Source of the DNA: Salinimicrobium sp. TH3
GTDB lineage: Bacteria > Bacteroidota > Bacteroidia > Flavobacteriales > Flavobacteriaceae
Assembly: GCF_026676115.1 (NCBI RefSeq)
Contig: NZ_JAPONB010000002.1
Location: 434,001-498,000 of the forward strand
Reading direction: 5' to 3'
Length of the DNA: 64,000 nt
The notes under the pieces were generated by a model, which was given only the letters and a program-made list of their open reading frames with translations, had not been told where the DNA came from and made no database searches. The position numbers were made by a program, and so were the translations under genes. This document shows, piece by piece, positions 1 to 64,000 of the stretch (position 1 is the stretch's first letter; each line of letters begins with the position of its first letter).

Positions 1-135
1 GGAGGAGATTCTGTTGCTGCCGTAAAACAATTTGGACTTGAAGATAAAGTGAGCTATGTTTCCACAGGGGGAGGAGCAATGCTTGAAATGCTCGAAGGAA
101 AAAGTTTACCGGGCATTGAAGCCTTAAAAAAATAA
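1..135 (+). CDS. pgk: Phosphoglycerate kinase, C-terminal fragment
   Basis: Only the last 44 codons lie in the window; the 5' part is cut by the left edge. The reading frame is open from base 1 and ends in TAA. It contains [12 protein letters not shown] and [14 protein letters not shown], the GGGDS and STGGGA segments of the nucleotide-binding C-terminal domain of phosphoglycerate kinase, followed by the usual LPGIEAL end. The enzyme makes ATP from 1,3-bisphosphoglycerate in glycolysis, in the cytoplasm. The next gene starts about 50 nt downstream on the same strand, so read-through is possible. Confidence 0.93.
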
Positions 136-187
136 AGAGGTATGATAATTGAAGGAAAAAATGTACTGCTTTTTGAGAAATGATGTT

Positions 188-1762
188 ATGATGAAACAAA
201 TTTTGCCTTTTTTGATGCTGCTCATGTCTGTAGCTGCATTTGCCCAGGACAAAAAAACTGAGGCAAAGAATGTAAAGGGACAGGAGACTGGAGAAACGGG
301 CGATACCATAAAACTTCCAGAACAGGATTTTTTCCTTTTGCTTGATAGTGATGATGTAGATCTGGCCAATAATGTGCCGGTACATAAGATTCTCAAAGAC
401 TCCCTTGTTTTTGCCCTTTTGGACGATCCTGGTGCAGCAACGATAGATTCGCTGTGGCAGCAGGAACTTTTTGAATCCAGTCTTTATATGGATTTAAAGG
501 ACTCCCTGCTTAACCAGGAATATAATGAGGTAGTCTTTGATGATCTTCCCACAGATACTTTAAAACTAAGGCTTCAAAAACTAAATGCCAAAACTCCTTT
601 TAATATAGAATACAATCCTCTTCTTGAGAATGTGATCAAATCCTATCTCAAGAGAAATAAGAAGGGGATGGAGCGCTTAATGGCCCTAAGCACCTACTAT
701 TTTCCTCTTTTTGAGCAAAAGCTTGACGTGTATAACATTCCGCTGGAGATAAAATATCTTGCCATAGTGGAATCGGCTCTTAATCCTCGTGCAAGGTCAC
801 GCGTTGGGGCTACCGGTTTATGGCAGTTTATGTTTGCAACGGGGAAAATGCATGGTTTGGATGTGAGTTCATATGTAGATGAGCGTATGGATCCTGTTAT
901 GGCTACCGAAGCCGCAGCTCAATACCTTTCTACCCTTTACAGGGTTTTTGAGGATTGGGATCTGGTTTTGGCTTCTTATAATTCCGGTCCGGGGAATGTT
1001 TCTAAAGCAATTAGGCGTAGCGGAGGTTCCACAAATTACTGGAACCTAAGGCCATATCTTCCACGTGAAACAGCAGGGTATGTGCCTGCTTTCCTGGCGA
1101 CAATGTATATTTTTGAATACGCCGAAGAGCATGGTTTTCAACCCCCTCATCCTCGAACAACTTATTTCGAGACAGATACCATCCACCCAAAGAAGATGCT
1201 AACTTTTGAGCAAATTTCTCAAGTGACAGGAGTGGAAAAAGAAATGTTGCAGTTCCTTAATCCCAGCTATAAACTTGATGTTATTCCTTATGTAGAAGAT
1301 GAGAGCTATAGCCTAAGGTTGCCGCGTAACAGGACCGGTCTTTTTGTAAATAATGAAGAAGCCATTTATGGATATACACAGGCTTTGGAAGAAAAGAAGG
1401 AGGAAACCTTACCTAAGCTGGTACAGCCCGAGTCAACTGTGAGATATCGCGTAAGACGTGGTGATTACCTGGGAAAAATAGCTGAAAGGTATGGAGTAGG
1501 GGTAAGCCAGATAAAGAGATGGAACAACATGAGGAGCAATAATCTCAGGGTAGGCCAAAGACTTATTATATATCCCCAGAAAAACTCTGCTACAGCCGAA
1601 AGTTCTTCCTCACCAAGGTTTTATACCGTTAAACATGGAGATTCTCTGTGGAGCATATCTAAAAAATTTCCGGGTGTAACTGTACAGGAGATCAAAAATT
1701 TAAATAAAATGAACAGTACCCGGCTCAAACCCGGGATGAAACTTAAACTTTCCGACGGGTAG
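188..1762 (+). CDS. mltD: Membrane-bound lytic murein transglycosylase, MltD-like, with two LysM domains
   Basis: Peptidoglycan-cleaving lytic transglycosylase acting in the periplasm. From the ATG at 188 it has 524 residues: a signal peptide (MMKQ, hydrophobic core, then AFAQ), a 130-residue variable region, a Slt-type domain whose catalytic glutamate lies in IVESALNP near residue 194, the downstream motifs GATGLWQFM and ASYNSGPGNV, and two LysM modules starting near residues 417 (VRRGDYLGKIAERYGV) and 477 (VKHGDSLWSISKKF). In-frame alternatives are TTG at 149 and ATG at 161, the latter preceded by AAGGA. I prefer 188 because the signal peptide is then normal. It is followed at 24 nt by the DUF4837 lipoprotein gene. 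Confidence 0.9.
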   Translation: MMKQILPFLMLLMSVAAFAQDKKTEAKNVKGQETGETGDTIKLPEQDFFLLLDSDDVDLANNVPVHKILKDSLVFALLDDPGAATIDSLWQQELFESSLYMDLKDSLLNQEYNEVVFDDLPTDTLKLRLQKLNAKTPFNIEYNPLLENVIKSYLKRNKKGMERLMALSTYYFPLFEQKLDVYNIPLEIKYLAIVESALNPRARSRVGATGLWQFMFATGKMHGLDVSSYVDERMDPVMATEAAAQYLSTLYRVFEDWDLVLASYNSGPGNVSKAIRRSGGSTNYWNLRPYLPRETAGYVPAFLATMYIFEYAEEHGFQPPHPRTTYFETDTIHPKKMLTFEQISQVTGVEKEMLQFLNPSYKLDVIPYVEDESYSLRLPRNRTGLFVNNEEAIYGYTQALEEKKEETLPKLVQPESTVRYRVRRGDYLGKIAERYGVGVSQIKRWNNMRSNNLRVGQRLIIYPQKNSATAESSSSPRFYTVKHGDSLWSISKKFPGVTVQEIKNLNKMNSTRLKPGMKLKLSDG

Positions 1763-1785
1763 TCTTCCCACTTCAAACTTTATCT

Positions 1786-2760
1786 ATGAAAAAACTATTA
1801 GCTTTCTTTTCAGTTCTTTTAATTTTAACCGGGTGTGGTGATGGCAAGGATGATCCCGTTGTAGTATCCAATTCCTCAGGGAAGATCAATAGCGTAACGG
1901 TAGTGATGGAAAACGAGCTGTGGACCGGTGAAGTTGGGGAGGCTGTAAGACGTCATTTCGCTGCCCCGGTCGATGGGCTACCACAAGAGGAGCCGTTATT
2001 CTCTCTTAGCCAAATGCCGCCGGAAGCATTTTCCGGTTTTGCCAGGAAAAACAGGATCTTTCTTAGGGTACAAAAAGGAGAAGAGACTGGAGTTAAACTC
2101 GCCGACGATGCTTATGCCCGCCCTCAAAAAGGAGTTTTGATTACCGGGGAGACTAATGAGGAGATCATTTCTCTTATTGACGAAAATGCAGAAAAAATTA
2201 TATCCACCTTCAAAAAAACGGAACTAACCGAGCAACAGCGTCGAATTAAGAAATCTCTTAAGAACGATGAAAAGCTGGAAGAACAACTTGGCGTATCTTT
2301 GAAATTCCCTACGGCTTACAGGTATGCGAAAGAAAGCGATGACTTCTTCTGGATACGCAAAGATATACCTACAGGGAGTATGGAAATACTTGTTTATGAA
2401 GTGCCAAGGAGCGTTATTGAAAAAGACACCAATATTGTTGGAAACATCATTGAAATGCGTGACTCTATTGGTAAGACCCATATTCCCGGAAGAATTGACG
2501 GGAGCTATATGGTAACTGAATCTGCTTATGCACCTTATCTTTTTGAATCTGAAATTGATGGTAATTTTGCCTGGGAGTCCAAAGGAATATGGGAAGTAAA
2601 AGGAGATTTTATGGGTGGTCCTTTTTTAAATTATGCGGTGCTCGATGAGGAGAACGATCGTTATGTAATACTGGAAGGATTTGCCTTTTCCCCCTCGGCA
2701 AGGAAAAGGGAGAATATGATGGAACTCGAGGCCATTCTCAAATCGGCAAAAATTAATTAG
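1786..2760 (+). CDS. DUF4837 family lipoprotein
   Basis: A 324-residue predicted lipoprotein of unknown function. The N-terminus has a short basic start, a hydrophobic core and the lipobox LTGC with the lipidated cysteine at residue 17, followed by GDGKDD. The acidic residues after the cysteine could favour surface export in Bacteroidota, but this is inference. The rest is soluble and matches what I remember of DUF4837, a family restricted to Bacteroidota and usually found after this LysM transglycosylase. The pairing suggests a role at the peptidoglycan or outer membrane. The unit ends at a strong hairpin just downstream. Confidence 0.8.
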   Translation: MKKLLAFFSVLLILTGCGDGKDDPVVVSNSSGKINSVTVVMENELWTGEVGEAVRRHFAAPVDGLPQEEPLFSLSQMPPEAFSGFARKNRIFLRVQKGEETGVKLADDAYARPQKGVLITGETNEEIISLIDENAEKIISTFKKTELTEQQRRIKKSLKNDEKLEEQLGVSLKFPTAYRYAKESDDFFWIRKDIPTGSMEILVYEVPRSVIEKDTNIVGNIIEMRDSIGKTHIPGRIDGSYMVTESAYAPYLFESEIDGNFAWESKGIWEVKGDFMGGPFLNYAVLDEENDRYVILEGFAFSPSARKRENMMELEAILKSAKIN

Positions 2761-2764
2761 CTAT

Positions 2765-2793
2765 AAAAAAACCCAACGAAAGTTGGGTTTTTG
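2765..2793. terminator. Bidirectional rho-independent terminator
   Basis: The stem AACCCAAC / GTTGGGTT closes on a GAAA tetraloop and is flanked by an A-run on the left and a T-run on the right. It can end both the plus-strand pgk-DUF4837 transcript and the convergent minus-strand tatA transcript. Confidence 0.85.
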
Positions 2794-2812
2794 CTTAGTA
2801 TAAAAAGATCTT

Positions 2813-3010
2813 TTACAATCTTTTTTTGTCTTCTTCGGTATTATTGGCAGGAGCATCATCTTTGGAAGCGTCTTTAAATTCTTTAATTCCGCTACCCAAT
2901 CCTCTCATTAGCTCAGGGATTTTTCTTCCTCCGAACAACAACAACACAATGACCACGATTAATATAATTTGTGGTGCTCCAATCTGTAATGGTATAAAAA
3001 CTGCACTCAT
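2813..3010 (-). CDS. tatA: Twin-arginine translocase subunit TatA/TatE family
   Basis: A 65-residue pore-forming subunit of the Tat system, which exports folded proteins across the inner membrane. It has a single N-terminal transmembrane helix ([14 protein letters not shown]), the hallmark FGGRKIPEL hinge, an amphipathic helix ([12 protein letters not shown]) and a short charged tail. The frame can be opened at a TTG at 3019 (MIIMSAVF), but the ATG at 3010 (MSAVF) fits the family and lies 19 nt after a consensus -7 element. It is monocistronic and divergent from the M23 gene. No tatC is in the window. Confidence 0.92.
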
Positions 3011-3029
3011 AATGATCAATTTAATGTTG

Positions 3030-3037
3030 CAAAGTTA
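3030..3037 (-). promoter_or_regulatory. -7 element of the tatA promoter
   Basis: On the minus strand this reads TAACTTTG, an exact match to the flavobacterial -7 consensus TAnnTTTG, 19 nt before the chosen ATG. No clear -33 TTG is seen at the right distance. Confidence 0.6.
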
Positions 3038-3099
3038 GTAATAAAACTTTAATCCGTTTGTTTATGAGAGGATAAAACCTCTCTAAAATATCTTTATTA

Positions 3100-3107
3100 T
3101 ATCTTTG
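3100..3107 (+). promoter_or_regulatory. -7 element of the M23-GH3-rfb operon promoter
   Basis: Reads TATCTTTG, an exact TAnnTTTG match, 15 nt before the ATG at 3123. An in-frame TTG at 3105 lies inside this element, so it cannot be the start codon of a transcript made from this promoter. Confidence 0.6.
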
Positions 3108-3122
3108 CCTAAGGCCGTAAAT

Positions 3123-3992
3123 ATGACCAAGAACACCAAACATAAAAGAAATTTCAGGCAAAAGCTCCTGCATAAATACAGGCTGGTAATTCTTAATGAA
3201 GACACTTTTGAAGAAAAAGTGTCCTTTAAACTAACTCGTCTCAATGTTTTTGTGGTGGTAACACTCTCTGCAATTTTATTGATAGCCGGCACCACAGTAC
3301 TCATAGCCTTTACAGGATTGAGAGAGTACATCCCCGGATATTCTTCTACCGAGCTGCAGCAAAGAGCTTTGCAGCTGGCTTATAAAACAGATTCCCTGCA
3401 AACTGTGGTGGAACTAAACAACCAGTATCTTGGTTCCATTAAACGGGTGCTGTCTGGTGATGTAAAACCGGCAGAATTTAACCGGGATTCCCTTATGGAA
3501 TCTCATAGGTTAAGTGCAGATGAAATAGACCTGAAACCTTCCAAAGAAGATAGTTTACTTAGGGAAACCGTGGTACAGGAGGATAAATATAATTTTCTTG
3601 AAACCGCTACTTCCCGCGCCAATTACGCTCTTTTCCCCCCTCTAAAAGGTCCTTTTTCTGAAGGTTATAACATCAAAGACAAGCATTTTGGGGTTGATAT
3701 TGTCGCTTCTCATAACGCCCCAATAAAATCTGTGTCCGATGGGACAGTGATATTCTCGGGATGGACGGCAGAAACCGGAAACGTTATTATCTTAGAACAC
3801 AGTTACGGGCTTATCTCTATCTATAAACACAATTCATCTCTCACTAAAGAACAGGGGGACAGGGTGCAAAGAGGAGAAGTTATTGCAACGGCAGGGTCTA
3901 CAGGAGAATACTCGACTGGGCCACACCTGCATTTTGAATTGTGGAGTGAAGGCCGGCCCGTAAACCCAACAGATTTTATAGATTTTGAATAG
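3123..3992 (+). CDS. M23 family metallopeptidase (LytM-type peptidoglycan endopeptidase)
   Basis: A 289-residue inner-membrane-anchored, periplasm-facing endopeptidase predicted to cut peptidoglycan cross-links. It has a basic cytoplasmic N-terminus (TKHKRNFRQKL), one transmembrane helix near residues 33-55, a helical linker, and a C-terminal LytM domain. The zinc ligands are intact: KHFGVD (H188 and D192) and GPHLHFEL (H268 and H270), so it should be active. The ATG at 3123 is chosen over the in-frame TTG at 3105, which overlaps the -7 box. It heads a long operon and is followed 5 nt later by the GH3 gene. The same type of gene often stands next to GH3 in flavobacteria (from memory). Confidence 0.9.
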   Translation: MTKNTKHKRNFRQKLLHKYRLVILNEDTFEEKVSFKLTRLNVFVVVTLSAILLIAGTTVLIAFTGLREYIPGYSSTELQQRALQLAYKTDSLQTVVELNNQYLGSIKRVLSGDVKPAEFNRDSLMESHRLSADEIDLKPSKEDSLLRETVVQEDKYNFLETATSRANYALFPPLKGPFSEGYNIKDKHFGVDIVASHNAPIKSVSDGTVIFSGWTAETGNVIILEHSYGLISIYKHNSSLTKEQGDRVQRGEVIATAGSTGEYSTGPHLHFELWSEGRPVNPTDFIDFE

Positions 3993-3997
3993 TAAGT

Positions 3998-5500
3998 ATG
4001 TCAGTTAAATCATTTGCAGCTAAAATATTCGCATCCTACGTTAGACACCAGATTGATTCCTGGGCAAACGAGCCGGTTAAGACCCAAAAAAGGGTTTTTG
4101 AACAGCTCTTAAAAAAAGCAGCTAACACTGAGTTTGGAAGAGACCATGGATTTCAAAACATCTCCGGATACAGGGAATATGCAGCCCGGGTTCCGGTGAG
4201 GGACTATGAGGAACTTAAACCGTATGTTGAAAAAGTAGTAGCGGGTGAGAAAGATATCCTGTGGCCCGGGAAACCGCTTTATTTTGCCAAGACATCTGGA
4301 ACCACCAGTGGTGCCAAATATATTCCGCTTACAAAGGAGTCTATGCCTACTCATATTGATGCTGCACGAAATGCCATTTTATGCTATATCAATGACACAG
4401 GAAAAGCAGATTTTGTAGATGGAAAAATGATCTTCCTGCAAGGTAGTCCCGAACTTGATGAGAAAAACGGGATTAAACTTGGTAGACTCTCGGGAATAGC
4501 TGCACATTACGTACCGGGCTACCTGCAACGCAACCGCATGCCATCGTGGGAGACCAATACCATTGAAGATTGGGAAACGAAGGTAGAAGCTGTAGTTGAT
4601 GAGACCATTAAGGAAGATATGACCGTAATAAGCGGTATCCCTTCCTGGGTACAGATGTATTTTGAAAGACTGCAGGCAAGGGCCGGAAAGAAAGTTGGAG
4701 ACATCTTTCCTAATTTTAATCTTTTCATTTACGGCGGAGTTAATTTTGAACCTTACCGTGCAAAATTTGAAAGCCTTATTGGCCGGAAAGTGGATAGTAT
4801 CGAACTCTTTCCAGCTTCTGAAGGGTTTTTCGCCTTCCAGGACAGGCAGGATGAAAAGGGAATGCTTTTACAGCTAGACTCCGGAATTTTTTATGAGTTC
4901 ATTAAAGCTGAGGAGTTTTATTCTGAAAACTCACGGCGATATACAATAGGAGAGGTAGAGCTTGATGTAAACTATGTAATGATCATTTCCACTACGGCAG
5001 GTCTATGGGCTTATAATCTTGGAGATACAGTACAGTTTACCTCGCTGGCTCCTTACAGGGTTATTGTTTCGGGAAGGATCAAGCATTTTATTTCGGCTTT
5101 TGGAGAGCATGTGATCGCCAAGGAAGTAGAGCAGGCGATGCAGGAAGCAACTTTGGGCACAGGGATACAAATCTCCGAATTCACAGTTGCGCCACAAATA
5201 ACTCCGGAAGGCGATCAACTGCCTTACCACGAATGGTTCATCGAATTTGAGGAAGAACCCGAAGATTTAAATACTTTTGCTTCAGCTTTAGATAAATCCC
5301 TTCAGCAGCAAAACTCTTACTACCTGGACCTGATAGAAGGAAAGATCCTTCAGCCATTAAAAATAAGCAGGGTTCCTGCCAACGGTTTTCAGCAGTACAT
5401 GAAGTCTATTGGAAAACTGGGTGGACAAAACAAATTACCAAGACTATCAAATGATCGTAAGATCGCCGATGCCTTGGAAAATATACAAAACAGAAAATAA
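3998..5500 (+). CDS. GH3 family adenylate-forming acyl amido synthetase-like protein
   Basis: A 500-residue bacterial member of the GH3 family. The plant enzymes activate an acyl acid (jasmonate, indole acetate) with ATP and conjugate it to an amino acid. The adenylation motifs are present in order: the phosphate-binding loop TSGTTSG at residues 99-105, FPASEGFF with SEG at 274-276, and YNLGDT with D343. The C-terminal domain follows with the hinge region SGRIKHFISAFGEHV. The bacterial substrate is unknown. The gene sits 5 nt after M23 and 3 nt before the next conserved gene, so it is cotranscribed with peptidoglycan and rhamnose genes. An envelope or lipid-related acyl substrate is inference only. 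Confidence 0.85.
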   Translation: MSVKSFAAKIFASYVRHQIDSWANEPVKTQKRVFEQLLKKAANTEFGRDHGFQNISGYREYAARVPVRDYEELKPYVEKVVAGEKDILWPGKPLYFAKTSGTTSGAKYIPLTKESMPTHIDAARNAILCYINDTGKADFVDGKMIFLQGSPELDEKNGIKLGRLSGIAAHYVPGYLQRNRMPSWETNTIEDWETKVEAVVDETIKEDMTVISGIPSWVQMYFERLQARAGKKVGDIFPNFNLFIYGGVNFEPYRAKFESLIGRKVDSIELFPASEGFFAFQDRQDEKGMLLQLDSGIFYEFIKAEEFYSENSRRYTIGEVELDVNYVMIISTTAGLWAYNLGDTVQFTSLAPYRVIVSGRIKHFISAFGEHVIAKEVEQAMQEATLGTGIQISEFTVAPQITPEGDQLPYHEWFIEFEEEPEDLNTFASALDKSLQQQNSYYLDLIEGKILQPLKISRVPANGFQQYMKSIGKLGGQNKLPRLSNDRKIADALENIQNRK

Positions 5501-5503
5501 TTT

Positions 5504-7252
5504 ATGGGTAATTTAAAATTACAGGGTCGCACAAGAGCACAGGAAAGTTCAAACGCCATTGAACGTATGTACATCACAATGCGACATCTTTTCAACCGTG
5601 GGTTCTATAAACCTATGGGGGTATCGGGGGAAACTCTTAGGGAAGCCTTATTAATCCTTCGTCCGGAGATCTATGGGTCTGTAGCCGAAGAAAAGGTAGA
5701 ACTCAACGGGCTTCTCTACGTGATGGACAGGCTCCCTCTGGGACTGGAGGAGTGCCGTTTTATCAACCTTACCAGTGATGAAGGCTACGGTAATTCTCAC
5801 TTTAAACCTATAGTTCCTCCCAAAAGGCGCAGGAACTGTTACAGGATCGATGAGGAGCAAATGAACATCGAGATCACCCGCGGGCGGTCAGAGATTTATG
5901 ATATTCTTACTCACCTCACCTTCCTGTTCATCGAATCTCATAAAATAATGAGACGGGTTCTTATTGACGAGGAAGGAGAAGTATCCCGGGACTGGCAAAA
6001 GCTGGAGCTGGCGGTTTTGCAAAAGGAGCCACTTGACCAGGCACAACGGGAAGTAGCCCTTACCCATACGGCAAATATCTTAGGTCGCACTTTTAGAGAA
6101 GTGACTACGATCTATCCTCTTTTTAGTACCCCGTCAAGTCCCGAAAGGTTCCTCCACATCATCTATTACCTTGGAAAACTGGCTCTTGATGAAATGCTCA
6201 ATAACAACAAACGTGTTGTGACCTTTAGCCCTGTACTAAGGGAGAGGCTTGGTCACCATATTCACGGGGAGATATGGGCAAATAAGGTGAAAGAAGTGCT
6301 ACTACAAAAGAACCTTATGAACCGCCCTTTACACATTATAAGCGCAAACATGCACAGTGTGATGAATACTCTTTATGCTTCGGAAGCTTTAAAGCCAGAG
6401 CTAAAGAAGAAATCACTTTTTGGCATTTACGAAGATCTTAGCAATGGGGCCAATGGCCAGCTAAGAATGAAGGTTATGAAAAATGCTGTTTCTGAAGGGA
6501 TGGTGTTTATTGAAGATACCAGTGGTGCTAACATTGATGTACAGGTTTTTGATACTGCAAAAATGTCCATGGTAAATCCAAAATTCAAACAGAGCAGCAA
6601 GAAGAAAGAAGAAGATAAGCCGGTGATCATGGTGATGGATTACGCTTTTGGAGAACAAGCCTACGAAACCATGGATGAAATGCTGAAACCTTACCAGTCT
6701 GAGCATGGAAATATCCATTTGAATGTGGCCTCAATTTCTATCATGGGAAAGGCGGGAATTCTCGCAGGCGGTAAAGGGGATATTATGATCCCTACAGCTC
6801 ACCTGTTTGAAGGTACGGCAGATAACTATCCACTTCACAATGAACTTTCAAAAGAAGATCTTGACGGCCATGGAATACATGTTTGTGACGGCTCCATGAT
6901 TACTGTGCTGGGAACTTCTCTTCAAAACAAAGATATTTTGAAGTTTTTTCACGAGTCCACCTGGAATGTTGTGGGACTGGAAATGGAAGGAGCACATTAT
7001 CAAAAAGCCGTACAGGCTGCAGCCAGGTTAAGAAAAAATATTAGTGAAGATGTCAAGGTGAGATATGCTTATTATGCTTCAGATAATCCTCTGGAAACAG
7101 GAAGCACGCTTGCATCAGGTGGATTGGGAACTACAGGTGTAAAACCTACATATCTTATCACCGAAAAGATTCTGGAGCAAATCTTTGAAATTCCAAAGGA
7201 GTCGGAGAAAAATAAAAAATCAGGAAAAAAGGAAACCGTAGATGGAGAATAA
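5504..7252 (+). CDS. Conserved flavobacterial protein (DUF6909-like) with nucleoside-phosphorylase-like C-terminal domain
   Basis: A 582-residue soluble protein without signal peptide, conserved next to GH3 genes in Bacteroidota; I believe it carries the label DUF6909. The first 350 residues are helical and unfamiliar. The C-terminal part has features of the PNP/UDP phosphorylase fold: MGKAGIL and GKGDIMIPTA near residues 414-430, GLEMEG at 491-496, which matches the ribose-binding E-M-E signature of that superfamily, and ASDNP with D527 where the catalytic aspartate usually lies. A nucleosidase or phosphorylase activity is therefore plausible but inferred. The tail is lysine-rich (KNKKSGKK). 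Its 3' end overlaps rfbB by 11 nt. Confidence 0.7.
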   Translation: MGNLKLQGRTRAQESSNAIERMYITMRHLFNRGFYKPMGVSGETLREALLILRPEIYGSVAEEKVELNGLLYVMDRLPLGLEECRFINLTSDEGYGNSHFKPIVPPKRRRNCYRIDEEQMNIEITRGRSEIYDILTHLTFLFIESHKIMRRVLIDEEGEVSRDWQKLELAVLQKEPLDQAQREVALTHTANILGRTFREVTTIYPLFSTPSSPERFLHIIYYLGKLALDEMLNNNKRVVTFSPVLRERLGHHIHGEIWANKVKEVLLQKNLMNRPLHIISANMHSVMNTLYASEALKPELKKKSLFGIYEDLSNGANGQLRMKVMKNAVSEGMVFIEDTSGANIDVQVFDTAKMSMVNPKFKQSSKKKEEDKPVIMVMDYAFGEQAYETMDEMLKPYQSEHGNIHLNVASISIMGKAGILAGGKGDIMIPTAHLFEGTADNYPLHNELSKEDLDGHGIHVCDGSMITVLGTSLQNKDILKFFHESTWNVVGLEMEGAHYQKAVQAAARLRKNISEDVKVRYAYYASDNPLETGSTLASGGLGTTGVKPTYLITEKILEQIFEIPKESEKNKKSGKKETVDGE

Positions 7253-8261
7253 AAAATATACGCTGGTTACCGGCGGCGCAGGCTTTATTGGATCAAATTA
7301 TATCAATATTTTCATAGAAGATAAGGATACTCATATTGTAAACCTGGATTTGCTCACCTATGCCGGGGATCTTGCAAACCTTGAAGTTAATGGACATGAG
7401 AATTACACTTTTGTAAAAGGTGATATTCGAGATAAGGAGTTGGTGAAAGATCTCTTCGAAAAATACCATTTTTCGAGGGTAATAAATTTTGCAGCCGAAT
7501 CTCACGTGGATAATTCTATTCTTAATCCTGCTGCTTTTGTGGAAACAAACATTAATGGTACTTTCAACCTGCTGCAAACTGCTTACACGCTGTGGATGAA
7601 TGGACCTTTTGAGCTGAAGGAAGAGTTTAGCGACGCCAAATTTCTGCATGTTTCGACAGATGAGGTGTATGGTACTTTAGGCGCAGAAGGATTATTTACC
7701 GAAGAAACTCCATATGCGCCCAACAGTCCGTACTCGGCTTCAAAAGCGGCTTCAGATTTTCTCGTGCGCAGTTATTTCCACACTTATGGGCTTCCGGTTG
7801 TGACCACCAATTGTTCTAATAATTATGGTCCGCACCAGCATGATGAAAAACTTATTCCTACTATAATCCGTACTGCATTAAAAAAGGAACCAATCCCTAT
7901 TTACGGCGACGGAAAAAATGTACGTGACTGGCTATACGTAACAGATCATTGTAAGGGAATAAAACTGGTTCTCGAAAAAGGTAAATTTGGCGAGACCTAC
8001 AATATTGGAGGCCGAAATGAGCGGGAGAATATTTATATTGCTCAAAAGATCTCAGAAATTCTAGACAAATTAGTTCCACGTGAAGACGGTAAGAGCTATA
8101 AGGATCTTATTACTTTTGTGAAGGACCGTCCCGGTCACGACCAGAGATACGCTATTGATGCTACAAAACTGGAGTCACAGCTGGGTTGGAAAGCCGATGA
8201 GAATTTCGAGTCGGGTATAGAAAAGACGGTACAATGGTATCTTGAAAAATATAAGGCATGA
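7242..8261 (+). CDS. rfbB: dTDP-glucose 4,6-dehydratase
   Basis: Second step of dTDP-L-rhamnose synthesis: NAD-dependent conversion of dTDP-glucose to dTDP-4-keto-6-deoxyglucose. An extended short-chain dehydrogenase of 339 residues with the Rossmann motif [10 protein letters not shown] near residue 11, the catalytic STDEVYG and YSASKAA (Tyr-x3-Lys) motifs, and NCSNNYGP. The ATG at 7242 overlaps the upstream gene by 11 nt, and the end overlaps rfbA by 4 nt, so rfbBACD is translated as one coupled unit. Confidence 0.96.
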
Positions 8262-9115
8262 AAGGCATCATCCTGGCAGGTGGATCGGGCACCAGGTTGC
8301 ACCCATTAACCCTTGCGGTAAGCAAGCAGTTAATGCCGGTGTATGATAAGCCTATGATCTATTATCCTTTATCAACGTTAATGATGGCCGGGATAAGGGA
8401 GATCCTCATAATCTCTACCCCAAAAGATCTCCCTTTATTCAGGGAGTTACTCGGCGACGGGAGCCGGTATGGTTGTGAATTTCAATTCGCGGTACAGGAT
8501 AAACCCCGCGGCCTGGCGGAAGCTTTTATCATTGGAGCAGATTTTATTGGGAATGACAAAGTAGCACTTATCTTGGGGGACAACATTTTTTATGGATCGG
8601 GACTGGACAAGCTCCTTCAAAATAATAGTGATCCCAACGGCGGAATGATCTTCGCATATCACGTTCATGACCCAAAACGCTATGGCGTGGTAGATTTTGA
8701 CAAGACTGGGAAAGTGATCTCGATTGAAGAAAAACCTGTTACACCAAAGTCAAATTTTGCGGTTCCGGGAATATACTTTTACGACAATGAGGTCATTGAT
8801 ATTGCTCGTGATATAAAACCTTCGCACAGGCAGGAACTGGAGATCACAGATGTGAATAACGCTTACCTTCAAAAGGGAAAGTTACAGGTGAGTATCCTTG
8901 ATAAAGGTACTGCCTGGCTGGATACCGGTACTTTTGATTCTCTTATGAAGGCTGCACAATTTGTGCAGGTGATAGAAGAACGGCAGGGTTTGAAAATAGG
9001 GGCAATAGAAGAAACAGCCTATAAAATGGATTATATAGATAAAACTCAGCTTCACAGGCTGGCCCTACCGCTGCTAAAAAGCGGGTATGGCGAATACCTT
9101 TTACAACTGGATTAG
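8258..9115 (+). CDS. rfbA: Glucose-1-phosphate thymidylyltransferase
   Basis: First step of dTDP-rhamnose synthesis: glucose-1-phosphate plus dTTP to dTDP-glucose. A 285-residue nucleotidyltransferase with the signature GGSGTRLHP at the N-terminus, [17 protein letters not shown], the ILGDNIFYG metal-binding loop and EEKPVTPKS. Normal length for RmlA of the short class. The start overlaps rfbB by 4 nt (ATGA) and rfbC begins 1 nt after its stop. Confidence 0.96.
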
Positions 9116-9116
9116 C

Positions 9117-9665
9117 ATGTTAGAACTGGAAAAGACACCATTAAAAGATTGTTTTTTATTGAAGCCTTCGGTGTTTCGGGATCACCGTGGCACCTTTCTG
9201 GAAAGCTTCAGCCAAAGAAGATTTGAAGAGGTCACGGGCCTGCAAATGGATTTTGTGCAGGACAACCAATCATCTTCCAAAAAAGGGGTGTTGAGAGGGC
9301 TTCACTTTCAGAAAGGAAAATTTGCCCAATCAAAACTGGTAAGAACGGTGGTGGGAAGCGTTTTAGATGTTGTGGTAGACCTTCGTCCCGATTCTCCTAC
9401 GTTCAGGAAATCATTTAAGGTTGTTTTAAGCGACGAAAACCATCATCAGCTCTTTGTGCCTGCCGGTTTTGCGCACGGCTTTCTTACGCTCTCAGAAATA
9501 TCTGTTTTCGCATACAAATGTGACCAGTACTTCCATAAAGAAGCCGATGCCGGAGTTTATTTTAATGATCCGGTATTTAATATTGACTGGGAATACCCAC
9601 AGGATGAATTCATCCTTTCTGAAAAAGATAAAAATCTTCCCACTTTTGAAGAGTTAGACTTATGA
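9117..9665 (+). CDS. rfbC: dTDP-4-dehydrorhamnose 3,5-epimerase
   Basis: Third step of dTDP-rhamnose synthesis, a double epimerisation at C3 and C5. A 182-residue cupin with the family motifs FVQDNQSSSKKGVLRGLHFQ (catalytic histidine in LHFQ), VVDLRPDSPTF and FVPAGFAHGF. The frame stays open upstream to 9087, inside rfbA, but the ATG at 9117 directly after the rfbA stop gives the usual family start and length. The end overlaps rfbD by 4 nt. Confidence 0.95.
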   Translation: MLELEKTPLKDCFLLKPSVFRDHRGTFLESFSQRRFEEVTGLQMDFVQDNQSSSKKGVLRGLHFQKGKFAQSKLVRTVVGSVLDVVVDLRPDSPTFRKSFKVVLSDENHHQLFVPAGFAHGFLTLSEISVFAYKCDQYFHKEADAGVYFNDPVFNIDWEYPQDEFILSEKDKNLPTFEELDL

Positions 9666-10504
9666 AAATATTGATCACCGGCGCAGGAGGACAGTTGGGA
9701 AAATGCTTTAAGCAGGCTTCTCTTAACTATCCCGGTCATGATTTTAATTTCACAACTTCAGATGACCTGGACCTTTCCCAGTTTGCTGTGGTGGGAGCCT
9801 TCATGCGGAGAGAAAAATTTGACATCTGCATCAACTGTGCTGCATATACTAACGTGGAAAAGGCAGAAAAGGAACAGGAAATGGCCTATCTCATCAATTC
9901 CGAAAGTGTGAGGAACCTGGCAAGGGATTGCGACGAAACCGGCTGTACGCTTATTCACATTTCTACAGATTACGTATTCAACGGAAAGAAAGATTCTCCT
10001 TATACCGAAGAAGATGCCACAGATCCATTGAATGTTTATGGAGCGTCAAAGTTGCTTGGGGAAGAATATATACAGGAAGCCACCAAAAAATATCTCATTT
10101 TTAGAACCTCATGGTTGTATTCTAATATTGGTAAAAATTTTTTTACAACCATAAAAGCCAAAGCTGAAGCGGGAGAAACTCTCAATATCACCACTTCCCA
10201 AAAAGGAACGCCCACTAATGCCCACGATCTGGCTGCTTTCGTTCTCGAAATTATTGCAGAGAATAAACTGGAATACGGTTTATACCATTACAGCAACCTG
10301 GGGGAAGCTACCTGGTATGATTTTGCCAAAGAGATCCTCACCTTAATGAATTCAGGTACAGAGCTTAATGAAAACAACGATTATCAAACCCTGGCGGTAA
10401 GACCGGCATATAGTGTGCTGAGTAAACAGAAAGTGCAGGATGTTTTTAAATTACCCATTCCACATTGGAAGGAGAGTTTAAAAGAGCTTTATCAAAAGTT
10501 ATAA
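9662..10504 (+). CDS. rfbD: dTDP-4-dehydrorhamnose reductase
   Basis: Last step of dTDP-L-rhamnose synthesis, NAD(P)H-dependent reduction of the 4-keto sugar. A 280-residue short-chain dehydrogenase with GAGGQLGK at the N-terminus, NCAAYTNVEKAE, HISTDYVFNG, YGASKLLGE (Tyr-x3-Lys) and FRTSWLYS. It ends the rfbBACD set; its last 13 nt overlap the 3' end of the convergent SRPBCC gene. The product feeds rhamnose into O-antigen or other surface polysaccharide; the matching rhamnosyltransferase is not identified here. Confidence 0.95.
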   Translation: MKILITGAGGQLGKCFKQASLNYPGHDFNFTTSDDLDLSQFAVVGAFMRREKFDICINCAAYTNVEKAEKEQEMAYLINSESVRNLARDCDETGCTLIHISTDYVFNGKKDSPYTEEDATDPLNVYGASKLLGEEYIQEATKKYLIFRTSWLYSNIGKNFFTTIKAKAEAGETLNITTSQKGTPTNAHDLAAFVLEIIAENKLEYGLYHYSNLGEATWYDFAKEILTLMNSGTELNENNDYQTLAVRPAYSVLSKQKVQDVFKLPIPHWKESLKELYQKL

Positions 10505-11151
10505 TCCCTTTCAATAAACCATTTAAAATTCCTTACATCCTCCTCAACCATATCCTCGAAAACAGGATTGAGAAGACGGGCAGCACTTTCACCTGCGATT
10601 CCTCCGGGAGCGTGATAAGAAATAACCACATGCAACTCGGTTCCTTCACCGGCATCCCGAAACTCCACTTTTCCGGCATTTTCAATGGAGGAACCGGGCA
10701 AAGACTGCCAACCCAGTAATTCATTAGGCCGTTCCTTTACGATCTCGCTTTTCCAACGCAGCGTACCTACATGTCCCGGCAAATTCGCCTCCCAAACAGA
10801 TATGCTGTCATTCAAACTTTCTACACTTTCCAAATGTTCCATAAATAGCGGAAGGTTCTCCAGATTTCGCCAGAAGGAATAAACTTCCTCCCGCGGTTTA
10901 TCAACTATCATTTTAAGCTGAATATTAACGTTGCGACTGCGGTTATCGGGTTTGGTTTTACCAATGGCATTATAGAGAAGACAATTGCCCGATATCCCAC
11001 GGTAAAGAAGATATCCTGCAAGAACTGCTTCAATGCTGCTTTTCTTTTCCTTTCCCAGTGCATCATAAAGAAAATATGCTCCTGCAAGTAAAGAGGCGCC
11101 TCTTTCGGCGGGACTTACATTGGTATAAAGGTGATGTAAAAGATTCCTCAT
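10492..11151 (-). CDS. SRPBCC family protein with N-terminal membrane-associated segment
   Basis: A 219-residue protein of the START/SRPBCC (cyclase/dehydrase, COQ10-like) superfamily, which forms a hydrophobic ligand cavity. The first 70 residues hold two short hydrophobic helices (RGASLLAGAYFLYDAL and AVLAGYLLYRGISG) of the kind seen in small YgaP-like membrane segments. The SRPBCC domain starts near residue 75 and includes REEVYSFWRNLENLPLFMEHL, split here by family-typical spacing. The ligand is unknown. Monocistronic on the minus strand, divergent from the UDP-glucuronate decarboxylase gene and overlapping the end of rfbD by 13 nt. Confidence 0.8.
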   Translation of the reverse strand: MRNLLHHLYTNVSPAERGASLLAGAYFLYDALGKEKKSSIEAVLAGYLLYRGISGNCLLYNAIGKTKPDNRSRNVNIQLKMIVDKPREEVYSFWRNLENLPLFMEHLESVESLNDSISVWEANLPGHVGTLRWKSEIVKERPNELLGWQSLPGSSIENAGKVEFRDAGEGTELHVVISYHAPGGIAGESAARLLNPVFEDMVEEDVRNFKWFIERDYNF

Positions 11152-11294
11152 AGGTATTTCATTTTCTGTTATTCAGCCTAAATTAATCATATTGCTACCA
11201 AAGCTTAGTTGCAGTTTGCTTAAATAGGGTTAAATTATTCTTAAATGCAGTAGAAACCCCTGGAACCATTATTTTAGGTAGTGCCTGTGAATGT

Positions 11295-11302
11295 TAATTT
11301 TG
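11295..11302 (+). promoter_or_regulatory. -7 element upstream of the UXS-like gene
   Basis: Reads TAATTTTG, an exact TAnnTTTG match, 25 nt before the ATG at 11328. Confidence 0.5.
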
Positions 11303-11327
11303 TTATTTTCGGAAGTAAAACCACCCA

Positions 11328-12317
11328 ATGAAGAAACGTATACTCATCACCGGGGCGGCCGGTTTTCTAGGGTCCCACCTCTGTGATAAATTCATCAAGG
11401 AAGGATACCACGTGATTGGAATGGACAACCTTATCACGGGAGACAAAAGAAATATTGAACATCTTTTTAAGCTTGAGCATTTTGAATTCTACCATCATGA
11501 TGTCACCACTTTTGTGCATGTGCCGGGAAAACTTGATTACATCCTGCATTTTGCCTCTCCTGCCAGTCCTATTGATTACCTAAAGATCCCTATTCAAACT
11601 TTAAAAGTAGGCTCATTGGGGACTCACAACCTTCTTGGTCTTGCAATGGAGAAGAAAGCGAGGATCCTTATAGCCTCAACTTCCGAGATTTATGGTGATC
11701 CACAGGTACATCCTCAAACCGAAGATTACTTTGGGAATGTCAACACCATTGGTCCCCGGGGAGTTTATGATGAAGCTAAGCGTTTTCAGGAATCAATTAC
11801 TATGGCTTATCACCGTTTCCATGGTTTGGAAACCCGTATCGTTAGGATCTTCAATACCTACGGGCCGCGAATGAGATTGAACGATGGTCGTGTTATACCT
11901 GCCTTTATTGGTCAGGCTTTGAGGGGAGAGGATCTTACTGTCTTTGGTGACGGTTCTCAAACAAGATCTTTTTGCTATGTTGACGATGAAGTGGAAGGAA
12001 TATATAGATTACTCTTAAGTGATTATTCATATCCTGTCAATATTGGGAATCCAAATGAGATCACTATTAAGGATTTTGCCGAAGAAATCATTAAATTGAC
12101 AGGGACAGATCAAAAGATCATCTACAAACCTTTACCCGAAGATGATCCTATGCAGCGGCAGCCGGATATTACCCGTGCAAAGGAATTACTGGGCTGGGAA
12201 CCTAAAGTCACCCGAAGTGAGGGTATGAAAAAGACCTATGATTACTTTAAAAATTTGGGGGAAGAAGAACTTTACCGCAGCGAGCATAAAGATTTTTCAA
12301 AGCACAACAGGAAATAA
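11328..12317 (+). CDS. uxs: UDP-glucuronate decarboxylase (UDP-xylose synthase-like), SDR family
   Basis: A 329-residue extended short-chain dehydrogenase. It has [11 protein letters not shown] at the N-terminus, [29 protein letters not shown] (Tyr-x3-Lys) and [10 protein letters not shown], a combination typical of UDP-glucuronic acid decarboxylases, which make UDP-xylose for surface polysaccharide. The close relative dTDP-glucose dehydratase is less likely because of the ASPASP and EAKR variants. It has its own promoter and is followed 75 nt later by a GT2 glycosyltransferase with a separate promoter. Confidence 0.87.
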
Positions 12318-12354
12318 TATTCTATCAAGACGGTATGCAGGTTTGAGCCTTTAT

Positions 12355-12362
12355 AATTTTGG
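12355..12362 (+). promoter_or_regulatory. -7 element upstream of the GT2 gene
   Basis: Reads TAATTTTG, an exact TAnnTTTG match, 30 nt before the ATG at 12393. Confidence 0.5.
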
Positions 12363-12392
12363 TCTTTCCAAAGGATTTTTTATAATACCTGA

Positions 12393-13166
12393 ATGAAGCA
12401 AAAACCTTTGGTATCTGTCATTATGCCGGCATATAATGCTGCCGCTTTTATTGCTGAAAGTATAAGGTCTGTTCAGCAGCAATCTCATTTAGAATGGGAG
12501 CTGCTTGTGATTGATGATGCTTCCAATGATGGTACTTCTAAAGTGGTGGAAGCCTTAAAGGAAAAGGATGACCGCATCAAACTTCATATCCTGCCCACCA
12601 ACCAGGGAGCAGGATTTGCAAGGAATATCGGAATTAAAGCTGCTACGGGGGATTTTATATCATTTCTGGATGCCGATGATCTCTGGAAATCTTTTAAGCT
12701 GGAAAAACAGCTAAAAGTAATGCAGGAGGAGAACATGCAGGTATGCTTCAGCAGTTATGAGCTTATGAACGAAGACGGGCAAAGCCTGAAAAAGCAGATA
12801 AAAGCCCTGAAAACACTTTCTTTTGATAAGCTTAAAAAAGCCAATTACATTGGTAATCTTACCGGGATTTATAGTGCACGGGCACTGGGAAAGATCTATT
12901 GTCCGCTTATAAGGAAGAGGCAGGACTGGGGGCTTTGGCTCTTAGCTGTTCAAAAAGCCGGTGGTGCAAAAGGAATACAGGAGCCGCTGGCGATCTACAG
13001 GGAACGCAAGGGATCTATTTCTCAAAACAAAATGGAAATGCTGCAGTATAACTACAGGGTTTATAGAAAGGTGCTAAAATATTCTGCTCCAAAAAGTCTT
13101 TTTTGGATGGTACTATTCCTGTGGGAGCAACTTTTTGTGAAACAGAAGCAGAAAGTCGCCCTATAA
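12393..13166 (+). CDS. Glycosyltransferase family 2
   Basis: A 257-residue cytoplasmic or membrane-associated glycosyltransferase with a GT-A fold. It has the N-terminal VSVIMPAYNAAAFI motif, WELLVIDDASNDGT, FARNIGIKAATGDFI and the metal-binding FLDADD, then QDWGLWL. It is of the short class without a transmembrane domain. The acceptor and donor sugars cannot be read from sequence. It lies after the UDP-xylose synthase-like gene, and its last 6 nt overlap the convergent CapK-like gene, so a role in surface polysaccharide is likely. Confidence 0.88.
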   Translation: MKQKPLVSVIMPAYNAAAFIAESIRSVQQQSHLEWELLVIDDASNDGTSKVVEALKEKDDRIKLHILPTNQGAGFARNIGIKAATGDFISFLDADDLWKSFKLEKQLKVMQEENMQVCFSSYELMNEDGQSLKKQIKALKTLSFDKLKKANYIGNLTGIYSARALGKIYCPLIRKRQDWGLWLLAVQKAGGAKGIQEPLAIYRERKGSISQNKMEMLQYNYRVYRKVLKYSAPKSLFWMVLFLWEQLFVKQKQKVAL

Positions 13167-14468
13167 AAGGGATTCAAATTGTTTAAGCTTTCCTCTTTTG
13201 CTGCGGTTAAGCATGGTTTTATGTTCAAAACTTAGATTAAGACCTGTTTCAAGATAAACCTCCATAGCTTCTTCGATCTTTTTCTTTTGCTCCTGTCTTA
13301 GCTCTACTTCAGACACATAAATAACGGTAAATGATCCTGGTTCTGTTTGTTGAACAATGAACTCCTTTATCTGCCCGTCGTTTTCTATGATACTTTTAGT
13401 TACATAATAGAATGTAAGGCCGGGAACCACTTTTCCGCTGGGAAGCACGGCCACATCATTTGTTCTTCCTAAAAGTCTCTTCAAAACAGGCTTTTTGAAG
13501 CTACTGTTTGCAGCAAGAGATCCGGTGTCGCCGATATCGTACCTAATAAATGGATGAGCTTTGTTATAAAGAGATGTGATCACTATTCTTCCTTCTTCTC
13601 CTGCAGGAACCGCTTTTCCCTTTTTATCCAGTACTTCCACAAACATGGTTTCGCTGTTGAGGATCCATTCATCCCCTGGATTTTGAAATGCCAGGAGTCC
13701 AAGTTCGCTTGCACCATATTCATTGACAACAGGAACCCCAAAAGTCTCTTCCAAAAGCACTTTGTCTTCATCAAAGAACATCTCACTGGTTACGATACAA
13801 AGTCGCAGGTTGGGAGAAACATCTTTAAGAACACGGTTCTTTTTTTTCAGAAATTTAGCGAACAGTACAATGGAACTTGTGTAGCCGTTGATATAATCAA
13901 AACTTTTCTTTTCAAATTCATGAAGGAATTCTTCCATTTTTTCGTCGCTGAGATCAAAGATGGGAAACCTGTATCTAAAGCCAACGCGATCTTTAATACG
14001 TTCCTTATAGTATCCAAATCGATCTAGAGGAATTCCATAGAAGCGGGCCTGGATAGATTTATCAAGGTCAATTCCATACCACTGGTAGCGATCATTGAAT
14101 TCGGCCCAGGATAAGGCATGGCAAAACCGGTCTTTGGCGAATATAAAAGGATGTCCGCTGGAGCCCGAAGTTTTACCTATATAACAGTTCTTGGAGTTGT
14201 AATCTTTGCTAAAGCGATCTTCCAGTGGCCGTTGCAGGTCCTTCTTCTGCATTACCGGCACCTCCTCCCAGCTGCTAAATTCACGACTTTTAAAGAAATC
14301 CCTGTAGAAGGAATTGTTTTCTAAATGGTATTGAACAATCTCCTGCCTTTTGTTTTCCACATAAGCCGCGTACTCCCCTTCAGGAATATTCTTGATCATT
14401 TCAAGAGCGTTTTTCGCCTTTTTAATGGGGAAACGATTAAGTTGTAATGAGAGGCTAAACCAGTTCAA
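13161..14468 (-). CDS. CapK/PaaK-like adenylate-forming enzyme, phenylacetate-CoA ligase family
   Basis: A 435-residue ANL-type adenylating protein of the branch often annotated as capsular polysaccharide biosynthesis protein CapK. It carries the phosphate loop GKTSGSSGHPF, NEYGASELG near the middle, RYDIGDTG and a C-terminal swivel domain with GRTNDV. The branch usually occurs in polysaccharide clusters, where it may activate an acyl group for attachment to a sugar; the substrate is unknown. It is transcribed towards the GT2 gene with a 6-nt tail overlap and is divergent from purD. It is only distantly similar to the GH3 enzyme earlier in the window. Confidence 0.8.
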   Translation of the reverse strand: MNWFSLSLQLNRFPIKKAKNALEMIKNIPEGEYAAYVENKRQEIVQYHLENNSFYRDFFKSREFSSWEEVPVMQKKDLQRPLEDRFSKDYNSKNCYIGKTSGSSGHPFIFAKDRFCHALSWAEFNDRYQWYGIDLDKSIQARFYGIPLDRFGYYKERIKDRVGFRYRFPIFDLSDEKMEEFLHEFEKKSFDYINGYTSSIVLFAKFLKKKNRVLKDVSPNLRLCIVTSEMFFDEDKVLLEETFGVPVVNEYGASELGLLAFQNPGDEWILNSETMFVEVLDKKGKAVPAGEEGRIVITSLYNKAHPFIRYDIGDTGSLAANSSFKKPVLKRLLGRTNDVAVLPSGKVVPGLTFYYVTKSIIENDGQIKEFIVQQTEPGSFTVIYVSEVELRQEQKKKIEEAMEVYLETGLNLSFEHKTMLNRSKRGKLKQFESLL

Positions 14469-14502
14469 GAGTTAAATTAAAATTGTTTTTTACGCCAATT
14501 AG

Positions 14503-14534
14503 TTGGTGCTTCAATTTACAAACAATTATTTTTG
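14503..14534 (+). promoter_or_regulatory. Complete flavobacterial promoter of purD (-33 TTG, -7 TATTTTTG)
   Basis: TTG at 14503-14505, a 21-nt spacer, then TATTTTTG at 14527-14534, which fits the TTG-N17-23-TAnnTTTG consensus. The ATG of purD follows 25 nt later. Confidence 0.7.
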
Positions 14535-14559
14535 AGGCAAGAAAGAAAACACACACCTT

Positions 14560-15831
14560 ATGAATATTCTTATCCTTGGCTCTGGCGGCCGCGAGCACAC
14601 ATTTGCACACATGATATCAAAAAGTTCTCACTGCGACAATCTTTTTGTGGCTCCCGGGAATGCCGGTACAGCAAAAATAGCAACAAATGTCTCCATAAGC
14701 GTTACCGATTTTGAAGCTGTAAAGGAGCTGGTGATAAAAGAAAAAATAGAGATGATGGTGGTTGGTCCCGAGGATCCACTCGTAAACGGGATCGTAGATT
14801 TCTTTAATCAGGATGAGCAGTTAAAGCAGGTAGCGGTGATTGGGCCGTCGAAACGCGGTGCCCTGCTGGAAGGAAGTAAAGAGAGAGCCAAGGAGTTTAT
14901 GGCACTGTACAATATTCCTACTGCGGCATATGAAAGCTTTACTAAAGAAAGCCTGGCTGCCGGAAAGGAATTTCTTACCACTCTAAAACCGCCATACGTA
15001 TTAAAAGCCGATGGTCTTGCTGCCGGAAAAGGTGTTTTGATCTTAAACTCCCTGGAAGAAGCACAGAAGGAGCTGGAAAACATGTTGAGCAACAATAAAT
15101 TTGGTAGCGCCGGAAATACTGTCGTAATAGAAGAATTTCTCGACGGAATTGAATTGAGTGTTTTTGTACTTACCGATGGTGAAAATTACAAGATCCTCCC
15201 CACAGCAAAAGACTATAAAAGGATTGGAGAAGGAGATACAGGTTTGAATACAGGCGGAATGGGTGCAATTTCACCTGTACCGTTTGCCGATGAGGTTTTC
15301 ATGGAAAAGGTGGAAGAAAGAATCGTTAAGCCAACCATTAATGGCCTTAAAACCGAAGATATCGACTATAAAGGCTTTGTTTTTATTGGACTTATCAAGG
15401 TGGGAGAGGAGCCATACGTAATCGAATACAATGTGAGGATGGGAGATCCTGAAACTGAAGTTGTGTTGCCGCGAATAGAATCTGATCTTGTTGAGGTGTT
15501 CCAAAAGGTTGCCGCAGGAAACCTAAGTGAGGTAGAACTAAAGGTGAAAAAAGAGGCGGCTGCTACTTTGATGCTGGTTTCGGGCGGTTATCCTGAAGCC
15601 TATGAAAAAGGAAAGGAAATTACAGGACTTAATGAGGTCGAGGATTCAATAGTGTTCCATGCTGGAACTGCTGAAAAAGATGGGAAAGTGGTGACCAGCG
15701 GAGGTCGCGTCCTTGCTATTACCTCCTTTGGAAAAGATTTCCCTGAGGCCATAAAAAAATCTTATCAAAATGCCGGAAAACTTCATTTTGATAAGATGTA
15801 TTTTAGGAAGGATATAGGTTTTGATCTCTAA
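14560..15831 (+). CDS. purD: Phosphoribosylamine--glycine ligase (GAR synthetase)
   Basis: Second step of de novo purine synthesis: phosphoribosylamine plus glycine plus ATP to GAR. A 423-residue ATP-grasp protein of normal length. It opens with NILILGSGGREHTFA, and has VGPEDPLVNGI, YVLKADGLAAGKGV, EEFLDGIELSVF, GDTGLNTGGMGA and EYNVRMGDPETEVVLPR. It is single, with its own promoter, and ends 4 nt into the 3' end of the convergent DUF6341 gene. Confidence 0.96.
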   Translation: MNILILGSGGREHTFAHMISKSSHCDNLFVAPGNAGTAKIATNVSISVTDFEAVKELVIKEKIEMMVVGPEDPLVNGIVDFFNQDEQLKQVAVIGPSKRGALLEGSKERAKEFMALYNIPTAAYESFTKESLAAGKEFLTTLKPPYVLKADGLAAGKGVLILNSLEEAQKELENMLSNNKFGSAGNTVVIEEFLDGIELSVFVLTDGENYKILPTAKDYKRIGEGDTGLNTGGMGAISPVPFADEVFMEKVEERIVKPTINGLKTEDIDYKGFVFIGLIKVGEEPYVIEYNVRMGDPETEVVLPRIESDLVEVFQKVAAGNLSEVELKVKKEAAATLMLVSGGYPEAYEKGKEITGLNEVEDSIVFHAGTAEKDGKVVTSGGRVLAITSFGKDFPEAIKKSYQNAGKLHFDKMYFRKDIGFDL

Positions 15832-16058
15832 TCCAGGAAGGAATGTGCGCTGGTTTCGCGCTTTTCCTCGTTGCGGTCATTGAATTTTTTTAACTGTAAC
15901 ATCCAGTAAATAAAAGCTGCCGCCGCAATGAGCATAAAGATCCAGTTTACAGCATTGGCCAACCACCAGCTGTCCAATTCCATATCGGCAAGGCTGTTAA
16001 ATGGTGCAAACAGGTAATCTTCAAAAATGGTCTGTATCCCTTCAAAAAAATCCTTCAT
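15828..16058 (-). CDS. Small membrane protein, DUF6341 family
   Basis: A 76-residue protein with one transmembrane helix (WIFMLIAAAAFIYWML) and a charged C-terminal tail (KKFNDRNEEKRE). I recognise it as the flavobacterial family DUF6341, of unknown function, which is normally found next to DUF6427. The frame opens further upstream to 16133, but the ATG at 16058 (MKDFFEG) is the family start and lies 20 nt after a -7 element. It is divergent from DUF6427, and overlaps the end of purD by 4 nt. Confidence 0.8.
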   Translation of the reverse strand: MKDFFEGIQTIFEDYLFAPFNSLADMELDSWWLANAVNWIFMLIAAAAFIYWMLQLKKFNDRNEEKRETSAHSFLD

Positions 16059-16078
16059 AGTAGTTATATTTAACTTCA

Positions 16079-16086
16079 CAAAAATA
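16079..16086 (-). promoter_or_regulatory. -7 element of the DUF6341 promoter
   Basis: The minus strand reads TATTTTTG, an exact TAnnTTTG match, 20 nt before the ATG at 16058. It lies in the 40-nt divergent gap with DUF6427. Confidence 0.6.
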
Positions 16087-16098
16087 TAAAAAACCCTA

Positions 16099-17022
16099 AT
16101 GCTAACAAGCTTTTTTAGCAATTCCCGGCCCATTAACTTTATTATAGTGGCCGTTTATATCCTCATTTTTTACCTTTTTGCAAATCTTAGCATCCTGTTT
16201 ACGGCACCTTTATGGGTGATTATTCAGGAGCTGGGAATGCTCCTGGTGCTGGTCTTAAGCGTTTTTATGCTTAATTTCATTTCGGGAAGAAATGAGTTAA
16301 CAGGGCGCAACGCCTATAAGAGCATTTTGTTCGCTGGTTTTCTTTGCATGTTCCCGGCTGCCCTGCAAAATAATGATGTTATCCTGGCCAATTTGTTCCT
16401 GTTGCTTTCCCTACGGCGCATACTATCCTTAAGGTCTCAACGGGAGACGATAAAAAAGATCTTCGACGCTACCTTTTGGGTCGGCGTGGCTTCACTCTTT
16501 TATTTTTGGAGTATCCTTTTTCTGTTTGTAGTTTTCTTTGGAGTGCTGGTGTATGTGGGACATAGATTTAAGAACTGGCTTGTACCATTCATAGCGCTGC
16601 TTGCCCTGCTTTCAATTGTTACCAGCGCCTCTCTCCTTATTACCAATAGCTTTTATACCCTCACAGACTGGATGCAGGAGGGGTACTTTGATTTTAGGAA
16701 TTACCAGAACCCCGATCTTCTCATTCCAGCCGCATTTTTATTCGCTCTCACAGTATGGGCTTCTTTCTTCTATATGTTGATCATTCAAAAGGCCAGTGCC
16801 AATGCGAAGTCTTCGTTGTTCCTTATTCTACTTTGCGCGGGAGTAGCCTTAACGGTCGCAGTTTTAGGACCAACCAAAAATGGCAGCGAATTAATGTTTT
16901 TCTTTGCCCCGCTGGCCATTGTGGTGACCAATTACTTTCAAAATATGGATGATAAGTGGTTCAAGGAAATCCTCCTCATTACGATCGTCCTCCTTCCGGT
17001 ACTGCTTCTGCTGCTGTTCTAA
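16099..17022 (+). CDS. Polytopic membrane protein, DUF6427 family
   Basis: A 307-residue integral inner-membrane protein with about ten hydrophobic segments and almost no soluble domain. I recognise the flavobacterial family DUF6427 (start MLTSFFSNSRPINF), of unknown function, adjacent to DUF6341 and near purine or pyrimidine genes in relatives. The motif GPTKNGSELMFFFAPLA near the end stands between two helices. It is followed 110 nt later by the DUF4254 gene, which has its own promoter. Confidence 0.78.
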   Translation: MLTSFFSNSRPINFIIVAVYILIFYLFANLSILFTAPLWVIIQELGMLLVLVLSVFMLNFISGRNELTGRNAYKSILFAGFLCMFPAALQNNDVILANLFLLLSLRRILSLRSQRETIKKIFDATFWVGVASLFYFWSILFLFVVFFGVLVYVGHRFKNWLVPFIALLALLSIVTSASLLITNSFYTLTDWMQEGYFDFRNYQNPDLLIPAAFLFALTVWASFFYMLIIQKASANAKSSLFLILLCAGVALTVAVLGPTKNGSELMFFFAPLAIVVTNYFQNMDDKWFKEILLITIVLLPVLLLLLF

Positions 17023-17069
17023 AGCTTCAGAAGTTAAAGAATCATCCCTAAAAAAAGCTAAAAATCCGG

Positions 17070-17077
17070 TACCTTTG
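17070..17077 (+). promoter_or_regulatory. -7 element of the DUF4254-GT9 operon
   Basis: Reads TACCTTTG, an exact TAnnTTTG match, 55 nt before the ATG at 17133, giving a leader of about 50 nt. Confidence 0.5.
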
Positions 17078-17132
17078 CCAAAGTTGTAAATCGACGGGTT
17101 TTCTTCAGAAGAACCTGTTAAAATTCAGAAGT

Positions 17133-17744
17133 ATGTTTTCAGATAAAGCCAATAAGATCTTTCAGGAAGTAATAGAAAAATATCACGAGATCAATACTGT
17201 GGGCCAGGAGTTTCACAATCCTTATAATGAAAAAGAACAGTTATTGGAGCACCTGTTGTTCCGTAAATGCTGGATAGATACCGTACAGTGGCATTATGAG
17301 GACATTATTCGTGATCCTAACATTGATCCCGGTGCAGCTCTTAAGCTAAAAAGACAGATTGATGCGTCCAACCAGGATCGTACAGATATGGTGGAGTATA
17401 TTGACAGCTATTTCCTTGACAAATACAAGAATGTAGAGCCAAAAGAGGATGCTACCATCAATTCCGAAAGTCCAGCCTGGGCTATTGACAGGTTGTCTAT
17501 TTTGGCCCTTAAGATTTATCACATGAATGAAGAGGCAAACCGTGTGGATGCCGGGCAGGAGCATATGATCAAGTGCCAGGCGAAGCTGGATGTGCTTTTG
17601 GAGCAGCGTGTTGATCTTTCCACCGCGATTAACCAGCTACTGGAGGATATCGCAAATGGTGATAAATATATGAAGGTGTACAGGCAAATGAAGATGTACA
17701 ATGATGATGAGCTGAATCCTGTATTAAGAGGGGCTAAAAAATAA
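17133..17744 (+). CDS. DUF4254 domain-containing protein
   Basis: A 203-residue, all-helical, cytoplasmic protein without signal peptide. I recognise DUF4254 from its LLFRKCWIDTVQWHYEDIIRDP (given here as a family landmark around residues 40-62) and INQLLEDI segments. Function unknown. It is placed 9 nt before a GT9 heptosyltransferase-type gene, the usual arrangement in Bacteroidota, which suggests a helper role in lipopolysaccharide or surface glycan synthesis; this is inference from context. Confidence 0.8.
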   Translation: MFSDKANKIFQEVIEKYHEINTVGQEFHNPYNEKEQLLEHLLFRKCWIDTVQWHYEDIIRDPNIDPGAALKLKRQIDASNQDRTDMVEYIDSYFLDKYKNVEPKEDATINSESPAWAIDRLSILALKIYHMNEEANRVDAGQEHMIKCQAKLDVLLEQRVDLSTAINQLLEDIANGDKYMKVYRQMKMYNDDELNPVLRGAKK

Positions 17745-17753
17745 CATTTTTGA

Positions 17754-18797
17754 ATGGAGAGACCGCGCCACATTCTAATCATACGCCTCTCGGCCATGGG
17801 AGATGTGGCGATGATGGTCCCTGTTTTGAAAGCTTTTACTGAAAAGTATCCCGGGGTTAAACTCACTTTGCTCACCCGCAGATTTTTCGCGCCGCTTTTT
17901 AAAGATATCCCCAATGTCTGGGTTTTCGAAGCTGAAGTTAAAGGCAAACACAAAGGCATCTTCGGACTTAAAAGACTTTCTTTTGAACTTCTCGATCTTA
18001 AAATTGACGCCGTAGCCGATCTTCATAATGTGCTCCGCTCAAATATTCTGAAGATTTTCTTTAAGCTGAAGGGCTTGCCGGTGCGACAGATAAATAAAGG
18101 ACGCAAGGAGAAAAAGGCGCTCACCCAGAAGAATAACAAGATCTTTAAGCAATTAAAGTCCACTCATCAGCGCTATGCCGGCGTATTTGAGAAGTTAGGT
18201 TATCCGATAAACTTGGATTCAGTTGAAGTACTTCCTAAGCAGGATCTTACTGCCAAGGTAAAGGAGCTCGTGGGGGAACATTCGGGGAAGTGGCTTGGAA
18301 TAGCCCCTTTTGCTCAACATTCTGCCAAAGCATATCCCGAAGATCTCGTGAAGGAGGTTTTGCAGGAGCTTCAAAAAGAGCAAAATCTCAAGATATTTTT
18401 ATTCGGTGGCGGTGCAGTGGAAACCGGAAAACTGGCAGCCTGGGAAAAGGAATTTCCTAACACTGTCTCTGTAGCGGGAAAATTATCCTTTGAGGAAGAA
18501 CTTACCTTGATCTCCAACCTTGAGCTTATGCTTTCAATGGACAGTGGTAACGGGCATGTTGCAGCCAGTTTTGGAGTTCCGGTGATAACGCTTTGGGGCC
18601 TCACGCACCCCTACACCGGATTCGCACCTTTTCGCCAACCAGAATCAAATTTCCTGCTGCCCGATCTTCAGAGATATCCGGCTATTCCCACTTCTATTTA
18701 TGGAAAAGACATTCCAAAGGGTTATGAGGATGTGATGAGGAGCATTCCACCGCAGAGGGTGGTTCAAAGAATAAAAGGAGTTCTGGAGCAGAATTGA
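17754..18797 (+). CDS. Glycosyltransferase family 9 (heptosyltransferase-type)
   Basis: A 347-residue GT-B fold enzyme of the lipopolysaccharide heptosyltransferase family. It starts RPRHILIIRLSAMGDVAMM, the conserved N-terminal signature, and has the donor-site region SMDSGNGHVAASFGVPVI and LWGLTHPYTGFAP near residues 262-295. It transfers a sugar, usually heptose, to lipopolysaccharide core on the cytoplasmic face of the inner membrane; the actual sugar in flavobacteria is not certain. It follows DUF4254 by 9 nt and ends the unit before a repeat-rich gap. Confidence 0.87.
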   Translation: MERPRHILIIRLSAMGDVAMMVPVLKAFTEKYPGVKLTLLTRRFFAPLFKDIPNVWVFEAEVKGKHKGIFGLKRLSFELLDLKIDAVADLHNVLRSNILKIFFKLKGLPVRQINKGRKEKKALTQKNNKIFKQLKSTHQRYAGVFEKLGYPINLDSVEVLPKQDLTAKVKELVGEHSGKWLGIAPFAQHSAKAYPEDLVKEVLQELQKEQNLKIFLFGGGAVETGKLAAWEKEFPNTVSVAGKLSFEEELTLISNLELMLSMDSGNGHVAASFGVPVITLWGLTHPYTGFAPFRQPESNFLLPDLQRYPAIPTSIYGKDIPKGYEDVMRSIPPQRVVQRIKGVLEQN

Positions 18798-18807
18798 GAT
18801 GTTTAAA

Positions 18808-18834
18808 TTCAAGCACCAAGCACCAAATTCCAAT
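18808..18834 (+). repeat. Degenerate CAAGCACCAA short tandem repeat
   Basis: Reads as two copies of CAAGCAC plus CAAATTCCAA, a quasi-periodic unit of 7-8 nt with a fixed CAA. Similar low-complexity pieces occur at four other intergenic sites in the window. Confidence 0.5.
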
Positions 18835-18853
18835 AATTTAAAATTTAAAGAGG

Positions 18854-18876
18854 CTTCAAAAATGTCCCTTTTGAAG
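18854..18876. repeat. TCAAAAATG-type palindrome, copy 1
   Basis: CTTCAAAA and TTTTGAAG form an 8-bp stem around ATGTCCC. The left half CTTCAAAAATGTC is shared with copies at 19019-19057 and 57204-57222. Confidence 0.5.
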
Positions 18877-19018
18877 GTTTTATCATCCTTTTCTGACGCT
18901 TAAGTCGTTTTTACTCCAAAGTTTTCTTCAATGGAACAGGAAGCTGAAATTTGCAGTTATTAATATTAAAAGAACTTTGGCTGGTCTTGATGTGTTGAAT
19001 TCCTTGGGCAGAACAGCA

Positions 19019-19057
19019 AAAAAGGGCTTTAAAAATGTCATTTTTGAAGCCCTTTTT
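19019..19057. terminator. Long bidirectional terminator hairpin containing a TCAAAAATG-type palindrome
   Basis: A 19-bp stem (AAAAAGGGCTTTAAAAATG paired with CATTTTTGAAGCCCTTTTT, one G-U) around a single T. A-run on the left and T-run on the right allow termination of both the GT9 unit and the convergent reductase gene. Confidence 0.8.
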
Positions 19058-19062
19058 CTATA

Positions 19063-19104
19063 TGTGAGAAGTCTCACGTCTAAAATCTAATATCTCAAAT
19101 CTAT
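19063..19104. repeat. TCTAATATCTCAAATCTA-type intergenic element, copy 1
   Basis: Contains the inverted repeat GTGAGA-AG-TCTCAC (19064-19077) followed by degenerate copies of (a)TCT(c)AAATCTAATA. Near-identical wording recurs at 33470-33518 and 37055-37086. Confidence 0.55.
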
Positions 19105-20157
19105 TTACACATCGTCATAATCCACCTTGAGACTATCTGAAGTTGGATGTGCCTGGCATGTAAGAATAAGTCCTTCTTCGATCTCGCTGTCTACAAGAAT
19201 GGAGTTTTTCTCCATTTCGGCGGTTCCTTCGGTGATGCGTGCGACACAGCTACTGCAAATTCCGCCCTGGCAGGAGTAGGGAACATCGATGTCATTGTCA
19301 AGAGCCATTTGTAAAACGGTCTTATTTTTTGGCATACTTAAAGTCACCACTTCATCATCAACTTTAATTGTCAGCTGGGTTTCTCCCTCAAGATTTGATG
19401 TTACTTCGCCTTCTACTTCGGTATTAAAAAGTTCGAAAAGAACCTGCTCTTTTTTGATGTTGTTCTTCAGGAGAACTTCAGAAACATTATTGATCATATC
19501 TTCTGGTCCACAGAGGTAGAATCGGGTAAAAGTAGTATCCTTGAACCTGTTTTTCAGCACATAATTAACTGTGCTTTCCTCGATCCTTCCGTAGTGGCAG
19601 TTTTCCTCATTGCATCGGCTGTAAACAAATTCAATAAATAACCTGTCGGGATGCTCTGCCTGTAGTTTAAGAAGTTCCTTGAAAAATATAGTTTCATCTG
19701 GAGTGCGGTTCCCATAGACAAGAACGAAGCGACTATGCTTTTCTTCCTTAAGAACGGTCTTGAGTATAGAAAGCACGGGAGTGATCCCGCTACCGGCAGC
19801 AAAGGCAGCATAAGTGTGTGGATGACCATCCTGCACCGGTTCAAAGATAAATTTTCCTTCGGGAGGATGTACCTCGAGTACATCGCCCGCTTTTAATTTA
19901 TTGTTGGCCACAACCGAGAAAGTTCCGCCCTTGACCTCCTTGACAGTCACCTTAAAAGTTTCATCTGCCGGAGGGGTACAAAGGGAGTAGGCTCGGCGCA
20001 CTTCCTTACCTTCTATTGTTGTTCTTAATGTAACGTATTGTCCTGCTTTAAAGGAGAATTCACTCTTTAAATTCTGAGGTATTTCAAATTCGAGACTTAC
20101 TGCCTCTTCTGTTTCCCTAATAACATTTTTAATCTTTAGCGGAAAGAATTTGCTCAT
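19105..20157 (-). CDS. Ferredoxin--NAD(P)H reductase-like flavoprotein with C-terminal 2Fe-2S domain (PaaE type)
   Basis: A 350-residue single-chain electron-transfer reductase. Order: FAD-binding beta-barrel (RRAYSLCTPP for flavin), NAD-binding domain (AAGSGITPVLSILK; FYLCGPEDMI), then a plant-type 2Fe-2S ferredoxin domain with cysteines in SCQGGICSSC and LTCQAHP. This is the layout of PaaE and related oxygenase reductases. No oxygenase genes are nearby, so the electron acceptor is unknown. A TTG at 20178 is in frame, but it lies inside the -7 element; the ATG at 20157 (MSKFFPLK) is used. It is divergent from padR. Confidence 0.88.
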   Translation of the reverse strand: MSKFFPLKIKNVIRETEEAVSLEFEIPQNLKSEFSFKAGQYVTLRTTIEGKEVRRAYSLCTPPADETFKVTVKEVKGGTFSVVANNKLKAGDVLEVHPPEGKFIFEPVQDGHPHTYAAFAAGSGITPVLSILKTVLKEEKHSRFVLVYGNRTPDETIFFKELLKLQAEHPDRLFIEFVYSRCNEENCHYGRIEESTVNYVLKNRFKDTTFTRFYLCGPEDMINNVSEVLLKNNIKKEQVLFELFNTEVEGEVTSNLEGETQLTIKVDDEVVTLSMPKNKTVLQMALDNDIDVPYSCQGGICSSCVARITEGTAEMEKNSILVDSEIEEGLILTCQAHPTSDSLKVDYDDV

Positions 20158-20175
20158 TTTTTGGGTATTTACCCG

Positions 20176-20183
20176 CAAAAATA
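20176..20183 (-). promoter_or_regulatory. -7 element of the reductase promoter
   Basis: The minus strand reads TATTTTTG, an exact TAnnTTTG match, 18 nt before the ATG at 20157. Confidence 0.6.
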
Positions 20184-20224
20184 CAAAGTAACAATGGCAA
20201 TTTTTATAACAATTATTTAAAATA

Positions 20225-20245
20225 ATACCTATGACTCAAAGGTAT
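20225..20245. promoter_or_regulatory. Candidate PadR operator (6-9-6 inverted repeat)
   Basis: ATACCT (20225-20230) and AGGTAT (20240-20245) form a perfect inverted repeat with a 9-nt spacer, 7 nt upstream of the padR -7 box. Position and symmetry fit autorepression by the PadR product; the match to a known PadR operator was not tested. Confidence 0.4.
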
Positions 20246-20251
20246 ATTTTT

Positions 20252-20259
20252 TATATTTG
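20252..20259 (+). promoter_or_regulatory. -7 element of the padR operon
   Basis: Reads TATATTTG, an exact TAnnTTTG match, 17 nt before the ATG of padR at 20277. Confidence 0.55.
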
Positions 20260-20276
20260 AAAATACTTTGTTGTAA

Positions 20277-20615
20277 ATGTCTAATTCTAACCTGTTTAAA
20301 GGGAGTTTATCTACAATAGTTCTCAAGCTGTTGAAGGAGGAAGGGCGCATGTACGGCTATGAAATCACTCAGAAAGTTAAAGACGCCACAAAAGGAAAAT
20401 TTAAAATTACAGAAGGTGCATTATACCCAACGCTCCACAAGCTGGAAGCCGACGGGATCCTGGAAGTAGAGGTGGAAAGGGTGGATAATCGTTTAAGAAA
20501 ATACTACAGACTTACCGAAAAAGGAACTACAGAAACAGCTAAGAAAATCTCTGAACTTGAAGAATATATAAAGACGCTTCAGGAAGTCATTTTCTTAAAA
20601 CCAAAAATGGGCTAA
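20277..20615 (+). CDS. PadR family transcriptional regulator
   Basis: A 112-residue winged-helix regulator. It has the family opening SLSTIVLKLLKEEGRMYGYE, the conserved YGYEI, TEGALYPTLHKLEADGIL recognition region, the wing YYRLTEKG, and a short C-terminal dimerisation helix. It is a two-state repressor family that responds to small molecules or membrane stress. It is followed by a membrane-protein gene after 1 nt, itself overlapping the next, so it is the first gene of an operon that probably includes its target ABC exporter. The upstream inverted repeat suggests autorepression. Confidence 0.92.
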   Translation: MSNSNLFKGSLSTIVLKLLKEEGRMYGYEITQKVKDATKGKFKITEGALYPTLHKLEADGILEVEVERVDNRLRKYYRLTEKGTTETAKKISELEEYIKTLQEVIFLKPKMG

Positions 20616-20616
20616 G

Positions 20617-21234
20617 ATGAAAAATTTGACTCCTGAACAGATAAAATTTATCGATACCTATTTGAAAAAATCCGGAGTGGAATTTCTTGACGTTCGAGTA
20701 GAAATGGTTGATCATGTAGCCAGTGCACTTGAAGAAAAACTTGAGGAGTACAGTGCCTGTAACTTCTATGAAGCCTTTAAATCATACATGATCAAAAATA
20801 AGAAGAGTCTTCTAAAAAGTGCCAACAGCGTGAAATGGTCTGTAGATCGTAAGGTACTTTTAAGTATAAGAAAGGAACTTTTTAAAATTCCTGTGCTCCT
20901 TGTCGGTGGTGGAATTATGACCACTCTGGTTAATGTAGACATTGCTCACCTTGAAAAAAATCTTTGGTTCCAGATAAGTTGTGCAGCAGGAATCTTTACT
21001 GCTTATTTAATACCGGTAGTTCTGTACATCAAACAAAAAATATCCTTTCTTAACAGGTTATCTATGTATGCGTATTTGATCAATTACCTGTTCTTTCTAT
21101 TATTAAGTAATGTAGAAATACCTGCTGATTGGTTAGAGGTTATCTATGGTCTTTTAGTGTGGGCAAATCTGGGAATTTTATTAACTGCTTTTAAAATGTC
21201 TGCTTATTACAAAAAACAGTTCGCTCGATTATGA
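20617..21234 (+). CDS. Membrane protein with N-terminal HAAS-like helical domain, paralogue A
   Basis: A 205-residue protein I do not recognise by name. The first 80 residues are soluble and helical, with DVRVEMVDHVASALE at 25-39; the rest has four transmembrane helices. The next gene encodes a protein with the same layout and DVQTELVDHLANGIE at the same residue numbers, so the two are tandem paralogues. PadR genes in Firmicutes often precede membrane proteins with a helical HAAS or DUF1700 domain; this pair looks like the Bacteroidota counterpart, by inference. It starts 1 nt after padR and overlaps paralogue B by 4 nt. Confidence 0.7.
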   Translation: MKNLTPEQIKFIDTYLKKSGVEFLDVRVEMVDHVASALEEKLEEYSACNFYEAFKSYMIKNKKSLLKSANSVKWSVDRKVLLSIRKELFKIPVLLVGGGIMTTLVNVDIAHLEKNLWFQISCAAGIFTAYLIPVVLYIKQKISFLNRLSMYAYLINYLFFLLLSNVEIPADWLEVIYGLLVWANLGILLTAFKMSAYYKKQFARL

Positions 21235-21917
21235 AAAAAGTTTCTAATAGTGAGATAGAAAGATTATACAGGTTTACCCGGGAGCATTTTGTGGTGTACT
21301 ACGATGTTCAAACAGAACTGGTAGACCATCTTGCCAATGGGATCGAATGTCAGTGGCAGGATGATCCCGGAATTTCCTTTGAGCAGGCTCTGCAAAAGGA
21401 GTTCAAAAAGTTTGGAGTTTATGGATTTAGCGATGTTGTGGAGAAACGGGAGCGGGCAATGGGAAAGAAATATCACAAGCTTATTTTGAAGGAGATCATA
21501 ACCATTCTTAAACGGCCTAAAGTATCTGTTAGCATGCTATTAATCTTTTGGCTATCCAATTTTTTTCTCAACCTGGAAAACGGTCAAAATGCCTACCTAA
21601 CTTTCCTTTTTATTGTTTTATTTATCCTCCTGATTTTTGTCGGCCGAAGATCTGTAAGGAGGAGAAAAGCCAAAGAAGGAAAAAAGGTTTTTCTTTTTGA
21701 AACTATGATCGAGAATGCCGGAGGATATTTTTCCCTGGTGTGGGTTCCATTTCAGTTACTAAATTTTATGGATGCTGCGGAAGCCGGTTATATAAACTGG
21801 TTGATGTCCTTCCTCATTGCTTTTTATGCGCTCACCAGCTATGTCTGCTTCTTTCGCCTTCCAAAAAATAAAGAGGAGATCCTGAAAAAAGTTTATCCCA
21901 AAATGAAATATTCCTAA
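21231..21917 (+). CDS. Membrane protein with N-terminal HAAS-like helical domain, paralogue B
   Basis: A 228-residue protein of the same type as the upstream gene: a soluble helical N-terminus with DVQTELVDHLANGIE at residues 25-39, a basic linker, and four transmembrane segments. Between the second and third segments is a strongly basic stretch (GRRSVRRRKAKEGKK). No enzyme motif is seen. Heteromer formation with paralogue A, or sensing of membrane state for the PadR protein, are possibilities suggested only by context. A 55-nt gap follows before the DUF5687 permease gene. Confidence 0.65.
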   Translation: MKKVSNSEIERLYRFTREHFVVYYDVQTELVDHLANGIECQWQDDPGISFEQALQKEFKKFGVYGFSDVVEKRERAMGKKYHKLILKEIITILKRPKVSVSMLLIFWLSNFFLNLENGQNAYLTFLFIVLFILLIFVGRRSVRRRKAKEGKKVFLFETMIENAGGYFSLVWVPFQLLNFMDAAEAGYINWLMSFLIAFYALTSYVCFFRLPKNKEEILKKVYPKMKYS

Positions 21918-21972
21918 GGGATTTGTAACAAAAACAATATTTTTCCACTAATACTGCTAAAGTCATTACCGC

Positions 21973-23457
21973 ATGTTTAAACATTTCATTTCTCTACAGT
22001 GGAAAGCCTTTTTCCGGTCGGCCTCTTTTGGCAAGAGCCTTGGGTTGAAGATTTTTATGGCTTTTATTGCCATTTATTTTGCTTTGGTCTTCTTAATTCT
22101 TGGAATTGGTCTTTACCCCTTACTAAAAGAAGCATTCCCGGAAGAAGATCCGTTACAGATCGTCAATAGGTTTTTGCTGGTATATCTTGTTCTGGAATTG
22201 GTGATGCGATCTGCGTTACAATCCCTTCCGGTCATGACAGTCAAGCCACTATTGGCTCTACCTGTTTCTAAAGGAAAAGTGGTGAATTACGTGCTGTTGA
22301 GGTCGCTACTTTCATTTTTCAATTTTTTACCACTATTGCTCTTTGTGCCTTTTGCCGTATTCACCTGGCATGAAACCGGGCTTCCGGCCCTTTCCATGTT
22401 TGCATGGACCGTTGCGGTTATTGGGTTGATATTGAGTGTCAACTACATCAACTTTTTATTGAAAAAGAAGTTTGCAGATGATATAAAGACCATATTGCCT
22501 TATACGTTAATTGCGCTTATTTTTTATGGGCTGGAAAGATTTGAAATATTTAGTATTACAGAATTTTTTGGCGCCGGATTAAATTACGTACTCGAAATGC
22601 CATTTTTGGCACTTCTGCCTTTACTTCTTGCTTTCGCTCTCTTCAAGTGGAATCAAGCCATGTTAAAGAGCAGGTTCTATTTAGACGAATCTCTCAAAGG
22701 AAAAGTTACCGAAGCTAAATCCCAGGATTTTGAATGGCTGCGAAGATTTGGAGGGATAGCACCATTTCTTCAGCTCGATCTTAAATTAATATGGCGTAAC
22801 AAGCGTCCCAAGACCCTTATTTTTATTTCCCTGTTAATTATGGGCTATGGCCTCATTTTTTATCCCAATGACTCCTATCAGAACATGCCTGCAATTTTCG
22901 TCTTTGTCGGGATCTTTATGACGGGCATCTTTATGATCAATTTTGGGCAATTCATTCCTGCCTGGGATTCTTCCTACTACTCGATGATGATGGCGCAGAA
23001 TATTCCGTTGAAGCAGTACCTTAATTCCAAAGCAGCTTTGGTAACATTTAGCATAGTTATTATCACTATCCTTACTACGCCTTATGTATATTTTGGTTAC
23101 GATATTCTGCTCATCAATATTGTGTGTGCCTTATACAACATAGGGATCAATGTGCCGGTACTTTTATTTTCAGGTTCATTTAACAGAAAACGAATAGAAT
23201 TGGAAAAGAGTCCTGTCATGAATTACCAGGGCACGGGAGCAGCACAATGGCTGGTGGGGCTTCCCCTTTTGATTCTTCCAATTTTGATCTTCTGGCTGCT
23301 CAACAAGTTTTTTTCCTTTGAAGTTGCGGTGACCACCCTTGCTGCTTTAGGTTTCCTGGGAATAATTTTTAGAAACCTGATTTTTGACGCAATAGTCCAG
23401 TCCTATAAAAAGAATAAATACGCCATGATCAATGGCTTTAAACAAACAGGAGAATAA
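21973..23457 (+). CDS. ABC transporter permease-like protein, DUF5687 family
   Basis: A 494-residue polytopic membrane protein with about twelve transmembrane segments, which I recognise as DUF5687 (opening FISLQWKAFFRSASFGKSLG). In Bacteroidota the family is paired with a single ABC ATPase gene and is considered the permease of an exporter of unknown substrate. Here the ATPase gene follows immediately. Gene order with PadR and a CPBP protease suggests an envelope-stress or peptide/antibiotic export role; the substrate cannot be told from sequence. Confidence 0.82.
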   Translation: MFKHFISLQWKAFFRSASFGKSLGLKIFMAFIAIYFALVFLILGIGLYPLLKEAFPEEDPLQIVNRFLLVYLVLELVMRSALQSLPVMTVKPLLALPVSKGKVVNYVLLRSLLSFFNFLPLLLFVPFAVFTWHETGLPALSMFAWTVAVIGLILSVNYINFLLKKKFADDIKTILPYTLIALIFYGLERFEIFSITEFFGAGLNYVLEMPFLALLPLLLAFALFKWNQAMLKSRFYLDESLKGKVTEAKSQDFEWLRRFGGIAPFLQLDLKLIWRNKRPKTLIFISLLIMGYGLIFYPNDSYQNMPAIFVFVGIFMTGIFMINFGQFIPAWDSSYYSMMMAQNIPLKQYLNSKAALVTFSIVIITILTTPYVYFGYDILLINIVCALYNIGINVPVLLFSGSFNRKRIELEKSPVMNYQGTGAAQWLVGLPLLILPILIFWLLNKFFSFEVAVTTLAALGFLGIIFRNLIFDAIVQSYKKNKYAMINGFKQTGE

Positions 23458-23458
23458 G

Positions 23459-24208
23459 ATGATAACAGTTACTAACCTTTCGAAAGTTTATAATGGTACT
23501 TCGGTACTAAATATTGAACATCTTGAAATCCCCCGCGGGCAGAGTTTTGGTCTTGTGGGAAATAACGGTGCAGGAAAAACGACATTTTTCAGTCTTCTGC
23601 TGGACCTCATTCAGCCTACTACCGGCAATGTTTTCAATAATGAAATTACGGTAAGCCAAAGCGAAAATTGGAAACCTTTTACTTCTTCCTTTATTGATGA
23701 AAGTTTCCTGATTGGATACCTAACCCCCGAAGAATATTTCAATTTTGTAGGGGAACTTCGGAACCGAAACAAGGCCGATGTTTCTACTTTCCTTCAGAAT
23801 TTTGATGAGTTTTTTAACGGCGAGATCCTTGGGAGAAAAAAGTATTTGCGGGACCTTTCAAAAGGAAACCAGAAGAAGGTAGGGATTGTAGCTGCTTTAA
23901 TAGGTGATCCTGAAGTGGTGATCCTTGATGAGCCGTTTGCTAACCTTGATCCCAGCACACAAATAAGGCTTAAAGCTTTAATTAAGGAGCTTACGTCAAA
24001 TTCAGACATGACTGTTTTGATCTCCAGTCATGATCTTATACATGTGACTGAAGTTTGCGAAAGAATTGTGGTGCTTGATAAAGGACATGTTGTGAATGAT
24101 ATTAAAACTTCTGAAGCTACACTTAAAGAACTGGAGCAGTATTTTGCCGGAGCAGCGGTAAAAGTTAAGGAGGAGCAGGAAAAGGATTCTATAGAAACTC
24201 AGGCCTAA
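23459..24208 (+). CDS. ABC transporter ATP-binding protein
   Basis: A 249-residue nucleotide-binding subunit. It has Walker A GNNGAGKTT, the ABC signature LSKGNQKK, Walker B VVILDEPF followed by ANLDP, and the H-loop SSHD. The frame is open from 23432 inside the permease gene, but the ATG at 23459 directly after the permease stop, preceded by GGAG, gives the standard MITVTNLSKVY start. It belongs with the DUF5687 permease. A 15-residue charged tail (KVKEEQEKDSIETQA) follows the domain. Confidence 0.93.
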   Translation: MITVTNLSKVYNGTSVLNIEHLEIPRGQSFGLVGNNGAGKTTFFSLLLDLIQPTTGNVFNNEITVSQSENWKPFTSSFIDESFLIGYLTPEEYFNFVGELRNRNKADVSTFLQNFDEFFNGEILGRKKYLRDLSKGNQKKVGIVAALIGDPEVVILDEPFANLDPSTQIRLKALIKELTSNSDMTVLISSHDLIHVTEVCERIVVLDKGHVVNDIKTSEATLKELEQYFAGAAVKVKEEQEKDSIETQA

Positions 24209-24218
24209 TCCAGTAATT

Positions 24219-25076
24219 TTGAACAATACCGAATTTAAGATCTATGGTTGGGCGCGTATACTTTTATTTATTTTGCCTTACCTGTTTATAAGAGGAATGT
24301 TGGAGCTCACCGGCTATGTCATTGCCGGAATTTCTTTTGAAGATCAAAATTTTGTAAGATCACCGGGGCAACAACTAACCGTTTTATTCTTTGGTTTATT
24401 AGGCACTTTCCTCGTGCTCTGGATCTTTATGAAATATGTTGACCGGGAAAAATTTATCGACCTGGGTTTTCAATTAAAAAACAGGTCTGTGGATTTCATA
24501 GTGGGAACTGCTGTGGGGTTGATCACTATGGTCTTTGGATATATTTTGTTGATAGGAATAGATGAGATCAATTACTCCGAATTCAATTTTAATCCTGAGG
24601 ATTTACTTATTTCTGTTTTGTTGTTTCTCATTGTTGCATTGGTGGAAGAGGCTTTGTTCAGGGGATACGTCCTAAAGAATTTAATGCTTTCCTGTAATAA
24701 ATATTTCGCATTGATTATTTCATCTGCTCTATTCTCATTGATGCACGGATTTAATCCAAACATGAGCCTGTTTAGTTTTTTTGGTCTTTTTTGTGCAGGT
24801 ATTATCCTGGGGATCACCTACGTCTACACAAAAAATTTGTGGTACCCCATAGGGCTACATTTTGGCTGGAACTTTTTCCAGACGCACCTGGGTTTTAATG
24901 TGAGCGGGCAGGATTTTTATTCTTTGATAGAATTTAATTATACTACCGGGAATTTGTTCAATGGTGGGGAATTTGGGTTTGAAGGTTCCGTATTTTCAGT
25001 AATAGCACAACTATTTATTTTCTTAGGTGCTCTATACTACTACAAAAGACCTGTAAAAAACATTTTGACAGGCTGA
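24219..25076 (+). CDS. CPBP family intramembrane metalloprotease (Abi/Rce1-like)
   Basis: A 285-residue integral membrane protease-like protein with seven or eight helices and the CPBP motifs: EEALFR (E143, E144, R148), LMHGF (H176) and LHFGWN (H214, N218). The family includes CAAX-prenyl proteases and bacteriocin self-immunity proteins. The start is difficult: the frame opens with TTG at 24219 (MNNTEFKIYGW), and the next Met at 24297 would remove half of the first helix. The TTG is, however, the last three bases of TAATTTTG, a perfect -7 motif (24214-24221). I keep the TTG. It is 10 nt after the ATPase gene and probably ends the operon. Confidence 0.83.
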   Translation: MNNTEFKIYGWARILLFILPYLFIRGMLELTGYVIAGISFEDQNFVRSPGQQLTVLFFGLLGTFLVLWIFMKYVDREKFIDLGFQLKNRSVDFIVGTAVGLITMVFGYILLIGIDEINYSEFNFNPEDLLISVLLFLIVALVEEALFRGYVLKNLMLSCNKYFALIISSALFSLMHGFNPNMSLFSFFGLFCAGIILGITYVYTKNLWYPIGLHFGWNFFQTHLGFNVSGQDFYSLIEFNYTTGNLFNGGEFGFEGSVFSVIAQLFIFLGALYYYKRPVKNILTG

Positions 25077-25207
25077 TTCTAAGGGTAAAACAATAATCAT
25101 TTAAAACGTTCAGAAGATACTTTTCATTCGGCCTCACCCGGGAGAAAGGAAACTTTACCGAAGATTAAGATCTTTCTTTAGTGAAGAACGAAACGAAAAA
25201 GAATTAC

Positions 25208-25525
25208 ATGATAGTTAGAATTTGGCACGGGTATACAACTAAAGAGAACGCAGATGCTTATGCGCAATTAGTTACGTCAAAGATCTTTAGGGAGATTGAA
25301 ATAAAAAGTGGTGATGGCTTCCACGGTGCCCAACTATTAAAAAGAGAAATGGCCGAAGAAGTGGAATTCACTACCATCATCTGGTTTAGGAACCTGGAGG
25401 CGATTAAAGAATTAACAGGGGAAGATTATGAGACCGCATACATCCCTAAGGAAACCCGTAACTTTTTGTCCCAGTTTGATTCAAAGGTCACACATTCCCA
25501 TCTTCTCTATTCCTCGGTAGAATAG
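25208..25525 (+). CDS. Antibiotic biosynthesis monooxygenase (ABM)-like dimeric alpha-beta protein
   Basis: A 105-residue small protein of the ferredoxin-like ABM fold, which includes small-molecule monooxygenases and haem-degrading enzymes. The start IVRIWHGYTTKENADAY and the region TTIIWFRNLEAIKELTGEDYE are typical. A GTG at 25181 would add nine residues; the ATG at 25208 gives the family start and is preferred. Substrate unknown. It is monocistronic, lying 130 nt after the CPBP gene and 117 nt before sprE. Confidence 0.75.
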   Translation: MIVRIWHGYTTKENADAYAQLVTSKIFREIEIKSGDGFHGAQLLKREMAEEVEFTTIIWFRNLEAIKELTGEDYETAYIPKETRNFLSQFDSKVTHSHLLYSSVE

Positions 25526-25642
25526 CTAAATCTACAATACCTTTTCACGCATAGTTCCCCCGAAAAAATTCGCTATTTTTACCCACTCACAATAATATTT
25601 ACGGCACATTTAAGTTATTGCTAATAAGAAGGATCTGTTGAT

Positions 25643-28174
25643 TTGAAACTATCTATAAAGGTTATTGCTATTTTGTTCCTGTTGATCTCTATCACAGGTT
25701 GCTCGAGGAAAAAGAACACCTTTCTCAACCGCAACTGGCATGCCGTTACAGCGGAATATAACACACTCTACAACGGGAATTTAGCTCTTGATCTGGGGAT
25801 TAAAGCTCTTAATGAAAGCTACCTTGACAATTATTGGGGAATACTTCCGGTGGAACGTATGGCGATCAAAGAGGAGGTATTGGCTCCCGGTGAGAACATC
25901 AACCCCAATTTTCTTGTAGCCGAAGAAAAAGCGGTAAAGGCAATTCAGCGGCACTCCATGTTGATTGAAGGATCCGAAACGAATCCGCAGATTGATGAGG
26001 CCTATTTATTGTTGGGAAAGGCGAGATATTATGATCAGCGCTTTGTGCCGGCTCTGGAAGCTTTTAATTACATACTTCACAAATATCCTCTTAGCAATAC
26101 AATTAATGAGGCCAGGATTTGGCGGGAAAAGACAAATATGCGTCTAGAATTTGACCAACTGGCTATCAAAAATTTGAAAAAGATCCTGGAAAGTGAGCGA
26201 CTGGACGAGGATGACAGGGCAGAGGCTTCGGCAATACTGGCTCAGGCTTACCTGAATATTAATGCTCCCGATACTGCTGTGGCACACATCAAACGTGCGG
26301 CCGAATTAACAGGTGAAAAAAATAAAGAAGGGCGTTACTGGTATATCACCGGCCAACTTTATGATGTTTTGGGAAAACGAGATAGTGCTTCTTATGCTTT
26401 TGACCGGGTGATCGATCTTAATAGAAAGATCCCACGCATTTACCTGGTTAATGCAATGATTAGGCAAATAGAATATTTGAATGTCACTGCAAAAGAAAAA
26501 GCTCTTGTTCTCGAACAACTAAATGCTCTTGCAGAAGACAGGGAAAACAGGCCATACCTTGATAAAATATACTTTCAGCTTGCCGAATTTCATTATCAGC
26601 AGGATTCCTCAGAACTCGCTATAGATTACTACAATCGTTCACTTCGAACACCTTCTAATAATACTTACCTGCAGTCCCTGGATTATCAAACTCTGGGAAA
26701 TATTAATTTTGATGCTGCCCGTTACGAAGTAGCCGGGGCATACTTTGACAGCACTCTTTCGAAATTGTCTGAAAATTCACGGGAATACCGGCTCATAAAG
26801 AGAAAGCGGGATAACCTGGATGATGTGATCTACTACGAAAAAATGGCCCAAAAAGCCGATAGTATTCTCTATCTCGCATCTTTGTCTGAAGAGGGGCAAC
26901 TGGAATTCTTTAATGAATACACTACCAAACTAAGGGAGCAGGCTAAAAGCGAAGCCGAACGTCCTGCACAGCAGCAGGAAGCGCAGAATTTCTTTGAGAA
27001 TAAACGTCCTGCTATGCCCGGGATACCAAATCCCGGTTCCTCATTCTATTTTTATAATCCCACGGCTGTGGCCTATGGAAAGCAGGAGTTTTTCAGGTTG
27101 TGGGGTGACAGGGAACTTGCCGATAACTGGCGTACACGCCGCATTAGTGGCGGCGGCGAAGACCTGGTTACCGAAGGAGTGAATGAACTTATTGATAACG
27201 ATCCAAAATTTGATCCTCAGTCATATATAAAAACTATTCCTACTGATGTAGCTGTGCTGGACAGTATAAAAGGGGATCTTAATTTTGCGAGTTATCAACT
27301 TGGATTGATCTACAGGGAAAAGTTTAACGAAAACGAACTGGCGGCTGAAAGGTTGGAGTTTGTAATAGGTAATAAGCCTGAAGAGAGATTATTGCTGCCT
27401 GCGAAATACAATCTTTATAAAATTTATTCAGATCTCGGAATGACTGCCCGGGCACAATCTCTCAAAAATGACATTTTAGTCACCTATCCCGATTCCCGAT
27501 ATGCTGCTATTCTTTCAAACCCCGAGAGCTTATTAAGGGATGAGAACAATCCAACGGCTATCTATGAACAGTTGTATAGCAGTTATGAAAATCAGGAATA
27601 TGAAAATGTTATTGCAGAGGTAGATCAATTAACCGGTCAATTTGCAGGAGATGAGATAGTTCCAAAACTGGAACTTTTAAAAGCCATGGCAGAAGGAAGG
27701 TTGTACGGGTTTGAGGCCTATAAAGCGAGCCTTAATTATGTTGCGCTTAATTACCCGCAGTCTATTGAAGGTAAAAAAGCCCAGGAAATTATTAATCAGG
27801 CCTTGCCTGCTATAGCGGGATCACAATTTGTTCCGGATACTTCCGGCACTTCCTTTAAGTTGATCTTTCCTTTTGGAAAAGAAGAACAGGAGGGAGCCAT
27901 TGAGTTACAGGAGACACTTTTGAGTGCCATGCAGGAGTTTGGTTATTCCGGTAAAGTTTCGCGGGATGTTTACAATAAGGAACAGGATTTTGTTGTAGTT
28001 CATGGTTTTAATTCCGCTGCAGAGGCAAATACTTTTGCCCAAAGATTGAAGGGGGACGATAAATACCCGATTGATAAAAAATCTTTTTATATTTCCACCC
28101 CAAACTACAGGATCGTGCAGATCCATAAAAACATTGAAACCTACTTAGATTCATTAAACACCCCCACACAGTAA
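25643..28174 (+). CDS. sprE: Gliding motility / type IX secretion lipoprotein SprE (PorW)
   Basis: An 843-residue outer-membrane lipoprotein needed for gliding and type IX secretion in Flavobacterium, orthologous to PorW of Porphyromonas. The lipobox SITGC has the cysteine at residue 20, and the mature N-terminus SRKKNTFLNRNWHAVTAEYN is highly typical. Many tetratricopeptide-like helical repeats follow. The only start that preserves the signal peptide is TTG at 25643 (MKLSIKV). The stop overlaps the bactofilin ATG by 1 nt, tying it to the ATP synthase operon. PorW is reported to bridge secretion subunits (PorN and PorV complexes); that is established knowledge for P. gingivalis, not visible here. 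Confidence 0.92.
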   Translation: MKLSIKVIAILFLLISITGCSRKKNTFLNRNWHAVTAEYNTLYNGNLALDLGIKALNESYLDNYWGILPVERMAIKEEVLAPGENINPNFLVAEEKAVKAIQRHSMLIEGSETNPQIDEAYLLLGKARYYDQRFVPALEAFNYILHKYPLSNTINEARIWREKTNMRLEFDQLAIKNLKKILESERLDEDDRAEASAILAQAYLNINAPDTAVAHIKRAAELTGEKNKEGRYWYITGQLYDVLGKRDSASYAFDRVIDLNRKIPRIYLVNAMIRQIEYLNVTAKEKALVLEQLNALAEDRENRPYLDKIYFQLAEFHYQQDSSELAIDYYNRSLRTPSNNTYLQSLDYQTLGNINFDAARYEVAGAYFDSTLSKLSENSREYRLIKRKRDNLDDVIYYEKMAQKADSILYLASLSEEGQLEFFNEYTTKLREQAKSEAERPAQQQEAQNFFENKRPAMPGIPNPGSSFYFYNPTAVAYGKQEFFRLWGDRELADNWRTRRISGGGEDLVTEGVNELIDNDPKFDPQSYIKTIPTDVAVLDSIKGDLNFASYQLGLIYREKFNENELAAERLEFVIGNKPEERLLLPAKYNLYKIYSDLGMTARAQSLKNDILVTYPDSRYAAILSNPESLLRDENNPTAIYEQLYSSYENQEYENVIAEVDQLTGQFAGDEIVPKLELLKAMAEGRLYGFEAYKASLNYVALNYPQSIEGKKAQEIINQALPAIAGSQFVPDTSGTSFKLIFPFGKEEQEGAIELQETLLSAMQEFGYSGKVSRDVYNKEQDFVVVHGFNSAAEANTFAQRLKGDDKYPIDKKSFYISTPNYRIVQIHKNIETYLDSLNTPTQ

Positions 28175-28587
28175 TGTTTAAACAGGATAAGGCAAAATCG
28201 ATAACAGAGAACAGCAAAGAGCAAAATAAAATATCCCCCGGCACAAAGATCAAGGGAAACATTGAAGCCAAAGGCGGCTTTAGGATAGACGGTTGTGTAG
28301 AAGGAACCGTAAAAACCCCCGGGAAAGTAGTAATAGGAAAAGATGGTTGTGTGAATGGAGAGCTGGAATGCGAAAATGCCGACATTGAAGGAAAATTTTC
28401 TGGTAATCTCAAGATCCAGGGGACACTGAGTCTTCGAAGCACAGCAGTAATTGAAGGGGAAGCCATAGTTTCTAAACTGGCGGTAGAGCCTGGAGCAACT
28501 TTTAACGCCACCTGCACAATGCGGGACGGGGTGAAAGCAATTCGCAATGAAAGAGGAGAAAAACAACGACAAGAAAAGTCAGCTTAA
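28174..28587 (+). CDS. Bactofilin (polymer-forming cytoskeletal protein)
   Basis: A 137-residue bactofilin, which assembles without nucleotide into filaments with a right-handed beta-helix and positions cell-wall or appendage machinery. The repeats run GTKIKGNIEAKGGFRIDG, CVEGTVKTPGKVVIGK, CVNGELECENADIEGK, FSGNLKIQGTLSLR, each about 18 residues, with short charged unstructured ends. It overlaps the sprE stop by 1 nt and overlaps atpZ by 41 nt, in different frames. Localising a gliding or secretion component is a natural guess from position. Confidence 0.92.
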   Translation: MFKQDKAKSITENSKEQNKISPGTKIKGNIEAKGGFRIDGCVEGTVKTPGKVVIGKDGCVNGELECENADIEGKFSGNLKIQGTLSLRSTAVIEGEAIVSKLAVEPGATFNATCTMRDGVKAIRNERGEKQRQEKSA

Positions 28588-28777
28588 GAATTGGGCTGTA
28601 TTTACCGGGATTGCTTTTCAAATGGGCGCCACGATCTTCATTTGCGCCTGGATTGGAAAAAAACTGGATGAAAGATATCCAATGGAAAAGAACTGGTTTA
28701 CAATTGGTTTTGTTCTTTTTGGTTTAGTCGCTTCAGTCTACGTTGTTCTAAAACAACTCAAACGCTACAATAATTGA
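28547..28777 (+). CDS. atpZ: AtpZ/AtpI family ATP synthase accessory protein
   Basis: A 76-residue protein with two transmembrane helices (WAVFTGIAFQMGATIFICAW and WFTIGFVLFGLVASVYVVL), typical of the AtpZ/AtpI assembly factors encoded at the head of F-type ATP synthase operons, where they help c-ring assembly or ion supply. The start codon ATG at 28547 lies 41 nt inside the bactofilin gene, and no later start leaves the first helix intact, so the overlap is probably real. Confidence 0.85.
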   Translation: MKEEKNNDKKSQLKNWAVFTGIAFQMGATIFICAWIGKKLDERYPMEKNWFTIGFVLFGLVASVYVVLKQLKRYNN

Positions 28778-29178
28778 ATCCTGAAATTTTCAAAGACCTG
28801 TTGAGGTTTACTTTTTTGCTTTTTCTAGTGGCCGGGATAAGTTATGGATTCCATTATGGATTTTTAACTTATTTTCAGAATGACCGCCCCATGGACCTGG
28901 TGAACTTTGCCTATAAATTCAATGTGGGCATTACGCTGCTGTTCACCTCCACGATTATTTTGGCCAGTGAACATCTTAAAGAACAGTTAGGTTTTATCTT
29001 TTTAATTAGCGGGATGGTAAAGCTGGGTATCTTCTTTTACCTCATAAAAACATCAGAGTTTGATTTGGACAAATCTGTCTTTTTGCATTTTTTTGTTCCT
29101 TACGCACTGTGCATCGTGGTGGAAATTGTCTTCATCGCAAAAATTCTTAACCGCACTAACTTCTCGAATGACAAGTAA
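28774..29178 (+). CDS. Small membrane protein upstream of atpB (DUF6168-like)
   Basis: A 134-residue protein with four transmembrane helices, in the place where many bacteria have AtpI. I think the family is DUF6168, confined to Flavobacteriia; this is from memory. The start is a TTG at 28774 that overlaps the atpZ stop (ATTGA). There is no Met before residue 40, so a TTG start is needed. An AtpI-like role in c-ring assembly fits the location. Confidence 0.72.
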   Translation: MNPEIFKDLLRFTFLLFLVAGISYGFHYGFLTYFQNDRPMDLVNFAYKFNVGITLLFTSTIILASEHLKEQLGFIFLISGMVKLGIFFYLIKTSEFDLDKSVFLHFFVPYALCIVVEIVFIAKILNRTNFSNDK

Positions 29179-29243
29179 TTAGGCTTCTTTCGGTAGAAAA
29201 AAACTAATAGTGTACATAGGCTGCTTTTTTTTATATAATTATG

Positions 29244-29251
29244 TACATTTG
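29244..29251 (+). promoter_or_regulatory. -7 element of the atpBEFHAG promoter
   Basis: Reads TACATTTG, an exact TAnnTTTG match, 33 nt before the ATG of atpB. It would let the synthase be transcribed apart from sprE, bactofilin and atpZ. Confidence 0.5.
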
Positions 29252-29284
29252 CAGCCGAATTAAAGGACTGTAATTTACCTGAAA

Positions 29285-30397
29285 ATGCAAAAGGAAAACG
29301 TTGCGAAGTTTTTATTAGCCTGTCTTTTAATGTTTGTGAGTTTCAACTCACAGGCATTTAGTGTTAAAGAACCTCAGGAAGGGGAGGACGCAAAAGTTAA
29401 CACCGAAGAAGAAATCGAGGCATACATTGATCATCACCTTGCCGACTCTTATTACGTGAATTTCTTTTCGGATGCGGAGACCGGGGCTCACTATGGCTTT
29501 CCACTTCCGGTAATCCTTTGGGATGACGGATTGAAAGTTTTTTCCTCTGGTAAATTTCATCATGGTGAAGATATCGTTGAGGTTGACGGGCAGCATTACC
29601 GTTTGTATCACTCTCATATTTATAAAACTAATGCCGAGGGAACCATTACCTATGATGAAGATGGTTTTCCGGCAAATGAAAGGCCATGGGATTTTTCAAT
29701 CACTAAGAATGTGCTTACAATGATGCTTGTGAGTCTTTTAATGCTCATTCTTTTCACAAGTCTTGCAAATACATATAAAAAGAGAGCAATACCAAAGAAA
29801 TTTGGACGTGTTCTTGAACCGCTTGTTCTTTACGTACGTGATGAAATAGCTAAGCCAAACATCGGGAAGAACTATCGAAAATATACTGGATTCCTGTTAA
29901 CAGTTTTCTTTTTTATCTGGATCCTTAACCTTTTAGGTATGACACCACTTGGTGTGAACGTGACAGGAAATATTGCGGTAACCTTCGCACTGGCCCTGGT
30001 AACATTCATTATTGTTCAGTTCTCGGGGAATAAAGATTACTGGAAGCACATTTTTTGGATGCCTGGTGTTCCTGTTCCTATGAAGATCATTCTTGCCCCG
30101 ATCGAAGTTTTGGGAATGTTCACCAAGCCATTCGCACTTATGATTCGACTTTTTGCCAACATGACGGCTGGTCACGTGATCGTGATGACATTGCTTGGAT
30201 TGATCGTAATATTCCAAAACTGGATCGCAGGACCTGCGTTCTTTGGATTTACAATTTTTATTTCAATTATCGAATTACTGGTAGCTTTTCTACAGGCATA
30301 TATCTTCACCCTGCTTAGTGCCCTTTACATAGGGATGGCGGTTGAAGAGCATGATCATGATCATCCTGCCGATAACGAAGACATTCCCGTATTATAG
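29285..30397 (+). CDS. atpB: F-type ATP synthase subunit a
   Basis: Proton channel subunit of the Fo sector. At 370 residues it is longer than most bacterial subunit a because, as usual in Bacteroidota, it has a cleavable signal peptide (ending NSQAFS) and an extra N-terminal periplasmic domain of about 120 residues. The conserved core follows: GVNVTGNIAVTFALAL, EVLGMFTKPFALMIRLFANM with the essential arginine in MIRLFAN, and LLVAFLQAYIFTLLSALYIG near the end. The tail is rich in His and Asp. Confidence 0.95.
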   Translation: MQKENVAKFLLACLLMFVSFNSQAFSVKEPQEGEDAKVNTEEEIEAYIDHHLADSYYVNFFSDAETGAHYGFPLPVILWDDGLKVFSSGKFHHGEDIVEVDGQHYRLYHSHIYKTNAEGTITYDEDGFPANERPWDFSITKNVLTMMLVSLLMLILFTSLANTYKKRAIPKKFGRVLEPLVLYVRDEIAKPNIGKNYRKYTGFLLTVFFFIWILNLLGMTPLGVNVTGNIAVTFALALVTFIIVQFSGNKDYWKHIFWMPGVPVPMKIILAPIEVLGMFTKPFALMIRLFANMTAGHVIVMTLLGLIVIFQNWIAGPAFFGFTIFISIIELLVAFLQAYIFTLLSALYIGMAVEEHDHDHPADNEDIPVL

Positions 30398-30440
30398 TAT
30401 AAACGTTTTTAAGAGTAAGTTTAATTTTTAATAAATAAGT

Positions 30441-30638
30441 ATGGAAGCCTTAAATTTAGATTTGATTGGAGCTGGTTTAATTATTATTGGAGCCGGTTTT
30501 GGTCTTGGTAAGATTGGTAGCGCTGCAATGGAAGGAATTGCACGTCAGCCAGAAGCTGCCGGTAAAATCCAAACTGCAATGATTATCATCGCTGCACTTT
30601 TGGAAGGTGTTGCTTTTGCTGCTCTTTTCGCAGTATAA
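30441..30638 (+). CDS. atpE: F-type ATP synthase subunit c
   Basis: Ring-forming subunit, 65 residues, a hairpin of two helices joined by the polar loop ARQPEAAGKI. The ion-binding residue is E55 in ALLEGVAF. It is followed by Gly rather than Ser or Thr, and helix 1 lacks the Gln of sodium-type rings, so a proton ring is inferred. A stable hairpin lies between this gene and atpF (see separate entry), as expected for a gene needing higher expression than its neighbours. Confidence 0.95.
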   Translation: MEALNLDLIGAGLIIIGAGFGLGKIGSAAMEGIARQPEAAGKIQTAMIIIAALLEGVAFAALFAV

Positions 30639-30654
30639 TCAATCAGAAAAAACT

Positions 30655-30687
30655 TCAGGCTTTGCAGCGGTTGGCTGCAAGGCTTGA
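30655..30687 (+). promoter_or_regulatory. Stable intercistronic hairpin between atpE and atpF
   Basis: A 14-bp stem (30655-30668 with 30674-30687, two G-U pairs) around the loop GGTTG, followed by an A/T stretch without a long T-run. It may be an RNase-stop or attenuator that raises atpE mRNA relative to the downstream genes. Confidence 0.6.
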
Positions 30688-30725
30688 TTTATTAAAAATT
30701 AAACAATAGAAGAAATAAATAGAAT

Positions 30726-31226
30726 ATGGAAAAGTTAGTCAACGATTTTTCTTTTGGATTGTTTTTCTGGCAGATCATTATCCTGGTCGTGCTTATCGCG
30801 TTACTTCGCAAATTTGCATGGAAACCCATTTTAGATGCCTTGAATTCAAGGGAGCAGGGAATCCAGGATGCACTTGATTCGGCTGAAAAAGCTCGTAAAG
30901 AGATGCAAAACCTGCAGGCAGATAATGAGAAATTGTTACAGGAAGCTCGTTTGGAGCGTGACAACATGATCAAGGAAGCCAGACAGATCAAGGATAAAAT
31001 GATTTCTGAAGCAAAAGAAGATGCACAGAAAGAAGGAGAGAAAATGATCCAGCAGGCAAAAGCTACTATCCAAACTGAAAAGAATGCCGCTCTTGCCGAT
31101 ATTAAAAATCAGGTAGCAACTTTGTCTGTTCAAATAGCCGAAAAAGTGGTAAGAGAAGAGCTTTCAACCAAAGCAAAGCAGGAAAGACTGGTTGAAGATA
31201 TGCTTGATGATGTTACCTTAAATTAA
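30726..31226 (+). CDS. atpF: F-type ATP synthase subunit b
   Basis: Peripheral stalk subunit, 166 residues: one N-terminal transmembrane helix (GLFFWQIIILVVLIALL), then FAWKPILDALNSRE, the conserved membrane-proximal motif, and a long charged helix that dimerises as a coiled coil and reaches F1. Normal length. It ends 4 nt before atpH. Confidence 0.95.
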   Translation: MEKLVNDFSFGLFFWQIIILVVLIALLRKFAWKPILDALNSREQGIQDALDSAEKARKEMQNLQADNEKLLQEARLERDNMIKEARQIKDKMISEAKEDAQKEGEKMIQQAKATIQTEKNAALADIKNQVATLSVQIAEKVVREELSTKAKQERLVEDMLDDVTLN

Positions 31227-31230
31227 GAAG

Positions 31231-31785
31231 ATGCAGGGAAGCAGAGCCGCCGCAAGATATGCCAAAGCACTTTTGAGCCTGGCAAAAGATAAGAACGTCG
31301 CTAATGAGGTTAATGATGACATGACCACCATTAGTGAAACCATTGCGAATAGCAGTGATCTCAGGAATTTTCTCAAGAATCCTGTGATTAAAAATAACAT
31401 GAAGAAAAGTGCCCTTTTAGAGATCTTTAGATCTGTAAATGGAGTTACTTCAGGATTGTTCACAATTTTGATCGAGAATAACCGTCTTGATATTCTTCCA
31501 CTGGTAGCAAAGAATTACAACCGTCTTTTTAATGAGATGAACGGGGTTCAGGTAGCCAGGGTAACAACGGCTATTCCTCTTACTCCTGCGTTGGAAGCTA
31601 AGATTCAGCAAAAAGTTAAGGAGTTGACAGGGAATGAGGCTAAAATCGAAAATATTATCGATGAGAGTATCATTGGCGGATTCATTTTAAGAGTTGGGGA
31701 CATACAGTATAACGGAAGTGTTAGCGCCCAGCTCACCAATTTGAAAAGAGAATTACTGAACAATACATACGTTACAAAAATTTAA
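31231..31785 (+). CDS. atpH: F-type ATP synthase subunit delta
   Basis: Connects F1 to the b stalk. 184 residues with the expected opening AAARYAKALLSLAKDK, ILIENNRLDILPLVAKNYNR in the middle, and the C-terminal signature IIDESIIGGFILRVGD. It follows atpF by 4 nt. A 14-nt perfect palindrome sits in the 44-nt gap before atpA. Confidence 0.95.
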   Translation: MQGSRAAARYAKALLSLAKDKNVANEVNDDMTTISETIANSSDLRNFLKNPVIKNNMKKSALLEIFRSVNGVTSGLFTILIENNRLDILPLVAKNYNRLFNEMNGVQVARVTTAIPLTPALEAKIQQKVKELTGNEAKIENIIDESIIGGFILRVGDIQYNGSVSAQLTNLKRELLNNTYVTKI

Positions 31786-31793
31786 TGAAAACC

Positions 31794-31811
31794 GTTGCGC
31801 CATGGCGCAGC
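31794..31811. repeat. Palindrome between atpH and atpA
   Basis: TGCGCCATGGCGCA (31796-31809) is perfectly self-complementary; two more flanking pairs (one G-U) extend it. As RNA it can form a hairpin with a CAUG loop, about 20 nt before the atpA ATG. Confidence 0.6.
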
Positions 31812-31829
31812 ATTTTATTCTAAATAATT

Positions 31830-33410
31830 ATGGCAGAAATTAATCCGGCTGAAGTATCAGCGATTTTAAAGAAACAGCTTTCCGGGTTTGAGGCTAAGGC
31901 TTCACTTGACGAAGTAGGTACTGTACTCAATATTGGGGATGGTATCGCTAACGTTTACGGACTGGCGAATGCGCAATACGGCGAGTTGGTGGAGTTTGAA
32001 GGTGGACTTGAAGGAATCGTACTTAACCTTGAAGAAGATAATGTTGGGGTTGTACTTTTAGGCCCTTACAAGCAGGTAAAAGAAGGAGCTACTGTTAAAA
32101 GGACCCAGAGAATTGCTTCTATCAATGTAGGTGAAGGAATCGTAGGACGTGTTGTTGATACTCTTGGAGCGCCAATTGATGGAAAAGGTCCAATTGAAGG
32201 AGAAACTTTCCAGATGCCACTTGAGCGTAAAGCACCGGGTGTAATTTACCGCCAACCGGTAACCGAGCCTCTTCAAACGGGGATTAAGTCTATCGATGCC
32301 ATGGTTCCAATTGGACGTGGACAGAGAGAGCTTGTTATTGGTGACCGTCAAACCGGTAAGACTGCCGTGGTTATTGATACCATCCTTAACCAGAAAGAAT
32401 TTTATGATGCAGGGGAACCTGTTTATTGTATATATGTAGCTATCGGGCAAAAAGCCTCTACAGTTGCTGGTATTGCTAAGACTCTTGAGGACAAGGGAGC
32501 TCTTGCCTATACTACTATTGTTGCTGCAAACGCATCTGACCCTGCTCCAATGCAGGTTTATGCGCCATTTGCAGGCGCTGCGATAGGTGAGTACTTTAGA
32601 GATACCGGTCGTCCTGCATTGATCGTTTATGATGATCTTTCAAAACAGGCTGTTGCTTACCGTGAGGTATCTTTGCTTCTAAGACGTCCACCGGGACGTG
32701 AAGCATATCCTGGAGACGTTTTCTTCCTTCACTCAAGACTTCTTGAGCGTGCTGCAAAGATCATTAATGATGATGACATTGCTGCAAGTATGAACGATCT
32801 TCCAGACGTTCTTAAAGATAAAGTTAAAGGGGGAGGATCGCTTACAGCACTTCCGCTTATTGAGACTCAGGCGGGTGACGTTTCGGCTTATATCCCTACC
32901 AACGTGATCTCGATCACCGATGGACAGATTTTCCTTACTTCAGATTTATTTAACTCGGGTGTGCGTCCTGCAATTAACGTAGGTATCTCGGTATCCCGTG
33001 TTGGTGGTGCAGCTCAGATTAAATCCATGAAGAAAGTAGCGGGTACCCTTAAACTTGACCAGGCGCAGTATCGCGAACTTGAAGCTTTTGCGAAGTTTGG
33101 ATCAGATCTTGACCCTGCAACTCTTAATATCATTGAAAAAGGTAAGCGTAACGTGGAGATCCTTAAGCAGGCAGAGAACAATCCTTACCCTGTGGAGAAC
33201 CAAATCGCCATCATCTATGCAGGTGCAAAGAACCTTTTGAGAAACGTTCCTGTAGACAGGATTAGAGAGTTCGAAAAGGAATACCTGGAATATCTTGATG
33301 CCAAGCACAGAGATGTACTTGATCAATTAAAAGCCGGTAAGCTTACAGATGAGATTACAGATACGCTTACACAGGTAGTAAAAGAGCTTTCAGCTAAATA
33401 TAAAAAGTAG
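31830..33410 (+). CDS. atpA: F-type ATP synthase subunit alpha
   Basis: Non-catalytic nucleotide-binding subunit of F1, 526 residues. It has the N-terminal crown domain, Walker [10 protein letters not shown], the [12 protein letters not shown] preceding it, [28 protein letters not shown] and [15 protein letters not shown]. Standard length. The TAG stop at 33408-33410 is the first base set of a nested inverted repeat filling the gap to atpG. Confidence 0.97.
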
Positions 33411-33518
33411 TATTGAGTATGGAGAAGTGAGTATTGAGAAGCTCACTTCCTGTTTTCAAATTTGAATTAAAGTATTGAGATATTTGATCTCACATCTAAT
33501 ATCTCAATACTCAATACT
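33409..33518. repeat. Nested inverted repeats in the atpA-atpG gap (TCTAATATCTCAATACT element, copy 2)
   Basis: Three perfect inverted repeats lie within 110 nt: AGTATTGAGTAT (33409-33420) with 33507-33518; GAAGTGAG (33424-33431) with CTCACTTC (33442-33449); and AGTATTGAGATATT (33471-33484) with AATATCTCAATACT (33498-33511). The last overlaps wording shared with 19063-19104 and 37055-37086. Confidence 0.75.
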
Positions 33519-33526
33519 TAACAATA

Positions 33527-34387
33527 ATGGCCAATTTAAAAGAATTACGAAGCAGGATCACCTCGGTTTCTTCAACCATGCAGATCACCAGTGCCATGAA
33601 AATGGTATCGGCTGCAAAGTTGAGCAAAGCCCAGGATGCCATTACTGCAATGAGACCTTATTCTGAAAAGCTTTCTGAATTGCTACAGTCGCTTAGCGCC
33701 ACTCTTGATAGTGACCAAAGCAGCAAGTATTCTGAACAGCGGGAGGTGAATAATGTCCTTATAGTATCAATTTCTTCCAATCGTGGATTGGCAGGTGCGT
33801 TTAACTCAAACATTGTTAAGGCATCAAAGTATGTTGTGAATCGTGATTACGAAAACAAAAATGTTGAATTCTTTACCATTGGTAAGAAAGCGAATGACAT
33901 TCTAAAAAAGACTCACAAGATCTTTCGCAATGAGACTGAAATCTATGATGATCTTAGTTTTGAAAATGCAGAGGCTGTTGCGCAGGACCTTATGAAGTTG
34001 TTTGTTGAGGGTAAATACGATAAAATAGTTCTCATTTACAATCAGTTTGTAAATGCGGCTACTCAGAAAGTTCAGGTAGAACAGTTCCTGCCTATCGTGC
34101 CGGTTGAAAAAGATGAGAATGTTACTTTAGATTATATTTTCGAACCTTCAAAAGAAGAGATCGTACTGGAACTAATTCCCAAGTCCCTAAAAATGCAGGT
34201 TTATAAGGCGCTAAGAGATTCTTTCGCTTCTGAACACGGTGCGCGTATGACTGCCATGCATAAAGCTACAGATAATGCTACCGAACTTAGGGATTCCCTA
34301 AAACTATCATACAATAAAGCGCGACAGGCTTCTATTACCAATGAGATCCTTGAGATCGTAGGTGGAGCTGAAGCTTTAAATAAATAG
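33527..34387 (+). CDS. atpG: F-type ATP synthase subunit gamma
   Basis: Rotor shaft of F1, 286 residues. It opens with LKELRSRITSVSSTMQITSA and MKMVSAAKLSKAQ, contains SSNRGLAGAFN, and ends with the family signature RMTAMHKATDNATELRDSL and NKARQASITNEILEIVGGAEAL. It is the last synthase gene here; atpD and atpC are not in the window, as is normal in Bacteroidota, where they lie elsewhere. Confidence 0.96.
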   Translation: MANLKELRSRITSVSSTMQITSAMKMVSAAKLSKAQDAITAMRPYSEKLSELLQSLSATLDSDQSSKYSEQREVNNVLIVSISSNRGLAGAFNSNIVKASKYVVNRDYENKNVEFFTIGKKANDILKKTHKIFRNETEIYDDLSFENAEAVAQDLMKLFVEGKYDKIVLIYNQFVNAATQKVQVEQFLPIVPVEKDENVTLDYIFEPSKEEIVLELIPKSLKMQVYKALRDSFASEHGARMTAMHKATDNATELRDSLKLSYNKARQASITNEILEIVGGAEALNK

Positions 34388-34419
34388 AAATAATATACAG
34401 CTGAATTTCAGCTTTATAC

Positions 34420-34451
34420 AACTCCATGTCGACAGGCATGGAGTTTTTTAT
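34420..34451 (+). terminator. Rho-independent terminator after atpG
   Basis: Stem AACTCCATG (34420-34428) with CATGGAGTT (34437-34445), loop of 8 nt, then a T-run. A weaker hairpin AGCTGA-ATT-TCAGCT lies at 34399-34413. Confidence 0.85.
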
Positions 34452-34507
34452 TTTTAATTGGTACTAAAATTGAAGTACTATTGCCTAAACAGTAAACAAT
34501 TAACACC

Positions 34508-35014
34508 ATGAAACCTTTTTATCTCTCCTTTTCGGCCCTTTTAGTCATCTTCAGCTTTAGCAATTGTGCCAACGGGAAACACCTTCAGGAAGAACCACCC
34601 AAGGCTGTTCAGCAGGCTTATTACACTACCTGGACAGGAGGTGTGAAAGGAGCAGGATCTGGGTTTAATTTGTTTATTCCAGTAGCTGCAGATGCAGAGA
34701 TACAAATGGATACGGTTTTCTTCCGCGGAAGGAAAGGAGTGCTTCAAAAAGAGCAAAATACACCCAATCTTTATGTCGCCCGGTTTAAAGATCCGGGGGA
34801 AAAAAAGGATCTGGTGATGCACAGGGATCCAAAAATGGAATATGGAAATGAAGTTCCTCTAAGGATTGAAAAAATTCCCTTTGAACTTGCCGAAGGGGAA
34901 GCTGTAGTGAGATATACCAGGAATGGTAAAGAGAAATTCTTCAGGATAAAAGATATTGAGAAAAAGGATTCGGAAGAAGTGCGGCTAAAAAACCCTAAAA
35001 ACATTCGGCATTAA
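34508..35014 (+). CDS. Predicted lipoprotein of unknown function
   Basis: A 168-residue predicted lipoprotein I do not recognise by family. The signal peptide MKPFYLSFSALLVIFSFSNC puts the lipid cysteine at residue 20. The mature part begins ANGKHLQEEPP, contains TTWTGGVKGAGSGFNLFIPV and a beta-rich core, and ends with a basic tail. Small flavobacterial lipoproteins of this shape are common. It is isolated between the atpG terminator and the flippase promoter. Confidence 0.7.
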   Translation: MKPFYLSFSALLVIFSFSNCANGKHLQEEPPKAVQQAYYTTWTGGVKGAGSGFNLFIPVAADAEIQMDTVFFRGRKGVLQKEQNTPNLYVARFKDPGEKKDLVMHRDPKMEYGNEVPLRIEKIPFELAEGEAVVRYTRNGKEKFFRIKDIEKKDSEEVRLKNPKNIRH

Positions 35015-35017
35015 TAG

Positions 35018-35025
35018 TACATTTG
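35018..35025 (+). promoter_or_regulatory. -7 element upstream of the flippase operon
   Basis: Reads TACATTTG, an exact TAnnTTTG match, 24 nt before the TTG start at 35050. Confidence 0.5.
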
Positions 35026-35049
35026 TGAGGAATTCACAAGCAGGAACTA

Positions 35050-36504
35050 TTGGCGCTCTTTCAGAAGCTATTTAAACAAACCTTTATTTACGGTATTGCC
35101 ACAGTGGTGCCCAGGATGTTGTCCTTCCTGCTTACACCGTTGTATACGGAATATCTTCCGAAAGAGGAATATGGAGAAGTTTCTATTGTCTTCGCCTGGA
35201 TCGTATTTTTTAACGTAGTTCTGGCCTATGGGATGGAAACCTCTTTTTTTCGTTTTTTTCATAAAGAAGAACATCGGGAAAAAGTTACTGCGACTTCCAG
35301 TATTTCGATTCTGGTATCTACAGCAGTCTTTCTTGTTCTGGCCTTCCTGTTCAGAGATTCCATAGCAGCCGGGACTGATATTGGCGCTTATTACCTCAAT
35401 TATGTTATTTTTATCCTGGCTTTAGATGCTCTGGTGGTAATACCTTTTGGATGGCTCCGTGCAAAGGAAAAACCGGGAGTTTATTCAGCGATCAAGATAG
35501 GAAATGTGGCGGTTAATCTGGGGCTAAATGTTTTCTTCATCATGTGGCTTCCGGAATTGGCATCCAAAAATACCTTTTTTGAGAGCCTTTATATTCCCGA
35601 TTTCGAAATCGCATACATCTTCATTGCCAATCTCATTGCAAGCGCACTTACGTTAGTGGTAATGCTGCCTTTTTATCTGAAGTTGAAATACACTTTCGAT
35701 TCAGGTTTGTGGAAACAAATGATGAAATATGGTACCCCTATTCTTCTGGCGGGTATTGCTTTTGCGATTAACGAAGTCGTGGACAAGATTCTTCTCGGTA
35801 GTATATTGCCTGAAGGGATCGCGAAGGCTGAAGTCGGTGCATATGCGGCCTGTTATAAATTGGCTCTTTTTATGACCCTTTTTGCCACTGCTTTTAGAAT
35901 GGGGATTGAGCCATTTTTTTTTAGCCACGCAAAGGAGAAAAATGCGGCCGTGACTTACGCAACAATTACTAAATATTTCGTCATTTTTGGAGCAGTTATA
36001 TTTCTGCTCGTTATTATTTTTTCAGATTTACTAAAGGTGCTCATAATTCGGGATGAGTCCTATTGGGAAGCCATGGTAGTAGTTCCAATGATCCTGCTGG
36101 CCAACTTTTTCCTGGGAATCTACCACAACCTTTCTGTATGGTACAAGGTGAGCGACCGCACCCGTTTTGCGGCTTATATTTCCGGCTTTGGAGCTGCACT
36201 CACTCTTATCCTTAACTTTTGGCTTATTCCGTACTACAGCTATGTGGGATCGGCTATTGCGACCCTGGCGGCTTACGGCAGTATGATGTTGCTTTCCTAT
36301 TACTTCGGAAGGAAATATTATCCCATTCCCTATGACCTCAAGCGTATAGGAGGCTACCTCCTGGTTTCGATCAGCTTTTCTGTGGTCTATTTCTATGTTT
36401 TTAGAAATAATTATTACATCGGGAGTATATTAATTCTTATCTTTTTTGCCCTTATTTATTACGCCGAAAAAGATCAGTTAAAACAGCTTTTGAAGAAGGC
36501 ATAA
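35050..36504 (+). CDS. Polysaccharide biosynthesis flippase (oligosaccharide flippase, MATE/Wzx-like)
   Basis: A 484-residue membrane protein with about fourteen helices, of the MOP exporter superfamily that flips undecaprenyl-linked glycans or lipid II to the periplasm. It begins KLFKQTFIYGIATVVPRMLS, a common start of this Bacteroidota branch, and has VVDKILLGSILPEG in helix 7. The start codon is TTG at 35050 (MALFQKLF); the next Met lies inside the first helix. It leads an operon with dut, a nucleotidyltransferase and lipoprotein genes. Whether it serves lipid II or another glycan is open. Confidence 0.87.
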   Translation: MALFQKLFKQTFIYGIATVVPRMLSFLLTPLYTEYLPKEEYGEVSIVFAWIVFFNVVLAYGMETSFFRFFHKEEHREKVTATSSISILVSTAVFLVLAFLFRDSIAAGTDIGAYYLNYVIFILALDALVVIPFGWLRAKEKPGVYSAIKIGNVAVNLGLNVFFIMWLPELASKNTFFESLYIPDFEIAYIFIANLIASALTLVVMLPFYLKLKYTFDSGLWKQMMKYGTPILLAGIAFAINEVVDKILLGSILPEGIAKAEVGAYAACYKLALFMTLFATAFRMGIEPFFFSHAKEKNAAVTYATITKYFVIFGAVIFLLVIIFSDLLKVLIIRDESYWEAMVVVPMILLANFFLGIYHNLSVWYKVSDRTRFAAYISGFGAALTLILNFWLIPYYSYVGSAIATLAAYGSMMLLSYYFGRKYYPIPYDLKRIGGYLLVSISFSVVYFYVFRNNYYIGSILILIFFALIYYAEKDQLKQLLKKA

Positions 36505-36534
36505 TCCTGCTTCTTCTGAAGAAAATTAAATAGA

Positions 36535-36966
36535 ATGAACGTAAAAATAATCAACAAATCAAAGCACGAATTACCCGCTTATGAGACCGGTTCCTCTGCA
36601 GGGATGGATCTGCGGGCAAATATTTCTGAATCTGTTTCGTTAAAACCACTGGAGAGAGTTATCATTAAGACGGGTTTATTCATTGAATTGCCTGTTGGAT
36701 ACGAGGCACAGGTAAGACCCCGAAGCGGTTTGGCTGCCAAAAAAGGTATTACCGTACTCAATTCTCCCGGCACTATAGATGCCGATTATCGTGGTGAAAT
36801 CGGGGTGATCCTCGTGAATCTTTCCAACGAAGAATTCACTATTCAGGATGGGGAACGTATTGCGCAAATGGTAATTTCCCGACATGAACATATCACCTGG
36901 AAAGAAGTGGAGAATCTCGAAGAGACCTCCCGCGGCACAGGTGGCTTTGGAAGCACCGGAGTATAA
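36535..36966 (+). CDS. dut: dUTP diphosphatase
   Basis: Hydrolyses dUTP to dUMP, keeping uracil out of DNA and feeding thymidylate synthesis. 143 residues, the size of trimeric dUTPases, with all five motifs: AGMDLRANI (1), RSGLAAKKG (2), [19 protein letters not shown] (3), GERIAQMVI (4) and GTGGFGSTG (5). Follows the flippase by 30 nt. A repeat-rich gap of 124 nt separates it from the next gene. Confidence 0.96.
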
Positions 36967-36967
36967 G

Positions 36968-36993
36968 TTGGCAGTATTCAGTGCTCAGTCGGC
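36968..36993. repeat. Degenerate CAGT-type short tandem repeat
   Basis: Reads TTGGCAGTATTCAGTGCTCA then GTCGGC: three or four degenerate copies of a 7-nt CAGTnnt unit directly after the dut stop codon. Confidence 0.5.
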
Positions 36994-37054
36994 GGGTTAA
37001 ACCCCCCAATAATTAAAAACGAAAACAAACGAATAACAGAGTCGGGATTTTTAA

Positions 37055-37086
37055 TCTCATGTCTCAGATCTCAAATCTAATATCTA
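37055..37086. repeat. TCTAATATCTCAAATCTA-type intergenic element, copy 3
   Basis: TCTCATGTCTCAGATCTCAA then ATCTAATATCTA, ending 4 nt before the ATG of the nucleotidyltransferase. Shares AAATCTAATATCT with 19063-19104 and close wording with 33485-33511. Its position replaces any normal ribosome binding site. Confidence 0.6.
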
Positions 37087-37090
37087 AAAA

Positions 37091-38101
37091 ATGAAAATCA
37101 TAGTTCCCATGGCGGGTCGCGGGTCGCGACTACGTCCTCATACTTTAACTGTTCCAAAACCTTTAATTCCTATTGCCGGTAAACCAATTGTACACCGTCT
37201 TGTAGAAGATATTGCCAAAGTACTCGATGAAAAAATAGACGAGATAGCTTTCATAATTGGCGAAGATTTTGGCGATAAGGTTGAAAAGGATCTTAAAGAA
37301 ATTGCCCAAACCCTGGGAGCCAAAGGAACAATCTATTATCAGGATAAGCCTCTTGGAACAGGACATGCGATCATGTGCGCCAAAGACTCTTTGGAAGGTC
37401 CGGCTGTGATCGCTTACGCCGATACACTTTTTAAGGCCGATTTTACGTTAGATAAAGAAGCCGATGCGGTAATATGGGTGAAACAGGTAGAAAATCCATC
37501 AGCCTATGGCGTAGTGAAGTTAAACGAGAAGCGTGAGATCACCGATCTTGTTGAAAAACCTACAGATTATGTTTCAGACCTGGCAGTTATTGGAATCTAC
37601 TACTTCAAAGATGTTGCGGTATTAAAAAATGAGCTGCAGGGAGTGTTGGACAATAACATAATTCGTGGCGGTGAATACCAGATCAATGACGGGATCGAAT
37701 CCATGAAGCAAAAAGGTGCGAGGTTCGTTCCCGGGAAAGTAGATGAATGGATGGACTGCGGGAATAAGCAGGTAACGGTAGAAACCAACACTCGAATGCT
37801 GAAATTTCTTCAGGATGACGGAGAAGAACTTGTGGCTTCCAACGTGGAAATGGAAAATTCTGAAATTATTGAACCTTGTTTCATCGGGGAGAACGTGGTA
37901 CTCAAAAATGCCAAAATTGGACCTAATGTTTCTATTGGGAACGGAACAAAAATTACTAATTCAACAATAAAGAACAGCCTGATCCAGACTTTTGCAGAAG
38001 TCCAAAATGCCGATTTGAACAACGCTATGATTGGGAACTTTGCTAAATTCAATGGTAAGTTTACCGAAATTAGTATTGGCGATTACTCTGTACTGGAATA
38101 G
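37091..38101 (+). CDS. Sugar phosphate nucleotidyltransferase (GlmU/GCD1-like)
   Basis: A 336-residue protein with an N-terminal nucleotidyltransferase domain (MAGRGSRLRPHTLTVPKPLI, DKPLGTGHAI, YADTLFKADF) and a C-terminal left-handed beta-helix of hexapeptide-like repeats (IGENVVLKNAKIGPNVSIGNG) near residues 255-330. It makes an NDP-sugar; glucose-1-phosphate thymidylyl- or mannose-1-phosphate guanylyl-type activity is possible, and the exact sugar cannot be decided. Twenty-one nt before the TPR gene, so in one operon with DUF4292 and EnvC-like genes. Confidence 0.88.
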   Translation: MKIIVPMAGRGSRLRPHTLTVPKPLIPIAGKPIVHRLVEDIAKVLDEKIDEIAFIIGEDFGDKVEKDLKEIAQTLGAKGTIYYQDKPLGTGHAIMCAKDSLEGPAVIAYADTLFKADFTLDKEADAVIWVKQVENPSAYGVVKLNEKREITDLVEKPTDYVSDLAVIGIYYFKDVAVLKNELQGVLDNNIIRGGEYQINDGIESMKQKGARFVPGKVDEWMDCGNKQVTVETNTRMLKFLQDDGEELVASNVEMENSEIIEPCFIGENVVLKNAKIGPNVSIGNGTKITNSTIKNSLIQTFAEVQNADLNNAMIGNFAKFNGKFTEISIGDYSVLE

Positions 38102-38122
38102 ATATCGTGGCAGTAAAAATGC

Positions 38123-39484
38123 ATGAAAAAATATCTTTACATAATCCCATTTTTGACCCTGCTGCCGGTGGGAAATGTTTCCTATGCCCAGGAGAAACAG
38201 AAGCCGGTGGTGGAAATGGCCCAGGATGACCTGGGAAATGTAACAGATGCTTTTCAGGAACATTTTTTTGAAGCTCTTAAGCAAAAGGCGATTGAGAATC
38301 ATGAGAAGGCTATAGATGCATTAGTGCAAGCCCTTGCATTAAAACCCGATGAGCCTGTAGTTTATCTTGAGCTGGGCAAAAATTATAATGCTCTTGGTCA
38401 ATATTCCCAGGCTGCGGTATATCTGGAAAAAGGCCGGAAAGCAGTTCCCAAAAATGAGGGAATTCTGGAAGAACTTTATACCACGTATTTTCAAAGTAAG
38501 GAATATGATAGGGCTCTACCTGTGGTAAAGGATTTGGCAAGGCTGAACCCTGCTTTTTCCGAAGATCTGGTAAATCTGTATATCCAGAATGAGCAGTACG
38601 AGGCAGCACTTGGTTTGCTGGACTCGCTGGATAATACTAAAGGCTCCAGTACCTACAGGGAAAGTCTGCGGCGACAGGTTTATGCCCGCACCAATAATGT
38701 GGAGGCACAAATTAATGATCTGCAGGAGAATATTGAAGACAATCCGCAGGATGAGAAAGACTATCTCAACCTGATCTTTGTCTACAGTGAAAATGGGCAG
38801 GTGGAGAAGGCTTTTGAGACGGCAAAAGAGCTGTTGGCTATGAATCCCGATTCTGAGCTTGTCCATCTGGCCCTGTACAAGTTCTACATTGCCGGTGATG
38901 AAGCTGAAAAGGCAGTAAAATCTATGAATGTCCTGCTCAACAGTGATCAAATTGACGAGGTTACAAAATATCAGGCGCTCAATGATTTTTTAATATATGT
39001 CACCGAAAATCCTTCTTTGGAAGAAGATTTGATACAGCTGGTACAGGTATTCTCAGAAAAAGAAAACAATCTCAAGGTTTATAAGCAGTTGGGAACTTTC
39101 TTTATCGAAAAGGGAAATAAGGCAGAAGCCTTAAATTATTACAGGACTGCTCTTGAGCATGAAAAAGATGATTTCGGATTATACCGTGATGTAATAAAAC
39201 TGGTAGCTGAAGCCGCAAATTTTGAAGAGGTAAAACTACTAAGCCAAAAAGGATTAGAGATCTTCCCGACTCAAGCCTGGCTGTTCCTTATGGAAGGCAC
39301 AGCACACAACGTGCTTAAAGACTTTAAAAAAGCTGAAGAAGCGTTGCTCACCGGCCTGGATTATCTCATTGAGGATCCCGAAAACGAAAAGGAATTTTAC
39401 AGGCAATTAGCTGTGACATATAATGGGCTCAATCAAGCCCAGAAAGCTGAAGAGGCTTTAAAAAAAGCTGAAAAAATAAATTAA
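38123..39484 (+). CDS. Tetratricopeptide repeat protein, exported
   Basis: A 453-residue periplasmic or envelope protein. A signal peptide (MKKYLYIIPFLTLLPVGNVS, then YAQ) is followed by at least eight TPR-type helix pairs, for example EKAIDALVQALALKPDEPVV, YLELGKNYNALGQYSQAAVY and EALNYYRTALEHEKDDFGLY. TPR proteins are scaffolds; no enzymatic motif is seen. In flavobacteria this gene constantly precedes DUF4292, and the two are 6 nt apart here, so joint action in lipoprotein or envelope assembly is likely. Confidence 0.85.
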   Translation: MKKYLYIIPFLTLLPVGNVSYAQEKQKPVVEMAQDDLGNVTDAFQEHFFEALKQKAIENHEKAIDALVQALALKPDEPVVYLELGKNYNALGQYSQAAVYLEKGRKAVPKNEGILEELYTTYFQSKEYDRALPVVKDLARLNPAFSEDLVNLYIQNEQYEAALGLLDSLDNTKGSSTYRESLRRQVYARTNNVEAQINDLQENIEDNPQDEKDYLNLIFVYSENGQVEKAFETAKELLAMNPDSELVHLALYKFYIAGDEAEKAVKSMNVLLNSDQIDEVTKYQALNDFLIYVTENPSLEEDLIQLVQVFSEKENNLKVYKQLGTFFIEKGNKAEALNYYRTALEHEKDDFGLYRDVIKLVAEAANFEEVKLLSQKGLEIFPTQAWLFLMEGTAHNVLKDFKKAEEALLTGLDYLIEDPENEKEFYRQLAVTYNGLNQAQKAEEALKKAEKIN

Positions 39485-39490
39485 AACTGA

Positions 39491-40273
39491 ATGACCTACA
39501 AACGGATTATCCCCCTGCTTCTTTTAACTCTAATTCTTTTCTCCTCCTGTGGTGGGGCAAGAAAAGCTAAAATGGGCACTGTAGCTCCCGAAGATGCTGC
39601 TGTTGCGGCCGTAGTCAACCAACACTATGATAATGAGGTTGATTTTGAAACCTTACAGGGAAAGCTTGGCTTAAACTATCAGACTAAGGAAAGAAGCCAG
39701 AGCGTGACAGTGAACTTCAGGATGAAAAAGGATGATACTATCTGGATGAGTGGCCAGTTGCTGGGGATACCCCTGGCGAAGGTGATGATCACTCCCAACT
39801 CGGTTCAGTTCTATGAGAAAATCACAAAAACTTACTTCAATGGAGATTTCAGTTTATTGAGCGATTTGTTGGGGACTCCGCTGGATTACCAAAAGGTTCA
39901 GAATCTTTTGCTGGGGCAAACCATTTATGACCTTAGAGATGAAAGATATAAGTTGACAGAATCTGCCCGGGGTTATCAACTACAGCCTGTTCAGGAGAAT
40001 TTTCTTAAGCGTATGTTCCTGCTCGACGCGGGAAATTTCAAAGCCGTCGCACAGCAACTGGGGCAGGAGCGTGAAAACAGGAGTGTAACAGTCACTTATC
40101 CCGAATATCAAAAGGTTCAGGGACAAATTTTCCCATCGCAAATTCAGATTATTGCCACTCAAGCTGCCGATAATACAAGAATTGACATGAGCTTTAGAAA
40201 CATTGAATTCAATGTTCCGGTTTCATTTCCTTTTTCAATACCTTCGGGCTACGAAGAAATTAGCATAGAATGA
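39491..40273 (+). CDS. DUF4292 lipoprotein, LolB-like
   Basis: A 260-residue predicted lipoprotein with lipobox LFSSC (cysteine 20) and mature start GGARKAK. I recognise DUF4292. The region LQGKLGLNYQTKERSQSVTV, then FRMKKDDTIWMSGQLLGIPL, reads like the beta-barrel half of LolA/LolB proteins, and LLSDLLGTPLDYQKVQNLLLG like the helix that follows in LolB. I therefore infer a LolB-like fold, possibly accepting lipoproteins or another lipid at the outer membrane. It overlaps the EnvC-like gene by 4 nt. Confidence 0.8.
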   Translation: MTYKRIIPLLLLTLILFSSCGGARKAKMGTVAPEDAAVAAVVNQHYDNEVDFETLQGKLGLNYQTKERSQSVTVNFRMKKDDTIWMSGQLLGIPLAKVMITPNSVQFYEKITKTYFNGDFSLLSDLLGTPLDYQKVQNLLLGQTIYDLRDERYKLTESARGYQLQPVQENFLKRMFLLDAGNFKAVAQQLGQERENRSVTVTYPEYQKVQGQIFPSQIQIIATQAADNTRIDMSFRNIEFNVPVSFPFSIPSGYEEISIE

Positions 40274-41493
40274 AGATAAAGGTTCTACTACGACTTGCCT
40301 TTTTTGCAGGATTTTTATTGTTGAGTCTCCATGGCTTTGCTCAGGAAAATAAGCGGGAGGAGCTGGAACAGCGTAGGCTGGAGTTACAGCAAGAGATCAA
40401 GAGGATTAATTCTTTGCGTACTTCAAATCTACAAAAGCAAAAGTCCATACTTACCGAGGTAGAAGACCTCGACCAGCAAATTCGTACGACAGAAAATCTT
40501 ATTCGGGTAACAAATCAACAGGCGAATTTACTCACCCGTGAGATCAATACTAATCAAAATAAGATTGGTGAGCTTCGCAAGGAGCTGGAGCAGCTCAAGG
40601 AAGACTACAGCAAAATGATCCGCCGGTCTTATAAAAGTAAATCTCAGCAAAGCAGGATCATGTTCCTTCTTTCATCGGAAAACTTTTTGCAAGCCTATAA
40701 AAGACTTCAGTATATGAAGCAGTATGCAAATTACAGGCATCAACAAGGGGAGGAGATAAAGATCCGAACAGGAGAGCTTCAGGAGCTTAATCAAAGTCTG
40801 GCAGAACAGAAGAAGGCAAAGGATAAACTTATTGCTGAAAACCGTCAAACCCGGGCGCAACTTGATAAGAGCAGAAAACAGCAGCAGGGACTAATTGCCG
40901 AAGTACGTAAAAAGGAGGGGCAGTTTGCATCACAGTTGCGTAAAAAGCAGCAGGAAATTAATGCTATTGACCGCGAGATTGAAAGAATAATTGAGGAAGC
41001 CATTGCGGCAAACAATAAAGCCGAGGGTTCTACATCAAGAAGTGTTTTTAAACTAACGCCTGAGGCAAAAGCCCTTGCCGCCGATTTTGAAAAGAATAAA
41101 GGACAATTGCCGTGGCCGGTAAGGACCGGAACCGTTGTTTTACGATTTGGAACCCAGCCTCACCCCATTGTGAAAACGGCTACTATGAACAGCAATGGAG
41201 TAAGGATCGCTACAGATCCTAATACAAAGGCCAGGGCCGTATTTGGAGGTACTGTGAGTGAGATTATTGCGGTAAAGGGATCCAGTCTTATGGTCATGGT
41301 TAGACATGGTGACTACATAACAATCTATAACCACCTGGAATCTGTTGATGTTCGAAAAGGACAGCAGGTTTCCCTGGGCCAGGATCTTGGAGATATTGCG
41401 ATAAACAAGACCGATGGGAGAACAACCCTGTACTTCGTGATGTACAAAAATAATCAAAAGTTAAATCCCGAGGAATGGATCTATCAGATGTAA
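40270..41493 (+). CDS. envC: EnvC-like murein hydrolase activator with degenerate LytM domain
   Basis: A 407-residue exported protein. After a signal peptide (ending HGFAQ) comes a long coiled coil (residues about 20-250; KREELEQRRLELQQEIKRIN is its start) and a C-terminal LytM/M23 fold. The zinc site looks broken: NSNGVRI replaces the H-x3-D motif and TLYFVMY replaces HLHFE. It thus resembles EnvC, which is inactive itself but switches on amidases at the division site. The amidase partner is not in the window. The LytM protein at 3123 by contrast has all zinc ligands. Confidence 0.87.
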   Translation: MKIKVLLRLAFFAGFLLLSLHGFAQENKREELEQRRLELQQEIKRINSLRTSNLQKQKSILTEVEDLDQQIRTTENLIRVTNQQANLLTREINTNQNKIGELRKELEQLKEDYSKMIRRSYKSKSQQSRIMFLLSSENFLQAYKRLQYMKQYANYRHQQGEEIKIRTGELQELNQSLAEQKKAKDKLIAENRQTRAQLDKSRKQQQGLIAEVRKKEGQFASQLRKKQQEINAIDREIERIIEEAIAANNKAEGSTSRSVFKLTPEAKALAADFEKNKGQLPWPVRTGTVVLRFGTQPHPIVKTATMNSNGVRIATDPNTKARAVFGGTVSEIIAVKGSSLMVMVRHGDYITIYNHLESVDVRKGQQVSLGQDLGDIAINKTDGRTTLYFVMYKNNQKLNPEEWIYQM

Positions 41494-41501
41494 TTTTTGA
41501 A

Positions 41502-41536
41502 AGAGTCAAGAATCAAGACATGAGAGCCAAGACTCA
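41502..41536. repeat. Degenerate GTCAAGAATCAAGA short tandem repeat
   Basis: AGAGTCAAGAATCAAGACAT then GAGAGCCAAGACTCA: four or five degenerate 7-8 nt units with CAAGA, 9 nt after the stop of the EnvC-like gene. Confidence 0.5.
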
Positions 41537-41611
41537 TAGGAATGAAGGAAGACTTTACAACACGTTTAGAACCTAAAAAAATCCGGTAGGTTCTGTATTT
41601 TAGCTCCGGAG

Positions 41612-41672
41612 AAGCGACATATTTCTGGAAACGGAATCAAAGGAAACCAGGAGCTCCAGAGGAGCGGTATAT
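41612..41672. repeat. AGCTCCGGAG-type intergenic repeat pair
   Basis: Two direct 21-nt copies beginning AGCTCCGGAGAAGCGACATA (41612-41632) and AGCTCCAGAGGAGCGGTATA (41652-41672) agree at 17 of 21 positions, 40 nt apart, each self-complementary (CTCC/GGAG). The second is followed by a ten-base T-run, so it may also terminate the plus-strand operon. Confidence 0.6.
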
Positions 41673-41724
41673 TTTTTTTTGAGGTTTAGGAATATAGTCC
41701 TACCTAATGTAATTTAATAATCAC

Positions 41725-42240
41725 CTACGAATTTACAAACAAGGCCTTAAGCTCTGTAGCGTCAGCCGGCTTCATTTTTCCTGCCAAAACAAGACTAAGT
41801 TGTTTGCGGCGCAAAGCTGCGTCGTAACGTTGTTTTTCCAGTTCAGTTTCGGGTTCCAGAGGAGGGATACTTACAGGAGTTCCGGTCTCATCAACAGCAA
41901 CGAAAGTATAAATGGCTTCGTTGGCTTTGCTACGTCGCCCACTCTCACGATCCTCTACCCACACATCAATATAGATTTCCATTGAAGACTTAAAAGCCCT
42001 TGAAACTTTTGCTTCCACGGTCACCACACTTCCCAGAGGTACTGCTTTATTAAAAGCTACATGATTGACCGAGGCGGTAACTACTATTCTGCGGCTGTGC
42101 CTACGAGCGGCAATACTGGCTGCGCGATCCATACGCGCGAGTAGTTCCCCTCCAAAAAGGTTGTTTAAAGGGTTTGTTTCGCTTGGGAGAACAAGATCTG
42201 TAAGGGTAGTTTTTGATTCTTCGGGAGTTCTGGCTTGCAT
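41725..42240 (-). CDS. Acyl-CoA thioesterase, hotdog fold (YciA/BFIT type)
   Basis: A 171-residue hotdog thioesterase that cleaves acyl-CoA to fatty acid and CoA in the cytoplasm. It has SETNPLNNLFGGELLARMDR with the catalytic asparagine/glycine region, VTASVNHVAFNKAVPLGSVV, and SKANEAIYTFVAVDE. The usual length. It is monocistronic, has its own -7 box 14 nt before the ATG, and no partner gene. Confidence 0.9.
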   Translation of the reverse strand: MQARTPEESKTTLTDLVLPSETNPLNNLFGGELLARMDRAASIAARRHSRRIVVTASVNHVAFNKAVPLGSVVTVEAKVSRAFKSSMEIYIDVWVEDRESGRRSKANEAIYTFVAVDETGTPVSIPPLEPETELEKQRYDAALRRKQLSLVLAGKMKPADATELKALFVNS

Positions 42241-42254
42241 TTCTGAATTTTCGG

Positions 42255-42262
42255 CAAAGGTA
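42255..42262 (-). promoter_or_regulatory. -7 element of the thioesterase promoter
   Basis: The minus strand reads TACCTTTG, an exact TAnnTTTG match, 14 nt before the ATG at 42240. Confidence 0.55.
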
Positions 42263-42463
42263 AGCTGCTTAGGATTAAAAAAGACTTAAGACCTTATTAA
42301 AAAGTAAGTGGGGCACTATTTAACGGGTAATAATGACTTTAAAGGCTCAGTCATTTAACCTAGAGTACAAAAAAAGCAAAGGAATAAAGCATTAATTACA
42401 GCCGAAATGAGGTAGCCTGAATTTCTTTTACTGCTAATTAAAAAATAAGGTAGGTAAATTAAT

Positions 42464-43393
42464 TTACAGTTTTTCCACAAGTAGCCAGGCTCCTGGATTG
42501 GTCTTTTTCACCCTGTAAAGCTCATTTATAGCATCCCTGCGGCTTTCGTGACTGCTGGATAAAACCTGGTGAAGACCGAATCTGTTTTCACCAATCTGTC
42601 TGGCCTTAAAGCCCTGTTCCTTTAATTCCTCAACTGCTTTTGCAGCATTCTCGGCTTCTCTAAAGGCACCTGCAACAATATGGAAATCCCCTGTTTGTTT
42701 TGAAACCTTTAAAGTAACGGCAGGAAGTGGATTGTCAATTACAAAAGTAGCTTGCTGGATTTGACTTTCCAGTTTGGAAACAGCTTTTTGTTGTTCGGCA
42801 ATATTGTGTTCGCTTACCTGATCGGTATAAACATTAAATCCGGCAGCACCGCTAAGGCCAATAGCAAGAAGGCTTACAGCTGCGTACTTTAACCAGCGTC
42901 CAGATCTTCTTTCGGGAGTAAAGGCAACGGGAGCTTTTTCTTCCAGTTCTTCAGCCTGTTGTTTGTAAACTTCTCTGGAAACACTGGACCTTTTAAAGGA
43001 ACCCAGTCCGAATGCTTCTTTCAGGAAATTCGTTTGTGTAGCAGGTTCAAATTGTAATTTCTCACCTTCATTCAAGGTAAAAGAACCTACATTTTCAAAA
43101 TTCACCGTTCTGTTCTTTTCCAGTACAAGTTCGAGCTCGTGAACAAAATAATTGATCTGTTCAATAGCAGCATCATAGGAAACATTTTCAGCCTCCATGA
43201 TGTAATTCGCCAAAAGACCGTCGTTCTTAACCAACTGACGGTTAAAAGAAACCGTTTTTTTTGGAGGATAAAACTCCTGAGTAGATTGACGTATGCCTGC
43301 CGAGTGTTGTTGAGTGATAAAAGCTCCAAATCCCGGAAGGATCACGCATTCGTATCGGTATAATAGATCGTGGATGTAATTTGCTACTGCCAT
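42464..43393 (-). CDS. HU-CCDC81 domain, transmembrane, SPOR domain protein
   Basis: A 309-residue trans-envelope protein. Residues 1-130 form an HU-like CCDC81 region (YIHDLLYRYECVILPGFGAF; NVGSFTLNEGEKLQFEP), residues 169-188 are one transmembrane helix (YAAVSLLAIGLSGAAG), and residues 235-309 are a SPOR domain (FHIVAGAFREAENA), which binds denuded glycan at the division septum. With the HU-like part in the cytoplasm it could link nucleoid or division proteins to septal peptidoglycan. This layout is common in Bacteroidota but its role is unknown. Divergent from dprA; its -7 box ends 5 nt before the ATG. Confidence 0.88.
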   Translation of the reverse strand: MAVANYIHDLLYRYECVILPGFGAFITQQHSAGIRQSTQEFYPPKKTVSFNRQLVKNDGLLANYIMEAENVSYDAAIEQINYFVHELELVLEKNRTVNFENVGSFTLNEGEKLQFEPATQTNFLKEAFGLGSFKRSSVSREVYKQQAEELEEKAPVAFTPERRSGRWLKYAAVSLLAIGLSGAAGFNVYTDQVSEHNIAEQQKAVSKLESQIQQATFVIDNPLPAVTLKVSKQTGDFHIVAGAFREAENAAKAVEELKEQGFKARQIGENRFGLHQVLSSSHESRRDAINELYRVKKTNPGAWLLVEKL

Positions 43394-43398
43394 TGAAA

Positions 43399-43406
43399 CA
43401 AATGTA
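43399..43406 (-). promoter_or_regulatory. -7 element of the HU-SPOR gene, abutting the start codon
   Basis: The minus strand reads TACATTTG, an exact match, only 5 nt before the ATG at 43393. A TTG sits 16 nt further upstream (43425-43423). Transcription would begin at or next to the start codon, giving a leaderless mRNA. Confidence 0.5.
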
Positions 43407-43478
43407 GAAATTTTTATTTTCTCAAAAAACAGGCTTCACATATTTTATTAACAAATTTTTGCTCTATTTTTCAGGCTT

Positions 43479-43486
43479 TAATTTTG
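43479..43486 (+). promoter_or_regulatory. -7 element of dprA, abutting the start codon
   Basis: Reads TAATTTTG, an exact TAnnTTTG match, ending 2 nt before the ATG of dprA at 43489. If used, the transcript would be leaderless or start within the first codons. Confidence 0.4.
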
Positions 43487-43488
43487 AC

Positions 43489-44589
43489 ATGGAAGTTTCT
43501 GATTTACAGTTTGTTTTAGCCCTTCAGCATGTTCCAAATCTTGGGGATGCATCGGCTAAAAAACTTATCCGTCACACGGGTTCTGCCGAAGCGGTTTTTA
43601 AGGAAAAAAAATCTGCTTTACTTAAAATAGATGGTATAGGCAGTACGAAGCTCAACGATCTTTTTTCATCCAAAAATCTTGAAGCTGCCGAAAAGGAGTT
43701 GGAGTATATCTTTAAAAATGACATTAGAACATTGTATTTTCAGGATAAAGACTATCCCGAGAAATTAAAACATTGTTTGGATGGTCCCATCCTGCTTTTC
43801 CAACGGGGAAACATAGATCTTATCAACAAAAAAATCTTAAGCATTGTTGGCACACGCAGGGCAACCACACACGGAGTGGCTTTTGTTGAGAAATTCATAG
43901 AAGAGCTTGCACCGCTGGACCCTGTAATAGTATCGGGTTTTGCCTATGGAATTGATATAGCTGCACAAAAGGCAGCCATGAAATACAATTTGCAAACTAT
44001 TGGTTGCCTTGCGCATGGTCTAAACCAGATCTATCCCGGGGTGCATCAAAAATATATTGCAGGAGTAGAAGAAAACGGCGGATTCTTAACCGATTTTTGG
44101 AGTACAGATATTTTTGACCGTAATAATTTTTTAAAACGGAACCGTATAATAGCCGGGCTTAGTGAGGCTACCGTCGTTATAGAAAGTGCTGAAAAAGGAG
44201 GTTCCCTTGTAACTGCCGATATTGCAAATTCCTATAACCGGGAAGTTTTTGCAGTGCCCGGTCGACCTACAGACCTGCAGAGCAAAGGCTGTAATATGCT
44301 TATTAAATCCCAGCAGGCTCATGTGTTAACCTCTGCGGCAGATGTTGTGTATATCCTTAACTGGTTACCAGATTCTAAGACCAAACCTGTCCAAAAGCAG
44401 CTTTTTGTAGAGCTCGAGGAAGATGAACAGGCTCTTTACGGCTATTTGAAAGACAAAGGTAAAGAGCAACTCGATCTAATTGCCCTCAACTGTAGTATTC
44501 CCACATTCAAGGCCGCAAGCCTTTTGCTCAACATGGAACTTAAAGGAGTAGTGCGACCTCTGCCTGGAAAATTATTTGAAGCAGTCTAA
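43489..44589 (+). CDS. dprA: DNA-processing protein DprA
   Basis: Loads RecA on incoming single-stranded DNA during natural transformation. 366 residues: an N-terminal HhH/SAM-like part (LQHVPNLGDASAKKLIRHTG), the Rossmann-like DprA core (SIVGTRRATTHG, VSGFAYGIDIAAQKAA, GSLVTADIANSYNREVFAVPG) and a C-terminal winged-helix DML1-like domain (IALNCSIPTFKAASLLLNME). The frame is open to a TTG at 43459, but the ATG at 43489 (MEVSDLQF) begins the conserved part. The stop overlaps the 3' end of convergent trpS by 4 nt. Confidence 0.93.
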   Translation: MEVSDLQFVLALQHVPNLGDASAKKLIRHTGSAEAVFKEKKSALLKIDGIGSTKLNDLFSSKNLEAAEKELEYIFKNDIRTLYFQDKDYPEKLKHCLDGPILLFQRGNIDLINKKILSIVGTRRATTHGVAFVEKFIEELAPLDPVIVSGFAYGIDIAAQKAAMKYNLQTIGCLAHGLNQIYPGVHQKYIAGVEENGGFLTDFWSTDIFDRNNFLKRNRIIAGLSEATVVIESAEKGGSLVTADIANSYNREVFAVPGRPTDLQSKGCNMLIKSQQAHVLTSAADVVYILNWLPDSKTKPVQKQLFVELEEDEQALYGYLKDKGKEQLDLIALNCSIPTFKAASLLLNMELKGVVRPLPGKLFEAV

Positions 44590-45554
44590 TATCCTAACTT
44601 CTTTCTAACTCTGTTTAGTACCTCATGGGCTACTTTTCGGGCTTTTTCGGCTCCTACCTCAAGTGCCTCTTCTATTTTTTCAGGGTTTTCCATATAGTAA
44701 TTGTACTGGGAGCGTTCTTTCTCGAATCTTGTGATCAATAGCTCGTAAAGCGCCTGTTTGGCATGACCATAACCAAAACCTCCAGCCTCATATTTCTGTC
44801 GCATTTCTGCTGTCTGCTCTTTGGTGGCTACAAGTTTATAGATGTTGAATACATTATCGGTATCAGGATCTTTGGGATCTTCCAGTGGTGTGCTATCCGT
44901 TTGAATAGCCATGATCTGCTTTCTAAGCTGCTTGTCGGGCAGGAAGAGGTTGATGATATTGCCTTTGGACTTACTCATCTTTTCGCCGTCTGTTCCCGGT
45001 ACATACATGGTTTCTTCAGAAACGCGGGCATCGGGCATTACAAATGTTTCTCCCATTTTTGCATGGAAGCGGGAGGCCACATCCCTTGTCATTTCCAGGT
45101 GTTGTAATTGATCTTTCCCTACCGGCACAATTTCGGCATCATACAAAAGAATATCTGCAGCCATTAGAATGGGATAATCGAAAAGCCCTGCGTTCACGTC
45201 CTCAAGTCTGTCGGCTTTATCTTTAAAAGAATGGGCCAGTGTCAACCTTTGATATGGGAAAAAACAATTGAGGTACCAGGTAAGCTCTGTCACCTGTGGG
45301 ATATCGCTTTGTCTGTAGAACACCGTTTTGTCAACATCAAGACCAAAAGCCAGCCAGGTTGCTGCCGTAGAGAGAGTATTATCCCTTAAAATTTTGGGAT
45401 CCTTTATTTGGGTAAGCGTATGGAGATTTGCTATAAATAAAAATGAATCATTCTTTGGTTTGTTTGCCATTTCCACGGCGGGGATAATCGCTCCTAAAAT
45501 GTTTCCAAGGTGAGGAGTACCGGTACTTTGTACTCCCGTAAGAATTCTTGACAT
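44586..45554 (-). CDS. trpS: Tryptophan--tRNA ligase
   Basis: Class I aminoacyl-tRNA synthetase, 322 residues. It has GVQSTGTPHLGNILGA with the HIGH-type TPHLGN, the pocket PILMAADILLYDAEIVPVGK then DQLQHLEMTRDVA, and GEKMSKSKGN (KMSKS). The frame runs upstream to 45605, but the ATG at 45554 (MSRILTGVQ) is the family start and lies 20 nt after a complete promoter. It is convergent with dprA and divergent from plsC. Confidence 0.96.
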   Translation of the reverse strand: MSRILTGVQSTGTPHLGNILGAIIPAVEMANKPKNDSFLFIANLHTLTQIKDPKILRDNTLSTAATWLAFGLDVDKTVFYRQSDIPQVTELTWYLNCFFPYQRLTLAHSFKDKADRLEDVNAGLFDYPILMAADILLYDAEIVPVGKDQLQHLEMTRDVASRFHAKMGETFVMPDARVSEETMYVPGTDGEKMSKSKGNIINLFLPDKQLRKQIMAIQTDSTPLEDPKDPDTDNVFNIYKLVATKEQTAEMRQKYEAGGFGYGHAKQALYELLITRFEKERSQYNYYMENPEKIEEALEVGAEKARKVAHEVLNRVRKKLGY

Positions 45555-45574
45555 TGGCTTTTTATATTTTTCTA

Positions 45575-45605
45575 CAAAGGTATCCTTTTTAAGGAATACC
45601 TTCAA
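45575..45605 (-). promoter_or_regulatory. Complete flavobacterial promoter of trpS
   Basis: On the minus strand: TTG (45605-45603), a 20-nt spacer, then TACCTTTG (45582-45575). The ATG follows 20 nt later. This is one of the two best promoter matches in the window. Confidence 0.7.
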
Positions 45606-45615
45606 TTCAATTCCT

Positions 45616-45623
45616 TACTTTTG
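45616..45623 (+). promoter_or_regulatory. -7 element of plsC, abutting the start codon
   Basis: Reads TACTTTTG, an exact TAnnTTTG match, ending 5 nt before the ATG at 45629, again predicting a leaderless or nearly leaderless transcript. Confidence 0.45.
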
Positions 45624-45628
45624 GCCGC

Positions 45629-46372
45629 ATGTACATACTTAGGTCTTTCCTGGTTGTCTTATGGAGAATATGGTTCTACATCTTGATGGCCATTCCCATA
45701 ATCGTATTTTTTCCGGTTTTACTTTTGTTTACTTCCCGCACGAAGTTCTACCCGCAATTTTTTATGATCGCCCGCTGGTGGGCTTTGTTTATTCTCTACG
45801 GAATGGGATTTTATCCAAAGATCAAACGGGAGCAGAAACTGGTAAAAGGGGAAAGTTACATGCTTGTAGCAAATCATACGTCGATGACCGATATTATGCT
45901 CATGCTTGCAGTTGTGAAGAGCCCTTTTGTTTTTGTCGGAAAAAAAGAGCTGGTCAAAATTCCCCTTTTTGGATACTTCTATAAACGCACCTGCATCTTG
46001 GTTGACCGTGGAAATCAAAGAAGCCGGAAAGAAGTTTTTGATAGTGCTCAACGCAGGCTAAACAATGGTACCAGCATTTGTATTTTTCCCGAAGGTGGTG
46101 TGCCCTCAGATACTTCGCTCCTTCTCGATACCTTTAAAGACGGGGCTTTTAGACTGGCAATAGCGCATCAAATCCCTATTGTGCCACTCGTATTCTTTGA
46201 CAACAAAAAACGGTTTCCTTATATTTTCACAAAAGGTAGTCCTGGAAGAATGAGGGTGAAAATTAAAGAATTTATACCTACACAAGGCCTGGGGCAAGAG
46301 AATAAAAAGGAAATCAGAGAAAAGACCTGGAATATTATCCAACAGGAATTAATGAATGATCAACGGGCTTAA
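45629..46372 (+). CDS. plsC: 1-acyl-sn-glycerol-3-phosphate acyltransferase
   Basis: Makes phosphatidic acid from lysophosphatidic acid at the inner membrane. 247 residues: N-terminal membrane helix (WRIWFYILMAIPIIVFFPV), the acyltransferase motif NHTSMTD (H83, D88), GKKELVKIPLFG, and FPEGGVPSD. A second hydrophobic stretch around residue 55. It shares the 74-nt divergent gap with trpS and overlaps by 4 nt the 3' end of the convergent anti-sigma/beta-barrel gene. Confidence 0.92.
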   Translation: MYILRSFLVVLWRIWFYILMAIPIIVFFPVLLLFTSRTKFYPQFFMIARWWALFILYGMGFYPKIKREQKLVKGESYMLVANHTSMTDIMLMLAVVKSPFVFVGKKELVKIPLFGYFYKRTCILVDRGNQRSRKEVFDSAQRRLNNGTSICIFPEGGVPSDTSLLLDTFKDGAFRLAIAHQIPIVPLVFFDNKKRFPYIFTKGSPGRMRVKIKEFIPTQGLGQENKKEIREKTWNIIQQELMNDQRA

Positions 46373-47676
46373 AATTTGAAACTAAACCCGGTATAGACTC
46401 CAAAAAAGTAGGGTTGCACGTCTCCCGTGGGTCTATCAAATGTATTTATTTGATACTTTAGAATAGGCTCCAGGTTGAGCTTAAATTTTTCTGAAAGATT
46501 ATAATCCACTCCAAGCCCAAGGTTTGCACTAAAGCTTACATCATTAAGATTTTCGGCCTTTCCTGCTGCAGAAATGTTGCCAGTGTTAAGGGTAACTTCA
46601 TTTTCATCCAGGAAAAGTGTACTTCCCCCTCCAATAAGATTTAGTTCGAGCTTCTTCTCTACAAGGTTAATTTCAAATTCTACGGGAACTTCAATATATC
46701 CCATCTTCTGGTTTAAGTTCCCCTGAGTAATTATTCCTGAAGGCGTACGATTCGTGCTACTTCGGGTCCTGCCATTCACACCGCCTGTGACCATTTTCAC
46801 ATCTGTGTCGTTAATTTTTACCAAAGAAGCATTCCTCACAGAATAAATTCCTGTAGCCGTCCTGTAACCCAGACCGCTGGAACTGTAACTAAGGTCCACC
46901 CGGCTTATCCCAGATCTTATTTTTACTCTTTCGCTAATGTTCATGGCCAGTCTCACCCCATAGGAATATGTGACTTCTGCCTCACGGCTGTCATTGTAAC
47001 CCACGTCAAGAGGGTTTGCTTTGCCCATTTTCCCATAATAGATAGGAGTTGCATGAGTGGAGACCTCAAAATTATTTTTGCGCTCACTGCTGGCAATCTC
47101 TATTTCTTCGGAAGGTTTAAGAGCATCAAAGATTGAAGGCTTCAGCTCTTCAGGAATGGAATTCTTTTTTTCTTGCTGAAGCGGAACCTCTGCTACCGGG
47201 ACAGGTGTGTCAAAAATAGCATTTTTCAAAGCTATTTTTGAAGCAGCTTCCTCAGTGTTTCTTAATTCTTTTCCGGAAGTATTTAGAGCAATTACAGGAG
47301 TAGAATTTAGATTTGATTCTTCCTTAGAATAATCATTTTTAACAATGGCCCTCGTTGCTCCCGAAGGAGCTATAATTTCCTGAGAACCAGCCGGGGAAAT
47401 GGACGGCGAGGCAGGAGGGAGTGTTATTTCTTCTATTTCTTCGTTCGCTACCGCTGCAGGAGGAGGCACAGGAAGTATCCAGTCTCCAAGCATTAGGAGA
47501 AACGCCAGTAATGCAGCAACACCGGCATACCTGTACCAAAGAGGAACAACTGCCCGCCGCTTTTGCTTTTCCTGAAGTTTGGCTTCTAAAGATTTCCAAA
47601 CAGCATCGCGAGGTGCCGCTTCAAAATCCCGAAACTTCTCCTGATAGAGCCGGTCTATGAATTTTTTTTCTTTCAT
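46369..47676 (-). CDS. Anti-sigma-like N-terminus fused to outer-membrane beta-barrel domain
   Basis: A 435-residue protein coupled to the ECF sigma gene (stop and start overlap by 1 nt). Residues 1-47 are a charged cytoplasmic domain (FIDRLYQEKFRDFEAAPRDA) of the kind that holds ECF factors, residues 48-69 are one transmembrane helix (AGVAALLAFLLMLGDWIL), residues 70-200 are a low-complexity linker, and about 215-435 are an outer-membrane beta-barrel-like domain ending in aromatic F (GVYTGFSFKF). The layout is frequent in flavobacterial databases, but a barrel tethered to an inner-membrane helix is mechanistically odd. Either a trans-envelope sensor or a mislabelled periplasmic beta domain. 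Confidence 0.82.
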   Translation of the reverse strand: MKEKKFIDRLYQEKFRDFEAAPRDAVWKSLEAKLQEKQKRRAVVPLWYRYAGVAALLAFLLMLGDWILPVPPPAAVANEEIEEITLPPASPSISPAGSQEIIAPSGATRAIVKNDYSKEESNLNSTPVIALNTSGKELRNTEEAASKIALKNAIFDTPVPVAEVPLQQEKKNSIPEELKPSIFDALKPSEEIEIASSERKNNFEVSTHATPIYYGKMGKANPLDVGYNDSREAEVTYSYGVRLAMNISERVKIRSGISRVDLSYSSSGLGYRTATGIYSVRNASLVKINDTDVKMVTGGVNGRTRSSTNRTPSGIITQGNLNQKMGYIEVPVEFEINLVEKKLELNLIGGGSTLFLDENEVTLNTGNISAAGKAENLNDVSFSANLGLGVDYNLSEKFKLNLEPILKYQINTFDRPTGDVQPYFFGVYTGFSFKF

Positions 47677-48218
47677 TATACAGAGCGGGCGGCGGTTTTA
47701 TAAAGGCTGGTTTCTATTTTTTCTTTCAGGATCACTCTGGCCCTTGCCAGGTTGGATTTTGAGGTTCCGGTTGAAATATTCAGCATTTCTGCAATTTCTT
47801 TATGAGAAAACCCATCGAGTACGTACAGGTTAAAAACCTGCCTGTACCTGTCGGGCAACTGTTGAATGATCTCGAGTAAATAATCGACAGAAACTTCATC
47901 TTCTTCTACTTCAACTTCGGGCTCTTTATGGTAATCATCTTTAATGATTTCAAAAACTGTTTGTTTACGGTATTTTTGAAGGGCAGTGTTGATTACGATC
48001 CTTTTCATCCAGCCTTCAAAGGAACCTTTGTTTTTATATTGGGGCATATTCTTAAAGATCATCAAAAATGCGTCCTGGAGGTTGTCTTCTGCCTGTTGAT
48101 AACTGGAAGAATACTTAAGGCAAACAGGGAACAATTTATGCGCAAACATCTTATAAAGCTGCTCCTGCGCCTTTATGTCCTGCTTTTTGCATTTTTGTAT
48201 GAGTTGTTTGATGCTCAA
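47676..48218 (-). CDS. RNA polymerase ECF sigma factor (sigma-70 family, RpoE-like)
   Basis: A 180-residue alternative sigma factor with region 2 (QAEDNLQDAFLMIFKNMPQY, promoter melting) and region 4 (QLPDRYRQVFNLYVLDGFSH followed by KEIAEMLNISTGTSKSNL, -35 recognition). Its gene overlaps the following anti-sigma-like gene by 1 nt, so the anti-sigma is its likely partner. Its target genes are unknown. The promoter is not clear: the upstream region has only a near-match TATATTTA. Confidence 0.92.
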   Translation of the reverse strand: MSIKQLIQKCKKQDIKAQEQLYKMFAHKLFPVCLKYSSSYQQAEDNLQDAFLMIFKNMPQYKNKGSFEGWMKRIVINTALQKYRKQTVFEIIKDDYHKEPEVEVEEDEVSVDYLLEIIQQLPDRYRQVFNLYVLDGFSHKEIAEMLNISTGTSKSNLARARVILKEKIETSLYKTAARSV

Positions 48219-48403
48219 TATCCCAATCTTTAAGTGCTGTTGAAAAATGGCAGCAAAGTGGCCGCTCTTTTATAGTTCTCCTTTGGTCGCAGAGGGCCAT
48301 GAGGAAACCTAAATATAGGAATTTCAGCTGGTTCTGCAACACAAATAAAAACCGGCAGGCGGCTAAATGAACTTCTTAAATGTTGTGGGGGGTGAGATTT
48401 TTT

Positions 48404-48445
48404 AAAAAAGGAAGATCGGGAATCGTGAGAGGTTCCCGGTCTTCC
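48404..48445 (-). terminator. Terminator-like hairpin on the minus strand upstream of the sigma gene
   Basis: A 13-bp stem (48433-48445 with 48410-48422, one G-U) with a 10-nt loop, followed on the minus strand by TTTTTT. It would end a minus-strand RNA started upstream, or attenuate a long leader of the sigma gene. Confidence 0.6.
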
Positions 48446-48553
48446 GGAGGAATTAGCCTTTAAAATTTCCCTCTTTGTTATGCCTTTTTCACAATACGGG
48501 TCGCAGTCATTAGTCTCTGGTCGATCTTTCATAACGGCAATGGCAAATTGGGG

Positions 48554-48568
48554 TCTCTATTATAGAGA
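48554..48568. repeat. Perfect 15-nt palindrome, operator-like
   Basis: TCTCTAT-T-ATAGAGA, an exact inverted repeat around one T, 70 nt from the end of recA. No known regulator is assigned. Confidence 0.45.
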
Positions 48569-48604
48569 TGCAGAAAAGTGGAAATGGTTGCGCCCGAAAA
48601 AGAA

Positions 48605-48629
48605 AAAATCCCGAAAATTTCGGGATTTT
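48605..48629 (-). terminator. Rho-independent terminator of recA
   Basis: AAAATCCCGAAA / TTTCGGGATTTT around a single A, directly downstream of the recA stop on the minus strand, with T-rich flank. Symmetrical enough to work in both directions. Confidence 0.8.
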
Positions 48630-48638
48630 AAGTGTTTT

Positions 48639-49652
48639 TTATGCTTTTGCAACTTTCATGGCCGCCACAATTTTTGTTTCGAGCTCCTCCATAAGATCTG
48701 GATTGTCCTTCAACAAAATTTTCACAGCATCACGGCCCTGGCCAAGTTTGGTGTCTTCATAGCTAAACCATGAACCACTCTTTTTAATGATCTCATAATC
48801 CACACCTATGTCGATGATCTCTCCAATCTTAGAGACCCCTTCCCCATACATGATGTCAAATTCGGCAGTTTTGAAGGGGGGAGCAACCTTGTTCTTTACA
48901 ACTTTCACCCTTGTCTTGTTCCCCTGGACTTCGCTATTGCTATCCTTGATTTGGGTTGATCTTCTAATGTCCAGACGAATTGAAGCATAGAATTTCAAGG
49001 CGTTTCCTCCTGTAGTAGTTTCAGGATTTCCGAACATTACCCCAATCTTCTCTCTCAACTGGTTGATGAAAATAACGGTACAGTGGGTTTTGCTTATGGA
49101 AGCGGTTAACTTTCTAAGTGCCTGAGACATAAGGCGGGCGTGTAATCCCATTTTTGAATCTCCCATCTCACCTTCAATTTCCGACTTTGGCGTTAAGGCA
49201 GCAACAGAATCAATTACGATAATGTCAATAGCTCCCGAACGTATCAGGTTATCGGCAATTTCAAGTGCCTGCTCGCCGTTGTCGGGCTGCGAAATGATCA
49301 GGTTTTCAAGATCGATCCCGAGTTTTTCAGCATAAAAACGATCAAAGGCATGTTCTGCATCAATAAATGCAGCAATTCCTCCTGCCTTTTGTGCCTCGGC
49401 TATGGCGTGTAAGGTAAGGGTTGTTTTACCTGAAGATTCAGGTCCATATATTTCGATAACTCTTCCGCGAGGATATCCTCCAACTCCAAGTGCAAGATCA
49501 AGACCTAAAGATCCACTCGGGATCACGTCAACATCAAGGACACTCTGGTCACTCATCTTCATTACTGTCCCTTTTCCATAGGTTTTATCCATCTTGTCAA
49601 GGGTGAGCTTTAGGGCTTTTAACTTTGCTTCTTTTTCTTTCTCGTTACTCAT
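48639..49652 (-). CDS. recA: Recombinase RecA
   Basis: Strand-exchange and SOS coprotease, 337 residues. Walker [28 protein letters not shown] (Walker B plus loop L1), [20 protein letters not shown] and [20 protein letters not shown] (loop L2), [17 protein letters not shown]. The short acidic C-terminus is normal. It stands alone with its terminator. DprA, which loads RecA in transformation, is 4 kb away. Confidence 0.98.
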
Positions 49653-49838
49653 CTAATTCTGCTTCTTTTATATGATATTGCTGCTAAAATACTATAAGTT
49701 TTTAATAGTGCATAAAATTAATACGCAACCTTTTCTGCTTTTGTGCATCTATTAGGTAAACCAACTATTAACTGTATATGAAATTTTTAAAACGGAATAT
49801 TATTCTATGTATTTCCGGCAGTTCTGCAGTAGTTAATC

Positions 49839-49966
49839 TTAGCTGCACCTGCCGCATGGACGGTGGCTAACGTTATTCTTATTTTTAGTTGAATAATTAA
49901 AAGTATTAATAACGAATTAGCCGTTCGAAAAAAAATGCCCCGATATGACATCCGGGCATTTTTTCA
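49839..49966 (+). ncRNA. Candidate small RNA between recA and trhO
   Basis: Only the structured 3' part is proposed: TTAGC-tg-CACC (49839-49849) pairs with GGTG-GCTAA (49862-49870), and about 60 nt later a terminator ends the unit. No TAnnTTTG promoter was found upstream, so the start is unknown. It could also be the end of an antisense leader of recA. Confidence 0.25.
49928..49966. terminator. Terminator-like hairpin in the recA-trhO gap
   Basis: AATGCCCCGAT (49934-49944) pairs with ATCCGGGCATT (49950-49960, one C-C mismatch), with an A-run before and a T-run after, as in bidirectional terminators. It precedes the trhO -7 box by about 11 nt and would insulate it. Confidence 0.65.
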
Positions 49967-49976
49967 TTTAAAGCCT

Positions 49977-49984
49977 TATCTTTG
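49977..49984 (+). promoter_or_regulatory. -7 element of trhO
   Basis: Reads TATCTTTG, an exact TAnnTTTG match, 35 nt before the ATG at 50020. Confidence 0.55.
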
Positions 49985-50019
49985 CGCAAAATTCTTTAAC
50001 CTTAAATCATTGGTATAGC

Positions 50020-51051
50020 ATGCAACTGTACAATAAATTAAGCGCTAAAGAAAGGGAGGCTCTACTTGAGGAGGCCGGGGAAGACCGGCTTACGCTCTCT
50101 TTCTATCAGTATGCAAAAATTGGAAATCCAGACCTTTTCCGAAATCATCTTTTTATCGCCTGGGACCAAATGGAAGTCCTGGGAAGGATCTACGTGGCTC
50201 ACGAAGGTATCAACGCTCAACTTTCTGTTCCTGCCAAAAACTTCGGAAAATTTAAAGAATTTCTTGACGGGATCTATTTCCTGGAGAATGTTCGCCTTAA
50301 CATTGCCATAGAACACGATATCAAATCTTTTCTTAAGCTGAAGGTGAAAGTACGCGATAAGATCCTCGCAGATGGTCTCAATGATGAGACATTTGATGTG
50401 ACCAACAAAGGAGTGCACGTTGACGCAAAATCATTTAATGAACTTTTGGACGATCCAAACACCATCCTGGTGGATATGCGTAACCATTACGAGAGTGAAA
50501 TTGGCCACTTTAAAGGCGCAATGACACCCGATGTTGATACTTTTAGAGACAGTCTTGACCTTATTGAAGAAGATATTAAAGATCACAAGGAAGATAAGAA
50601 CCTTGTAATGTACTGTACCGGCGGAATTCGCTGTGAAAAAGCCAGTGCCTATTACAAGCACAAAGGTTTTCAAAAGGTTTATCAACTTGAGGGAGGGATC
50701 ATTGAATATGCCCGACAGGTACAAAACCAGAACCTGGAGAATAAATTCCTCGGGAAAAATTTTGTTTTTGATCATCGGCGTGGGGAACGCATAAGTGAAG
50801 ATGTAATTTCTAATTGTCATCAATGTGGAAAACCCTGTGATGTACATGTGAATTGTGCCAACGAGGCATGTCACCTGTTGTTTATCCAGTGTGAAGAATG
50901 TTCGGAGCAAATGAACACCTGCTGTTCGACCGAATGTAAGGACATTGCAGCACTGCCTTATGAAGAGCAAAAAGCCTTGAGAAAAGGCAAGGGAAACAGC
51001 AATAAGATCTTTAAAAAAGGGCGTTCTGAGGTTCTTAAATTTAAGAACTGA
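50020..51051 (+). CDS. trhO: Oxygen-dependent tRNA uridine(34) hydroxylase TrhO (rhodanese-like, YceA)
   Basis: Hydroxylates U34 of certain tRNAs to ho5U, using O2. 343 residues: an N-terminal acylphosphatase-like UPF0176 domain (FLSPGTKWK is a shadow frame; the real frame has YVAHEGINAQLSVPAK), a rhodanese domain with the active loop YCTGGIRCEKAS near residue 205, and a cysteine-rich C-terminus (CHQCGKPCDVHVNC; CEECSEQMNTCCSTEC) that probably binds zinc. The C-terminus is typical of the longer TrhO proteins of Bacteroidota. It is monocistronic with its own promoter. Confidence 0.92.
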   Translation: MQLYNKLSAKEREALLEEAGEDRLTLSFYQYAKIGNPDLFRNHLFIAWDQMEVLGRIYVAHEGINAQLSVPAKNFGKFKEFLDGIYFLENVRLNIAIEHDIKSFLKLKVKVRDKILADGLNDETFDVTNKGVHVDAKSFNELLDDPNTILVDMRNHYESEIGHFKGAMTPDVDTFRDSLDLIEEDIKDHKEDKNLVMYCTGGIRCEKASAYYKHKGFQKVYQLEGGIIEYARQVQNQNLENKFLGKNFVFDHRRGERISEDVISNCHQCGKPCDVHVNCANEACHLLFIQCEECSEQMNTCCSTECKDIAALPYEEQKALRKGKGNSNKIFKKGRSEVLKFKN

Positions 51052-51168
51052 CAATTAGTTACTCAAGAACACGTTCCATAAATAATGGTATATTTACCTC
51101 AATAGTTTTTAATAACGTCACAATTCGGGAACGGGATATTCTGTGCCCAGAATTTCAATATATATAAT

Positions 51169-52323
51169 ATGGGATGTAGTAGTTGTGCTACCGGCAAAGA
51201 CGGTCAGCCAAAAGGATGTAAGAATAATGGGACCTGCGGGACCGATGGTTGTAATAAGCTTTCGGTATTCGACTGGTTATCAAATATGGAGCTTCCGCAA
51301 GGTATGGAAGCCTTTAATATAGTGGAAGTACGTTTTAAGAACGGCCGGAAACACTTTTTTAAGAATACAGAAAATTTAAGTTTAAGTATAGGTGACGTGG
51401 TAGCTACAGAGGCTTCCCCGGGACACGATGTGGGCGTAATATCTTTGGTGGGAGAATTAGTGCGCGTGCAAATGAAGAAGAAAAAGGTGCGACAGGACAG
51501 CCCCGAAGTGCTAAAAATATATCGAAAAGCCACCCAGCGTGATATAGATATTTGGCAGGAAGCGCGTGAGCGGGAGGAGAAAATGAAAGTCCGCGCCCGT
51601 GAGATCGCTATTCGCCTTAATCTTCAAATGAAGATAAGCGATATTGAATTCCAGGGAGATGCTTCAAAAGCCACTTTTTACTATACTGCTGAAGAAAGAG
51701 TTGATTTTAGGCAACTTATCAAAGAATTTGCAAGAGAATTCAACACGCGAATTGAAATGCGGCAGATCGGCTTCAGGCAGGAAGCTTCCCGTCTTGGGGG
51801 GATTGGTTCCTGTGGAAGGGAATTGTGTTGCTCTACCTGGCTTACCGATTTCCGAAGCGTAAATACTTCCGCAGCAAGATATCAGCAACTTTCGCTTAAC
51901 CCTCAGAAACTGGCAGGACAATGCGGCAAGCTGAAGTGTTGCCTCAACTATGAACTGGATACTTACCTGGATGCCCTAAAGGATTTTCCTAAGACAGAAG
52001 TAAAGCTGTACACAAAGAAGGGTACTGCAGTGTGTCAAAAAATAGATATTTTCAAAGGATTTTTGTGGTATGCCTATGAGGGCGACTGGAGTAACTGGCA
52101 TACGCTTACTGTAGAACAGGCGAATACAATTATTAAGGCTAATCAAAAGAAGGAGCCCGTAAATAGCCTGGAAGAATTTGCGGTAGAGGTACAGCAGGAA
52201 GAAAAACCAGACTATCACAATGTGGTAGGGCAGGATAGTCTTACCCGTTTTGATTCTAAAGGAACAGGGAAGAAAAAGAGAAAGAACAAACGCAAAAAGA
52301 GAAAACCTCAAAAGGATGGATAG
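51169..52323 (+). CDS. ricT: PSP1 domain protein, RicT/YaaT-like, with N-terminal cysteine cluster
   Basis: A 384-residue PSP1-family protein. In Bacillus, RicT (YaaT) joins RicA and RicF in an iron-sulfur complex that steers RNase Y and competence or sporulation. The PSP1 domain holds RQIGFRQEASRLGGIGSCGR, ELCCSTWL and QCGKLKCCLNYELD. The first 30 residues have cysteines at 3, 6, 17, 23 and 28, a probable extra metal site. The C-terminal tail is strongly basic (KKKRKNKRKKRK). RicA/RicF are not nearby. Its end overlaps gldH by 8 nt, which ties an RNA or DNA-handling protein to gliding. Confidence 0.87.
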   Translation: MGCSSCATGKDGQPKGCKNNGTCGTDGCNKLSVFDWLSNMELPQGMEAFNIVEVRFKNGRKHFFKNTENLSLSIGDVVATEASPGHDVGVISLVGELVRVQMKKKKVRQDSPEVLKIYRKATQRDIDIWQEAREREEKMKVRAREIAIRLNLQMKISDIEFQGDASKATFYYTAEERVDFRQLIKEFAREFNTRIEMRQIGFRQEASRLGGIGSCGRELCCSTWLTDFRSVNTSAARYQQLSLNPQKLAGQCGKLKCCLNYELDTYLDALKDFPKTEVKLYTKKGTAVCQKIDIFKGFLWYAYEGDWSNWHTLTVEQANTIIKANQKKEPVNSLEEFAVEVQQEEKPDYHNVVGQDSLTRFDSKGTGKKKRKNKRKKRKPQKDG

Positions 52324-52810
52324 AGTATCTGTTTTCATACTCTTTGTGGGAGTTTTGCTTTTTGCATCCTGTGACAAAACCCGGGTTTATGATGAATACG
52401 AGTCTATCAACAGTGAATGGCATCGGGATTCGATTGTGAAATTTAATTTTGAAGCGCCAGATACCCTCAATAATTATAACCTGTTTATCAATCTCAGGAA
52501 TAATTCAGACTACGACTTCAGCAACATTTATTTAATTACAGAACTTAACTTTCCTAATGGTAAAGTTATGAGCGATACCCTTCAATATGAGATGGCTGCG
52601 CCTACGGGAGAATGGCTTGGCACGGGCTTTGGTGATGTAAAAGAAAGTAAGCTTTGGTATAAAGAAAATTTGAAGTTTACAGAGCCTGGAGAGTATAGTG
52701 TAAACATACAGCAGGCCATGCGTAAGCGGGACAGTGTACAGGGGATTGAAAATCTTGAAGGTATTACTGAAGTGGGTTTTAGAATAGAAGACATTAAACA
52801 ACAACAATAA
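52316..52810 (+). CDS. gldH: Gliding motility lipoprotein GldH
   Basis: A 164-residue outer-membrane lipoprotein needed for gliding motility and chitin use in F. johnsoniae. The signal is MDRVSVFILFVGVLLFASC with the lipid cysteine at residue 19, followed by DKTRVYDEYES. The family landmarks WHRDSIVKFNF, FINLRNNSDYDFSN and PTGEWLGTGFGDV are present. The frame is open from 52250, inside ricT, but the ATG at 52316, preceded by AAAGG, gives the right lipobox. PBP1A follows after 6 nt, the usual flavobacterial order. Confidence 0.92.
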   Translation: MDRVSVFILFVGVLLFASCDKTRVYDEYESINSEWHRDSIVKFNFEAPDTLNNYNLFINLRNNSDYDFSNIYLITELNFPNGKVMSDTLQYEMAAPTGEWLGTGFGDVKESKLWYKENLKFTEPGEYSVNIQQAMRKRDSVQGIENLEGITEVGFRIEDIKQQQ

Positions 52811-52816
52811 TAATAG

Positions 52817-55156
52817 ATGGCAAAAACATCTGAAAAAGCAAAAAAAGAGACTGATAAAAAAAGAAATTACAGTCGCTATAAATCCTGGTTTTGGACAATT
52901 TTTGCAATAGGAATTTCGGCAATTGTACTCCTTTTCTTGCTGGGAAGCTGGGGGGTGTTCGGTACTATGCCCACTTTTGAAGAACTTGAAAATCCTGAAA
53001 CGAATCTGGCAACAGAAATTTTCTCTTCAGATGGAGAGACCCTTGGAAAGTATTACAATGAAAACCGTACTCCGGTTAAATACGACGATCTGCCTCAACA
53101 TTTAGTAGAAGCCCTTGTGGCAACCGAAGATGAGCGTTTTTACGAACACTCGGGAATAGACGCACGGGGAACTTTGCGTGCTGCTGTTTTTCTGGGAGAA
53201 AGAGGTGGTGCAAGTACTATTTCTCAACAGCTCGCTAAACAATTGTTTACCCAGGATGTATCTCAAAGCTTCGTGGGACGGGTTTTGCAAAAATTCAAAG
53301 AATGGATTATTGCGACCAGGCTGGAACGACAGTATACTAAAGAAGAGATCATCACTATGTATCTCAATAAGTATGACTTTATTTATCAGGCGGTAGGAGT
53401 AAGATCGGCTGCGAAAATTTATTTCGATAAAGAACCAAAAGATCTAAGACCTGAAGAGTCTGCTGTTCTGGTGGGAATGTTGGTTAATTCGGCATATTAT
53501 AATCCAGTACGGCGCCCCGAATTAGTTGAGCAGAGAAGAAATACTGTTCTGGGGCAAATGGAAAAGAACGACTACATCACCGAAGAGGAAAAAGATTCGC
53601 TTCAGCAAATTCCAATGAAGATCAAATTTACACCACAAGGGCATGATGAAGGTATTGCAACATACTTTAGGGTTTACCTGCAGGGCTTCATGAAAGACTG
53701 GATCGAAAAGAACCCAAAGCCCGATGGAAGTGAATATAATATTTACCGCGACGGATTAAAGATCTACACCAGTATCGACAGCCGCATGCAGGAGTATGCC
53801 GAAGAGGCAGTGCAAATGCATATTGCAAATCTTCAGAAGGAATTTGATAAGCAGAACAAGAACAATAAAACAGCTCCTTTTAGGGATATTTCAGAAGAGG
53901 AGATCGATAAACTTATCACAGATGCAATGCGTCGCAGTGAACGATGGAGAATTTTAAAGGATAAAGGTTTATCGAATGATGAGATCAGGAAGTCTTTTGA
54001 TACCCCAACCAAAATGGAGATCTTCTCCTGGAAAGGGAATATAGATACTACGATGACTCCCCGTGATTCCATCTATTATTACAAATCTTTCTTCCAGGCC
54101 GGGATGATGTCTATGACTCCGCAAACCGGAGAAGTTAAAGCCTGGGTGGGAGGAACTAACTTTAAGCACTTTAAATACGACCATGTAAAACAGGGAAAAA
54201 GACAGGTAGGATCAACATTTAAGCCTTTTGTTTATGCCACCGCAATTGACCAGTTGCACCTGTCACCTTGCGATACATTACCAAAAAGCCTTCATACCAT
54301 AGAAGCAGGTAAGCACGGGAATCAAAATGACTGGACGCCAAAAAACAGCGGGGGCAAAGATGATGATTACGTAGGAATGGTTAGTCTTAAGAGAGGTTTG
54401 GCAGAATCTATCAACACTGTAACTGCCAGGCTCATTGATCGTACTGGCCCCAAGCCTGTAATTGATCTTGTAGGAAAACTAGGTATTGACACTAAAAATA
54501 TTCCTGAAGTTCCTTCAATTGCACTTGGTACGGCAGACCTGAGCGTATTCGAGATGGTTTCGGCCTACAGCACTTTTGTCAATGAAGGAGTTTATGTGAA
54601 GCCGGTAATTGTGACAAGGATCGAAGACAAGAATGGAACTATTCTCTACCAGCACGTGCCCGAAACCCGGGATGTTTTAAGTAAAGAAGCTGCTTACGTT
54701 ACCCTCAACCTTCTTGAAGGGGTTACGCAGTACGGTTCGGGAACAAGATTGAGAGGCGACTGGGCTGTGAATGACCCATACTACAAAAATGTGGTTACGG
54801 GATATCCTTATAATTTCCATAGGGAAGAAATTCCTATTGCAGGGAAAACAGGAACAACCCAAAATCAAAGTGATGGGTGGTTCATTGGAATGGTGCCAAA
54901 TCTCTCTACCGGAGTATGGGTAGGAGCCGAAGACAGGGCTGTGCACTTTGGTTCCATCAGGTACGGACAAGGAGCAGCAATGGCTCTGCCAATCTGGGGA
55001 ATCTATATGAAGAAGGTTTATAACGATAAAGACTTAAATATCGCTAAAGGAGCTTTTCCGCGGCCCGAAGTGGTGACAATCCAGACCGATTGTCAGGAGT
55101 TTGGACGTGGGGATGAGGATGATGTAGATCGCCTGCCAGACGAACTCGATTTCTGA
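52817..55156 (+). CDS. mrcA: Penicillin-binding protein 1A, bifunctional transglycosylase/transpeptidase
   Basis: Polymerises and cross-links peptidoglycan at the outer face of the inner membrane. 779 residues: a basic N-terminus, one transmembrane helix (IFAIGISAIVLLFLLGSW), a GT51 domain (EDERFYEHSGID with catalytic Glu; GGASTISQQLAKQLF; TRLERQYTKEEIITMYLNKY), and a transpeptidase domain with VGSTFKPF (SxxK), SIN (SxN) and AGKTGTT (KTG). Class A PBP of usual length. Joined to gldH by 6 nt and closed by its own terminator. Confidence 0.95.
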   Translation: MAKTSEKAKKETDKKRNYSRYKSWFWTIFAIGISAIVLLFLLGSWGVFGTMPTFEELENPETNLATEIFSSDGETLGKYYNENRTPVKYDDLPQHLVEALVATEDERFYEHSGIDARGTLRAAVFLGERGGASTISQQLAKQLFTQDVSQSFVGRVLQKFKEWIIATRLERQYTKEEIITMYLNKYDFIYQAVGVRSAAKIYFDKEPKDLRPEESAVLVGMLVNSAYYNPVRRPELVEQRRNTVLGQMEKNDYITEEEKDSLQQIPMKIKFTPQGHDEGIATYFRVYLQGFMKDWIEKNPKPDGSEYNIYRDGLKIYTSIDSRMQEYAEEAVQMHIANLQKEFDKQNKNNKTAPFRDISEEEIDKLITDAMRRSERWRILKDKGLSNDEIRKSFDTPTKMEIFSWKGNIDTTMTPRDSIYYYKSFFQAGMMSMTPQTGEVKAWVGGTNFKHFKYDHVKQGKRQVGSTFKPFVYATAIDQLHLSPCDTLPKSLHTIEAGKHGNQNDWTPKNSGGKDDDYVGMVSLKRGLAESINTVTARLIDRTGPKPVIDLVGKLGIDTKNIPEVPSIALGTADLSVFEMVSAYSTFVNEGVYVKPVIVTRIEDKNGTILYQHVPETRDVLSKEAAYVTLNLLEGVTQYGSGTRLRGDWAVNDPYYKNVVTGYPYNFHREEIPIAGKTGTTQNQSDGWFIGMVPNLSTGVWVGAEDRAVHFGSIRYGQGAAMALPIWGIYMKKVYNDKDLNIAKGAFPRPEVVTIQTDCQEFGRGDEDDVDRLPDELDF

Positions 55157-55189
55157 AAATAAAATAAAATTCTTCCGAATTATTTAGTA

Positions 55190-55228
55190 AAGGGTCCTTT
55201 GTATTGCAAAGGACCCTTAATTTTTTAT
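55190..55228 (+). terminator. Rho-independent terminator after PBP1A
   Basis: AAGGGTCCTTTG (55190-55201) with CAAAGGACCCTT (55207-55218), a 12-bp perfect stem, a 5-nt loop TATTG, then AATTTTTTAT. Confidence 0.88.
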
Positions 55229-55253
55229 ATATTTCGGAATAAAACTACCAACA

Positions 55254-55961
55254 ATGATCAATAAAACTGTAAAGGATGTTTCTGAAGCCCTTAACGGCGT
55301 TCATGATGGAATGACCTTCATGCTTGGAGGTTTTGGCCTTAGCGGGATACCCGAAAATGCCATTTCTGAACTGGTTCGTCTCAACCTGAAAAATCTTACC
55401 TGTATATCCAATAACGCCGGAGTGGACGATTTTGGACTCGGGCTGTTACTCCAAAAGAAGCAGATCGATAAAATGGTGTCTTCCTATGTAGGTGAGAATG
55501 CCGAATTTGAGCGCCAAATGCTTAGCGGGGAACTGGAGGTAGAACTTACTCCCCAGGGCACTCTCGCAGCCAAATGCCAGGCAGCACAACAGGGCTTTCC
55601 TGCGATCTACACCCCGGCAGGTTACGGTACTGAAGTAGCTGTTGGAAAAGAAACTCGAGAATTCGACGGAAAGATGTACGTTCTCGAGGAAGCCTATAAA
55701 GCAGATTTTGCTTTTGTAAAAGCGTGGAAAGGAGACAAGGCCGGAAATCTCATTTTTAAGGGGACCGCAAGAAACTTTAATCCGGTGATGTGCGGTGCGG
55801 CGACAATTACAGTAGCCGAAGTGGAGGAACTGGTAGAACCGGGTGAACTGGATCCAAATCAAATCCACATTCCGGGAATTTTCGTTCAGAGAATTTTCCA
55901 GGGGAAGGATTATGAGAAACGAATCGAACAAAGAACTGTTAGAAAGAAGGAAAGCGTTTAA
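55254..55961 (+). CDS. scoA: 3-oxoacid CoA-transferase subunit A
   Basis: Alpha subunit of a class I CoA-transferase, here most like succinyl-CoA:acetoacetate CoA-transferase, which activates or recovers acetoacetate. 235 residues with [51 protein letters not shown] and [20 protein letters not shown]. Normal length. Subunit B follows 71 nt later, the gap holding a low-complexity repeat. Confidence 0.93.
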
Positions 55962-55994
55962 GCCTCTTCAGGAGTTTTGGAGAAAAATTTCATC

Positions 55995-56026
55995 TTCAAA
56001 TTTTCAAATTCACCAATCATCAAATT
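55995..56026. repeat. Degenerate TTCAAATT short tandem repeat
   Basis: TTCAAATTTTCAAATTCACC then AATCATCAAATT: about four TCAAATT units ending 6 nt before the ATG of scoB, in the place of a ribosome binding site. Confidence 0.45.
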
Positions 56027-56032
56027 AAAAAA

Positions 56033-56686
56033 ATGTTAGATAAAAACGGAATCGCAAAACGCATTGCACAAGAGGTAAAGGACGGTTACTACGTCAACCT
56101 GGGAATAGGTATTCCAACTTTGGTTGCCAATTTCGTGCGGGATGATATAGAGGTAGAATTCCAGAGTGAAAACGGAATTCTTGGAATGGGGCCTTTCCCA
56201 TTCGAGGGAGAAGAGGATCCCGATCTTATTAACGCAGGGAAACAAACCATCACGGCTTTACCCGGAGCCAGCTTTTTTGATTCGGCTATGAGCTTTGGAA
56301 TGATTAGAGGTCAGCATGTAGATCTTACCATCCTGGGCGCTATGGAAGTGGCCGAAAATGGAGACATTGCCAACTGGAAAATTCCCGGGAAAATGGTGAA
56401 AGGTATGGGCGGTGCGATGGATCTTGTTGCCAGCGCCGAAAATATTATTGTGGCAATGATGCACACCAATCGTGAAGGAGAGTCCAAACTTCTTAAAAAA
56501 TGTACTCTTCCGCTTACAGGAGTAGGTTGTGTGACCAAGATAGTAACCAATCTTGCTGTGCTCGAAGTAACAGATAAAGGTTTTAAGCTTCTGGAAAGAG
56601 CCCCGGGAGTAAGTGTAGAGCAAATTAAAGAAGCTACCGAAGGAACTTTAATTGTGGAAGGTGAAATCCCGGAAATGAATTTATAA
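56033..56686 (+). CDS. scoB: 3-oxoacid CoA-transferase subunit B
   Basis: Beta subunit, 217 residues. It contains YYVNLGIGIPTLVANFV, the catalytic SENGILGMGPF with Glu in SENG, GMIRGQHVDLTILGAMEV and GAMDLV. With subunit A it forms the heterotetramer. The operon ends here, followed by a GACCT-type double hairpin. Confidence 0.93.
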   Translation: MLDKNGIAKRIAQEVKDGYYVNLGIGIPTLVANFVRDDIEVEFQSENGILGMGPFPFEGEEDPDLINAGKQTITALPGASFFDSAMSFGMIRGQHVDLTILGAMEVAENGDIANWKIPGKMVKGMGGAMDLVASAENIIVAMMHTNREGESKLLKKCTLPLTGVGCVTKIVTNLAVLEVTDKGFKLLERAPGVSVEQIKEATEGTLIVEGEIPEMNL

Positions 56687-56690
56687 TAAA

Positions 56691-56780
56691 AGACCTGCAG
56701 GGTTTTTAAAACCTTGTAGGTCTTCTTTGTAAAAAAAATGTGCTTCAGACCTACAAGGTCAAAAGGAGACCTTGCAGGTC
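56691..56780. repeat. GACCT(A/G)CA(A/G)GGT double-hairpin element
   Basis: Four 12-13 nt arms alternate in orientation: AGACCTGCAGGG (56691-56702), CCTTGTAGGTCT (56712-56723), AGACCTACAAGG (56747-56758) and CCTTGCAGGTC (56770-56780). Arms 1-2 and 3-4 fold as hairpins, and arms 2 and 3 are perfect inverted repeats. Likely also terminates scoAB and the convergent gene. Confidence 0.7.
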
Positions 56781-56805
56781 AATTTCAATTCGTAATATTT
56801 CAGGA

Positions 56806-57168
56806 TTAATCCAATATAGAGGTCGAATGTTTTTCAAGATTCACAAGAAAATCTATGGCTTCATGCAGGGGTAACAACTTTCCGCGGGAATTTACCTGCG
56901 AAAAATACTTGTGCCAGCCTGCCTCTTCAATTCCGTGTTCGAATTTTTCTACTGCTTCCTCATTTGGTAATTTCCATAAAGCCATGTAGCGGTAATCGCT
57001 TCGGTATGGCGTGTGCTCATCATTCATGGCCCAACCAAGATTCTCTACTCCGCCGCGGCTCATATCATTTATAGCATCACTTACTTTGTTCATATATGCA
57101 CGACGATCTTCTTTAGAAAGATCCATCCATTCCTTAGTTACATTCCATTGTTCCACATATAAATACAT
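56806..57168 (-). CDS. Small conserved protein (DUF6616-like)
   Basis: A 120-residue cytoplasmic protein with LYVEQWNVTKEWMDLSKEDR near its start and RYMALWKLPNEEAVEKFEHG in the middle. The shape suggests a dimeric alpha-beta-barrel (ABM-like) fold. I think it has the family label DUF6616, from memory. Function unknown. It stands alone on the minus strand, between the GACCT hairpins and a perfect palindrome (57204-57222). Confidence 0.72.
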   Translation of the reverse strand: MYLYVEQWNVTKEWMDLSKEDRRAYMNKVSDAINDMSRGGVENLGWAMNDEHTPYRSDYRYMALWKLPNEEAVEKFEHGIEEAGWHKYFSQVNSRGKLLPLHEAIDFLVNLEKHSTSILD

Positions 57169-57203
57169 AATTGGCTGTTTTAATTATACAAAATTCAAGA
57201 ACC

Positions 57204-57222
57204 TCAAAAATGTCATTTTTGA
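57204..57222. repeat. TCAAAAATG-type palindrome, copy 3
   Basis: TCAAAAATG-T-CATTTTTGA, a perfect 9-1-9 inverted repeat 36 nt upstream of the start of the preceding minus-strand gene. Sixteen identical bases with the core of the terminator at 19019-19057. Confidence 0.6.
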
Positions 57223-57279
57223 ACTCTCTCTCTTAAATATACTAAAAGTTTGTAACGCAGCCGGATAAATAACAGTTCC

Positions 57280-58002
57280 TTAAGGAATCTCAATATGCAT
57301 GATCTCACTCTCCTCAAGCAGCGGTTCCTGTCTTAATCTAAGGACCACCTGGGCAATGGCTACCACATCCCTTTCGCAGTAAGACACTATTCTATCCACG
57401 TCTTCTTCCTCATAATAAACTTTACACACCTGGCTGCCGTCAATGTCTTCCTTGGGAGAAGGAATCCCCAGAACATTGCACAACAGCTTGAGAGAGGTAA
57501 AATGTTTGTAATCCCCGAATTTCCACAACTCCAGAGTGTCAAGATGAGGTACTTCCCAAGGCCTTTTTCCAAAGAGATTTAATTTGTTAGGCAACTCGAT
57601 GTTATGTATGAGCATTCTCCTGGCGATATAAGGAAAATCAAACTCCTTCCCGTTATGTGCGCACAGCAGGTGCTGAGGCTTTCCAAAGTGGCTTTCCAGA
57701 AGATCCTTAAAAGATGATAGTAGCTCCTTTTCTTCCCCGCAAAACGTGGTGGTTCTAAACGTCCTCTTCTCTCCCTGAAGAGCAAAATACCCTACAGAAA
57801 TACATACGATCTTCCCAAATTCTGCCCATATTCCGGCGCGATCGTAGAATTCTTCGGGAGTGAATTCTTCTTTACGCTGATATTTTGATTTGGATTCCCA
57901 TAGCTTCTGTTTTTCTTCAGAAAGCTGGGCAAATGTGGCATTTTCAGGAACTGTTTCAATATCGAGGAACAGTAGATTGCGGAGTGAGATTTTCTTGATC
58001 AT
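57280..58002 (-). CDS. 3'-5' exonuclease, DEDDy type (DnaQ-like, PolB-type domain)
   Basis: A 240-residue exonuclease of the RNase H-like fold. Exo I LDIETVP (Asp14, Glu16), Exo II AHNGKEFDFPYI, and Exo III CERD with preceding Tyr (SYCERDV) are all present. No polymerase domain. It may process DNA or RNA; the Bacteroidota branch is uncharacterised. The ATG at 58002 lies 47 nt inside the upstream serine hydrolase gene, in another frame; a later start would destroy Exo I, so the overlap is probably real. Last gene of a five-gene operon. Confidence 0.85.
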   Translation of the reverse strand: MIKKISLRNLLFLDIETVPENATFAQLSEEKQKLWESKSKYQRKEEFTPEEFYDRAGIWAEFGKIVCISVGYFALQGEKRTFRTTTFCGEEKELLSSFKDLLESHFGKPQHLLCAHNGKEFDFPYIARRMLIHNIELPNKLNLFGKRPWEVPHLDTLELWKFGDYKHFTSLKLLCNVLGIPSPKEDIDGSQVCKVYYEEEDVDRIVSYCERDVVAIAQVVLRLRQEPLLEESEIMHIEIP

Positions 58003-59140
58003 TTGCTTGAAGAGTATTTAACACCTCCTCAAGATAAAAATAAAAATCGTTCGGGTGTTCTTTGTCTTCGGGAACTTCGCCGCCTTCATGCCCCAGGCGT
58101 ACAATGATGAGATCCTTCTTCGGAAGTACAATCACATATTGTCCCAGAATTCCGCGGAGGTAAAACACTTCCTGTCCCATAAATTCCTCCAGCCAGATTC
58201 CCAATCCATAATGCGGATAATCCTCCAGCTGTGGCCTAATTGATGCTGCCACATAAGCCGAATCCAGAAGTTGTTCTCCTTCCCATTTGCCGAAGTCATT
58301 GTAAAGCTTTCCAAAGCGAGCGAAGTCCCGAGCATTGGATGATATGCAACAAAAAGCCTTTTCCATGCCGCTTTCCTCACTGTCCAGCTGCCAAAGAGCG
58401 TAATTTTCCATGCCCATAGGTTTCCAGTAGCTATTGCTCAAATATTCTGATACATTATTACCTGTGGCTTTTTCCAGGACCATTGCCAGCAACTGTGTGT
58501 TTCCACTCAAATATTTAAATTTTTCCCCCGGCTCTTCTACTAATTTTAAATCCAGGATCATTTCCCTAATATCGTCATCAAGATAGGCCTGGATGGTCAT
58601 CGAGAAAGGATTATAATAGCTTTCATCCCAGTTTAGACCCGAGGACATGGAGACGAGGTGGTGCAGCGTAAGTCTTTCATCAAACTGCGGAAAAAAATCT
58701 GCCACAGGCTGATCCAGGCTTTTCACATGCCCTTCAAAAATGGCTTTTCCCAGTAGGGCTGCTACCAGGCTTTTTGCCATTGAAAAGGAATTGGTATGTG
58801 AATATGGACCATATTCTTTAGAATAACTTTCATGCAGGATGCTGTCATTTTTTATTATGAGGAAAGCTACTGTTCCTGCTTCCTCATTCTTTTTCTGTAA
58901 TCCTTCTGAAAGTGAGAATGTGTTGTAGTTCTTATGCCGTGGCCAGGGCTGTGGATTTCCTGCTTCGATCTTTCGGTTGTCGAAGAACTTGTAGTCGTCT
59001 ATATGAGCGCTAAGATGGCCTTGAAGATAGCTGGATTGGATTCCTTTAAAAATATAATCGAATTCAAACAAAAAAGCAGCTCCTACAAAAAGTACCGAAA
59101 ACAAAAGGATGGAAAAAATGCCCTTTTTTAAACCTCTCAT
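57956..59140 (-). CDS. Serine hydrolase, beta-lactamase / class C penicillin-binding family
   Basis: A 394-residue protein with one N-terminal membrane helix (IFSILLFSVLFVGAAFLF) anchoring a periplasmic domain of the class C beta-lactamase/esterase superfamily. The SxxK nucleophile is SMAKS near residue 133, and YLSGNTQ near 210 fits the Tyr-x-Asn motif. Likely an esterase, amidase or D-alanyl hydrolase rather than a true beta-lactamase. ATGA overlap with the upstream ogt gene (59137-59140). The C-terminal 15 residues run through the start of the exonuclease gene. Confidence 0.85.
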   Translation of the reverse strand: MRGLKKGIFSILLFSVLFVGAAFLFEFDYIFKGIQSSYLQGHLSAHIDDYKFFDNRKIEAGNPQPWPRHKNYNTFSLSEGLQKKNEEAGTVAFLIIKNDSILHESYSKEYGPYSHTNSFSMAKSLVAALLGKAIFEGHVKSLDQPVADFFPQFDERLTLHHLVSMSSGLNWDESYYNPFSMTIQAYLDDDIREMILDLKLVEEPGEKFKYLSGNTQLLAMVLEKATGNNVSEYLSNSYWKPMGMENYALWQLDSEESGMEKAFCCISSNARDFARFGKLYNDFGKWEGEQLLDSAYVAASIRPQLEDYPHYGLGIWLEEFMGQEVFYLRGILGQYVIVLPKKDLIIVRLGHEGGEVPEDKEHPNDFYFYLEEVLNTLQANDQENLTPQSTVPRY

Positions 59141-59613
59141 ATGAACAGACTTTGTTGTTTTGCGGGTTGCTCATGTTCCAGCAGCCACCTTTTTCGCCAT
59201 AAACCTCCTGCGTAACCGGTAAGGGAACCATCACTTCCAATTACTCTGTGACAGGGAATAAATATCCACAGTGGATTCTTTCCGTTGGCAGCAGCCACTG
59301 CACGTATTGCAAGGGGGTCTCCCAGCTCCTTTGCCAGGTCCATATAGGAAGTTGTTCGACCGTAAGGAATTGTGAGCAGTGCCTGCCAAACTTTTTTCTG
59401 AAAATCTGTACCCTGCGGATTCAGCTTTAGGCTGAATTCCTTCAGCTTTCCCGAAAAATACTGCTGTAATTGATCTATTGCCTCCTGAAGTTCGGGCGCC
59501 TGCAATTCAAGGTGTTCAGAAGCTTCTTCAGTTAAAGTAAGTTTAGAAATCCCTTTAGAATCACCTTCCAAAATGGCATTTCCAAGGGGGGTTTTAAGAA
59601 GGGCTTTGTTCAT
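59137..59613 (-). CDS. ogt: Methylated-DNA--protein-cysteine methyltransferase
   Basis: A 158-residue suicide repair protein that removes methyl groups from O6-methylguanine. It has FQKKVWQALLTIPYGRTTSY, AAANGKNP, and the active site IPCHRVIGSDG with Cys121. The frame is open upstream to 59778, inside the CNNM gene, but the ATG at 59613 gives the normal protein. It overlaps CNNM by 20 nt and the serine hydrolase by 4 nt. Confidence 0.93.
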   Translation of the reverse strand: MNKALLKTPLGNAILEGDSKGISKLTLTEEASEHLELQAPELQEAIDQLQQYFSGKLKEFSLKLNPQGTDFQKKVWQALLTIPYGRTTSYMDLAKELGDPLAIRAVAAANGKNPLWIFIPCHRVIGSDGSLTGYAGGLWRKRWLLEHEQPAKQQSLFI

Positions 59614-60697
59614 CTTTACTTTCTGTATCTTTAGGCTGGTCCTGTTTGAGGAGACCCAGCCTTTTCGCCCTTTTTTCCCAGTTTTGACGTGCCAGCACCT
59701 GCATGTCTTCAACGCTGTCGCTTTCATCCATGATCTCCAGCCCCATAAGGGTTTCGATGATGTCTTCCATGGTAACAAGACCTATTGTGTTACCATAGTG
59801 ATCAACTACCATGGCCAGGTGCGTTCTTTCTCGAATAAAACGTTCAAAAAGTTGCGGAATCGGAGTTTCTTCAGCAGTCATTGGGATTTCCCTCTTAAGA
59901 ATCTTGAGGGGTTCGGGGCCTTTTTGATCTAGCATTTCTTCAAGGATATCATCCTTTAGAACGAATCCTGTAATGTTATTATGCTTCTTGTGGTAAACCG
60001 GGATCCGGGAAAATTTAAGATTACGGTGCTCGCGATGAAATTGTTCTATGCTGGTGTCTTCGTCCTCGGTCACCGCCACAGAAAATGGAGTCATTACATC
60101 TTTGGCCTTGACCTTTTTGAAGAGCAGCATATTTCTTATCACTGTCGTTTCCTGTTCTTCAAAAACTCCCTCTTCTTCAGCAACATCAGTTATTGCCATG
60201 AATTCTTCCCGGCTCATGGAACTCACATGGGCCGATTTCCCGATTAGCTTTGTTGTAAGCATCATTAGCCATAACATCCCTGTATACTTCAGCGGAAAAA
60301 CAAATGCTTTTAATGAAGTAGCCGTAAAGCCCCCGAGAGATTTCCAGTAAGTGGCTCCTATTGTCTTCGGAATTATTTCAGAAATAATTAAAATTGCCAT
60401 GGTCATAATTGCCGAAACAATTCCAACGGCATTCCCACCGTCACCGTAAACTTTTTCGGCCTGTACTCCTACTAAAATGGCACCTACGGTATGGGCAATA
60501 GTGTTGATCGTAAGGATCGCGATCAAAGGCTTGTCCACATCCTGCTTAAATTTAGTAAGGGTGTGGGCGTAAGTTTTACCTTCTCTAAGCTTGATCTTTA
60601 GGTAGGAGGGGGTAAAACTAAGAAATGCAGCCTCCATGATGGAGCACATAAAAGAAAAGAAAATGGCCAGTACGGCGTATAAAATGAGTAATTCCAT
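59594..60697 (-). CDS. CNNM (DUF21) and CBS domain membrane protein, hemolysin C/CorC-like
   Basis: A 367-residue integral membrane protein: an N-terminal DUF21/CNNM domain of three or four helices (SFMCSIMEAAFLSFTPSYLK; LTINTIAHTVGAILVGVQAE), then a CBS pair (VMTPFSVAVTEDEDTSIEQF; VDHYGNTIGLVTMEDIIETL). The family includes Mg2+ efflux proteins. The usual C-terminal CorC/HlyC domain is missing; the tail is short and charged. Ion not known from sequence. It follows lplA by 27 nt. Confidence 0.88.
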   Translation of the reverse strand: MELLILYAVLAIFFSFMCSIMEAAFLSFTPSYLKIKLREGKTYAHTLTKFKQDVDKPLIAILTINTIAHTVGAILVGVQAEKVYGDGGNAVGIVSAIMTMAILIISEIIPKTIGATYWKSLGGFTATSLKAFVFPLKYTGMLWLMMLTTKLIGKSAHVSSMSREEFMAITDVAEEEGVFEEQETTVIRNMLLFKKVKAKDVMTPFSVAVTEDEDTSIEQFHREHRNLKFSRIPVYHKKHNNITGFVLKDDILEEMLDQKGPEPLKILKREIPMTAEETPIPQLFERFIRERTHLAMVVDHYGNTIGLVTMEDIIETLMGLEIMDESDSVEDMQVLARQNWEKRAKRLGLLKQDQPKDTESKDEQSPS

Positions 60698-60724
60698 TCA
60701 AAATTTTTAAGTTAATAATAGAAA

Positions 60725-61705
60725 CTAGAACATGATTGCTACCAGGTCATCTTTGGTGATCTTGCTAAAATATTCATCGAAATTAAACTGAGATAATTTG
60801 TTTCTAATTTCATCTTCTTGGTGTTTGGTATCCTTGAGCGCCTGCTCGATAGGGCCAATATCCCTAATGTGAAAAAAATCCCCTGTGATCCTCACCTCCT
60901 GGATGATACCGTGAATGACGTTCATATTCATTTCCAAAGTTCCGCCGGGAGTGCGGGCGCCCTGGGTAAAATTATACTCTGGTGAATAGCCAAAATTCCA
61001 TTCCCAGGTACTGTACTTTTCATCCCTTATTTTCTGAATTGCAGCAAGATCCTCGTCTGTAAATTCATACGGGCGTGCATCCTCAAATTTATTAATAACA
61101 TAATCCATGATCTTATTGGTGAATTCATCAAGGGTTATTTTTTCGGGGAGATGGTCGCTTATATTCGTCACCCGGTTAGGCACAGATTTTACACCGCGAT
61201 CCTTGTACTTTAAAGGATTTATCTTGAGCGCGCCGCTAACATCTTTCATTTCTGAAGAAAATAAAAGCGTACCGTGATGAAGCACCTTGTTCTTAAATAC
61301 GTGCTCTGCATTTCCCGAAAATTTCTTTCCCTCGATGGTAAGATCATTGCGGCCTTCAAATTTTGCATCCACCCCGAGTTCCTTCAGCACTTCAATAATA
61401 GGTTTGGTATAGCGTTGAAAGTCGATCATTTCATAGTTTTCTCCTGTGCGGGTAAAAGAAAAGTTGAGATTTCCCAGGTCGTGGTAAACAGCACCACCGC
61501 CAGATAATCGCCTTACAACCTTAATTCCTCTTTCCTTCACGTATTCGTAGTTGATCTCGGCCTGCGTATTTTGATGTTTGCCTACAATGATCGCGTTATC
61601 ATTACGCCACAGCATGAAACAATCTTCTTTCATGTGCTTAAAGATATATTCATCTGTAGCAATATTGAAGTAAGGGTCTGTCGAATGATGTTTAATGCAA
61701 AGCAT
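60725..61705 (-). CDS. lplA: Lipoate--protein ligase
   Basis: Attaches lipoate to the E2 subunits of 2-oxoacid dehydrogenases and GcvH, through lipoyl-AMP. 326 residues with the biotin/lipoate A-B ligase core (NTQAEINYEYVKERGIKVVR; RRLSGGGAVYHDLGN; NFSFTRTGE) and a C-terminal accessory domain. It leads a five-gene minus-strand operon (lplA, CNNM, ogt, serine hydrolase, exonuclease) with no obvious functional link among its members. Confidence 0.93.
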   Translation of the reverse strand: MLCIKHHSTDPYFNIATDEYIFKHMKEDCFMLWRNDNAIIVGKHQNTQAEINYEYVKERGIKVVRRLSGGGAVYHDLGNLNFSFTRTGENYEMIDFQRYTKPIIEVLKELGVDAKFEGRNDLTIEGKKFSGNAEHVFKNKVLHHGTLLFSSEMKDVSGALKINPLKYKDRGVKSVPNRVTNISDHLPEKITLDEFTNKIMDYVINKFEDARPYEFTDEDLAAIQKIRDEKYSTWEWNFGYSPEYNFTQGARTPGGTLEMNMNVIHGIIQEVRITGDFFHIRDIGPIEQALKDTKHQEDEIRNKLSQFNFDEYFSKITKDDLVAIMF

Positions 61706-61724
61706 GTTATGGTTCTATTTCTCT

Positions 61725-61732
61725 CAAAAATA
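61725..61732 (-). promoter_or_regulatory. -7 element of the lplA operon
   Basis: The minus strand reads TATTTTTG, an exact TAnnTTTG match, 19 nt before the ATG at 61705. Confidence 0.55.
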
Positions 61733-61792
61733 ATAAAGCTAGAACGGAAACTTCACAAAAGAGAATTAATTCTGCATTTTTCGAATAGTAAA

Positions 61793-61831
61793 CTTTAAAA
61801 AAAATTAAAAAATGCTCCTGTTTAAAAGGAG
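61793..61831 (-). terminator. Rho-independent terminator of the methyltransferase operon
   Basis: On the minus strand CTCCT (61831-61827) and AGGAG (61819-61815) form a short stem, followed by CATTTTTTAATTTTTTTT. A second, GC-rich hairpin (GAGGCGC/GCGCCTC, 61858-61879) lies just upstream. Confidence 0.6.
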
Positions 61832-61921
61832 GTAGAATAATAAATAAGAAAATAACAGAGGCGCGATTTCCTGCGCCTCCAGATTTTTACTTTGAAAATT
61901 GTGCCACGATAAATAAAGATG

Positions 61922-62719
61922 TTATTCTTTGCGGGTCTTTTTCTCAACCTCTTCTTTCCAGTCTTTTCCAACTGCAGAGAGATATTCTGAGTAGTTCCAG
62001 GTGTCCAGGCTGGAGTGAAGATTAATATCTTTTTGGGCGACGTAGGTTTCATCTTCTGGCATTGCCGTGACATTGAGTCCGCAGCTGCGCAACATTGAGA
62101 TGATTCCCTGATGATTCGGAGCCCACCAATTGGTAGGGTCGCCTGCCAGTTTATGTTCAATAAAAGCCATTTTTGGCCAGGCATCTTCTTTCATAATCTC
62201 CCGTTTGTGGAACTCCACATCTTCCGGAATGGGCATTTCCTCCTGGCCGGGTAAGGAAAGTGTTTGAAAGACCATCATTTTCTTCACTTTTTTAGACAAT
62301 ATGTCCATAGCCAGCATTGGATAACGAAGGTGGTAAAAAACTCCCATGAACCACACAAGGTCAAACTGTTCTTCGGTGTGGGCGAGATCGTAGACCTGCA
62401 TCTGTTCAAATCTAATTTTGTCGTCAAGACCAAATTCTTTTGCCACCCATTTTGCTTGCTTCAGGTAATGTTCATCAAGGTCGATTGCCAGCACCTCGGC
62501 ACCGCGTTTTGCAAGTTCCAGGGAGTAATAACCGGCGTTGCAGCCTATGTCCAGCACTTTCCATCCCTCAAGATTTTCGGGAATAGAGTTTTTGATCTTT
62601 TCCCATTTAAATTTTGGAAAATCCCCCAAAAAATGATCGGGTGCGGTTTGAGTACCGTCGGGAAGTTGAATATTGTGGAACCAGGGTGCCAGTTCTTTTA
62701 CTTCTTGTTGAGTGGACAT
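61922..62719 (-). CDS. SAM-dependent methyltransferase (TIGR04290-like, CmoB-like fold)
   Basis: A 265-residue class I methyltransferase. SAM motif I is VLDIGCNAGYYSLELAKRG near residues 54-72, followed by AIDLDEHYLKQA and FDLVWFMGVFYHLRYPM. The N-terminus (WFHNIQLPDGTQTAPDHFLG) and the region with WWAPNHQGIISMLRSCGL match the TIGR04290 subfamily, found with polysaccharide glycosyltransferase genes. The acceptor is unknown. Overlap is absent; it starts 3 nt after the glycosyltransferase stop. Confidence 0.85.
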   Translation of the reverse strand: MSTQQEVKELAPWFHNIQLPDGTQTAPDHFLGDFPKFKWEKIKNSIPENLEGWKVLDIGCNAGYYSLELAKRGAEVLAIDLDEHYLKQAKWVAKEFGLDDKIRFEQMQVYDLAHTEEQFDLVWFMGVFYHLRYPMLAMDILSKKVKKMMVFQTLSLPGQEEMPIPEDVEFHKREIMKEDAWPKMAFIEHKLAGDPTNWWAPNHQGIISMLRSCGLNVTAMPEDETYVAQKDINLHSSLDTWNYSEYLSAVGKDWKEEVEKKTRKE

Positions 62720-62722
62720 ATA

Positions 62723-63799
62723 TTAAACTTTTTCTGAAGGCTTAAGCACCTCCTTTACGTAATTAACTAGTTCTTTCGCTCTTGCTTGTGCTGTGTGGGA
62801 TTTAAGGACTTTTTGCCGTGCCTTTTCCCCTATCTGCTTTCGCTCTTCTTCAGATATACTTCGGAAGTATTTCTCTACTTCCTTGCTGCTTCGGGCGATC
62901 AAAATTTCTTTTTCCTCTTTAAAAATGCTGTGGATCCCATCCCAGTAATCTGAAATTATCGGGACTCCGCAGGCAGCGGCTTCAAAAAGCCTTACACTTG
63001 GGGAATAACCGGCTTTGATCATATCATCCCGGGTAACGTTCAGAGTGAACTCCTGGGAATTATAAAAATCCCGATGCTTTGCCGGCGGAAGATGATCTAT
63101 ACGTTCTACGTTTTTTGACCACGGGAAGTCTTCTGGATATTGGGGTCCTGCAACTACAAACTTTTCTGAAGGGAATTGTGCGGCAGGTTTATTAAGCAAT
63201 TCCTGTACTGTCGGCTGCCTGTCATCACTATAAGTACCAAGGTATCCCATTTTCCATTTTTCAGGACGGTCTTCAGGATAATATAGATCGGGGTCTACTG
63301 AGCAATAGAGGGCCCTTGCCATAGGTGAACCATAATGTTCTTCCAGGTGCCTAAGGATAGGACCTCCCGAAAATGATAAATACAGGTCGTATTTTGAAAT
63401 GATGTCCCTGTCCAGGTACTCGTAATCTTTTCTTTCCAGTTTTGCCAGGGTAACCGGAGTATCAATATCGTAAAAAGCGGTCACGCCCGTAGCTGTTTCA
63501 ATTGCCCAGTTTCCTACTTCCACTCCCTGCTGCACGTAAGAACCAACAATGACCACATCGGCCTTTTCGATTTCTTCTTTGTAACTGGTTTTTAGTTCTT
63601 CATTGGTCTTGTAGAGCCCAATCTGGCAAAAATCGGGATTTGGCATATCGCGATGAGGGGCGTACCAGGGCACATCTTTTTCCAGGAACAGGATATCATG
63701 ACCCATCGCATTAAGTTCCTTAAGAAGTGCCCGGTACGTTGTGGCATGACCGTTACCCCAGGATGAAGTGACCGAAAGTCCTATGATTACAAATTTCAT
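62723..63799 (-). CDS. Glycosyltransferase, CgeB-like / family 4-type C-terminal domain
   Basis: A 358-residue GT-B fold protein. It opens FVIIGLSVTSSWGNGHATTY, contains YCSVDPDLYYPE and GYLGTYSDDRQPTVQELLNK, and its C-terminal acceptor/donor region reads SPSVRLFEAAACGVPIISDY, as in CgeB (spore maturation) and related glycosyltransferases. The sugar is not known. It is followed 3 nt later by the methyltransferase gene, and preceded by another gene whose C-terminus is similar to its own (residues IGEKARQKVLKSHT). Confidence 0.85.
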   Translation of the reverse strand: MKFVIIGLSVTSSWGNGHATTYRALLKELNAMGHDILFLEKDVPWYAPHRDMPNPDFCQIGLYKTNEELKTSYKEEIEKADVVIVGSYVQQGVEVGNWAIETATGVTAFYDIDTPVTLAKLERKDYEYLDRDIISKYDLYLSFSGGPILRHLEEHYGSPMARALYCSVDPDLYYPEDRPEKWKMGYLGTYSDDRQPTVQELLNKPAAQFPSEKFVVAGPQYPEDFPWSKNVERIDHLPPAKHRDFYNSQEFTLNVTRDDMIKAGYSPSVRLFEAAACGVPIISDYWDGIHSIFKEEKEILIARSSKEVEKYFRSISEEERKQIGEKARQKVLKSHTAQARAKELVNYVKEVLKPSEKV

Positions 63800-63802
63800 G
63801 GG

Positions 63803-64000
63803 CTACTGTTTTTGTTCTACAGGTTGTATCTTTTCAGAAATTACCGACTCCAGCAATTCTGCGCGATGATTATAGGTATGTTTGGCCAGTACTTTCTCAT
63901 AGGCTGCCTTTCCAATTTCTCTGGCTTTTTCCGAAGAAAGCCCCGACAGTATCATCTCCACTTCTTCGCCACTATTGGCTACCAGGATCTCTTTTCCCGG
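63803..64000 (-). CDS. Glycosyltransferase, C-terminal fragment, paralogous to the next gene
   Basis: The frame is open to the right edge; only the last 65 residues are in the window. They read PGKEILVANSGEEVEMILSG, then LSSEKAREIGKAAYEKVLAK and HTYNHRAELLESV, the C-terminal helix region of CgeB-type glycosyltransferases, and align with EKEILIARSSKEVEKYFRS and IGEKARQKVLKSHTAQARAK of the downstream gene. It stops 3 nt before that gene, so the two form an operon extending off the window. Confidence 0.8.
   Translation of the reverse strand, partial: PGKEILVANSGEEVEMILSGLSSEKAREIGKAAYEKVLAKHTYNHRAELLESVISEKIQPVEQKQ

Follow-up and report, generated by a model that had tools for sequence, protein, structure and literature searches.

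Enzymes of the nucleoside phosphorylase-I (NP-I) superfamily carry a Glu-Met-Glu ribose site followed downstream, in that order, by a catalytic Asp or Asn. The Arg and His of the phosphorylase motifs GDPxR, RxGS/T, and GRxHxYE bind phosphate. AMP nucleosidases (AMN; NF005500/PRK07115, with Escherichia coli Amn as PF10423 plus PF01048) share the catalytic fold, and the active site of E. coli Amn is described as N205, R381, W383, M404, E405, D428, and K436, among which M404, E405, and D428 are common to more distant homologues; in the same account, a loop at residues 435 to 443, past the catalytic Asp428, lies over the active site and is highly conserved despite being weakly resolved (PMC9584410, whose numbering is used). 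A literature search (excluding subscription papers and preprints) found no paper on DUF6909 or PF21850, and the Pfam entry for DUF6909 (PF21850) gives no function. Judged by titles, no paper on AMP nucleosidase in Bacteroid- or Flavobacteri- organisms was found, and AMP cleavage by the Bacteroidota NF005500 proteins is itself an annotation. The comparisons presented here indicate that DUF6909 is probably an unrecognised substitute for the usual AMP-splitting enzyme in the genomes sampled.

The window (the whole 64,000-nucleotide stretch of Salinimicrobium sp. TH3 DNA that was analyzed) contained the only DUF6909 copy in the genome (Table 1), with a Pfam match of 212.3 bits against a gathering cut-off of 27. 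The gene followed a GH3-family gene after a gap of three bases, and 11 bases of its ORF were shared with the following gene, which by eye was rmlB-like. The nearest relatives among genome contigs were Salinimicrobium proteins with 98% and 91% identity, and a tblastn search of viral contigs for DUF6909 relatives found none. Genes of dTDP-rhamnose type, rmlB, rmlA, rmlC, and rmlD (by eye; window positions 7242 to 10504), came directly after DUF6909, and in 6 of 7 relatives inspected, a chain-length-regulator-like membrane protein (by eye) was next to it instead. Because one or the other stands next to it, DUF6909 is the head of a surface-polysaccharide cluster. A phenylacetate-CoA ligase-like gene (by eye; window positions 13161 to 14468) encoded a second adenylate-forming enzyme in this cluster, and a similar protein was also encoded downstream of DUF6909 in relative L012. 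In Persicobacter, DUF6909 was found on large replicons listed as plasmids (CP012860.1 and NZ_AP025295.1).

Table 1. Features of the DUF6909 gene and its upstream neighbor, in window coordinates
Feature	Position	Strand	Basis
DUF6909 protein (PF21850), 582 aa	5504..7252	+	ATG start; Pfam E = 1.3e-62
N-terminal region, residues 1-246	5504..6241	+	pLDDT profile and conservation; DUF6909 the only Pfam family
Predicted nucleoside phosphorylase-I fold, residues 247-564	6242..7195	+	VIA-align rows on model
ISAN.HSV.N loop, residues 280-288	6341..6367	+	Conservation and model; place inferred from strand order
MGKAGIL ... GKGDIMIP, residues 414-430	6743..6793	+	End of core strand, turn, next strand
EGTADNY, residues 436-442	6809..6829	+	EG[TS]ADNY in 135/135
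GLEMEG ribose-site motif, residues 491-496	6974..6991	+	E493, M494, E495 identical in 135/135
ASDNP with predicted catalytic Asp527, residues 525-529	7076..7090	+	Identical in 135/135
Conserved yet flexible loop past catalytic Asp, residues 534-541	7103..7126	+	pLDDT < 50
GH3-family acyl-adenylate enzyme, neighbor gene	3998..5500	+	Pfam GH3, GH3_M, GH3_C

An AlphaFold2 model of the full protein, built from 42 sequences (the other 41 being 71 to 79% identical to that of the window), had a mean pLDDT of 77.7 and a pTM of 0.63, with residues 1 to 55 and 534 to 541 under 50. Compared to the PDB with Foldseek, the model gave 151 matches at an E value of 0.001 or better; purine nucleoside phosphorylases led, and AMP nucleosidases were at rank 10 (2guw, E = 3.2e-6) and rank 32 (7uwq, E = 1.3e-5). 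The best VIA-align row aligned 233 residues over model positions 250 to 563 (Z = 17.5; rmsd, 3.5 Å), and other rows started at 247 or ended at 564. The best 50 rows listed were all purine/adenosine nucleoside, uridine, or methylthioadenosine phosphorylases (Z = 16.2 to 17.5); AMN was not among these 50 listed rows, an absence that excludes nothing. On this model, the DUF6909 protein almost certainly has the NP-I fold. The first-pass annotation had proposed a nucleoside-phosphorylase-like domain in the C-terminal third of the protein. Such a domain was borne out by the fold matches together with weak, recurrent Pfam PNP_UDP_1 matches, and the predicted fold, which might have proved unrelated, matched nucleoside phosphorylases; the motifs do lie in the C-terminal third, but the fold extends over residues 247 to 564 or so, more than half of the protein.

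To assess conservation, 126 distinct sequences, including that of the window, were aligned, and nine more distant sequences from further families were then added (135 in all). The motifs that had been singled out from the window sequence, MGKAGIL (residues 414 to 420), GKGDIMIP (423 to 430), GLEMEG (491 to 496), and ASDNP (525 to 529), were real and correctly placed, and E493-M494-E495 and D527, on whose conservation the assignment had been made to depend, were invariant. Residues identical in 135/135 sequences were M414 to L420, K424, D426, E493, M494, E495, G496, and S526-D527-N528-P529, as well as K416, E436, D440, W487, H252, and N282. Since identity to the window protein falls to about 54% in the most distant sequences, this invariance is selective and far from chance. 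Both EME and D527 were located at the ends of model strands (489 to 494 and 518 to 525, respectively). In the model, the ISAN.HSV.N loop ran from the end of a strand at 276 to 281 into a helix at 283 to 295, and its S280, A281, N282, H284, S285, and N288 were invariant in 41/41 sequences. In the loop after Asp527, the pattern TG.TL.SG.LG was found in 132 of 135 sequences, although the pLDDT of residues 534 to 541 was below 50.

Sequence-based searches were less specific. Of the 41 members, 21 matched PNP_UDP_1 (PF01048) at E values up to 1, with a best value of 0.0015, below the cut-off, and the window protein itself had no PNP_UDP_1 match in Pfam. The next commonest Pfam match was Methyltrn_RNA_4 (3 of 41 members; best E = 0.056), and one member matched the unrelated Pox_VLTF3 at an E value of 0.0011. 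Because an unrelated family reaches 0.0011 and the best PNP_UDP_1 match, at 0.0015, is below the cut-off, the PNP_UDP_1 evidence lies in recurrence (among related sequences), and the E value itself is not what counts; the protein is placed in the NP-I superfamily by its fold and motifs rather than by the PNP_UDP_1 score. In NCBIfam, no match was found for the window protein, and among the 41 members no nucleosidase model was matched, with no AMP nucleosidase model at E values up to 10. Full-length DUF6909 and full-length Amn gave no match when compared, and sequence-only searches of the PDB, with the single protein and with a profile, returned chance-level matches only and nothing related. With wider profiles, hhalign gave P values of 0.00036 for trimeric PNP, 0.019 for MTAN, and 0.073 and 0.098 for AMN; with narrower profiles, values were 0.012 and 0.023 for AMN, 0.024 for MTAN, and 0.0038 for a single PNP. 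As far as sequence profiles go, these comparisons favor trimeric PNP and do not single out AMN.

The fold and the active-site motifs are compatible with the superfamily as a whole. DUF6909 might belong to it as a working nucleosidase or phosphorylase whose substrate is not AMP but a nucleoside, MTA/SAH, a dinucleotide, or a modified nucleotide. Trimeric PNP (PNPH, PF01048) shares the fold and was the best profile match, and GTSLQN in VLGTSLQN of DUF6909 aligned at the place where PNPH has GPxxET. PNPH differs in that DUF6909 lacks GRxHxYE (DYAFGEQA was found at that strand in 135/135 sequences) and has an EME and Asp of the hexameric/nucleosidase type. The motifs for phosphate binding in DeoD and uridine phosphorylases, GDPxR and RxGS/T, were likewise not seen in DUF6909 when strands were equated by their order. 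The loop that follows the first core strand reads ISAN.HSV in DUF6909, compared to GDPLR in the DeoD-type enzyme and GDQNR in the uridine-phosphorylase-like protein of the same genome, and the closing residues of the fourth core strand are IMGKAG in DUF6909, versus IRVGSAG (DeoD-type) and IRIGTSG (uridine-phosphorylase-like). Neither known phosphate-holding arrangement is visible in the DUF6909 sequence, and because both types of phosphate-binding motif are missing, water would be the nucleophile rather than phosphate. MTAN (NF004079) resembles DUF6909 in fold, EMEG, and Asp, and some sequences of each set have IISA at the first strand; DUF6909 differs from it in lacking the Glu of AMxxE and in having SDNP instead of SDxA (MTAN had ISD[KHR]A at the catalytic Asp in 9 of 10 sequences). 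MTAN is also rare in the phylum (21/395 genomes at E = 1e-20). A different substrate is nevertheless rather unlikely: besides the motifs not seen, the genome already carries PNPH-, DeoD-, and uridine-phosphorylase-like genes, and the exclusion described below is with AMN, not MTAN.

Motifs of DUF6909 were compared to AMN sets of 30 sequences from the phylum and 7 proteobacterial sequences. The AMN motif at the fourth strand, [FLM][LVI]G[KH]C[GA]GL/I, was found in 27 of 30 and 7 of 7 sequences, respectively, and resembles MGKAG of DUF6909; both families thus have G[KH][CA]G at this strand and lack the phosphorylase Arg there. VSDxP at the catalytic Asp of AMN (at least 29 of 30 and 7 of 7) resembles ASDNP, and both families share an acidic-Met-Glu ribose motif and an SDxP catalytic motif, with AMN having DME[TS] where DUF6909 has EMEG. 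EGTS..Y was present in 16 of the 30 AMN sequences from the phylum and absent from 14; in its Bacteroidota form, EGTS[NDG][DE]Y, it resembles the EGTADNY of DUF6909. By motif comparison, M494, E495, and D527 of DUF6909 are the counterparts of Amn M404, E405, and D428, and N282 sits where Amn N205 would, whereas R381, W383, and K436 of Amn had no clear counterpart in motif and sequence-alignment comparisons. Like the E. coli Amn loop as reported (PMC9584410), the stretch past the catalytic Asp of DUF6909 is conserved and, by pLDDT, flexible. The proteins differ in length (582 amino acids for DUF6909 versus about 257 or 484 for AMN). Two further groups of AMN-like sequences were noted. In families f22, f24, f43, and f51 of the phylum (L180 to L190), AMN-like proteins of 392 to 463 amino acids were 30 to 35% identical to Bacteroidota AMN and extended beyond the domain that matched it. 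E. coli Amn matched copies in Bacteroidota plasmid records at 27 to 29% identity; those of Pontibacter and Parabacteroides were annotated as AMP nucleosidase, and that of Phocaeicola was unannotated.

The N-terminal part of Amn is described as its more variable part (PMC9584410), in contrast to the highly conserved N-terminal region of DUF6909. Residues 1 to 240 matched no Pfam family except DUF6909; residues from about 60 to 240 were mostly confident in the model, 1 to 55 were of low confidence, and no fold was assigned. Compared to AMNp_N with hhalign, the region gave a P value of 0.04 against 0.52 for a reversed control, which was not significant, and residues 1 to 250 folded alone without an alignment had a pLDDT of 35.6 and were not used. 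A strongly basic, very conserved stretch was found at residues 105 to 129 (PPKRRRNCYRID...EITRGRS); its extension to residue 140 (PPKRRRNCYRID...MNIEITRGRSEIYDILTHLTF; residues 105 to 140, window positions 5816 to 5923) is also strongly basic and among the most conserved stretches of the family. Judging from its composition and conservation, a phosphate or nucleotide site at residues 105 to 140 is likely. The many invariant N-terminal residues, Arg included, would also be expected of a nucleotide sensor or regulator that kept the fold and pocket and is no enzyme. That role is very improbable, in that the ribose-site Glu and the catalytic Asp are invariant in 135/135 sequences, as catalysis requires, and the exclusion of AMN would need another cause.

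The distributions of DUF6909 and AMN were complementary. Two overlapping draws of 395 genomes each were made, one from the phylum and one from the class, with thresholds of E = 0.001 for DUF6909 (phylum draw) and of E = 1e-40 (phylum draw) or 1e-20 (class draw) for NF005500. In the phylum draw, DUF6909 was present in 56 genomes and NF005500 in 157, and both were present in none, compared to 22.3 expected (hypergeometric test, P = 2.5e-14); in the class draw, the corresponding numbers were 32, 261, and none, compared to 21.1 expected (P = 6.1e-17). These P values are uncorrected for shared ancestry, which the exclusion could partly reflect. In the draws combined, 65 genomes contained DUF6909 and 383 contained AMN, the rest having neither at these thresholds. 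The control, MTAN (NF004079, E = 1e-20 or better), found in 21/395 genomes of the phylum draw, occurred with DUF6909 in 3 genomes, compared to 3.0 expected (calculated by hand); one of the 3 rested on a partial match that was weak and fell below the cut-off. MTAN and DUF6909 therefore occur together as often as expected by chance, and MTAN shows no avoidance of DUF6909, unlike AMN. All 41 own- or same-family genomes and all 8 same-order genomes listed in the phylum draw contained DUF6909, and the listed genomes lacking it began with those of the same class. Judged by this list order, no genome sampled from the order of the window appears to lack DUF6909 (49/49).

Within families f5, f8, f56, and f100, DUF6909 and AMN were each present, in different genera: DUF6909 in g27 and g39 and AMN in g23 and g38 (f5), DUF6909 in g29 and g45 and AMN in g26, g36, and g48 (f8), DUF6909 in six genera and AMN in g239 (f56), and DUF6909 in g220 and AMN in g269 (f100). 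Two f100 proteins were 62 to 71% identical to those of f1 and grouped with two f1 sequences (FastTree, support of 0.92); proteins of f2, which is of the same order as f1, were only 54 to 59% identical. Because f100 is of another order and yet its proteins group with f1, the sequences suggest horizontal transfer of DUF6909 into f100, a lineage where no AMN was found (neither of the two DUF6909-bearing f100 genomes had AMN at E = 1e-20). Six AMN loci (two of f5 and four of f8) were compared to fourteen DUF6909 loci from f5, f8, f56, and f100; they showed no sign of in-place gene replacement and shared no neighbors except for one 25% match.

The gene upstream was considered as a functional partner, as the first-pass annotation had supposed DUF6909 to process AMP or an adenylated product of the GH3 reaction. 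A GH3 gene on the same strand lay no more than 400 bases upstream in 78 of 80 close relatives, which are best matches to the window protein and an uneven sample, and in 18 of 30 loci drawn from the same family; the two collections may share species. Of the 12 same-family loci without GH3 in that range, 11 had only 555 to 585 bases of upstream DNA, within which GH3 does not end. Three loci (L081, L082, and L101, the same places as L113 to L115) and the window's own gene (L111 and L112) were left out of these counts. Upstream on the same strand, GH3 was found at 0 of 24 loci from five other families (f2, 8 loci; f5, 3; f8, 4; f56, 7; f100, 2), for which 1.5 to 5.9 kb of upstream DNA was examined. 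The genome contained four GH3 genes over the cut-off but only one DUF6909, the three others being without it. Given the 0/24 loci and the three GH3 genes without DUF6909, the pair is a lineage-specific arrangement and GH3 a partner at most within the family of the window. That DUF6909 works with the GH3 enzyme, by clearing AMP or handling its adenylated product, is accordingly very improbable, slightly more so than a sensor role; processing of GH3 products was not supported as a general explanation, and nothing was found to suggest an adenylated GH3 product as substrate. AMP itself stayed plausible as a substrate, for a different reason than the neighboring GH3 gene: in the sampled genomes, DUF6909 is never found together with the canonical AMP nucleosidase. 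The best NCBIfam model for all four GH3-family genes (window positions 3998 to 5500 and contigs 11, 15, and 17) was OlsH (lyso-ornithine lipid synthetase), below the cut-off in each case; for the neighbor of DUF6909, this identity was dropped (401.8 bits against a cut-off of 620). OlsH is reported to make N-acyl ornithine with ATP, and its homologues outside the planctomycetes may use other amino acids, according to its authors (PMC12493201).

Together, the evidence leans toward DUF6909 as a distinct branch of the NP-I superfamily, an AMP nucleosidase replacing the canonical enzyme, and the chance that the protein acts on AMP in this way, with substrate and catalysis both inferred, is put at somewhat better than even. 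DUF6909 would hydrolyze AMP to adenine and ribose 5-phosphate, with Asp527 protonating the leaving base and water, not phosphate, serving as the nucleophile. The basic, conserved N-terminal region may bind the phosphate group of the substrate or that of an allosteric nucleotide, and the GH3 gene would be a neighbor in the window's family, outside the mechanism. In Flavobacteriales and in several further lineages of Bacteroidota, DUF6909 would stand in for the canonical AMP nucleosidase. A fuller version, for which the chances are just short of even, makes DUF6909 an AMP nucleosidase of a second kind that arose separately and has a conserved nucleotide-sensing N terminus of its own. In this version, DUF6909 would have replaced the canonical enzyme on several occasions within Bacteroidota, with horizontal transfer responsible at least once, and would be the sole AMP-cleaving enzyme of Flavobacteriaceae. 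If DUF6909 is an AMP nucleosidase, a gap in purine salvage would be filled in these bacteria, a Pfam domain of unknown function would gain a function, and the family would offer a clean case of enzyme replacement from within the same superfamily.
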